Shown: positions 1 to 33,548 of the stretch, piece after piece
How the letters are laid out: every line of letters begins with the position of its first letter
How positions within the stretch are numbered: position 1 is the first letter of the stretch
The notes under the pieces: model-generated
What the model saw: only the letters and a program-made list of their open reading frames with translations
What the model was told of the DNA's origin: nothing
The model's database searches: none
NCBI GenBank assembly: GCA_020435415.1
Contig: JAGQZQ010000031.1
Location: 1 to 33,548 of the forward strand
DNA length: 33,548 bases
Direction of reading: 5' to 3'
Source of the DNA: Flavobacteriales bacterium
Lineage (GTDB): Bacteria > Bacteroidota > Bacteroidia > JACJYZ01
Translations under genes and position numbers: made by a program

Positions 1-1
1 G

Positions 2-679
2 ACCGTATTGCAAAGAGAGGCGGGAAGCCGGATCACTTTGTTCTATGCCAACCGGGATGAAGCCTCCATCATTTTCAGGAAGGCGTTAGATACGCTCTCC
101 GCAGCAAATGGGGATCGGTTGAAGGTGTTTTACATTCTGGATGCTGGTCCGGACAACCTGGAAGCTTTATATACCGGGTTGATGACCAGCGAAAAGGTGG
201 ATCAACTGATGAGTAGCCATGTGCCGGCGGGAACTGCCAACGAATATTTTATATGCGGTCCCGGCCCGATGATGGAAAACGTGAAGAAAAGCCTGGAAGG
301 TGCAGGAATTCCGAAAGAGCGCATTCACATTGAATATTTCACCGCGGTACTTGAGGATATCAGCAAAGCCGAGGCATCCGATGCCGGGGAAGCATTTGAA
401 GCGGACATCACCGTTATCATGGATGATGAGCCCATTGACTTCAAGCTCAATTCACAGGGGGATGTGATCCTGGATGCCGCTTCTGATGCGGGTGTAGACG
501 CACCATTCTCATGCAAAGGCGCCGTGTGTTGTACCTGCAAGGCAAAGGTTCTTGAAGGCCAGGTGGTGATGGATAAAAACTTCGCGTTGTCCGACAAAGA
601 AGTGGAAGACGGCTATATCCTCACATGCCAGTCGCATCCGGCAACGCCCAAGGTGGTGATCACTTATGATGTGATCTGA
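2..679 (+). CDS. PaaE-like NAD(P)H:ferredoxin reductase with C-terminal 2Fe-2S domain (5' end cut off by window)
   Basis: This is the C-terminal part of a flavin reductase of the PaaE/ferredoxin-NADP reductase type, which passes electrons from NAD(P)H through FAD to a 2Fe-2S cluster. The reading frame is open to the window edge, so the N-terminal FAD-binding part is missing; full-length family members are about 350 residues. Visible are the nucleotide-binding domain, with FYANRD near the start and the CGPGPMM motif before the linker, then a plant-type ferredoxin domain. Its cluster cysteines follow C-x4-C-x2-C (codons at 512, 527 and 536), with the fourth at 626. No other phenylacetate genes lie in the window, so its substrate partner is unknown. 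It ends only 15 bases from the convergent gldB stop codon, leaving no room for a terminator. The family is clear; the specific partner oxygenase is not. Confidence 0.85.
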   Translation, partial: TVLQREAGSRITLFYANRDEASIIFRKALDTLSAANGDRLKVFYILDAGPDNLEALYTGLMTSEKVDQLMSSHVPAGTANEYFICGPGPMMENVKKSLEGAGIPKERIHIEYFTAVLEDISKAEASDAGEAFEADITVIMDDEPIDFKLNSQGDVILDAASDAGVDAPFSCKGAVCCTCKAKVLEGQVVMDKNFALSDKEVEDGYILTCQSHPATPKVVITYDVI

Positions 680-694
680 CCGGGCCTCAGAATC

Positions 695-1729
695 TTAAGG
701 CTTATACCCGGAAATCTCCAGGATCATTTGTCCGTTATCTTCCCGCATTAAATCAGCGAGGGAAGATTTCTTCCGTTCCATAAACTTTTTTACGATCCGG
801 TATCCGGTCCAGTTAGCTGACCTGTCCGGTGCTTCTTCCGGAAATCCTGGCGTGAAGGGTGCTTCGGCTGTATATTCCAGGATGGTCTTCTCATCGGTTG
901 CGTACAGTAGCTCCTTGTCTATGAAATGCGCCCACAGTTCCTGTTCATGGGCTTCACACCAATCTAATTCACTTTCCGTAAAAGCCAGGAGGAGGGTCTC
1001 CGGGCTTTCCGGTAGCATGCAATGCAGGTAATAGATCAATTTACCTTCGTAGATCATGGCATTCAGAAAATCCTGTTTTCCTTTGGATGGAAATTCACTG
1101 ATGGCCCATGCGCGCATGCAATCGGGAACGATATATTCCGGTTTCATCTTAAAGGTCATGTACTTCGGGTACTGCAATTGAGGATAGTAGCGGTAGTCCG
1201 GTCCCAGATAGCGTTCCAGGCCAATGGCCAGCATCAGACTGTCTGTGGCAATCGAGTAGTTGAAGCCGGACATGTATGAGATGACCCTGGGTAAATGCCG
1301 TTTCGGGAAATAGTATTTGTAGTGTTTGAAGGCCATGGTCAGGTCCGTTTCAAGCCAGCCCAGATCGGGAAACGCCTTTTCACAGTCTTTGTAAACCGTT
1401 TGCATATTGAAGTCGGTCACGAAATTATACAAGCCATAGCTGAAGTTAGGGTCGGCCAGTCCGCGTGAAGGCGAGATGATCTCGAAACTGAATAAGTCAA
1501 AGAAGGATCCGTATTGGTTGGCAAGGCGCGGAACTTCGTTCGCAATGCTGTCTGCAGGAATCGAAAACAGGTCCTGGCCAAATCGTTCAACCTTGATCTC
1601 TGCCTTGATTTCAGACACATCCACATCATACGGTGAGTCATTGCATGAAACCCATCCGAGGGTGAGGAGGTATAAGGCAGCCAGGCGGGAAAAGGCTAAG
1701 AAGCGGGAAAAAATCTTTAATATTGCCAT
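695..1729 (-). CDS. gldB: Gliding motility lipoprotein GldB
   Basis: The protein resembles GldB, a cell-envelope lipoprotein required for gliding in flavobacteria and linked to type IX secretion function. I chose the ATG at 1729 (344 residues), because a further 29 residues upstream would bury the lipoprotein signal. From this start the signal is a basic/hydrophobic stretch ending in WVSC, with Cys29 as the likely lipidation site. The segment VERFGQDLF soon after, and the central GLERYLGPDYRYYP and YIVPDCMRAW segments, are typical of the family. It is transcribed away from the beta-barrel gene at 1776, with 46 bases between the starts. In flavobacteria gldB lies near nadE and gldC; here nadE is 0.9 kb away but I see no gldC. 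Tryptophan at -3 of the lipobox is unusual, but another lipoprotein in this window has the same pattern. Confidence 0.87.
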   Translation of the reverse strand: MAILKIFSRFLAFSRLAALYLLTLGWVSCNDSPYDVDVSEIKAEIKVERFGQDLFSIPADSIANEVPRLANQYGSFFDLFSFEIISPSRGLADPNFSYGLYNFVTDFNMQTVYKDCEKAFPDLGWLETDLTMAFKHYKYYFPKRHLPRVISYMSGFNYSIATDSLMLAIGLERYLGPDYRYYPQLQYPKYMTFKMKPEYIVPDCMRAWAISEFPSKGKQDFLNAMIYEGKLIYYLHCMLPESPETLLLAFTESELDWCEAHEQELWAHFIDKELLYATDEKTILEYTAEAPFTPGFPEEAPDRSANWTGYRIVKKFMERKKSSLADLMREDNGQMILEISGYKP

Positions 1730-1775
1730 GTGCAAATAAACGAAACGTCCATCAATTAAGGTAAACAGAAAGTGT

Positions 1776-2519
1776 ATGAAAAACTTGTTCCGAATCATTT
1801 GTTTATTAGCTATCATGGGAATGACGCATCATGCGTGGGCCCAGGATGATGGAGGTAAGTCTACTTCAAATTTCCGTTTCGGCATCAAAGGTGCTCCGTC
1901 ACTGGCGTGGCTGAAACCGGATTCAAAGGCATTTGAGTCAGCAGGGAGCCAGGTCAAATTTGCGTACGGTCTGATCACGGAATTCAAACTGGGTAAGACC
2001 ACCAGCTTTGTAACCGGTCTGGATGTTGCCTATGCCGGGGGAAAGCTGAATTTCAAAGATTCTGTCTGGTACACCGAAGCGGGCGATACAAGCATCTTCC
2101 ATCTGATGAAAAGAAAATATACCCTGCAATATGTAGACCTTCCCCTGCTTCTGAAAATGAAGACCAACGAAATCGGCTATATGACTTACTTTGCACAGTT
2201 CGGTTTTAACCTGGGCTTCAATATCAAGAGCCGTGCGGTTGATGAAGTCAAGCAGGATAAGTCTACAACAACCGTGGTTAAAGAAGATGTGAATGTGATC
2301 AAGGATGTGAACTTCATGCGTGTTGCGCTGAACATAGGTCTTGGTGTGGAGTACAACATCACCGGTAACACTTCCTTGCTGATCGCTGCAAATTATAACA
2401 ACGGTTTTACCAACTCCTTTCTCGGTTCGAGCAAAAGCCTGATGACAAAGCAGAACGAAGCGTTGAAGACCAAAGCCTTTAGCAACTATATGAGTCTGAC
2501 CGTGGGCTTCCTCTTTTGA
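1776..2519 (+). CDS. Outer-membrane beta-barrel protein (PorT/OMP_b-brl_2 type)
   Basis: This is a predicted outer-membrane beta-barrel protein of 247 residues. A signal peptide covers residues 1-22 and cleaves after AWA. The mature protein consists of alternating amphipathic strands (FRFGIKGAPSLAWL near the start, GLGVEYNITGNTSLLIAANY late) and ends in an aromatic residue, FLF, as expected for barrel insertion. Gly/aromatic strand pairs recur roughly every 20-25 residues. This matches the broad porin-like family common in Bacteroidota that includes PorT, but no feature shows that it is PorT itself. It is divergent from gldB and is followed by a strong terminator, so it is probably a single-gene transcript. 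Its cargo or binding role cannot be read from the sequence. Confidence 0.78.
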   Translation: MKNLFRIICLLAIMGMTHHAWAQDDGGKSTSNFRFGIKGAPSLAWLKPDSKAFESAGSQVKFAYGLITEFKLGKTTSFVTGLDVAYAGGKLNFKDSVWYTEAGDTSIFHLMKRKYTLQYVDLPLLLKMKTNEIGYMTYFAQFGFNLGFNIKSRAVDEVKQDKSTTTVVKEDVNVIKDVNFMRVALNIGLGVEYNITGNTSLLIAANYNNGFTNSFLGSSKSLMTKQNEALKTKAFSNYMSLTVGFLF

Positions 2520-2545
2520 GAATACCCTGTCAAAGACGTAACTTT

Positions 2546-2579
2546 AAACCCGTTTCCTGAAAAGGAAGCGGGTTTTTTT
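2546..2579 (+). terminator. Rho-independent terminator after the beta-barrel gene
   Basis: A 13-bp stem (2546-2558 with 2563-2575, one G-U pair) closes on a GAAA tetraloop and runs into seven Ts. It lies 26 bases after the stop codon of the gene at 1776 and separates it from nadE. Confidence 0.92.
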
Positions 2580-2599
2580 AGACCATTTCAGATTTAAAG

Positions 2600-4246
2600 A
2601 TGAAGATCGCCCTGGCACAGATCAACCTTCACGTTGGTCATTTTGAGTTAAACCTCCGCAAAATGGAAGATGCCCTTCAGAGGGCAAAGGACGCCGGAGC
2701 GGATCTTGTGGTTTTTCCTGAATGTTCCGTTTGCGGATACCCTGCCAGGGATTTTCTGGAATTTGAAGATTTCATCCGGGCGGGAAATGAAGCCATTCAA
2801 AAACTGAGTGAGCAATGCAAGGATATTGCGGCCATTGTCGGAGGTCCTTCCATCAATCCGCGTCCTGAAGGAAAGAACCTATTTAACAGCGCTTTCTTTC
2901 TGGCAGATGGAAAGATCCAGACAGTCCGGCATAAAACCCTGCTTCCAACCTACGATGTGTTTGATGAGTACCGGTACTTTGAGATGAACAGGAGCTTTGA
3001 CGTTGTTCAGTTCAAAGGCCACCGCATCGCCCTCACGATATGCGAGGATATCTGGGATGTCGGCGCGGAGGATCCCCTGTACACCATCTGGCCCATGGAG
3101 GAACTCAAGCCGCTGGCACCCGATCTGATGATCAATATCTCCGCTTCACCGTTTTCTTACAACCATGCCGCTGAAAGGAGAGAGGTGATGCGGGCCAACA
3201 CCACGAGGTATGGAATTCCACTGTTTTATGTCAACCTGGTAGGTGCACAAACGGAACTTATCTTCGATGGTGGGTCCATGGTGGTGGATAACGCCGGGAA
3301 CGTGGTGGATGAGATGGATTATTTCAAAGAAGATTTCCGGGTGTACGATGTGGAAAAGGTCAACTCCGGAACTTTCAGTGGTAACGGCATGGCAGATCAC
3401 GGTTCGCGTATCCAACAGATAAGCCAGGCACTGGTGATGGGTATCCGGGATTATTTCTCAAAGTTGGGATTAACCAAAGCCATCCTGGGGCTGTCGGGCG
3501 GAATCGACTCTGCGGTCACCCTGTGTCTCGCCGTGGAAGCATTGGGCAAGGACCAGGTCACTGCCGTGATGATGCCATCTCCGTTTAGTTCGGAACATTC
3601 GGTCACCGATTCGGAAGCACTTGTCCGGAATCTGGGATGTCATCATCATAAATTGGGGATAGATAAACCCTATCAGGCTTTCCTTGACGTGCTGGGTCCT
3701 GTTTTTGGAGATCTTCCGTTTAACATCGCAGAGGAAAACCTACAGGCACGTTCCAGGGCCGTTATACTGATGGGCCTGGCCAATAAGTTCGGGATGGTAT
3801 TGCTGAACACCTCCAACAAGAGTGAGGCGGCGGTAGGTTACGGAACGCTTTATGGTGATATGTGTGGTGGACTGTCCGTGATCGGAGATCTTTACAAAAG
3901 GGAAGTATATGAAATGGCGCATTTCATCAATCGGGACGAAGAAGTGATCCCGGTAAATATCCTCACAAAAGCGCCGTCGGCGGAACTTCGGCCGGACCAG
4001 AAGGATTCGGATAGCTTGCCGGAATACGATATACTGGATCCTATTCTATATGAATACATAGAAAACAGAAAAGGACCAAGGGAACTCATTGAGATGGGGC
4101 ATGATGCCGAACTTGTGAAACGAATTCTGAAGCTGGTCAATACCAACGAGTACAAGCGCTTTCAAACACCTCCCGTGTTGCGGGTCTCTCCCAAGGCCTT
4201 CGGTATGGGACGCAGAATGCCCATAGAAGGAAAATACCTGTCCTGA
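2600..4246 (+). CDS. nadE: Glutamine-dependent NAD+ synthetase
   Basis: The enzyme makes NAD+ from deamido-NAD, ATP and glutamine, the last step of NAD synthesis. It is 548 residues, the usual size of the two-domain form. The N-terminal nitrilase-type glutaminase domain (about 1-260) carries the Glu-Lys-Cys triad at E41 (FPECS), K112 (HKTLLP) and C148 (ICEDIW). The C-terminal synthetase domain begins near 275 and has the ATP-binding P-loop SGGIDS at 299-304, followed by NTSNKSE and GYGTLYGDMCGGL. Because the glutaminase domain is intact, ammonia can be supplied by glutamine. It is the first gene after the terminator at 2546, and the next small gene starts one base after its stop codon, so the two are probably translated together. 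Confidence 0.97.
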   Translation: MKIALAQINLHVGHFELNLRKMEDALQRAKDAGADLVVFPECSVCGYPARDFLEFEDFIRAGNEAIQKLSEQCKDIAAIVGGPSINPRPEGKNLFNSAFFLADGKIQTVRHKTLLPTYDVFDEYRYFEMNRSFDVVQFKGHRIALTICEDIWDVGAEDPLYTIWPMEELKPLAPDLMINISASPFSYNHAAERREVMRANTTRYGIPLFYVNLVGAQTELIFDGGSMVVDNAGNVVDEMDYFKEDFRVYDVEKVNSGTFSGNGMADHGSRIQQISQALVMGIRDYFSKLGLTKAILGLSGGIDSAVTLCLAVEALGKDQVTAVMMPSPFSSEHSVTDSEALVRNLGCHHHKLGIDKPYQAFLDVLGPVFGDLPFNIAEENLQARSRAVILMGLANKFGMVLLNTSNKSEAAVGYGTLYGDMCGGLSVIGDLYKREVYEMAHFINRDEEVIPVNILTKAPSAELRPDQKDSDSLPEYDILDPILYEYIENRKGPRELIEMGHDAELVKRILKLVNTNEYKRFQTPPVLRVSPKAFGMGRRMPIEGKYLS

Positions 4247-4247
4247 T

Positions 4248-4622
4248 ATGAGTGAAGCCCTCCGTTTACCCGAAGATTCTGAATTAAAGCACCATGCCTC
4301 CCGTCCTGAAGTTTTGGATGCCGTGGTGGCTCAACTGAATAAGGACCTGGGAAGTCAAAGTCAGACGATCGAATTTGACGGGCCGGCAGAAAAAGCATAC
4401 CAAATTTTAAAAGATGAATTGAGCCGGATTCTCGGAAGGTGGTTGCGGGGTGACACAACATTCTTAAAAGCATTTCTTTACCGGGTGGATGTCTCTGAAA
4501 GGGCTATTAACGGGTTGTTGGCAAAAGAAACGAATGAAGAATTCGAGGATATGCTGGCCACGGAGGTGTTGAATCGGGAACTTAAAAAAGTATTGATTCG
4601 CTTACATTTCGGGAAACCGTGA
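4248..4622 (+). CDS. Small conserved-looking protein translationally coupled to nadE
   Basis: I do not recognise a characterised family. The 124-residue product is soluble and charged, with no signal peptide or membrane segment. It is probably mostly helical: residues 45-65 (AEKAYQILKDELSRI) and the C-terminal third (LATEVLNRELKKVLIRLHF) look like amphipathic helices, with the segment FLYRVDVSE between them. Its ATG follows the nadE stop after a single base, which suggests coupled translation and a linked role or shared dosage. The next gene downstream, sucA, has its own promoter box, so this is the last gene of the nadE transcript. It is not GldC, judged by length and sequence, although gldC is the expected neighbour of gldB and nadE. 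The gene is real; its function is unknown. Confidence 0.8.
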   Translation: MSEALRLPEDSELKHHASRPEVLDAVVAQLNKDLGSQSQTIEFDGPAEKAYQILKDELSRILGRWLRGDTTFLKAFLYRVDVSERAINGLLAKETNEEFEDMLATEVLNRELKKVLIRLHFGKP

Positions 4623-4677
4623 GACCCGCATTACGTTAGAAAGGACATTTGTAATGTAAGAGAATGAGGAATACTCT

Positions 4678-4685
4678 TACCTTTG
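4678..4685 (+). promoter_or_regulatory. Bacteroidota -7 promoter box (TACCTTTG) upstream of sucA
   Basis: TACCTTTG matches the Bacteroidota -7 consensus TAnnTTTG and lies about 40 bases before the sucA ATG. The nearest upstream TTTG (4648-4651) is 26 bases away, longer than the usual spacing, so only the -7 box is well supported. Confidence 0.5.
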
Positions 4686-4724
4686 TAACTTATTTTGAAT
4701 CGGAACGCTAACGCGAGGAGTGAG

Positions 4725-7478
4725 ATGACACCAAGCACCTACCTGGGCAACGCCGATGCGACGGCCATTGAAGCGCTATATGAGCGCTATCGCCAAGACC
4801 CTGAATCCGTAGACTTCGGATGGAGGAAATTCTTTGAAGGATTTGAATTTTCCAAAGCCAATTTTGAAGCATCACAAGGTGCCATGGCTGTGGAAGATAT
4901 GCCGAAAGAGTTTCGGGTGATCAACCTGATCAATGGCTACCGTCAACGGGGCCACCTGTTCACCAAGACCAACCCCGTGAGGGAGCGCCGGAAGTATCTG
5001 CCCACCCTTGACCTGGAAAATTTCGACCTGAGTGAAGGTGATCTGGATACGGTTTTCCAGGCGGGTACTCAGATTGGTCTCGGTCCCGCAAAGCTTCGTG
5101 ATATTGTAAATCATCTGAAACAAACCTACTGTCAAAGCATCGGTGTTGAATACACATACATCCGGAAACCGGAAGTGGCGAACTGGCTCAGAGAAAAGAT
5201 GGAGCCGGTGCGCAACACACCCAACCTCACCGCATTTGAAAAGACCCACATCCTGGGAAAACTCAATGAGGCGGTGGTATTCGAAAATTTCCTTCACACA
5301 AAATATGTAGGTCAGAAACGCTTCTCCCTCGAGGGAGCTGAGACGCTCATCCCTGCCCTGGACTCTGTCATCGAAAAAGGTGCGGAACTCGGCATTCGCG
5401 CTTTTGTGATCGGGATGGCCCACCGTGGCCGGCTGAATGTTCTGGCCAACATCATGGGCAAGACCTACAGCGAGATATTTAACGAGTTTGAAGGCAAGGA
5501 GTTTGATGACGACAGCCTCTTTGACGGAGATGTGAAATATCACCTCGGTTTCTCCGGTGATGTGATCACCCGTGGCGGGAAGACTGTTCACCTGACCATG
5601 TCTCCCAACCCTTCGCACCTGGAAGCCGTGGACCCCGTTGTTCAGGGTATTGCCAGGGCTAAACTTGAGCGCAAGTTCGAAATGGATGAAAACCGCATTG
5701 CACCGATCCTTATTCACGGTGATGCGTCCATCGCCGGACAGGGAATTGTATATGAGGTGGTGCAGATGGCTCAACTATCAGGATATAGAACAGGAGGCAC
5801 CATCCACATCGTGATCAACAACCAGGTGGGCTTCACCACCAACTACCTTGATGCACGTTCAAGTACCTATTGCACGGATGTGGGTAAAGTCACGCTTTGC
5901 CCCGTATTTCACGTGAACGGAGATGATGTGGAGTCCCTGGTGTATACCATCAATCTGGCCATGGAGTACCGCCAGACTTTCCATGGAGATGTGTTTATCG
6001 ATCTGCTGTGCTACAGAAAACATGGCCACAACGAAGGAGATGAACCGCGGTTTACGCAACCTTTGCTATACAAGGCCATCGCCAAGCATCCTGATCCGAG
6101 AAAGATTTACATCGAGAAGTTGAAGTCTTCAAAGGCCATGGAGGATACCCGCCTTGCCAGCCAGATGGAATCCGAGTTCAAGGATATGCTGGAGGAAAAA
6201 TTAAATGAGGCCAAAAGCGGGACCAATGGAAACCGGTTGAGTTTCCTGGAGGGAGACTGGAAAGGGATTCGTCCGGCAAAAGAAGAGGACTTCGATAAGT
6301 CACCTAACACAGGTGTCAAAAAGACGGAATTGAAAAGCATTGCCGATAAGATCAACAACCTGCCGAAGGACATGAAGTTCTTCAAAAAGATCGAACGCAT
6401 CATGTCGGATCGCAGGGATATGATCTCCAAGAACAAACTGGATTGGGGGATGTGCGAACTGCTCGCCTATGGCAGTCTGGTCAGCGAAGGCTTTCCGGTT
6501 CGCATCAGCGGTCAGGATGTGGAGCGGGGTACATTCTCACACAGGCATGCCGTGGTACGTCTTGAAGATTCCGAGGAACAGTACATCCCATTGGCCAACC
6601 TTTCGGATAAGCAGGCAAAGTTCAGTATTTACAATTCGCTTCTTTCCGAATACGGTGTACTTGGTTTCGAATACGGATATGCCCTGGCGTCACCCAACAC
6701 CCTGACCGTTTGGGAGGCTCAGTTCGGAGACTTTTTCAACGGTGCACAGATCATCATTGACCAATTCCTGAGCAGTGCAGAGGATAAATGGAAGAAGCAT
6801 AACGGTCTGGTACTATATCTGCCGCATGGCTATGAAGGTATGGGCGCAGAACACTCGAGTGCCAGACTTGAACGATTCCTGTCGCTATGCGCCGAGCTCA
6901 ATATGCAGGTGGTAAACTGTACAACACCTGCCAACTTCTTCCATGTGATAAGGCGTCAGCTCCATCGTGACTTCAGAAAGCCGTTGGTGATCTTCACGCC
7001 AAAGAAATTGTTGCGTTATCCTAGTTGCGTTTCCACTCTTGATGAGTTATCAAAAGGCAGCTTCCAGGAAGTGATCGATGATGTGAAAGCGGATGAAGAT
7101 GTGGTGACTTCCGTGGTATTCTGCCAGGGAAAATTCTACTACGACCTGGAGGAAGAGCGTCAGAGCCTCGGTGTGAAAACGGTGGCGATCGTTCGTCTGG
7201 AGCAGATGTATCCTTATCCGGAAAAACAGATCAGTGCTTTGCTTAAGAAGTATAAGAAAGCAAAGGATTACATCTGGGCACAGGAAGAGCCCGAGAACAT
7301 GGGAGCCTGGCCTTTTATCATCCACAAGTTCAAGAGTGGTGATATTCGATGTATGTGTCAGCCGGAAAGCGGAAGCCCGGCAACCGGCTCTTATCATAAG
7401 TATGAAAAACGGCACCGCGCGATCATTGATGCGGTGTTTAAAGGTCACAAAAAGAACATCGAACTGGGGGTGGATTGA
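4725..7478 (+). CDS. sucA: 2-oxoglutarate dehydrogenase E1 component
   Basis: This is the thiamine-diphosphate E1 subunit, which decarboxylates 2-oxoglutarate and transfers the succinyl group to the lipoyl arm of E2 in the TCA cycle. I chose the ATG at 4725 (917 residues): AGGAG sits five bases upstream and the N-terminal E2-contact segment begins at once (YLGNADATAIEALYERY). Motifs include GMAHRGRLNVLANIMGK, the thiamine-diphosphate motif starting at GD 332-333 and ending at NN 365-366 (INNQVGFTTN), then the C-terminal transketolase-like pyrimidine domain with GYEGMGAEHSSARLERFL. Length and domain order are normal and no frameshift is seen. sucB follows after 36 bases. The E3 gene (lpd) is not in this window. 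Confidence 0.97.
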   Translation: MTPSTYLGNADATAIEALYERYRQDPESVDFGWRKFFEGFEFSKANFEASQGAMAVEDMPKEFRVINLINGYRQRGHLFTKTNPVRERRKYLPTLDLENFDLSEGDLDTVFQAGTQIGLGPAKLRDIVNHLKQTYCQSIGVEYTYIRKPEVANWLREKMEPVRNTPNLTAFEKTHILGKLNEAVVFENFLHTKYVGQKRFSLEGAETLIPALDSVIEKGAELGIRAFVIGMAHRGRLNVLANIMGKTYSEIFNEFEGKEFDDDSLFDGDVKYHLGFSGDVITRGGKTVHLTMSPNPSHLEAVDPVVQGIARAKLERKFEMDENRIAPILIHGDASIAGQGIVYEVVQMAQLSGYRTGGTIHIVINNQVGFTTNYLDARSSTYCTDVGKVTLCPVFHVNGDDVESLVYTINLAMEYRQTFHGDVFIDLLCYRKHGHNEGDEPRFTQPLLYKAIAKHPDPRKIYIEKLKSSKAMEDTRLASQMESEFKDMLEEKLNEAKSGTNGNRLSFLEGDWKGIRPAKEEDFDKSPNTGVKKTELKSIADKINNLPKDMKFFKKIERIMSDRRDMISKNKLDWGMCELLAYGSLVSEGFPVRISGQDVERGTFSHRHAVVRLEDSEEQYIPLANLSDKQAKFSIYNSLLSEYGVLGFEYGYALASPNTLTVWEAQFGDFFNGAQIIIDQFLSSAEDKWKKHNGLVLYLPHGYEGMGAEHSSARLERFLSLCAELNMQVVNCTTPANFFHVIRRQLHRDFRKPLVIFTPKKLLRYPSCVSTLDELSKGSFQEVIDDVKADEDVVTSVVFCQGKFYYDLEEERQSLGVKTVAIVRLEQMYPYPEKQISALLKKYKKAKDYIWAQEEPENMGAWPFIIHKFKSGDIRCMCQPESGSPATGSYHKYEKRHRAIIDAVFKGHKKNIELGVD

Positions 7479-7514
7479 TCCCCGGTTTCGTAAAACCATA
7501 AACGTTATTAGCAT

Positions 7515-8762
7515 ATGGCCCTCGAAATGCGCATACCCAGTCCGGGAGAATCCATCACCGAAGTTGAAATCGCCAGCTGGTTGGTGGAAGACGGAGCATA
7601 CGTGGAAAAAGATCAGACCATCGCCGAAATTGATTCGGACAAGGCTACCCTTGAGTTGAATGCAGAGGCTGCAGGCGCGGTAAAGATTCTGGTGGAGGAA
7701 GGCAGCACGGTCAAGGTAGGGGATGTGGTATGTTCCATTGATACCAGTGCAAAGGCGCCTGAAGGTAAACCTGCCAAAAAAGAGGAAGCGAAGGAAGAAG
7801 TAACCAAAGCACCTCCCGCCAAAGAAATCGAGACTGTTTCTGCAGGAGAAAAGGGCGGGGAAGGTTATGCCAAGGGCCATCCATCGGTGGCTGCCAAAAA
7901 GATCATGCAGGAGAATGGGGTGTCCGCATCTCAGGTAAAAGGAACCGGCAGGTCCGGACGTATCACCAAAGGAGATGTTTTGGAGGCATTGTCATCCGGT
8001 ACCGGCAACAATCTTCCGGAAGGATGGGGAGGACGCGAGCAGGAACGTCAGAAATTGTCATCACTCAGAAGAAAGCTGGCGCAACGCCTGGTGGCAGTGA
8101 AGAACGAAACAGCCATGCTTACCACATTCAATGAGGTAGACATGAGCCGCTTGATGGATCTCCGGAAAAAGTACAAGGACCGGTTTGAGAAAACCCATGG
8201 CGTGAAGCTGGGCTTTATGTCGTTCTTTACCAAAGCCGTTACCGAAGCGCTGAAAAATTTCCCTAACGTCAACGCGATGATCGATGGGGAAGAGATTATT
8301 TACCACCGGTATGCCGATGTGGGTATTGCGGTGAGTACACCAAAAGGTCTGATGGTGCCTGTATTGCGTAACGCCGAACAGATGAGCCTGGCGGATATCG
8401 AACGCAACATCGGAACATTGGCAGGAAAAGCACGTGACGGAAAGATCACCATCGACGAGATGACCGGCGGAACATTCACCATCACCAATGGTGGCGTATT
8501 CGGTTCCATGCTGTCTACGCCCATTATCAATCCACCCCAAAGCGGAATCCTGGGTATGCACAATATCGTGGAGCGGCCGATTGCCGTGAACGGTGAAGTG
8601 GTGATCCGTCCGGTGATGTATCTGGCATTGTCTTACGACCACCGCATCATCGACGGTAAAGATTCTGTCGGGTTCCTGGTGAATGTAAAGCAGATGATCG
8701 AAGATCCTGTTCGCATGCTTACCGGCGGCAAAGATACCGATGAACTGTTGTTAGCTCTTTAA
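7515..8762 (+). CDS. sucB: Dihydrolipoyllysine succinyltransferase, E2 of 2-oxoglutarate dehydrogenase
   Basis: This is the E2 core of the 2-oxoglutarate dehydrogenase complex; it transfers succinyl from the lipoyl arm to CoA. The 415 residues are in standard order: a lipoyl domain at 1-77 with the modified lysine K43 in DSDKATLEL; a flexible Ala/Pro/Lys/Glu-rich linker to about 115; an E3/E1-binding domain at 121-158 ([15 protein letters not shown]); and a catalytic chloramphenicol-acetyltransferase-like domain from about 180 with the active-site motif H376-R-I-I-D380-G. A single lipoyl domain and the position directly after sucA favour succinyltransferase over pyruvate dehydrogenase E2. The next gene begins two bases after the stop codon, so the transcript continues. 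Confidence 0.97.
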
Positions 8763-8764
8763 CG

Positions 8765-9781
8765 ATGGGGGCCATGTACAAAGGCCTTCTATTTCTGATT
8801 TCTTTTTTGCCATGCTTGTCCGTTTCGGCACAGGTCCGGTTTGAGCCGGTGCCAACGGTTACCCATGAACATCTTAGGGGACTGAGTGTCGTCAGTGATT
8901 CCGTGGTATGGGCCAGTGGCACACATGCCACCTGGTTGCGAACGACCGATGGCGGTTTGCATTGGGTCACCGATACCGTGACCGGTGCGCTGGGTATGGA
9001 CCTTCGCGACATTCATGCATTTGATGACCAACGAGCCCTGGTGATGACCGCTGGTGAACCGGGTTTGATCTTCCTGACCACCGATGGCGGAAAGATGTGG
9101 AAGAAAGTTTATGAAAATCACCAACCGGGTATCTTCTTAGATGGGATCGACTTTAGCGGGGATACGGTTGGCTATGCCTTTGGCGATCCGATGGACGGCC
9201 ACTTCTTTGTCCTTAAAACCTCCGATGGTGGAATGAACTGGATGGAACTGAACAAACAAATGCTGCCATCACCAGCCGGGGGAGAAGCGGGGTATGCTGC
9301 CAGTGGTACCGGTATTGTAGTCAGAAATGAAAGGGTATGGATCGGCACGGGTGGTCCGGAAAAGTCAAGGGTACTGTGCAGTGCAGATGGAGGCAGATCC
9401 TGGGATGCATCGGAAACACCTATGCGCTTGGGTGATGGAGCCGGTATATTTTCTATGGTATTTACCAGTGATGAATCCGGGGTAGTTGTCGGCGGGCACT
9501 ATCTGGACTCCACATCAACACTTGGTGTTTGTGCCGTTACCACTGATGGTGGTGTGACATGGGAAAGTTGCAGCACACCTCCTAACGGATATCGCTCATG
9601 TGTTGCTGCCTGGCAGAACATGCTGGTGGCGGTGGGAAGAACCGGATCAGATGTTTCCTCCGATGGGGGGCAAACCTGGACAGCCATCGGTACCGAAGGT
9701 TACTACGCATGTCATTTCGGAAAGACCATAGGATGGGCAGTTGGGCGCGGAGGAAAGATGGCCCGTATCTTATTGAAGTAG
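8765..9781 (+). CDS. Secreted Ycf48/BNR-repeat beta-propeller protein in the sucAB operon
   Basis: The 338-residue protein has a signal peptide (MYKGLLFLISFLPCLSVSA; either the ATG at 8765 or the one at 8774 could be used) and then a repeat domain. Six TxDGGxxW-type repeats are visible (DGGLHW, DGGKMW, DGGMNW, DGGRSW, DGGVTW, DGGQTW). They mark a beta-propeller of the Ycf48/sialidase BNR type. In plants and cyanobacteria Ycf48 helps assemble photosystem II, but Bacteroidota members are uncharacterised and the name does not imply that role. No T9SS sorting domain or membrane anchor is seen, so it is probably periplasmic. It starts two bases after sucB, which is odd for an exported protein beside a cytosolic enzyme. 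Part of it resembles the repeat region of the subtilisin encoded at 10913-14464. Confidence 0.8.
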   Translation: MGAMYKGLLFLISFLPCLSVSAQVRFEPVPTVTHEHLRGLSVVSDSVVWASGTHATWLRTTDGGLHWVTDTVTGALGMDLRDIHAFDDQRALVMTAGEPGLIFLTTDGGKMWKKVYENHQPGIFLDGIDFSGDTVGYAFGDPMDGHFFVLKTSDGGMNWMELNKQMLPSPAGGEAGYAASGTGIVVRNERVWIGTGGPEKSRVLCSADGGRSWDASETPMRLGDGAGIFSMVFTSDESGVVVGGHYLDSTSTLGVCAVTTDGGVTWESCSTPPNGYRSCVAAWQNMLVAVGRTGSDVSSDGGQTWTAIGTEGYYACHFGKTIGWAVGRGGKMARILLK

Positions 9782-9792
9782 ACACATCGATC

Positions 9793-10185
9793 ATGGGGAT
9801 TCAACCGGTAAACTTCCATTCCGTAGAAGATTTTCTAAGCTTCATTCCGGATCAGGAGCGGGAGATCGTGGAGCGATTACGCCAGGTTGTTTTTGATTGC
9901 ATTCCACAGGTACGCGAGAAACTGGCATATAACGTTCCGTTCTACTATGGTCGCAGAAGAATATGTTTTATCTGGCCTGCCTCAGTTCCCTGGGGCGCTG
10001 TTCCACTCAATGGGGTGCAGCTCGGATTTTGCAGTGGACACCTGATGAGAGATGAGCTGAACTGGCTTGAGCATGGCAACCGGAAACAGGTCTACATTAA
10101 GACCTTTAAAAAGGTTGATGAGATCGATACGGAAATGGTCCGGGCATATTTGTTTGAGGCGGTTCGGGTGGATGATGATAAATGA
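9793..10185 (+). CDS. DUF1801 domain protein
   Basis: A 130-residue cytosolic protein with the DUF1801 (YdhG-like) fold pattern: an N-terminal segment FHSVEDFLSFIP, then a helix leading to REKLAYNVPFYYGRR, a phenylalanine/tryptophan-rich strand region (ICFIWPASVPWG), and a C-terminal KTFKKVDEID segment followed by a helix. The biochemical function of DUF1801 is not established. I chose the ATG at 9793 because the domain begins at once; this leaves 11 bases after the Ycf48-like gene. Frame-compatible codons further upstream would only overlap that gene. It is probably the last gene of the sucA-sucB-ycf48-like transcript. No catalytic residues can be assigned. Confidence 0.78.
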   Translation: MGIQPVNFHSVEDFLSFIPDQEREIVERLRQVVFDCIPQVREKLAYNVPFYYGRRRICFIWPASVPWGAVPLNGVQLGFCSGHLMRDELNWLEHGNRKQVYIKTFKKVDEIDTEMVRAYLFEAVRVDDDK

Positions 10186-10204
10186 CATAACTGAATTCAG
10201 ATCT

Positions 10205-10234
10205 GTTCGGTCATTGTGATGAACTGACCGGAAC
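10205..10234. repeat. Inverted repeat upstream of the toxin-antitoxin genes
   Basis: GTTCGGTCA (10205-10213) can pair with TGACCGGAAC (10225-10234), with one bulged base. No T-tract follows, so it is a poor terminator. It lies about 20 bases upstream of the TATCTTTG promoter box and could be an operator for autoregulation. Confidence 0.4.
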
Positions 10235-10253
10235 TTACAACAACCATATTTCG

Positions 10254-10261
10254 TATCTTTG
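10254..10261 (+). promoter_or_regulatory. Bacteroidota -7 promoter box (TATCTTTG) for the DUF433/DUF5615 pair
   Basis: TATCTTTG fits TAnnTTTG and lies 16 bases before the DUF433 start codon. I found no convincing -33 TTTG at the right spacing. Confidence 0.5.
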
Positions 10262-10277
10262 GTAAAAGCGTATCCGT

Positions 10278-10499
10278 ATGATCGACTATCGCAAAGCCAT
10301 TACCATTGATCCCGCTATCCGGTTCGGAAGACCTTGTATCAAGGGGACACGCATATCGGTTTACGATGTACTGAGTTGGCTTGCTTCAGGTATGAGCCGG
10401 GCGGATATTTTGAGTGACTACCCGGAATTGACTGAAGAACAAATCCAGGCATGTCTTTCGTATGCAGCTGACCGGGAACACAAAATCCGTGTTGCGTGA
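10278..10499 (+). CDS. DUF433 family antitoxin (VapB-like)
   Basis: A 73-residue protein of the DUF433 family, small winged-helix proteins that often act as antitoxin and DNA-binding partner of PIN-like toxins. The family pattern is plain: ITIDPAIRFGRPCIKGTRI, a short helix (VYDVLSWLASGMS), then ILSDYPELTEEQIQACLSYAA. Its stop codon overlaps the GTG start of the next gene by four bases (GTGA), typical of toxin-antitoxin operons in which antitoxin is made first. It has its own promoter box and is preceded by an inverted repeat that could be its operator. Activity as an antitoxin is inferred from family and context. Confidence 0.88.
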   Translation: MIDYRKAITIDPAIRFGRPCIKGTRISVYDVLSWLASGMSRADILSDYPELTEEQIQACLSYAADREHKIRVA

Positions 10500-10837
10500 A
10501 GCTGCTTCTTGACCAAAACATATCCTACAGATTGGTCAACAGAATATCAAAGGATTTTCCGGAAACTACCCAGATTACACAGCTTGGATTGACCGATTGC
10601 ACCGACCGGGAAATATGGAATTATGCCAGAGAGCAAGGGTATACCATAGTTACCTTTGATGCCGACTTTTATGATCTAGCAACCTTCCTTGGTCATCCAC
10701 CCAAAATTATTTGGTTGAGAACAGGAAATAGGACAACAATAACTCTTGCCAATCTGCTTGTTGATCGAAAGGATGTCATAAAGGAATTCCTGACAAGCGA
10801 ACAATTTAAGGACATTGCTTGCCTTGAAATAGAATAG
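10496..10837 (+). CDS. DUF5615 PIN-like toxin (putative RNase)
   Basis: A 113-residue protein of the DUF5615 PIN-like family, the usual partner of DUF433 and a putative ribonuclease toxin. Acidic residues expected in a PIN-type metal site are present: D6 (LLLDQNIS), D37 and E39 (CTDREIWNYA), and D55/D57 (VTFDADF). The conserved IWLRTGN segment follows. The start is GTG at 10496, overlapping the DUF433 stop. Downstream is a hairpin terminator shared with the convergent subtilisin gene. The pair looks complete. RNase activity and target are inferred, not seen. Confidence 0.87.
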   Translation: MKLLLDQNISYRLVNRISKDFPETTQITQLGLTDCTDREIWNYAREQGYTIVTFDADFYDLATFLGHPPKIIWLRTGNRTTITLANLLVDRKDVIKEFLTSEQFKDIACLEIE

Positions 10838-10858
10838 GTTCAAATCGCTGTTACAAAT

Positions 10859-10895
10859 AAAAAAAGCCCCCGTTCATTTGAGCGGGGACTTTTTC
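10859..10895. terminator. Bidirectional terminator between DUF5615 and the subtilisin gene
   Basis: An A-tract, a GC-rich stem (about 10861-10875 with 10880-10894, with minor mismatch) and a T-tract make a hairpin that works on both strands. It lies between two convergent genes ending at 10837 and 10913. Confidence 0.9.
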
Positions 10896-10912
10896 TTTAT
10901 GGTTTGTTCTAA

Positions 10913-13900
10913 CTATTCCTTGATAAACCGAAGCACTTTCTCACCACCATTCATTGAGATGAAGTACAAGCCTATGTTCAGGTCGGATACATCAAGTGTT
11001 GTAACAACCTGATGAAGTTCTTGTGTCATCACAATTCGTCCTGTTACATCGGTGATCATGATCACTACCGGTTGATTAGGTACTTGCTCAAGCCCAATGT
11101 TCAGTTGTTGTTGCACCGGGTTAGGGAAGACATTAAGGATACCCTTTGTGAGCTCCGGAAGCGTTACAGACGTGATGTGAACGGTATCGGTGATGGTATC
11201 CGCACCGCAGCCATTGGCAACGATCAGGGTGACGATGTAATCTCCGTTAACCGTGTACTTGTGTCCTGGGTTCTCAACATAATCAGAGTTGCCATCACCG
11301 AAGTCCCAGCTCCAGTCTGTAGCATTCGTGGAAGTGCTGTTGAAAGACACCGAATCGCCAAGTACGGTTGGTGTGAATCCTGCGGTAGGCTGTGCACTGC
11401 TTGGTGCCACCGCCAGGTCGCTGGATGAGCTGGTTCCGCATGTGTTTCCGGCGGTAACACTCACGTTGCCACTTTGGCTTCCAACGGTAACGGTGATGCT
11501 GTTGGATGTGCTGGTGCCGGTCCAGTCACCCGGCAGGGTCCATGTGTATGTCACCCCTGCAACGTTGGCCACGTTATAAGTTTCCGTGCTGCCGGGGCAG
11601 GGAACGGTATCACCGAATACGGTACCTGGTACAGCAGGTGTGGTGATCACGTTGATATATGCATAACGTGCTTTGGTCACCGTGTCACCGGCGGTATTGA
11701 ACACCCTGAGGGTGACGTCATATACGCCGGGTGCGCCATAAGTTACAGTGGGGTTTTGGCTGCTTGATGTTGCAGGAGTTCCACCGGGGAAACTCCAGTC
11801 CCATCCTGTAGGTGCGGAACCTGTGGTCTGGTCGGAAAAATCAACCGTTCCGCCTGAGCAGACTTCCAGGGTATTCGCGTTAAAGTCAGGTACCATCGGG
11901 TTTGTCAGGTTCTTCCATTTCCACATACCGTTGGTGGTGGCATTGGTATTGAACCATCCGGACCATCCGATCTCGGTATCCAGGAAAGCCACATCCAGGT
12001 GTTCTTGTGTGTCGATGATATTCCAGGATACGCCACCGTCGTTGCTGAATGATGATCCCGAACCACCTGTGGCGGATCCTACAGTGAATACAATGTTGGT
12101 GCCGGGGATCCAGTCGATGGCTCCGCCAAACACGGTACCCGTGGTGGTCACGGCGGTCCATGTGGCACCACCGTCAGCTGTTTTCCAGATCTTGTTCTGG
12201 TTGTTCACCAGGATACCGTTCTGGGCATCACGGAAGGAAATATCGCCGCTGGATGTTTCGCTGCCAAAATCAGAGATGGGTGATTGTGCTACGGTCCAGT
12301 TCAACCCTTTGTCAGGTGAATGATAGATGCGGCCTTTGTTGGTGGTGTACCAAACGTGGTCGCCCAATACCTCTATCTGTGCCACATATCCGTATTCACC
12401 GCTTAACGGGTTGGGAATGTTGGCGCCGGGAACAGCGGTCCAGTTCGTACCTCCGTTGGTGGTGGTGTACAACTCAAAATCACCGTTGATCGGGTCGCCC
12501 TGGCAGAAACCTACATTGGCATCCCAGAAATATACCACATTGGTGAAGGATGAAGCGTTGTTATAAGTGGCAGTGGCCTGGCGTGTCCAGGTGCTTCCGC
12601 CGTTGGTGGTTTTCCAGATACCTCCCGTTTGACCTGACGCTTGTGGTGCGGCTGCCACCCATGCAGTGTTTGCATCAAGGCCATGCACCATCCCGATCAG
12701 AAGGTTCGTATTACCAAGGCCGAACGTACCTGTCGTCCATGTTGTACCGCCATTGCTGGTTTTGGTGAATTCCTGCACATTGGCATTGCCACCTGATCCG
12801 TCATAAGCGGAACACCATACCACATTCTGATCTACCAGAGAGATGTTTCGGATACCGCGGTTGGCGGTAGAGAATCCGGAATTCTGAACGATCCATTCGC
12901 CGAATGGCTCAAGGCTCACGTGGATATAAGCGGTTTTCGTTTCCGTGTTGTTGTTCTGGCTGTTGGTTACCTTCAGGCTCACCTGGAAGTCACCCACGGT
13001 GTTGTAATAAATAGCAGGAGGCGTTTGTCCGTTATAGGTAGCAGGTGTACCGCCTGTGAACGTCCATTCCCAGGAAGTGATGGCCGGTCCGCCGCCGTTT
13101 ACAGAGTTGTCGGTGAAGACCACACTGTCTCCCTTGTAAACGTTTATCCTGTCTGCATAGAAAGCGGCGATCGGGTCACCGTTCAGATTGGATTGCACAC
13201 ATTGCAATGCCTTGGTGGCGTCGATCCTGTTTCCGATGCTTTGGTTGATGACCTTACCGGTGGTTTTCAGGCAGCTTTCGATCTCGGCGGGTGTAAGGCT
13301 GGGGTCGATGCTGAGCATCAGTCCTACGAGTCCGGCAGCAAATGGTGTGGCCATGGACGTTCCGCCCATACGTGCATAACCGCTGCTGGTGGTATATACG
13401 GTACTGAGAAGACCGTTATATGAGTATCCGCCGGGAGACGCGATGTCTACCCAAGAAGTTCCATAGTTGGAAAAACTGGAACGGGAGTCGTTGGCATCCA
13501 CCGAACCTACACAGATCACATTGTCATAGGCGCCGGGATATTGTTCGGTGCTGCTTCCATCATTGCCGGCAGCCGCCAGGAATGTGACATCCGGATAACT
13601 GTTGATCAGGTCCTGAAAGCCCTGGCTGAATGTGGCACTTCCGAAAGACATGCTCACAACGTGTGCACCGTTCTGACAAGCCCACAGTACACCATCGTAG
13701 CTGTAATAGATGGAGATACTGCTGGAAGCATTGTCCGGAGTGGCTTTCACACCGATCAGTTCTACGCCGGCACCCAGCGAGGCAATCCCGCGGTTGTTAT
13801 TGATGTCCGCGGTTGCCAGTCCGGCACAGTGCGTACCGTGAGACCAGCCGTTGTCTGAATTGTATTGTTTGGGAGGCGTGGCATCGTTGTCACCATCGGC

Positions 13901-14464
13901 CACATCGCGTTGCTTATAAGTGGTCAGGTCAAGATGATTGGCAAATACGGCATTATCAACGATCGCTACCTTCACCTCGCTGCGTCCCTGGCTGATATCC
14001 CAGGCGGTGGATGCGCCCACCTGATCCAGATACCATTTATCCGTACCGGAATAGTAGGTGTCGTTAGGCGTGAAATCCGCCTTGTAGATCGGCATCTTTT
14101 CGGCATACTCGATAAAATCACATTGTTTGAGGATGGCCAGGATCTCATCGATCTTCTCGTATTCATCAAAATGGATACGGAACATTTTCTTCAGAGATGG
14201 CTTTTTGGTGAAATATGCCGGCCTTTCGAGTTTATTTACCGCTACCGTTTTCAAGGCCTTCTGAAGAGAAGGATATTTGCTCAACGCTTCAACTTTGCTG
14301 AACACTTCCGGGTCAGGTTGTGCTTCTTTGAGGGAAATGTTGGCATCTTCAACATCTTTCATTTTGAACTGGATGACACCATCCAGGAAATCTGCCGAAT
14401 AAGTTTGCGCAAAGGTTGACAGGCACAGGATAAGGCCAATCGCCAGGGTAAATAATTTTTTCAT
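10913..14464 (-). CDS. Secreted subtilisin-like serine protease with Ycf48/BNR repeats, PKD domains and T9SS sorting domain
   Basis: This 1183-residue exported protease has a signal peptide (cleavage after about residue 19), an N-terminal propeptide-like region to about 135, and an S8 peptidase domain at about 145-425. The triad is D170 (VAIVDNAV), H209 (SHGTHCAG) and S370 (GGTSMATP), with oxyanion-hole N301 (AAAGN). PKD domain 1 follows at about 431-517. A region of six TxxGGxxW repeats spans about 525-870. Two more PKD-type modules and an Ig-like module come next. The C-terminal 75 residues (NVFPNPVQQQLNI, GLYFISMNGGEKVLRFIKE) are a T9SS type A sorting domain, so the protein should be exported through the outer membrane and anchored or released. 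The residues after the Asp are N-A rather than the usual T/S-G. Propeller repeats inside a subtilisin are uncommon. The substrate is unknown. Confidence 0.95.
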   Translation of the reverse strand: MKKLFTLAIGLILCLSTFAQTYSADFLDGVIQFKMKDVEDANISLKEAQPDPEVFSKVEALSKYPSLQKALKTVAVNKLERPAYFTKKPSLKKMFRIHFDEYEKIDEILAILKQCDFIEYAEKMPIYKADFTPNDTYYSGTDKWYLDQVGASTAWDISQGRSEVKVAIVDNAVFANHLDLTTYKQRDVADGDNDATPPKQYNSDNGWSHGTHCAGLATADINNNRGIASLGAGVELIGVKATPDNASSSISIYYSYDGVLWACQNGAHVVSMSFGSATFSQGFQDLINSYPDVTFLAAAGNDGSSTEQYPGAYDNVICVGSVDANDSRSSFSNYGTSWVDIASPGGYSYNGLLSTVYTTSSGYARMGGTSMATPFAAGLVGLMLSIDPSLTPAEIESCLKTTGKVINQSIGNRIDATKALQCVQSNLNGDPIAAFYADRINVYKGDSVVFTDNSVNGGGPAITSWEWTFTGGTPATYNGQTPPAIYYNTVGDFQVSLKVTNSQNNNTETKTAYIHVSLEPFGEWIVQNSGFSTANRGIRNISLVDQNVVWCSAYDGSGGNANVQEFTKTSNGGTTWTTGTFGLGNTNLLIGMVHGLDANTAWVAAAPQASGQTGGIWKTTNGGSTWTRQATATYNNASSFTNVVYFWDANVGFCQGDPINGDFELYTTTNGGTNWTAVPGANIPNPLSGEYGYVAQIEVLGDHVWYTTNKGRIYHSPDKGLNWTVAQSPISDFGSETSSGDISFRDAQNGILVNNQNKIWKTADGGATWTAVTTTGTVFGGAIDWIPGTNIVFTVGSATGGSGSSFSNDGGVSWNIIDTQEHLDVAFLDTEIGWSGWFNTNATTNGMWKWKNLTNPMVPDFNANTLEVCSGGTVDFSDQTTGSAPTGWDWSFPGGTPATSSSQNPTVTYGAPGVYDVTLRVFNTAGDTVTKARYAYINVITTPAVPGTVFGDTVPCPGSTETYNVANVAGVTYTWTLPGDWTGTSTSNSITVTVGSQSGNVSVTAGNTCGTSSSSDLAVAPSSAQPTAGFTPTVLGDSVSFNSTSTNATDWSWDFGDGNSDYVENPGHKYTVNGDYIVTLIVANGCGADTITDTVHITSVTLPELTKGILNVFPNPVQQQLNIGLEQVPNQPVVIMITDVTGRIVMTQELHQVVTTLDVSDLNIGLYFISMNGGEKVLRFIKE

Positions 14465-14563
14465 AGGTTAATTATTTGTTAGGTTATGAATGCCCGATTT
14501 TGCCAAGGGATCGGGACATTAAAAAGCGATGCGGTAATTAATTTGGTCTTGAAATGGACGTCG

Positions 14564-14593
14564 CAAATTATAAAATATCGCCCATCAATCAAA
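14564..14593 (-). promoter_or_regulatory. Possible promoter of the subtilisin gene
   Basis: On the minus strand TTTG (14590-14593) is followed after 17 bases by TATAATTTG (14564-14572), one base longer than the TAnnTTTG consensus. It would give a leader of roughly 90-100 bases. This is weak evidence. Confidence 0.3.
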
Positions 14594-14643
14594 AAACCCA
14601 CCGTCAAATATTCTGAAAATTACAGATTGGCTATGCAGAAATT

Positions 14644-15855
14644 CTATGACGATTCCTCCATGTCATATAAGAAATCGTTGTAAGGATACTTTTGAACATG
14701 CAGCCGCTTCACCTCTTCGTAAAGCAGGTTCCGGAAATCATCCATGTTCTTCTTTTCAACCGCAGAGATGAAAACCGTAGGATGAGGTTGTCTTCCCATC
14801 CATGATCTTCGGAATTCATCCAGGCTCATGTTTTCGGGCAGGTCCGGTCCCAGATCATCCGCATCTTTCTTCACATAACGGTAAGCATCAATTTTGTTGA
14901 ACACCACCATCTGGGGTTTGTCCAGTGCACCGATCTCCTGAAGGGTCTCGTTTACAACCTGCATCTGTTCTTCAAACCTCGGGTGACTGATATCAACCAC
15001 GTGCAGCAGGAGGTCTGCCTCCCGAACCTCATCCAAAGTCGACTTGAATGATTCCACCAGACCATGGGGAAGCTTTCTGATAAATCCCACAGTATCCGAC
15101 AATAGAAAAGGCAGATTCTGGATCACCACTTTTCGGACCGTGGTATCCAGGGTAGCAAACAATTTATTCTCGGCGAATACATCCGATTTACTCACGATGT
15201 TCATCAGGGTGCTTTTGCCCACATTGGTGTATCCAACCAAGGCCACCCGGATCAGCCTTCCTCTGTTTTTTCTTTGGGTGGCTTTTTGTTTATCGATCTC
15301 GGCCAGTTTCTTTTTAAGTAAGGAGATCTTATCCCGGATCACACGACGGTCGGTCTCGATCTCCGTTTCCCCCGGACCACGCATCCCGATCCCTCCTTTT
15401 TGTCGTTCAAGGTGGGTCCACATTCTCGTGAGTCGTGGCAGGAGGTATTGGTATTGGGCCAGTTCCACCTGTGCCCTTGCATGTGAGGTACGGGCCCGAT
15501 TTGCAAAAATGTCCAGGATCAGGTTGTTGCGATCCAGCACCTTGCAGGCAAGTACTTTCTCAAGGTTGCGAAGTTGCGATGGGGACAGTTCATCATCAAA
15601 AATCGCCATATTGATTTTGTGCTCCTTGATATATAACCGAATCTCCTCCAGTTTACCGGAACCGATAAACGTCTTTGGATCAGGAGTGCGTAGTTTTTGT
15701 GTAAAGGATTTGACCGGCCTTGCCCCGGCAGTTTCTGTCAGGAATGCCAGTTCTTCCAGGAATTCACGCAGCTGTTCTTCATCCTGGTGTTGGGTCACCA
15801 GTCCGATCAGAACGGCTTCTTCTGCCTCTTTCTTTATTTCGTAGCCCTTGCCCAC
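14644..15855 (-). CDS. hflX: GTPase HflX
   Basis: HflX is a ribosome-associated GTPase that can split stalled 70S ribosomes under stress. The 403-residue protein has the N-terminal HflX domain (residues 1-195: KTFIGSGKLEEI, FDDELSPSQLRNLE, RARTSHARAQVELAQ, and the RQKGGIGMRGPGETEIE linker). The G domain follows: P-loop GYTNVGKS at 208-215, DTVGF at 254-258 and NKID near 317. It starts with GTG at 15855. No better ATG exists upstream, because the frame soon runs into the preceding cytochrome gene, whose stop lies seven bases away. The two genes are probably cotranscribed. The C-terminal end is short. Confidence 0.96.
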   Translation of the reverse strand: MGKGYEIKKEAEEAVLIGLVTQHQDEEQLREFLEELAFLTETAGARPVKSFTQKLRTPDPKTFIGSGKLEEIRLYIKEHKINMAIFDDELSPSQLRNLEKVLACKVLDRNNLILDIFANRARTSHARAQVELAQYQYLLPRLTRMWTHLERQKGGIGMRGPGETEIETDRRVIRDKISLLKKKLAEIDKQKATQRKNRGRLIRVALVGYTNVGKSTLMNIVSKSDVFAENKLFATLDTTVRKVVIQNLPFLLSDTVGFIRKLPHGLVESFKSTLDEVREADLLLHVVDISHPRFEEQMQVVNETLQEIGALDKPQMVVFNKIDAYRYVKKDADDLGPDLPENMSLDEFRRSWMGRQPHPTVFISAVEKKNMDDFRNLLYEEVKRLHVQKYPYNDFLYDMEESS

Positions 15856-15862
15856 AAAAATA

Positions 15863-16495
15863 TCACTGAGCCCTGAGCTCGTCCAGGTATGCTGCTACCG
15901 CCTCGATCTGCGCTTCGTTAAGCCTCCCCTCGAAACCTGCCATGGCATTTTTACCCTTCGTGATCATTTCAATACGGCTTTTCATATCCAGGGTTGAAAG
16001 GCTGAGATCTGGGGAACTGTACATTTTCAACTTGCCATCTTCACCATGACATTGCAGACAGTTGGATTGGTAGATGGCTGCACCGTTGACTTGTGATTCA
16101 CCACCTTCTGTTTCAGCAGGCGCTGCATTTTTAGAAGTGAAGATGGCCGGGTTTTTTGTCTCTGCGACACCATAAATATACAGGAACAGCACCACCGCCA
16201 AACCGATCATCAACTTGTTCTTTTTCTTCATCCCGATGATCGCCATGGGTATGACGATCACAATAGCGGTGAGCTTCGGATGGAACCACCCCGGCAGTCC
16301 GCCCATATTGATCAGAAGCCATACGCCTGTTACCAGAAAGATCATGCTGAGTACCATGTCAGGCACTTTCATTTTCTTCATGTACTTTTCCAGTCCGCCG
16401 TCATTTCCTGTAAAAACCAAAAAGGCTTTTACGATGAAGCTGATCACAAATACGCAGGCACTGATGATATGAATTTTCAGAAGGATGTTGTCCAT
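15863..16495 (-). CDS. Membrane protein with SirB/DUF420-like helices fused to a C-terminal cytochrome c domain
   Basis: I chose the ATG at 16495 (210 residues), because the hydrophobic region starts right after it; an upstream in-frame start would add 14 residues. Four membrane helices lie at about 4-26, 46-64, 74-90 and 94-110, resembling small SirB2/YozB-like membrane domains. A linker follows, then a class I cytochrome c domain with the heme motif C146-LQ-C149-H150 and the probable axial Met ligand M185 (KNAMAGFEG). Electron transfer at the periplasmic face of the inner membrane is the likely role. No donor or acceptor gene is nearby. hflX starts seven bases downstream. The combined architecture is uncommon, and its exact partner is unknown. 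Confidence 0.83.
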   Translation of the reverse strand: MDNILLKIHIISACVFVISFIVKAFLVFTGNDGGLEKYMKKMKVPDMVLSMIFLVTGVWLLINMGGLPGWFHPKLTAIVIVIPMAIIGMKKKNKLMIGLAVVLFLYIYGVAETKNPAIFTSKNAAPAETEGGESQVNGAAIYQSNCLQCHGEDGKLKMYSSPDLSLSTLDMKSRIEMITKGKNAMAGFEGRLNEAQIEAVAAYLDELRAQ

Positions 16496-16537
16496 GACGG
16501 GAATTTTGATCGGGTAAAAGTAAGGAATCAATGTCAA

Positions 16538-16569
16538 TTTGGGGGATATGGCACATAGTTATATATTTG
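16538..16569 (+). promoter_or_regulatory. Bacteroidota promoter (TTTG-N20-TATATTTG) for the amidohydrolase genes
   Basis: TTTG at 16538-16541 and TATATTTG at 16562-16569 are 20 bases apart, matching both boxes and spacing of the Bacteroidota housekeeping promoter. It lies 39 bases before the ATG at 16609. Confidence 0.72.
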
Positions 16570-16608
16570 ACCCTACTCCAATCAAATGCTGGCTATTAAT
16601 TTCTGACG

Positions 16609-19602
16609 ATGAAGAAAACCGTCCTATTCACTGTTGTGCTTTTTGCGGTGTCATTACTTACCCGGGCTCAACAAACAACATTTCCTTTGAACGGTATCCA
16701 TGATGAGGATAACCGTTACTATGCATTCGTACATGCGCGACTTGTGGTTGACCCCAATACCATTCTGGAAGATGCCACCCTGCTTATCAGGAATGGTAAA
16801 GTAGAGCAAAGCGGTACTTCCGTGACGATTCCCAACGGTGCGGTGGTATATGATCTTACCGGAAAGTCTATCTATCCTGCGTTCATTGATGTGTACAGCG
16901 ACCACGGCATGCCTGAGATCAAGCGGGAACAGAGAGGTTCGGGTACGCAGTATGAAAGCAACAAAGAAGGAGCTTTCGCATGGAACCAGGCATTGCAACC
17001 CGAGGTTCGCGCCGACGCTTTATTTCATCATGATGAAAAAGACGCGGCCAAACGCCTTGAAGCGGGTTTCGGAGCGCTGAACGTTTTTAATAAAGATGGC
17101 ATTTCACGGGGTAGCTCAGCGCTTGTGGGTTTGGCTGATCTGCGTGACAATGACCTTGTCATCAAGGGGCAGGCTGCAGCACATCTGTCATTTTCAAAAG
17201 GCAGTTCGCGCCAAAGTTATCCGACTTCATTAATGGGATCCATTGCTTTGCTGCGCCAAACCTATATGGATGGGCAATGGTATAAGGCTTCGGCTGGTGA
17301 ACACAACCTTTCCCTGGAAGCATGGAACAGCATACAATCCCTGCCACAGATTTTTGAGGTGGGGGATAAATGGAGTGCGGTCCGGGCTGATAAGATCGGC
17401 GATGAGTTCAGGATTCAATATGTGATCAAAGGCAACGGCGACGAATACCAGCGCATCGATGCCATGAAAGCTACCGGCGCTGTATTTATTCTGCCGGTGA
17501 ATTTTCCAGAGGCATATGGCGTAAGTGACCCTTATGACGCCTTGCTTGTCAATCTGGATGAGCTGAAGCATTGGGAGATGGCTCCTTCTAACCCGGCAGC
17601 ACTTGCAAAGGCAGGCATTGCTTTTGCACTTACCGCAGACGGTCTGAAAGATCCGGGCAAGTTCATAGCATCTGTCAGAAAGGCCATGGAATATGGACTT
17701 ACCGAACAACAGGCACTCAAAGCGCTGACGCAAACACCGGCGCAAATATTAAAAGTATCGGATAAGATTGGTGACCTCAGACCCGGTAAAGCAGCAAACT
17801 TCCTGATCACATCCGGTCCGCTGTTCGATGAATCGACCACCATTTATGAGAACTGGAACCTGGGAAGGAAGAAGGTCATCGCAGACATCAATCAACCGGA
17901 TATTCGCGGTAACTATAACCTTAAGGTAGGGAATGAAAATTACCAGCTTGAGATTTCCGGAAAGGCAGATAAGGTAAAAGCCAAATTGATCATCACCGAT
18001 TCGGTTTCCGTAAAGGTGAACCTGAACCAGGATGGGCGGGCCGTGAGCATGTCGCTGCAACCGGATTCATCGGCTGAAGGAGTCATACGGTTGTCGGGCA
18101 CGGTAATCGAAGACCACAACATGTCTGGTCAGGGCCAGCTGGCCGGCGGCACATGGGTCTCGTGGCGTGCGGTTCAAACGGAACCTTTCACTCCGAAAGA
18201 GAAAAAGGACAAGCCAATGGAACCTCATGAGTTGGGAACATTGGTGTATCCGAATGCAGCGTACGGCAGGGTCGCATACCCTCCGCAGGAAACTGTGGTG
18301 ATCCGCAATGCAACGGTTTGGACCAACACCGACCAGGGCATCGTGCAAAATGCCGACGTGCTGATCCGGGACGGAAAGATCATACAAGTCGGGAAGATTA
18401 CTTTGCCGGGTGGCGCAAAAGAAATTGACGGAACCGGCAAGCACGTGACCCCCGGTATCATCGATGAACATACGCATATTGCCGGTAGCGGAGGAATCAA
18501 TGAGGCGGGTCAGGCCATCAGCGCGGAAGTGCGTGTGGGAGATATCCTTAATCCCGACGACATCAATATTTACAGACAACTGTCAGGAGGTGTGACCGCC
18601 GCGCAGGTATTGCACGGTTCCGCCAATCCCATCGGCGGCCAGTCTGCCATCATCAAACTGCGATGGGGACAGTCTCCGGAAGCATTGAAGATCAAAGGAG
18701 CCGATGGTTTCATCAAGTTCGCACTCGGAGAGAATGTCAAGTGGTCAAACCGTTCGCCCAGCTACAATGACCGTTACCCTCAAACACGGATGGGGGTTGA
18801 ACAACTTTATTTCGATGCCTTCATCGGTGCGAGGGAATATGATGAGGCCTGGAAATCGTACAATGCATCCAAAGGCAAGATGGCGATGCCACGGCGAGAT
18901 CTGGAACTGGAAACCCTGGCTGAGATTCTGAATAAAAAAAGATTCATCACCTGTCATTCCTATGTGCAGTCGGAGATCAATATGCTGATGCATGTCGCCG
19001 ACTCCATGGGCTTCCGGGTGAATACCTTCACTCATATTCTGGAAGGATACAAAGTGGCCGACAAGATGAAGGCGCACGGGGTGGGTGGTTCCACGTTCTC
19101 GGATTGGTGGGCATACAAGTATGAGGTCAAGGATGCCATCCCTTATAACGGTGCATTGATGCATGGAGTAGGTGTGACCGTTGCGTATAATTCCGACGAT
19201 GCGGAAATGGCCCGTCGGTTGAATCAGGAAGCAGCCAAGGCGGTGAAATACGGTGGGGTTTCCGAAGAAGAAGCTTTGAAATTTGTGACCCTCAACCCGG
19301 CGAAATTACTGCACCTGGACAACCGCATGGGCAGCATCAAATCGGGCATGGATGCGGATATTGTGATCTGGAGCGAACATCCGCTCAGCATTTATGCCAG
19401 GGCCGAGAAAACTTTTGTGGACGGACGCTGCCTCTATGATGTAAAGGAAGACGAGGCCATGCAAATAGAGATTGCAAAGGAAAGAGACAGGCTGATCCAG
19501 AAAATGATGGATGAGAAGGGACCCGATAGTAAAAAGCCGTCCATGAAACGATCCAGGCAATATCACTGTGAGACCCTGGAAGACGAGGAATTGATCAAGT
19601 AA
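16609..19602 (+). CDS. Exported tandem-domain amidohydrolase family protein
   Basis: A 997-residue exported protein (signal peptide about 1-20, ending TRAQ) with two amidohydrolase-type regions. The C-terminal region is an imidazolonepropionase-like metal hydrolase: its motifs include GIIDEHTH with H621 and H623, H783 (TCHSY), H809 (FTHILEG) and D863 (NSDD), so a metal site is intact. The N-terminal region (about 40-440) has the same fold signature (NGKVEQSG, GKSIYPAFIDVY, and a closing LRPGKAANFLI) but lacks the HxH, reading VYSDHG instead, so it looks inactive. Between them is a beta-rich segment. The next gene, 20 bases downstream, encodes a related single-domain protein. The substrate is unknown; family members hydrolyse cyclic amides, dipeptides or similar small molecules. 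Confidence 0.88.
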   Translation: MKKTVLFTVVLFAVSLLTRAQQTTFPLNGIHDEDNRYYAFVHARLVVDPNTILEDATLLIRNGKVEQSGTSVTIPNGAVVYDLTGKSIYPAFIDVYSDHGMPEIKREQRGSGTQYESNKEGAFAWNQALQPEVRADALFHHDEKDAAKRLEAGFGALNVFNKDGISRGSSALVGLADLRDNDLVIKGQAAAHLSFSKGSSRQSYPTSLMGSIALLRQTYMDGQWYKASAGEHNLSLEAWNSIQSLPQIFEVGDKWSAVRADKIGDEFRIQYVIKGNGDEYQRIDAMKATGAVFILPVNFPEAYGVSDPYDALLVNLDELKHWEMAPSNPAALAKAGIAFALTADGLKDPGKFIASVRKAMEYGLTEQQALKALTQTPAQILKVSDKIGDLRPGKAANFLITSGPLFDESTTIYENWNLGRKKVIADINQPDIRGNYNLKVGNENYQLEISGKADKVKAKLIITDSVSVKVNLNQDGRAVSMSLQPDSSAEGVIRLSGTVIEDHNMSGQGQLAGGTWVSWRAVQTEPFTPKEKKDKPMEPHELGTLVYPNAAYGRVAYPPQETVVIRNATVWTNTDQGIVQNADVLIRDGKIIQVGKITLPGGAKEIDGTGKHVTPGIIDEHTHIAGSGGINEAGQAISAEVRVGDILNPDDINIYRQLSGGVTAAQVLHGSANPIGGQSAIIKLRWGQSPEALKIKGADGFIKFALGENVKWSNRSPSYNDRYPQTRMGVEQLYFDAFIGAREYDEAWKSYNASKGKMAMPRRDLELETLAEILNKKRFITCHSYVQSEINMLMHVADSMGFRVNTFTHILEGYKVADKMKAHGVGGSTFSDWWAYKYEVKDAIPYNGALMHGVGVTVAYNSDDAEMARRLNQEAAKAVKYGGVSEEEALKFVTLNPAKLLHLDNRMGSIKSGMDADIVIWSEHPLSIYARAEKTFVDGRCLYDVKEDEAMQIEIAKERDRLIQKMMDEKGPDSKKPSMKRSRQYHCETLEDEELIK

Positions 19603-19622
19603 CCGAGCACACTCTGAATAAC

Positions 19623-20939
19623 ATGAATATACGTTCTCAAATCACCCTGATTTTTTTCGCTGCGTGCATCACAACACACACAGCGACCGGACAGATACCG
19701 GCGCCTGCTCAAAAGGAAGCGACACTTATCACCGGAGCTACGGTACATACCGGCACCGGTGAGGTGATCACCGACGGGGCCGTCGGTTTCAGGGAAGGCA
19801 AGATCACCTACGTTGGCAGTGCCGCAAATGCCAATCGTTCCGACTTCAAACAGGTCATCGATGCGGCGGGTAAGCACTTATATCCCGGATTGATCCTGGC
19901 CAATTCATCTTTGGGCCTGGTGGAGGTGGATGCGTTGCGTCAGACCCGTGACATGGATGAGACCGGTAACATGAATCCCAATGTAAGGGCCATGATCGCC
20001 TATAACACCGACTCCAGGATCACCCCAACGTTGCGGACAAACGGAATACTGCTGGTGCAGTCTACACCGCGTGGCGGGCTCATCAGCGGAACATCTTCCA
20101 TTATGAAGATGGATGGATGGAATTGGGAGGATGCCGTGTACAGATCGGATGATGGCATCCACATGAACTGGCCCGTAACCAAATACCGCGGAAGTCCATG
20201 GAGAGGTGAAGAAGGCATTCAAAACAACAAAGAAAAACCATCGCGGCTTGAAATGTTGTCCCTGTTCTTTGACCGTGCCGGTGCCTATGCCAAAGAGAGC
20301 AAACCCAAAAACGTCAATCTGAAACTGGATGCCATGCGGGGTTTGTTTGACGGTGGAAAGACATTGTACATCCATGTGAATTTGTCGAAGGAGATTGTGG
20401 AATCGGTGCAGTTCGCGCAGTCCAAAGGGGTGAAGAAAATTGTGATCGTAGAGGGTGCGGATGCCTGGCGGGTGGCAGATTTCCTTAAGCAGAACAACAT
20501 TCCGGTGGTTTTGCGTCGCGTTCATGAACTTCCTTTCAGAGAAGATGAGGATGTGGATCAGCCGTTCAAGACCGCTTACATGTTACAGCAGGCCGGCGTG
20601 CTTTATTGTCTGAACTATTCCGGTGATATGGAACCTGCCAATGCGCGGAACCTTCCGTTCATTGCAGGAACCACTGTGGCATATGGGGTGGGGAAAGAAG
20701 AAGCATTGCAATCGGTGAGTCTGAACGTAGCCAAAATCCTGGGGATAGACAAGCATACCGGTAGTCTGGAGGTGGGCAAAGATGCGACCCTGTTCCTATC
20801 AACGGGAGATGCGCTGGACATGCGTACGAACCATGTGGAAAAGGCCTACATCAACGGCAGTAACATCGACCTGGAAAACGACCAGAAGGAACTGTACAGG
20901 AAGTATGCGGAAAAATACGGACTGGATGTAAAAGAGTAG
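19623..20939 (+). CDS. Exported amidohydrolase-like protein lacking the metal-binding HxH (possible pseudoenzyme)
   Basis: A 438-residue exported protein with a signal peptide to about residue 23. The fold ends are recognisable: an N-terminal composite domain (LITGATVHTGTGEVI, FREGKITYVG, DAAGKHLYPGLI) and a C-terminal closing segment (TGSLEVGKDATLFLSTGD). The metal site that normally follows PGLID as HxH is replaced by LILANSS, and the usual internal His/Asp motifs are not visible; VIVEGADAWRVADFL lies where a catalytic strand would be. It is therefore likely inactive, or active by another mechanism. It follows the larger amidohydrolase gene by 20 bases, suggesting a heteromeric or chaperone-like partner. 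The gene has no frameshift and looks intact. Confidence 0.82.
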   Translation: MNIRSQITLIFFAACITTHTATGQIPAPAQKEATLITGATVHTGTGEVITDGAVGFREGKITYVGSAANANRSDFKQVIDAAGKHLYPGLILANSSLGLVEVDALRQTRDMDETGNMNPNVRAMIAYNTDSRITPTLRTNGILLVQSTPRGGLISGTSSIMKMDGWNWEDAVYRSDDGIHMNWPVTKYRGSPWRGEEGIQNNKEKPSRLEMLSLFFDRAGAYAKESKPKNVNLKLDAMRGLFDGGKTLYIHVNLSKEIVESVQFAQSKGVKKIVIVEGADAWRVADFLKQNNIPVVLRRVHELPFREDEDVDQPFKTAYMLQQAGVLYCLNYSGDMEPANARNLPFIAGTTVAYGVGKEEALQSVSLNVAKILGIDKHTGSLEVGKDATLFLSTGDALDMRTNHVEKAYINGSNIDLENDQKELYRKYAEKYGLDVKE

Positions 20940-20942
20940 TTT

Positions 20943-21009
20943 GTGGTTTCTGGTTTGTGGTTGCACGATGTTATGATTTCCGAACAACAAACTACAAACC
21001 AGAAACCAC
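20943..21009. repeat. 20-bp inverted repeat between convergent genes
   Basis: 20943-20962 pairs with 20990-21009 over 20 bp (one G-U pair), with a 27-base loop. A second hairpin, CCTCCG/CGGAGG, sits at 21013-21033. Both lie between convergent genes (stop codons at 20939 and 21051) and could stop transcription from either side, although there is no T-tract. Part of it (GTTTCTGGTT) recurs at about 31326. Confidence 0.7.
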
Positions 21010-21050
21010 CATCCTCCGCTAAAGCTTCGGAGGGCTCGGCAAACTTTTAT

Positions 21051-22019
21051 CTAGTAGCCGATCTTGCTTCTCACCCTCTTCATCACCTTACCTGCGATCA
21101 GTCGGGCTTTCATGGCACCCTTGGCCAGTTCATTCTCGATCAGCGCGGGGTTCTCTATGAACTCGTTGTAGGTCTCGCGTTCTGTTTTAAAGCGGCGGCA
21201 TATCAATTCGAACAGGGCTTCCTTGGCATGTCCGTAACCAAAATTTCCGGCGAGGTATTTCTTTCGCATCTCTTCGGTCTCCATATCATCCGCCAATAAT
21301 TCGAACAGACGAAATACGTTACAGGTATCGGGATCTTTCGGTTCTTCGAGCGATTTGGTGTCTGTAACAATGGTCATCACCTGCTTCCGGAGGGCCTTAT
21401 CGTTCTGAAAGATGTCTATATAATTGTTGTAGGACTTGCTCATTTTTTGTCCGTCTGTCCCGGGTACCACCATCACCTTCTCACTGATCTGAGCTTCCGG
21501 CACCACCAGCGTTTCTCCGAACATATTATTAAAAGTACCGGCAATGTCCCTGGTGATCTCAAGATGTTGCTTTTGGTCTTTTCCGACCGGAACAATATTG
21601 GAATCATACAACAGGATGTCGGCAGCCATCAGAACGGGATAGTCGAACAGGCCGGCATTCACATCACTCAAACGATCCGACTTGTCTTTGAAAGAGTGCG
21701 CATTCGCCAGCATAGGATAAGGCGTCAGGCAGTTCAGATACCAGGTGAGTTCACAAACTTCAGTGACATCACTCTGACGGAACAGGATATTTTCATTGGT
21801 GTCCAGTCCGAATGCCAGCCAGGCGGCGGCCACAGAGTAGGTATGTTCCTTGAGTACCTTCGGGTCCTTGATGGTGGTGAAAGAGTGAAGGTCTGCGATA
21901 AAATATACGGCGTCATTCGCTTTATTGCGGGACAGCTCGATGGCAGGAATGATGGCGCCTAAAATGTTGCCGAGATGGGGTTTTCCGGTGCTTTGTATGC
22001 CGGTTAGAATACGGGCCAT
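21051..22019 (-). CDS. trpS: Tryptophanyl-tRNA synthetase
   Basis: A class I aminoacyl-tRNA synthetase that charges tRNA-Trp. The 322-residue length is normal for bacteria. The HIGH-type motif is PHLGN (residues 14-18) in STGKPHLGNILG, and KMSKS is at 192-196. The TrpRS-specific segments FIADLHSFT, ANAHSFKDK and VGKDQKQHLE are present. It is the last gene of a minus-strand run after kdsB and the HU-SPOR gene, with a 57-base gap to the latter. Its 3' end faces the inverted repeats at 20943-21033. Confidence 0.97.
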   Translation of the reverse strand: MARILTGIQSTGKPHLGNILGAIIPAIELSRNKANDAVYFIADLHSFTTIKDPKVLKEHTYSVAAAWLAFGLDTNENILFRQSDVTEVCELTWYLNCLTPYPMLANAHSFKDKSDRLSDVNAGLFDYPVLMAADILLYDSNIVPVGKDQKQHLEITRDIAGTFNNMFGETLVVPEAQISEKVMVVPGTDGQKMSKSYNNYIDIFQNDKALRKQVMTIVTDTKSLEEPKDPDTCNVFRLFELLADDMETEEMRKKYLAGNFGYGHAKEALFELICRRFKTERETYNEFIENPALIENELAKGAMKARLIAGKVMKRVRSKIGY

Positions 22020-22076
22020 GGTGGGTGATCAGATAAACGGGTTGGTGAATTTTAAGACAGACATTGCGGCGGGAAA

Positions 22077-23189
22077 TTACAATTCGAGGATCCAGACGGA
22101 CCTTTTATTTGCCCGCAATTTATTGCGGAGTCTTTCCGCATCTTTCCTGTCGTGTGCACCTCCATAGCTCACGCGATACAGTCCTTTGTTGCTTTTGCCG
22201 GCCAATACGGCATCATATCCTTCCGCCTTCATTTCCTCCAGTTTCTTTTCGGCGTTCCTGCGACTGGAGAAACATCCTCCGATCAGGTGAAAACGTATAT
22301 CATCCGGCATTTCTTCGGACCCCTTCGGTGCAGCCGGCATTTCTGTAACTTGTATGTCGGGTTGCTCTATAACCTTGTCTTCAGGTGTCGTTTCTTCACC
22401 GATGGGTTGCTCTTCAATGGAATGGGTTACCTTTTCAGTTGGGGCTACGTGCAAGGTTTCCGGAACACTGATGCGTGAGAAATTTGTTTGATGATCGGTT
22501 GGGGTAAACCGTGTCATGGTCCATGCCAGGAAAGCGCCGACCACAATAAACAGCGGCAAGGCTGCGGCCACCTTCCATTCGGCGATACCGCGTTTTTTTC
22601 TTTCCCTGGTGATAGGGATGATTTTTTCTTCCGGAGATTCTATGGACTGCTCGACAGGAACCTCCTTGCTGACCGGGGTTAATTTCCTTACCGGTTTGAG
22701 AACCTCGGTGGTTTCGGCCGGAAGGACAACCGGTGTTTCTTCTTTAACGGCACGAACGGGTTGTACTTGTTGACGCGGCTGGGGAAGATGAACAGGAGCA
22801 AAGCCAAATGCATCCAGCGAAAAATGACTTTCGGCTGATGGCTCGAACAGGATGCTTCCCTGAGCATTCATAAAAAAGCGACCGATCTCTTCGATGCGTA
22901 TGCTGCGGCCCTCTGTCAGTCTGGCTTTCCAAAGCGCCAGTTCCTTTTCTATTTCATCCCTGGCCTGTTCATAGCTGACATTCATATCCCTGCGAACGAT
23001 GTCGATCAGGAGACCGTCGTTGGTGGTCAGCACCCGGTTGAAAGACAATTGTTTTCCCGGAGGCAGGATGCGATTCTGCATCGGTACGATGGCTGCATGG
23101 CGTGGATTGGCGATCAGTCCGCCGAAATCAGGCAGGATCACGCAATCATGCGACCAAAGCAATTTTCTTATATGAACATCGAGTTTCAC
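22077..23189 (-). CDS. HU-CCDC81-like domain protein with transmembrane helix and C-terminal SPOR domain
   Basis: A 370-residue protein that joins an N-terminal HU-like (CCDC81-type) region at about 1-130 (WSHDCVILPDFGGLIA, FNRVLTTNDGLL, IRIEEIGRFFMN) to a Pro/Glu/Thr-rich linker, a single membrane helix at about 205-225, a second acidic linker, and a SPOR domain at about 298-370 (FHLIGGCFSSRRNAEKKLEEM). SPOR domains bind denuded peptidoglycan at the division site. The HU-like part should be cytoplasmic and the SPOR part periplasmic. The protein may therefore link the chromosome, or another cytoplasmic partner, to the septum; that link is inference. It lies between kdsB and trpS in the same direction, with gaps of 42 and 57 bases. 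Confidence 0.88.
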   Translation of the reverse strand: MKLDVHIRKLLWSHDCVILPDFGGLIANPRHAAIVPMQNRILPPGKQLSFNRVLTTNDGLLIDIVRRDMNVSYEQARDEIEKELALWKARLTEGRSIRIEEIGRFFMNAQGSILFEPSAESHFSLDAFGFAPVHLPQPRQQVQPVRAVKEETPVVLPAETTEVLKPVRKLTPVSKEVPVEQSIESPEEKIIPITRERKKRGIAEWKVAAALPLFIVVGAFLAWTMTRFTPTDHQTNFSRISVPETLHVAPTEKVTHSIEEQPIGEETTPEDKVIEQPDIQVTEMPAAPKGSEEMPDDIRFHLIGGCFSSRRNAEKKLEEMKAEGYDAVLAGKSNKGLYRVSYGGAHDRKDAERLRNKLRANKRSVWILEL

Positions 23190-23231
23190 CGGGTGAATTT
23201 GACGATAAAAATAACCAAATAATCCGGTTGA

Positions 23232-23957
23232 TCAGGAAAGCGACGGCGGTAAATTTTTCACATCTTCCGGGCGGTCGATGGCCGGGCTTTCGAGTAAGGT
23301 AACTTCGGTGCGGATGGTGAGACCGTGTTCAAGCCAGCGCAATTGCTCAAGCATTTCTGCCTTCTCAAGGGGAGTGGGTGTCAGTGCGGACAGTGCTTTC
23401 AAAACATCCATACGGTAACCGTAAATTCCCAGATGTTTATAACGAACCGGGGTGGATTCAGACCGTTGGAAGGGGATGGCGGATCTGCTGAAGTAAAGGG
23501 CATTTCCCCTGGCATCCACAACAACTTTCACCCGATTAGGATCGCTGGCATCTTCGGCGGCATCCATGGCCTTGATCAATGTGGCGATGGACGTTCCGGG
23601 ATCGGTAAAAAGTCCGGCCACCTGATCGATCTGTTCGGGATACATGAACGGCTCGTCGCCCTGAATATTGATGATCACATCCTGATCATTCGCGTTGATA
23701 AGTCCGGCAGCTTCAAGACAACGTTCGGTGCCTGTGGTATGATGTGATCCGGTCATCACCACGTTCCCACCGAATGCTTCCACATGTTCCAGAATGCGCT
23801 GATCGTCGGTAGCAACCACCACGGTATCCAGGGAGGATGACTGGAGGGCGCGTTCATATACCCGGCGGATCATGGATGTGCCTTTGATGATGGTCAACGG
23901 CTTACCGGGAAAGCGGGTGGATGCGTAGCGGGCAGGAATGATACCGATGGTTTGCAC
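23232..23957 (-). CDS. kdsB: 3-deoxy-manno-octulosonate cytidylyltransferase
   Basis: KdsB activates Kdo with CTP to give CMP-Kdo for the inner core of lipopolysaccharide, in the cytosol. The 241-residue protein starts with the nucleotide-binding signature IPARYASTRFPGKPL, followed by VVVATDDQRI, TGTERCLEA and INIQGDEPFM, as in the family. The start codon is GTG at 23957, which fits the usual N-terminus of the enzyme. It heads the minus-strand run with the HU-SPOR gene and trpS. Its likely promoter faces that of dprA. Confidence 0.96.
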   Translation of the reverse strand: MQTIGIIPARYASTRFPGKPLTIIKGTSMIRRVYERALQSSSLDTVVVATDDQRILEHVEAFGGNVVMTGSHHTTGTERCLEAAGLINANDQDVIINIQGDEPFMYPEQIDQVAGLFTDPGTSIATLIKAMDAAEDASDPNRVKVVVDARGNALYFSRSAIPFQRSESTPVRYKHLGIYGYRMDVLKALSALTPTPLEKAEMLEQLRWLEHGLTIRTEVTLLESPAIDRPEDVKNLPPSLS

Positions 23958-24014
23958 GTCAGGAAAATGTTTTACCGGAACTTACATAGCAGCATTCCGG
24001 CCCCGTTCAACTTG

Positions 24015-24038
24015 TACATTTGGGCTTTCACAAATGTA
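24015..24038. promoter_or_regulatory. Overlapping divergent promoter boxes of dprA and kdsB forming a palindrome
   Basis: TACATTTG on the plus strand (24015-24022) and TACATTTG on the minus strand (24031-24038, read as CAAATGTA) both match TAnnTTTG and make a perfect 8-bp inverted repeat with an 8-base spacer. The minus copy has a TTG 19 bases upstream (24058-24060), a fair -33. The plus copy has no clear -33. Confidence 0.55.
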
Positions 24039-24039
24039 G

Positions 24040-25173
24040 TTGTTTGCCCTGGAAGCACAATGGATATATCGTTTGGCGCTGACCTTTATTCCCGGCATCG
24101 GGTCGCAGTCCGCCAAGATTTTACTGGCCTATGGTGGTGGTGAGGAGGGTGTATTCAACCTGACCAAAAAACAGATGATGCGGATCCCCGGACTGGCACG
24201 TCCTGTTGCACATGCCTTTGCCGAACACCGGAACAGTGCATTGAAAAGGGCACGGGAAGAATGGACCTTTTTACAATCCGGAGAGATCACCCCTTTGTTT
24301 TTTATGGATGAAGGATATCCGTCCAGGCTCCGTCATTGTCCGGATTGCCCGTTGATCCTGTATAAATCCGGCCCTGCTGATTTGAATGCCCCCATGGTAT
24401 TGGGTGTGGTGGGCAGCCGGAAAGCCACACCCTATGGCTTGTCAATATGCGAACAGATCATTCGGGATATGGCTTCCCTGGATGTATTGATTGTTAGCGG
24501 ACTGGCTTTGGGGATTGACGTTCAGGCGCACAGGTCTGCCCTGGATCACGGCCTGCAGACCGCCGCAGTGCTTGGCCACGGGCTTGATCTGGTTTACCCT
24601 GCACAACATAAACATACAGCAGGTCGCATGAAAAAACAAGGTGCATTGTTGAGTGAATATCCCAGCGGTTCGAAACCTGACCGTGAAAATTTTCCGAAGC
24701 GCAACCGCATTGTTGCCGGGATGGTGGATGCATTGCTCGTGATCGAGTCCGGTGTGAAAGGCGGTTCCATCATTACCGCTTCGTTGGCGGTAGACTATGC
24801 CCGGGACGTGTTTGCCATACCGGGCCGGATAGGCGATGAACACTCGGCGGGTTGCCATCTTCTCATCAAAAGCAACAGGGCAGGATTGGTAGAAAATGCA
24901 AATGACCTGATGATGGCGATGAACTGGAATCCGCATTCTGAAAAAGCACCCCGCCAAATGAACATATTTCCGGAATGCAATGATGACGAACTGCTGGTGT
25001 TGAAATTTCTGGAGGGATCCGGTGAGCTACCCGTGGATGAGCTTGGGGCAAGATTGAAATGGACTCCCAGCAAAACATCAACCACCTTGATGGGTATGGA
25101 GTTCAAAGGCCTGGTGAGGTCTTTGCCGGGTAAGCGATATCGTGCCATACGCGAACATTCACTGCCGGGATAA
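24040..25173 (+). CDS. dprA: DNA-processing protein DprA
   Basis: DprA binds incoming single-stranded DNA and loads RecA during natural transformation. The 377-residue protein has an N-terminal helical region, then the Rossmann-like DprA core: LGVVGSRKATPYG, VSGLALGIDVQAHRSAL, FPKRNRIVAGMVDALLVIES and GGSIITASLA. A C-terminal winged-helix domain follows at about 315-377. The frame has a TAG codon immediately upstream, so the start must be the TTG at 24040 or something further in; TTG is favoured because the region just after it is already family-like. The leader would be only about ten bases from the TACATTTG box. Downstream genes follow in the same direction. Confidence 0.95.
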   Translation: MFALEAQWIYRLALTFIPGIGSQSAKILLAYGGGEEGVFNLTKKQMMRIPGLARPVAHAFAEHRNSALKRAREEWTFLQSGEITPLFFMDEGYPSRLRHCPDCPLILYKSGPADLNAPMVLGVVGSRKATPYGLSICEQIIRDMASLDVLIVSGLALGIDVQAHRSALDHGLQTAAVLGHGLDLVYPAQHKHTAGRMKKQGALLSEYPSGSKPDRENFPKRNRIVAGMVDALLVIESGVKGGSIITASLAVDYARDVFAIPGRIGDEHSAGCHLLIKSNRAGLVENANDLMMAMNWNPHSEKAPRQMNIFPECNDDELLVLKFLEGSGELPVDELGARLKWTPSKTSTTLMGMEFKGLVRSLPGKRYRAIREHSLPG

Positions 25174-25234
25174 CCGCCATTCCAAAAAAAAGCGGTATAA
25201 TGTTTGCCTCAAATCACCCGTTAAGAAACGTAAG

Positions 25235-25795
25235 ATGAAGTGGAAATTAAATTGGAAGATCAGTCTGGCGGCTTTGATGGTATGGGCGTGTATGACCGTT
25301 ACACCGGCTACAGCACAGCGATACCGGAAATCGTCTTTTCAGATCAGAGAATGGGGCATCGGGCCCGAGTTGATCTTTAATTTCACCGGAAGGGAACTCG
25401 GATTTGGTGGCAGAGCCCACCTTTACGTGGGACGTTATTTATTTTTCTCACCTGAGGTGACCTTCTTCCCGGGCTTCCGGTATTACAAGGAATTGTATGT
25501 TGGTGCAGGTGCACACTACAATACCACACCCGATTCCAAGTGGGGTCTTTATGGAATGGTAAACCTGAGCTGGAACCGCTGGTTTAATTATGATGAGTTC
25601 GTGACCCCCAAAGCCAAACCACATAACCTGGCTGTCGAACCTGGTATCGGTATTGTGAAGAACCGGGGTTGCCTGAGACCGTTTGGTGAATTACGGTACA
25701 ACTGGAAATGGCACGAAGGTTCAATACGTGCGGGACTTCTGTTTTTCTTCGGGAATTGTCAGACCAAAGAATTTTGTCCACCTGCAAAACTGTAA
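25235..25795 (+). CDS. Small outer-membrane beta-barrel-like protein
   Basis: I used the ATG at 25235 (186 residues), where a signal peptide begins and cleaves after ATA (residues 25-27); an earlier in-frame ATG at 25142 would put a very basic stretch in front. The mature protein consists of short amphipathic strands rich in Gly, Tyr and Phe (GIGPELIFNFTGRELGFGGRA, LYVGRYLFFSPEVTFFPG, SWNRWFNY). It ends in a barrel-like strand plus a tail with two cysteines (NCQTKEFC). It resembles small outer-membrane beta-barrels but I cannot place it in a named family. It lies 61 bases after dprA and ten before the lipoprotein gene. Confidence 0.72.
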   Translation: MKWKLNWKISLAALMVWACMTVTPATAQRYRKSSFQIREWGIGPELIFNFTGRELGFGGRAHLYVGRYLFFSPEVTFFPGFRYYKELYVGAGAHYNTTPDSKWGLYGMVNLSWNRWFNYDEFVTPKAKPHNLAVEPGIGIVKNRGCLRPFGELRYNWKWHEGSIRAGLLFFFGNCQTKEFCPPAKL

Positions 25796-25805
25796 ATGAG
25801 AATCC

Positions 25806-26687
25806 ATGAAAAAAGTTTTTCAACCGTTTGTACTCATATGTGCCATCACCTCCGTTCTCTGGGTCGGATGTAAAAGTGAACGTGCTGAAAAAGGCAACTC
25901 ATTCGAATCCGCAGATGCCTTTTTTGACCAGCACAAACAGGAAGAACAAACCCTGGTGCTGGATACGGGTGGCACCGGTCCGATCATCGGAAAGATGGGT
26001 ACGCGTATTTATGCCGATTCATCCATCTTCATGGATGCAAACGGAAATGATGTGTCATATCCCATTATCCTGAAACTGATCGAACTTTATCCGGCAGGGG
26101 ACATTCTGCTTTACCGCACGCCCACCATCGGAAGTGGCGGACAACTGTTGAGATCCGGAGGTGAGATCAAGCTGACCGCATACAAAGATGGCCAGGCTTT
26201 GTCCCTGAAGCCGGGAAAAAATATCCCTGTAGACATGCCTTCCACCAACCCGGAAACCGGCATGACCATATTCTCAGGTAGCGGTGATCCACCGACGGCC
26301 TGGACTGATCACACCATCGCCATTCAGACCACGGTCGGATATTACCAGGCTTTTCCGGACTACCTGGGCTGGATCAATTGTGATAAGTTGTACAGCTTTA
26401 CCGGAGACAAAACCAACATCCAATTCGAGGTGGATGGGACCGGTGGTGAGAATATCGCCCTGTTTGTGGTGTTCGATAATTTCCTTTCCGTTCTGACCGT
26501 ATCCGATCTGTTATCGCCCGAAGTACCGGTAGGTGAAACCGTGACGATCATCGGCATTGCGATGGATAAGCAGGGAAACTATCGCCTGCACCAAAGCCAG
26601 GAAACCATTGCTACCGGTATGACCGTGACACTGGACATGCAGGAAAAAACGGAGCAGGAAGTGCTGGATGCCGTTGCAGCTTTGTAA
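25806..26687 (+). CDS. Lipoprotein with ZU5-like beta-sandwich segment
   Basis: A 293-residue lipoprotein: signal peptide with lipobox WVGC, lipidated Cys22. Residues about 60-145 (GTRIYADSSIFMDANGNDVSY, ILLYRTPTIGSGGQLLRSGG, LKPGKNIPVDMPS) resemble the ZU5-like/surface beta domains of many Bacteroidota lipoproteins, in which a rigid beta-sandwich carries cell-surface modules. The C-terminal half is also beta-rich and ends in a helix. The lipobox has tryptophan at -3, as in GldB here. It starts ten bases after the barrel gene, so the two may form one envelope unit. No catalytic motif is seen. Its role is unknown. Confidence 0.75.
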   Translation: MKKVFQPFVLICAITSVLWVGCKSERAEKGNSFESADAFFDQHKQEEQTLVLDTGGTGPIIGKMGTRIYADSSIFMDANGNDVSYPIILKLIELYPAGDILLYRTPTIGSGGQLLRSGGEIKLTAYKDGQALSLKPGKNIPVDMPSTNPETGMTIFSGSGDPPTAWTDHTIAIQTTVGYYQAFPDYLGWINCDKLYSFTGDKTNIQFEVDGTGGENIALFVVFDNFLSVLTVSDLLSPEVPVGETVTIIGIAMDKQGNYRLHQSQETIATGMTVTLDMQEKTEQEVLDAVAAL

Positions 26688-26696
26688 GAAGCTAAC

Positions 26697-27713
26697 CTAC
26701 CAGATCCCGGGAAAGAATTTCCACTTTACCTTTTCGCAATAGGCCTGGTATTCCGGGTCTGACATCAGATGTTTTTCTTCTGTCAGGCCACGCAGGATGT
26801 AAATGGCGGTCCACATGGCCAGGAACAGGATCACAATGGGACGTTCCGGAACGGCGGGCAGGATCGTGCACCACCACATCAGGTTCTTCGCGGTATAATG
26901 GGGATGCCTGAGCCAGCGGTAAGGGCCGTTCGTGATGATCCCGCGATTCGTCAGGTTCGAACATTTTGTGCCCAGCACCCCCACACTCCAGAACATCAGT
27001 CCCATCAAAGCCAGCATCAGAATACGAACAATAAATGTGGTCACCTCATTCCCGAAGGAAGCGTTGATATTGATCTCAAAGCGGATGTGCCTCGAAATGA
27101 AATTGGAGAATGGCGGATAGCATGCCAGCGTCACCGCCCATCCGAACAAGCTCGGATCAACAGATTTTACTTTGTTGTTCAATGCCGGAGATTCCACGAT
27201 GTAGCCGAACAGGTAAATACCGGTCAGGGTCACGTAACATACCGACACCAGTAACGGAAACAGTTGTGTATTGAAATAGGAGATCGTTGCTGAGAACTGG
27301 TTGCTGTCTGCCAATAACTGAAGACTGTAATATTTCAGGTTGGCAAGATTCCGGTACGAGAAATTCATCATCACCGGAATGAAATAGAACTTCACCCAGA
27401 AAGCCAGGAATGCCACACGGTCTTCCGGATTGGCCTTTTCTTTTTTCCGTTTGATCAGTACACGGTAAAGGTGGCCAATGTAACGCCCCATCATCCACCC
27501 CTTGGTATCCTGTCCTTTCTGCAAACGAATTCGTGTGACATGAACGGCATATACCGAGTAAGCCGCAGCTAGCAGCAGCAGGCTGTATTGCAAACGGGTA
27601 TTCAGAAATGTATGGTAATACGGTATGGTGTTATAAACCAATATGGCAGTCCATACCATAGCAAGTTCTGCCAGATACCGGTGAAAAATCCGTTGCCCTG
27701 AGGGTAGGTTCAT
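26697..27713 (-). CDS. Membrane protein with C-terminal isoprenylcysteine/phospholipid methyltransferase-like domain
   Basis: A 338-residue polytopic membrane protein. The C-terminal part matches the ICMT/PEMT-type membrane methyltransferases: NGPYRWLRHPHYTAKNL (SAM-binding region), followed by a hydrophobic stretch, LTEEKHLMSDPEYQAYCEKVKW and a terminal FFPGIW. About six additional hydrophobic helices precede it, making it larger than the roughly 200-residue members. The substrate cannot be deduced; the family methylates lipids, steroid-like compounds or cysteine groups. It converges on the lipoprotein gene with nine bases between the stop codons. Confidence 0.8.
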   Translation of the reverse strand: MNLPSGQRIFHRYLAELAMVWTAILVYNTIPYYHTFLNTRLQYSLLLLAAAYSVYAVHVTRIRLQKGQDTKGWMMGRYIGHLYRVLIKRKKEKANPEDRVAFLAFWVKFYFIPVMMNFSYRNLANLKYYSLQLLADSNQFSATISYFNTQLFPLLVSVCYVTLTGIYLFGYIVESPALNNKVKSVDPSLFGWAVTLACYPPFSNFISRHIRFEININASFGNEVTTFIVRILMLALMGLMFWSVGVLGTKCSNLTNRGIITNGPYRWLRHPHYTAKNLMWWCTILPAVPERPIVILFLAMWTAIYILRGLTEEKHLMSDPEYQAYCEKVKWKFFPGIW

Positions 27714-27749
27714 GCAGGTAAAGTTACACGACCATTCGGAAGTTTCTAT

Positions 27750-28092
27750 GATCCCAGGTCATGCAATAGAAAAAAGCTATTGCATGACGCATAAGAAAAT
27801 CATAGGATACCGATTGTTTGGTTCGGAAGAAATTCTTGATTTTCTAATGCGGGATAACCCTCCCGCACGTGCGGGACATATAGTTCAGCGCGAAAAGCGC
27901 TTCCTAATGTATAATCTAGGATAATCCCAAACTATGCAATAGAAAATCTTCTACTGCATAGCGATTAAGAAAATCAACCTTTCCGGCCTATACTTCGTAC
28001 ATCCGAAAAGTGATTTTCTAAATCGGGATAACCCCAACTAAATACAGATAGTTCGGCTCGTTCCTCACCTCCTACTGCATAAGTTGGGGTAA
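27750..28092. repeat. Tandem pair of structured non-coding repeats
   Basis: This 431-base gap (27714-28144) between divergent genes holds two diverged copies of a unit of about 170 bases: 27750-27925 and 27923-28092. Shared blocks include TCCCA, ATGCAATAGAAAA, CTAnTGCAT, TAAGAAAATCA, TGATTTTCTAA, CGGGATAACCC, ATAGTTC and a closing GGnTAAT. Each copy opens with a hairpin: perfect 12 bp in copy 1 (27758-27769 with 27777-27788) and 10 of 11 bp in copy 2 (27932-27942 with 27951-27961). Each then has AAGAAAATCA pairing with TGATTTTCT. Copy 1 also has CCCGCACGTGCGGG and GCGC-GAAAA-GCGC hairpins. Copy 2 closes with ACCCCAACT against AGTTGGGGT. It could be a mobile hairpin element or a structured RNA. 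No protein-coding signal is seen. Confidence 0.75.
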
Positions 28093-28118
28093 TATGTTAA
28101 ACATATCCATACAACAAC

Positions 28119-28126
28119 TACCTTTG
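28119..28126 (+). promoter_or_regulatory. Bacteroidota -7 promoter box (TACCTTTG) for the two-component genes
   Basis: TACCTTTG matches TAnnTTTG exactly and lies 18 bases upstream of the response-regulator ATG. A canonical -33 box is not obvious at 17-23 bases. Confidence 0.55.
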
Positions 28127-28144
28127 GAATAAGCGATCATTTCT

Positions 28145-28819
28145 ATGAAGATCCTGATCATTGAGGATGAACCAAAATTAGCCGCTTTCCTGCAACAGGG
28201 GCTGGAGGAAAACGACTTTGATACAGAAGTTGTTTACGATGGTTTGATGGGTCAGCGCATGGTCCTCCAGCATACTTTTGACATGGTGATCCTGGATGTG
28301 ATCATTCCTCACCTGAACGGATTGGAGTTATGCGCCATCATCAAAAAAGAAAAACCCCATTTGCCTGTTCTGATGCTCACCGCACTGGGTACCACGGATG
28401 ATAAGATCACAGGACTGGATGCTGGTGCGGATGACTACCTGGTAAAGCCATTTGAATTTCGTGAGTTACTTGCCAGGGTGCGTGCCCTGACACGCAGGAC
28501 GGGACCAGGCCAGGCGGCCACCAACCAATTGAAAGTGGCCGACCTCACCCTTGACCTGGATAAGAAGGTGGCCATACGGGGCGATAAAACCATTACCCTT
28601 ACCGCCAAGGAATTCGGGTTGTTGGAATACCTGATGCGTAACCGGGGCCGGGTGGTGTCACGAGTAGACATTGCCGAGAAAGTATGGGACATCACCTTTG
28701 ATACGGGCACCAATGTGGTGGATGTTTATGTGAATCTCCTTCGAAAGAAAATCGACAGGGACTTCCCGGAAAAGCTTATCGAAACCAGGGTGGGCATGGG
28801 ATATGTTCTAAAAGCATAG
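28145..28819 (+). CDS. OmpR-family response regulator
   Basis: A 224-residue two-component response regulator. The receiver domain (1-120) has the acidic pair E7/D8, the phosphorylated D51 (VILDVIIP), T79 and K101 (LVKPFEF). The C-terminal winged-helix domain (about 125-224) has LTAKEFGLLEYL, DVYVNLLRKKID and the closing GMGYVLKA wing. The sequence is of the CusR/RprY-like OmpR subgroup. It ends two bases before the histidine kinase gene, so the pair is cotranscribed. Ligand and regulon are not visible. Confidence 0.95.
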   Translation: MKILIIEDEPKLAAFLQQGLEENDFDTEVVYDGLMGQRMVLQHTFDMVILDVIIPHLNGLELCAIIKKEKPHLPVLMLTALGTTDDKITGLDAGADDYLVKPFEFRELLARVRALTRRTGPGQAATNQLKVADLTLDLDKKVAIRGDKTITLTAKEFGLLEYLMRNRGRVVSRVDIAEKVWDITFDTGTNVVDVYVNLLRKKIDRDFPEKLIETRVGMGYVLKA

Positions 28820-28821
28820 CC

Positions 28822-30189
28822 ATGCAGCTGCGCCAGCGACTTACCTACCTTTTCGTGATCATTGTGGCATTGGTGCTGTTGGTATTCTCCATTGCCGTTT
28901 ATACCCTTTCCGCGGATTACCGCCACGATGACTTTTACAACCGCCTGCAAAGCAAGGCCAGCAATACCGCCAAACTCCTGATAGAAGTGGAAGAGATCGA
29001 TGCCAATCTGCTTCGGAAGATGGAGAAGGACAACCCCGTAAGCCTGCCCAAAGAAGAAATCCTTATCTACAATTACAGGAACGAGCTGGTGTATTCAAGC
29101 AATGAAAAAAGCCAGATCCATATTAACACCGAATTGCTTGATAAGATCAGGCTGGAAGAAGAAGTTCAGTTTACACAGGAGAAATATGAAGTGCTGGGAT
29201 TTCTATACACCGGACAGTATGACCGGTTCGCCGTGATTGCTGCCGCTGAAGATATATACGGATTGCGAAAACTGGCCAATCTGCGCACCGTTATTTTCAT
29301 TGCTTTCGGTGTAAGCGTGGTGATCGTTTTCTTTTTAGGATGGGTCTTTGCCGGCAGGGCCTTGCGACCGATCTCCAGGGTGATCAGGCAGGTGGAAAAC
29401 ATCACCATCACCAGTCTGAATTTAAGGGTCGACGAAGGAAACGGTCAGGATGAGATTGCGAAGGTGGCCAGAACATTCAACGAAATGCTGGACAGGCTGG
29501 AAGCGGCTTTTAAAATGCAGAAGAATTTCATTGCCAATGCGTCGCATGAATTGAGGACACCGCTCACTGCCATCACCGGTCAGCTGGAGGTTTTGCTAAT
29601 GAAGGAACGTGATAATGAAACGTATCGCAAAACAGTCGAATCAGTTCTGGAAGATATCAAGGGACTGAATACCATCTCAAACCGCTTATTGCTTTTAGCG
29701 CAGGCGAGTACGGAGATTTCCCGTTCGGAGTTCAAGCCCATCCGCCTGGACGATATCATATGGCAGGTACGTTCTGAGTTAATAAAACGCAATCCCGGTT
29801 ATCAGATCGATATTTCGCTGGACAGTGGTATGGACAATGACGACCGGCTTACCGTTTCAGGGGTGGAGAACCTGATAAAAACGGTGGTGATGAATTTGAT
29901 TGAGAACGGCTGTAAGTACGGAGAAAGCGGGAAGGTAGAAGTACTGCTGGGTGAAAACAAAGGCATGATGGAGGTGCGTGTGATTGATAAGGGAATCGGA
30001 ATTGAGGCCGCTGACATTGATAGGATATTCGAACCTTTCCATCGTGGAAAAAACGTCATGGGCATTTCGGGACATGGTATCGGTTTGTCACTGGTGGCAC
30101 GTATTGTAGCACTTCACGGTGGGGAGATAAAAGTATATTCCAAGGTGGGCGAGGGTTCTACCTTTCTGTTGATGCTGCCTCTAGCATAA
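28822..30189 (+). CDS. Sensor histidine kinase paired with the OmpR regulator
   Basis: A 455-residue inner-membrane sensor kinase. It has membrane helices at about 8-30 and 152-178 with a periplasmic sensor region of about 120 residues between them. HAMP follows (RALRPISRVIRQVENI), then a HisKA dimerisation domain with the phosphorylated H242 in NASHELRTPLTAITGQL, then a HATPase domain with the N box (NLIENGCKYG), DKGIGI and GHGIGL. It starts two bases after the response regulator. All catalytic motifs are intact. The signal is unknown; the periplasmic region has no recognisable fold from the sequence alone. Confidence 0.95.
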   Translation: MQLRQRLTYLFVIIVALVLLVFSIAVYTLSADYRHDDFYNRLQSKASNTAKLLIEVEEIDANLLRKMEKDNPVSLPKEEILIYNYRNELVYSSNEKSQIHINTELLDKIRLEEEVQFTQEKYEVLGFLYTGQYDRFAVIAAAEDIYGLRKLANLRTVIFIAFGVSVVIVFFLGWVFAGRALRPISRVIRQVENITITSLNLRVDEGNGQDEIAKVARTFNEMLDRLEAAFKMQKNFIANASHELRTPLTAITGQLEVLLMKERDNETYRKTVESVLEDIKGLNTISNRLLLLAQASTEISRSEFKPIRLDDIIWQVRSELIKRNPGYQIDISLDSGMDNDDRLTVSGVENLIKTVVMNLIENGCKYGESGKVEVLLGENKGMMEVRVIDKGIGIEAADIDRIFEPFHRGKNVMGISGHGIGLSLVARIVALHGGEIKVYSKVGEGSTFLLMLPLA

Positions 30190-30289
30190 GGGTTGGATTC
30201 CAAATTCACTTTCTTCATCCTTTTTTAATCCTGCTTTCATCGGGCCTTCATTTGACCACATCATTTTTGTATAAATAACACACCAAATC

Positions 30290-31177
30290 ATGAAAACAAC
30301 AACAATCAGTTCGGACAAAAAAACCAGGGCTTTGGCTATCGGTGGAACCGTCCTCGTTTTCGGACTGTTATCAGGAGTCATCTACCTGCACGACAATAAT
30401 TCCACACTGCAAGACTGGCTGGACGACGCACGCCTGAAACAAGAGTCGTTGTTATCTGCCAAGCTGGAGCAGGAGAAGAAGGCCAACTTTCTGGATGCAT
30501 CTATGATCCATCTTAAAAAGAACTTCCAGAACCTGACGAGGGAAATGGAGTTGAATGAAAAGACGCTGGCTTCCAAACAGGCCGAGATCAATGCCCTGAC
30601 CAAGGAAAATAAGTCGGTCAAAGCGCTGAAGGCAGAGGTGAAGAACCTGAAATCCAAAAGGGAAATGCTGGAGAAAGACCTGGCTGCGCTTGGAAACAGG
30701 TTGACCCTTGCGGAGGAGAACAACCGCAAAATGAACAATGACCTTGTGATTGCCGAAAACAAGAACAAGGAACTGAACGACCGTCTGATCATATACCAGT
30801 CGATCGCTGCGGGTAACTTCAGGGTCAATGCGACGAAGAACAATGAGGAAAAACTCACGGTTTCGTCAAAACGTGCCCGGAAGATCTCTGTGGGATTTGA
30901 CTTGCCTGCGGATATGACGGATAACATAGATTTCCGGATCGTAACCCCTGAGGGCAAGGAGATCGGAAATAAAGCCCCCGGTCTGACCTACGAAGTACTG
31001 GATAATGAAGGAACCGCTTATGCAAGTACGGAAGCCGGTATGATCAATACGGTGGAAGGCTTCAGGAGGGTGGAGTTGTCATACGCTCCCAAAGCGCACC
31101 TGTCGAAAGGGGTCTACAGGATTGACATCATCAACCACGGAAAAGTTGTTGGAAGCTGCCAGCTGAAGTTAAGGTAA
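30290..31177 (+). CDS. Membrane-anchored coiled-coil protein of unknown function
   Basis: A 295-residue protein with a single N-terminal membrane helix (about 13-33), then a long coiled coil at about 39-168 rich in Lys, Glu and Leu (heptads such as LTREMELNEKTL, LEKDLAALGNRL). A C-terminal globular, beta-rich domain follows at about 180-295 (KISVGFDLPADM, RIVTPEGKEIG, KGVYRIDIINHGKVVGSC). It is probably anchored in the inner membrane with the coiled coil in the periplasm. It lies 100 bases after the histidine kinase gene and is closed by a strong terminator, so it may be part of, or controlled by, the two-component unit. No family can be named. Confidence 0.82.
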   Translation: MKTTTISSDKKTRALAIGGTVLVFGLLSGVIYLHDNNSTLQDWLDDARLKQESLLSAKLEQEKKANFLDASMIHLKKNFQNLTREMELNEKTLASKQAEINALTKENKSVKALKAEVKNLKSKREMLEKDLAALGNRLTLAEENNRKMNNDLVIAENKNKELNDRLIIYQSIAAGNFRVNATKNNEEKLTVSSKRARKISVGFDLPADMTDNIDFRIVTPEGKEIGNKAPGLTYEVLDNEGTAYASTEAGMINTVEGFRRVELSYAPKAHLSKGVYRIDIINHGKVVGSCQLKLR

Positions 31178-31198
31178 CCCAAGGCGGTTTTTCATGGA

Positions 31199-31241
31199 AA
31201 GGAAGGGGCTCGTTCGCGATGGCGGGCTCCTTCTTTTTTTT
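31199..31241 (+). terminator. Rho-independent terminator after the coiled-coil protein gene
   Basis: An 11-bp stem (31202-31212 with 31223-31233, two G-U pairs) with a ten-base loop is followed by eight Ts, 24 bases after the stop codon. Confidence 0.92.
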
Positions 31242-31276
31242 AATATGATTCCCCAAAGTTTAGCATGACTGCACCA

Positions 31277-31317
31277 AATCACCCATCACCAAATCACCAC
31301 ATCACCACATCACCAAA
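31277..31317. repeat. Octamer tandem repeat, first block
   Basis: Units of about eight bases, ATCACCAC with some ATCACCAA variants, repeat about five times. The same unit recurs at 31543-31590. The 463-base stretch 31178-31640 holds no gene; its 5' end is the terminator and the rest is these repeats, a small CATTCG/CGAATG hairpin near 31344 and GTTTAAG heptamers near 31388. Confidence 0.8.
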
Positions 31318-31433
31318 TAATTTTTAGTTTCTGGTTGGGGGACATTCGTTGTTGCGAATGACACAGGAGGGTTAATGGTTTAAAGTGTAAGGTTTAAGGT
31401 TTAAGGTTACCGTACGGCAAGCTCATTTTCAAA

Positions 31434-31633
31434 CCAGCCTGCCCCGCAATGGCCCAAGCGTCGGCTGGCAGGCCAGCCTACTATCACAATGGCTGGCGCT
31501 TCGGCTGGCAGGTTTTCACATCGTCAAATTTTCAAATTTTCAAATCACCACATCACCACATCACCACATCACCGCATCACCACATCATCACACCAGCCTG
31601 CTATCACAATGGCTGGCGCTTCGGCTGGCAGGT
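31434..31633. repeat. Three copies of a 41-base GGCTGG-containing repeat around a second octamer block
   Basis: A unit beginning CCAGCCTG and ending GGCTGGCAGG occurs at 31434-31472 (diverged), 31473-31513 and 31593-31633. The last two differ at one base of 41 and are exactly 120 bases apart. Each contains CCAGCC and GGCTGG 12 bases apart, able to form a hairpin. Between copies two and three lies a second ATCACCAC block (about 31543-31590). The region appears non-coding; short open frames here arise from the repeats. Confidence 0.8.
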
Positions 31634-31640
31634 CACCGCA

Positions 31641-31865
31641 TCAACCAATCACCTTAATAATATTCACAGGACACACTTCCGCGGCCTTATGCAGTTTTTC
31701 GGCCTCGTCATCTCCGGTGGTAACCTGGTAAATATTTTTTTTGGCCGTGCTGCCGATAAGCACGCTTTTGCCATCGGTTCGTGAAACACGCCACCGCTGT
31801 TTGTCTACCTCCACACAAGCATTGCATCCGATGCACTTATGCCGGTAATGGATGACCTTAATCAA
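31641..31865 (-). CDS. Small single-cluster ferredoxin
   Basis: A 74-residue ferredoxin. Cysteines C11, C14 and C17 (HKCIGCNAC) and a fourth at C65 followed by proline (AEVCPVNII) fit a single 3Fe-4S or 4Fe-4S cluster of the short type; the middle is replaced by a strand-rich segment instead of a second CxxCxxC cluster. The start is TTG at 31865, overlapping the 3' end of the U32 gene (its TAA stop lies at 31858-31860). It ends at the edge of the non-coding repeat region. The likely role is delivery of electrons to, or exchange with, the neighbouring U32 protein, but this is inferred from the overlap only. Confidence 0.85.
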   Translation of the reverse strand: MIKVIHYRHKCIGCNACVEVDKQRWRVSRTDGKSVLIGSTAKKNIYQVTTGDDEAEKLHKAAEVCPVNIIKVIG

Positions 31866-33102
31866 CTGAGGGAACGAGCTTGTACAACTTGTCCGAGGGC
31901 CGGATCACTTCCGGCATGGGCATTGAGAATACCTCACCTCGTTTTACGGATGGCACGGAAGCTTCCGCCACCCTTAATTCTTTCACTTCGCCATAAACCA
32001 CACCCGTGGTAGGTCCGGTGACCAGAATCTTGTCGCCAACACTCAGTTGCTGACTTTCGGCAATGAACTCGGCGGCTCCGACTTTCTTGAAGAATTTTCT
32101 TCCCTTTCCGATGTAAACCTTCTTCTCTGTGGCTTTGGAACCCGGATCTTTCGCCCATTCTCCGAGCTTACGCCCCATATAATAACCTTCCCAGAAACCG
32201 CGGTTGAAAACGGTTTCCAGATCCTTCATCCATTGTTCTACCTTATCGGGTGTATACGTGTCTTCATTGATGGCTTCCACAGCTTCACGGTAACAGCGGG
32301 TTGCTGTGAATACATAGTCGGCGGATCTGCCGCGTCCTTCGATCTTCAGCACGGAAACACCGGTGTTGACCAGCTGATCCAGGATGTCAATGGTGCAAAG
32401 GTCTTTTGCAGACATGATGTTCTCATTCTCCATCTGGAATTCAAAGCCATCATCCGCATCGGTGACGATGTAGCTCTTGCGGCAGTTCTGGAAACATGCA
32501 CCCCTGTTGGCGGATGCGTTGTGGGTGTGCAGACTCAGGTAGCATTTTCCGGAAACGGCCATGCACAGGGCGCCGTGCACGAATACTTCGGTGCGTACAA
32601 GTTTACCGGAGGGGCCTTTGATCTCTTTGCGTTCGATTTCTTTGACGATGGCAGCCTGTTGCTGAAAGGTCAGCTCACGGGAGAGGACCACCACATCGGC
32701 CCATTGTGAGAAGAAGCGCACGGATTCGACGTTGGTCACATTGGCCTGGGTGCTGATGTGAACGGGCAGACCGATCTCCTTTGCATGTTGCATGACCGCC
32801 AGGTCGGAGGCGATCACCGCATTGATGCCTGCTTTCAGGGCGGAATCCACCACCTTTTTCATGAAAGGAATATCATGGTCGTAGATGATGGTGTTGAGGG
32901 CGAGGTAGGCTTTGGCCTTTGTTTCGGCACATCTTGCCGCGATCTCTTCCAGGTCTTCCAGGGTAAAATTGGCAGAACTATGCGTGCGCATGTTCAGTTG
33001 CTCAACGCCGAAATAGATGGAGTTGGCGCCGGCCTTCAGGGCAGCCGCGAGCGATTCGAATGATCCGGCCGGGGCCATGATCTCTATGGGTCTGTTTTTC
33101 AA
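31858..33102 (-). CDS. U32 peptidase family protein, TrhP (YegQ)-like tRNA hydroxylation factor
   Basis: A 414-residue U32 family protein. It starts with the usual MAPAGSFESLAAAL, and contains the signature EVFVHGALCMAVSGKCYLS with C180 and C187, and C203 and C207 further on (GACFQNCRKSY), a set suited to an Fe-S cluster. Length and sequence fit the TrhP/YegQ branch. In E. coli TrhP adds the hydroxyl to uridine 34 of several tRNAs using prephenate; RlhA and the UbiU/V proteins are other branches. Despite the name these are not typical peptidases. The start is TTG at 33102; an internal ATG (residue 9) would remove conserved residues. The promoter box TACTTTTG on the minus strand is at 33120-33127. 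The ferredoxin gene overlaps its 3' end. Confidence 0.9.
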   Translation of the reverse strand: MKNRPIEIMAPAGSFESLAAALKAGANSIYFGVEQLNMRTHSSANFTLEDLEEIAARCAETKAKAYLALNTIIYDHDIPFMKKVVDSALKAGINAVIASDLAVMQHAKEIGLPVHISTQANVTNVESVRFFSQWADVVVLSRELTFQQQAAIVKEIERKEIKGPSGKLVRTEVFVHGALCMAVSGKCYLSLHTHNASANRGACFQNCRKSYIVTDADDGFEFQMENENIMSAKDLCTIDILDQLVNTGVSVLKIEGRGRSADYVFTATRCYREAVEAINEDTYTPDKVEQWMKDLETVFNRGFWEGYYMGRKLGEWAKDPGSKATEKKVYIGKGRKFFKKVGAAEFIAESQQLSVGDKILVTGPTTGVVYGEVKELRVAEASVPSVKRGEVFSMPMPEVIRPSDKLYKLVPSVD

Positions 33103-33119
33103 ATCCTGTCCTTTGTATG

Positions 33120-33127
33120 CAAAAGTA
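33120..33127 (-). promoter_or_regulatory. Bacteroidota -7 promoter box (TACTTTTG) for the U32-ferredoxin genes
   Basis: On the minus strand TACTTTTG fits TAnnTTTG, 17 bases before the TTG start. No -33 TTG is found at 17-23 bases. Confidence 0.45.
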
Positions 33128-33210
33128 AGGAATTGGCGGGAGAGTGGGGTGGAAAAGGATTTTCAGGGGGATGGCGTGGGTGGGATCAGGAGGTCTTTTA
33201 AAAAGTAGCC

Positions 33211-33495
33211 GTGAAGGAGGCATGTCAATGCCGGCAACCTGGCCCGTGTATTGGGAAAGGCATGCGTTTGGCCGGTATCACAAAACGCGCTACCTTACAT
33301 ACGCTGAGGCACGGTTATGCCACGCACTTGTTGGAAGCGGGAACGGATTTACGGTATATCCAGGAGTTGTCCGGGTATAAGAGCAGCAGGACTCCGGAGA
33401 TTTACACGTATGTAAGTACAAAGGAATGGGGTCGGATAAAGAATCCGTTTGACCACCTGAAACCGGATGAGAAACATGACGAACCGCCAACCTAA
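33211..33495 (+). pseudogene. C-terminal remnant of a tyrosine recombinase (phage-integrase family)
   Basis: The 94-residue frame matches only the catalytic tail of an integrase/Xer-like recombinase: the HxxR box ([19 protein letters not shown]), the LSGYKSS region where LGHKSS is typical, and the nucleophile Tyr in EIYTYVS, followed by a normal-looking ending (RIKNPFDHL). The core-binding domain and the first catalytic Arg are missing, and the sequence before GMRLAGIT does not resemble the family. It starts at a GTG that follows an in-frame stop. The lack of the N-terminal half shows a decayed element or a recombined fragment. No other mobile gene is seen before the window ends 50 bases later. 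Confidence 0.83.
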
Positions 33496-33541
33496 AAAGA
33501 GCACATGTCTAACCAAAACGGAGAAACATGTACACTTTTTT
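33494..33541. repeat. Inverted repeat after the integrase remnant
   Basis: An A-rich arm ending ACATGT (about 33496-33511) pairs imperfectly (13 of 15) with a second ACATGT arm ending in a T-run (about 33528-33541). It resembles a terminator or the end of a mobile element. It runs close to the window edge, so its extent is unknown. Confidence 0.5.
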
Positions 33542-33548
33542 GGTATGA

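Follow-up and report, generated by a model that had tools for sequence, protein, structure and literature searches.

A hairpin-rich miniature element with IS1380-type ends, probably a MITE, in a Flavobacteriales genome and in other Bacteroidota

Two copies of a hairpin-rich element of about 165 nt lie side by side upstream of a two-component operon in a Flavobacteriales bacterium (assembly GCA_020435415.1, contig JAGQZQ010000031.1). With a probability of roughly 0.88, a non-autonomous miniature transposon (MITE) with IS1380-type ends inserted here on two separate occasions; it is likely mobilized in trans by an IS1380 transposase, with generation of a 5-bp target duplication. The element carries no gene, and the enzyme that moves it is probably supplied by a larger transposon of the same cell. 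This reading is based on terminal inverted repeats (TIRs), 5-bp duplications, dispersal, identity with IS1380 repeats and compensatory pairing in three helical domains. Throughout the text, the window denotes the whole analysed stretch of 33,548 nt.

Results

The two copies occupy positions 27753-27920 and 27926-28088 of the window, where a preliminary description had already recognized two diverged hairpin-rich copies with paired blocks. They are bordered on the left by an isoprenylcysteine-methyltransferase-like gene (26697-27713, minus strand) and on the right by a response regulator/sensor kinase pair (28145-30189, plus strand), the start codon of the response regulator being about 50 nt downstream. 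Copy 1 and copy 2 share only 60% identity, whereas their identities to copies elsewhere in the same genome reach 92% and 97%, respectively (copy 2 to a copy on contig C32). The pair therefore results from separate insertions of two subfamilies, and tandem duplication was ruled out as its origin. The features of the region are as follows:

27748-27752, no strand: left flank of the pair, ATGAT, fitting the 5-bp target consensus NTNAN (from sequence)
27753-27920, plus: copy 1, subfamily 1, CCCAGG...CTAGG (covariance-model match 1-162, 136.3 bits, E 1.6e-30)
27753-27769, plus: left TIR of copy 1, differing from CCCARAYTATGCANTAG at 2 positions; its inner part doubles as the 5' arm of hairpin P1
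27758-27788, plus: hairpin P1 of copy 1, GTCATGCAATAG/CTATTGCATGAC (fold, covariation)
27788-27851, plus: hairpin P2 of copy 1, CGCATAAGAAAATCA/TGATTTTCTAATGCG, containing the conserved A.A mismatch
27854-27858, plus: hinge of copy 1, ATAAC, linking module A (CCC..GGG) to module B
27859-27920, plus: module B of copy 1, hairpin P3 and right terminal repeat
27921-27925, no strand: ATAAT, 5-nt spacer common to copy 1 (right) and copy 2 (left)
27926-28088, plus: copy 2, subfamily 2, CCCAAAC...AGTTGGG (covariance model, 169.1 bits, E 9.7e-39)
27926-27942, plus: left TIR of copy 2, matching the pattern at every position
27932-27961, plus: hairpin P1 of copy 2, CTATGCAATAG/CTACTGCATAG
27962-28025, plus: hairpin P2 of copy 2, CGATTAAGAAAATCA/TGATTTTCTAAATCG
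28028-28032, plus: hinge of copy 2, ATAAC
28033-28088, plus: module B of copy 2, hairpin P3, CCCAACT/AGTTGGG
28072-28088, minus: right TIR of copy 2, matching the pattern except at 1 position
28089-28093, no strand: right flank of the pair, GTAAT, fitting NTNAN (from sequence)

More tandem or nested element pairs were seen at L145 (G295:C68) and at L157/L159 (G611:C6:21814-22079).

Copies of the element start with CCCA, end with TGGG and carry TIRs of about 17 bp, CCCARAYTATGCANTAG, at both ends. A search with the terminal-repeat pattern returned 80 sites, 36 of them exact, compared to 4 in the control. Identical 5-mers flanked 14 of the 24 complete copies, where 1.9 were expected and none of 100,000 permutations did as well. 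The flanks follow the consensus NTNAN with T at position 2 in 44 of 48 and A at position 4 in all 48 cases. The GGnTAAT block that had been described as closing each copy is composite: with GG the right terminal repeat ends, and nTAAT is duplicated target. The same flank duplications were present at copies in foreign genomes (L081, L095, L098, L084, L099, L087, L097, L101, L089, L092 and L077, among others). Furthermore, minimal palindromes made of two TIRs over a short loop have duplications of their own, GTTAA in L065 and TTAAA in L133. An apparent empty site was found in G051, where the locus syntenic with L042 of G005 (same genus) lacks the element and has a single TTAAA; its left flank is diverged. 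Pattern matches in Nostoc and Saprospiraceae (L071, L074, L078) were dismissed as chance.

Each copy is built from two modules, CCC-P1-P2-GGG (A) and CCC-P3-GGG (B), separated by the 5-nt hinge. Of 47 copies, 42 have a hinge of the form [AG]TNAN and all 47 have T at its second position; the hinge corresponds in length and consensus to the target duplication. Moreover, module-B-like units occur alone elsewhere (L035, L036, L038), and the window pair is joined in the same manner (GG-ATAAT-CCC). Taken together, the hinge consensus, the lone B units and the join of the pair suggest that the element likely arose by fusion of two modules inserted side by side. In three genomes, a palindrome of 14-18 nt with differing sequence (ATCCCGTAGGTACGGGA, ATACCGAGGCTTCGGTA, ATACCGATAGCTATCGGTA) replaces the base of P2 just before the hinge (L011, L013, L022, L030 and L031 in G000; L043 in G010; L116 in G103).

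Single-strand folding of the window copies yielded z-scores of -7.3 (copy 1) and -7.0 (copy 2), and none of 200 shuffles folded as well. Among 47 copies from many genomes, in an alignment fitted to the covariance model, 93.6% of the cells pair and 31 of 39 base pairs show changes on both sides. Such both-sided changes occupy 257 cells versus 67 ± 6.5 in shuffles, in agreement with the compensatory changes first noticed between the window copies. Sliding the pairing partners reduced the paired fraction to at most 47%, and an unfitted MAFFT alignment of 18 copies gave the same picture (62 versus 24 ± 4). Compensating copies were also found in other genomes, which favours a real structure; their absence had been named in advance as the outcome that would speak against it. 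Two irregularities are retained in the 47 copies, an A.A mismatch in P2 (43 copies have A on one side of it and 42 on the other) and a T-rich internal loop (TTC/TY) in P3.

Judged by raw fold energy, 39 of the 47 copies fold better on the minus strand. Relative to dinucleotide shuffles, z-scores were equal on both strands (mean -6.5 on plus, -7.0 on minus), so that the raw bias reflects base composition. G.T combinations occupied 44 cells and A.C combinations 28 (2.5% versus 1.6%). Equal z-scores and scarce G.U pairs give no indication of a strand-specific RNA, a reading that was set aside. Pairing without strand bias suggests a structure at the DNA level. An Rfam search returned no family at gathering score but only chance-level matches, consistent with the initial impression that the blocks belong to no described family, and no promoter signal above chance was detected.

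The element is present about 30-40 times in its own genome. The covariance-model search proposed in the preliminary description was carried out and returned 41 matches there, at least 25 of them full length, and blast at the DNA level returned 52. Many of these copies are situated at contig ends, as expected since repeats break assemblies. Using a simple ORF-based reckoning, 48 intergenic copies were grouped by the orientation of the flanking genes relative to the element (++ 12, -- 11, +- 13, -+ 12), which revealed no preference for orientation or gene-pair type. Dispersal and random orientation make the link with the two-component operon incidental. An effect in cis on the two flanking genes is possible, and nothing in the analysis points to one.

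With the same model, carriers were detected in 15 of 295 genomes of the class, representing 13 of 156 genera, and in 4 of 396 genomes in a wider draw from the phylum, 1 of them outside the class. JADBXZ and SSA2 (CP058707) are two of the carriers. No copies were found on plasmids, nor on viral contigs by an exact-core pattern search. The three-hairpin shape has been kept across many families of Bacteroidota while its letters changed.

In the genome of the window, contig-end fragments display the terminal repeat followed by the N- and C-termini of an IS1380 transposase (NF033539, E 5e-20 and 2e-22); the IS is found in such fragments only and never whole. A second PF13701 match in this genome (C7, L069) contains an in-frame stop. 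Whole IS1380 elements of this species are expected to have CCCARATTATGCANTAG ends. In contrast, JADBXZ, a Bacteroidetes MAG among the carriers, contains an intact IS1380 element of 1401 bp between CCCAGATTATGCATTAGA and CCCAAATTATGCATTAGG with a TTCAA/TTCAA duplication and a transposase scoring 268 bits (cut-off 180). Many MITEs of this genome end exactly with CCCAAATTATGCATTAG, the same 17 bases as those of the intact IS1380.

PF13701 transposase genes were found in 3 of the 16 other carrier genomes, while the PF13701 search found no IS1380 gene in the remaining 13. Only in G295 among the three does the terminal repeat of the IS match the MITEs of the same genome; in G114 the IS1380 ends are CCCAAATTATGCAWTAG and the MITE ends CCCTAAACAGACAG, and they also differ in G137. 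An IS1380-type transposase and a matching repeat thus coexist in the window's genome and in G295, the gene being absent or the repeat different elsewhere. The terminal repeats of the G114, G256 and G028 lineages differ from the IS1380 ends known in this analysis, and matching IS1380 ends for G114 and G256 would be of the ACAGACAG type. G103 harbors dozens of near-identical 143-nt copies (L113-L132), which points to recent bursts. The search nevertheless found no IS1380 gene in this genome, as collapsed or unbinned IS contigs could explain. On sequence grounds, the IS1380 partner can be regarded as established only in the genome of the window and one named genome. A TIR-bounded palindromic element, ATTATGCAATAG...CCTATTGCATAATCTCGGATAAT, appears to lie inside the IS1380 transposase gene of G114 (L112, G114:C91, about 1408-1514), which would be a miniature element inserted in its own presumed mover.

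Discussion

According to the model that we favour, an IS1380-family transposase likely acts in trans on the CCCARAYTATGCANTAG ends: it would bind them, excise or copy the element, and integrate it at NTNAN while duplicating 5 bp. The element itself was likely born from two neighbouring hairpin units, each bounded by TIRs. The hinge GGG-NTNAN-CCC would then be a fossil of the duplicated target, and after this fusion the outer ends would have moved as one. The tandem pair in the window would represent the same event at the next level. The structure may be kept at the DNA level, as a hairpin, cruciform or palindromic transposase-site architecture, rather than as RNA; this uncertain step relies on the same pairing signal on both strands and on the rarity of G.U pairs.

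Of the possibilities raised in the preliminary description, a small RNA, a tandem leader or a mobile hairpin element, TIRs, duplications and dispersal select the last. A regulatory leader or attenuator of the two-component operon is hardly conceivable. Its distance of about 50 nt from the response-regulator start codon would suit this role, but the same element occurs in random orientation at dozens of unrelated places, which ruled this function out, and the response regulator is preceded by a single -7 box of Bacteroidota type (TACCTTTG, 28119-28126), which is outside the element. We also think it unlikely that the element is primarily a structured non-coding RNA (small RNA or leader) under selection for its RNA fold, with mobility as a coincidental trait. 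The strong covariation seen in every helix, the conserved A.A mismatch and TTC/TY loop and the spread over many families would fit such an RNA, and ERIC elements, which are also MITEs, act in mRNA (PMC2229807). These points are countered by folding without strand preference, few G.U pairs, indifference to the orientation of genes, and the lack of an Rfam match and of a promoter signal beyond chance. A doubtful but somewhat more serious alternative is that structure is not under selection and the compensatory changes arose by hairpin-templated mutation (quasi-palindrome correction) together with recombination among copies. Palindromes are known to be self-correcting, the 3' arm of P1 repeats the terminal repeat in inverted form, and lineages differ by joint changes of whole arms. 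However, the P2 mismatch and the P3 loop have been conserved instead of being corrected away, which argues against plain self-correction. Tentatively, the interior, with three hairpins, fixed mismatches and the NTNAN hinge, might even work as a nucleic-acid device whose selection is independent of the ends that bind the transposase, and which was kept while these ends were re-tuned to different transposases across Bacteroidota families. It could, for instance, provide a single-stranded or cruciform DNA shape read by the transposase or a host factor, or steer insertion beside existing copies.

The identity of the mover is a separate question. If another transposase or recombinase, such as a different DDE family or a tyrosine recombinase, were responsible, the likeness of the ends to IS1380 would be partial or secondary. 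The 13 carriers in which no IS1380 gene was found and the deviating terminal repeats of G114, G256 and G028 are compatible with this. On the other hand, in the window's genome and in JADBXZ the 17-bp repeats hardly differ from IS1380 ends and come with the same 5-bp NTNAN duplication, and a tyrosine recombinase would make no target duplications. We therefore consider a different mover quite improbable and retain the IS1380 transposase.

The element shows the hallmarks of a MITE, namely a length of about 165 nt, multiple copies, no transposase gene, TIRs, a target-site duplication and ends matching those of a transposase-bearing element. The MITE-like option of the preliminary description was borne out in this way, while its REP-like option was not. 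REP sequences of the REP/RAYT system are palindromes of 20-40 nt that bear a GTAG/CGTC tag and depend for movement on a Y1 transposase, which duplicates no target; the 5-bp duplications and the two-module build of about 165 nt set the element apart from them. Integron attC sites resemble it in being imperfect hairpins with conserved unpaired bases. They are cassette recombination sites and lack a target duplication, whereas the element has target duplications and terminal repeats, tandem copies 5 nt apart and no cassette gene, and no cassette arrays were seen. With the IS1380 family (ISEcp1 and relatives) it has in common the terminal repeat, in the window's genome and in JADBXZ, and the 5-bp duplication found at the intact JADBXZ IS; it differs in sharing the terminal repeats only and in having no transposase.

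The ERIC consensus of enterobacteria comprises 127 bp with TA termini. The 5-bp NTNAN duplications (TA in ERIC) and the length of about 165 nt exclude the element from this family. It further differs in its terminal repeats of about 17 bp (7 bp in ERIC), the two-module build with a hinge, the likely transposase partner and the phylum. ERIC/IRU/RU-1 elements are intergenic, gene-less, about 130-170 bp long, bounded by inverted repeats, associated with a target duplication, rich in long stem-loops and present in several enterobacteria (PMC2229807). Location, lack of genes, approximate length, inverted-repeat ends, target duplication and stem-loops are shared by our element. To our knowledge, Correia/NEMIS and RUP are unrelated to it in sequence and ends. 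They have TA at their termini in place of 5-bp flanks. Like these and similar MITEs, which are IS-derived (PMC2229807), it is non-autonomous and contains stem-loops. Within the same phylum, IS-parented MITEs are described in the consulted parts of two reports: MITECca01 of Cardinium with an IS982 parent, stated there not to be found in other sequenced Cardinium strains (PMC9769881), and BrickBuilt of Porphyromonas gingivalis with IS5-like ends (PMC4596501). Their ends are of IS982 and IS5 type, and those parts of the reports contain no account of a structure conserved across families. Our literature search, which did not reach most subscription journals and ISfinder, found no description of an IS1380-parented MITE from Bacteroidota.

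As a rule, bacterial MITEs are the debris of a single insertion sequence, of shallow age and bound to one lineage. In the present case, one architecture of two hairpin modules, a 5-nt hinge and fixed mismatches is maintained by compensatory change in no fewer than 13 genera of one class, although sequence and ends drift. With a likely transposase partner at hand, the question why MITEs such as ERIC keep conserved structures becomes testable, and the hinge offers a simple, checkable route by which small elements may fuse into larger ones.

Two further observations concern other parts of the window. Positions 33211-33495 (plus strand), at its end, encode a C-terminal piece of a tyrosine recombinase in an open frame of only 94 aa, with the integron integrase TIGR02249 as best NCBIfam match (68.6 bits, far under the cut-off of 265). 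The open frame at about 31449-31784 contains internal tandem repeats (HHHITTSPHHHI; YHNGWRFGWQV twice) and is probably a simple repeat region rather than a gene.
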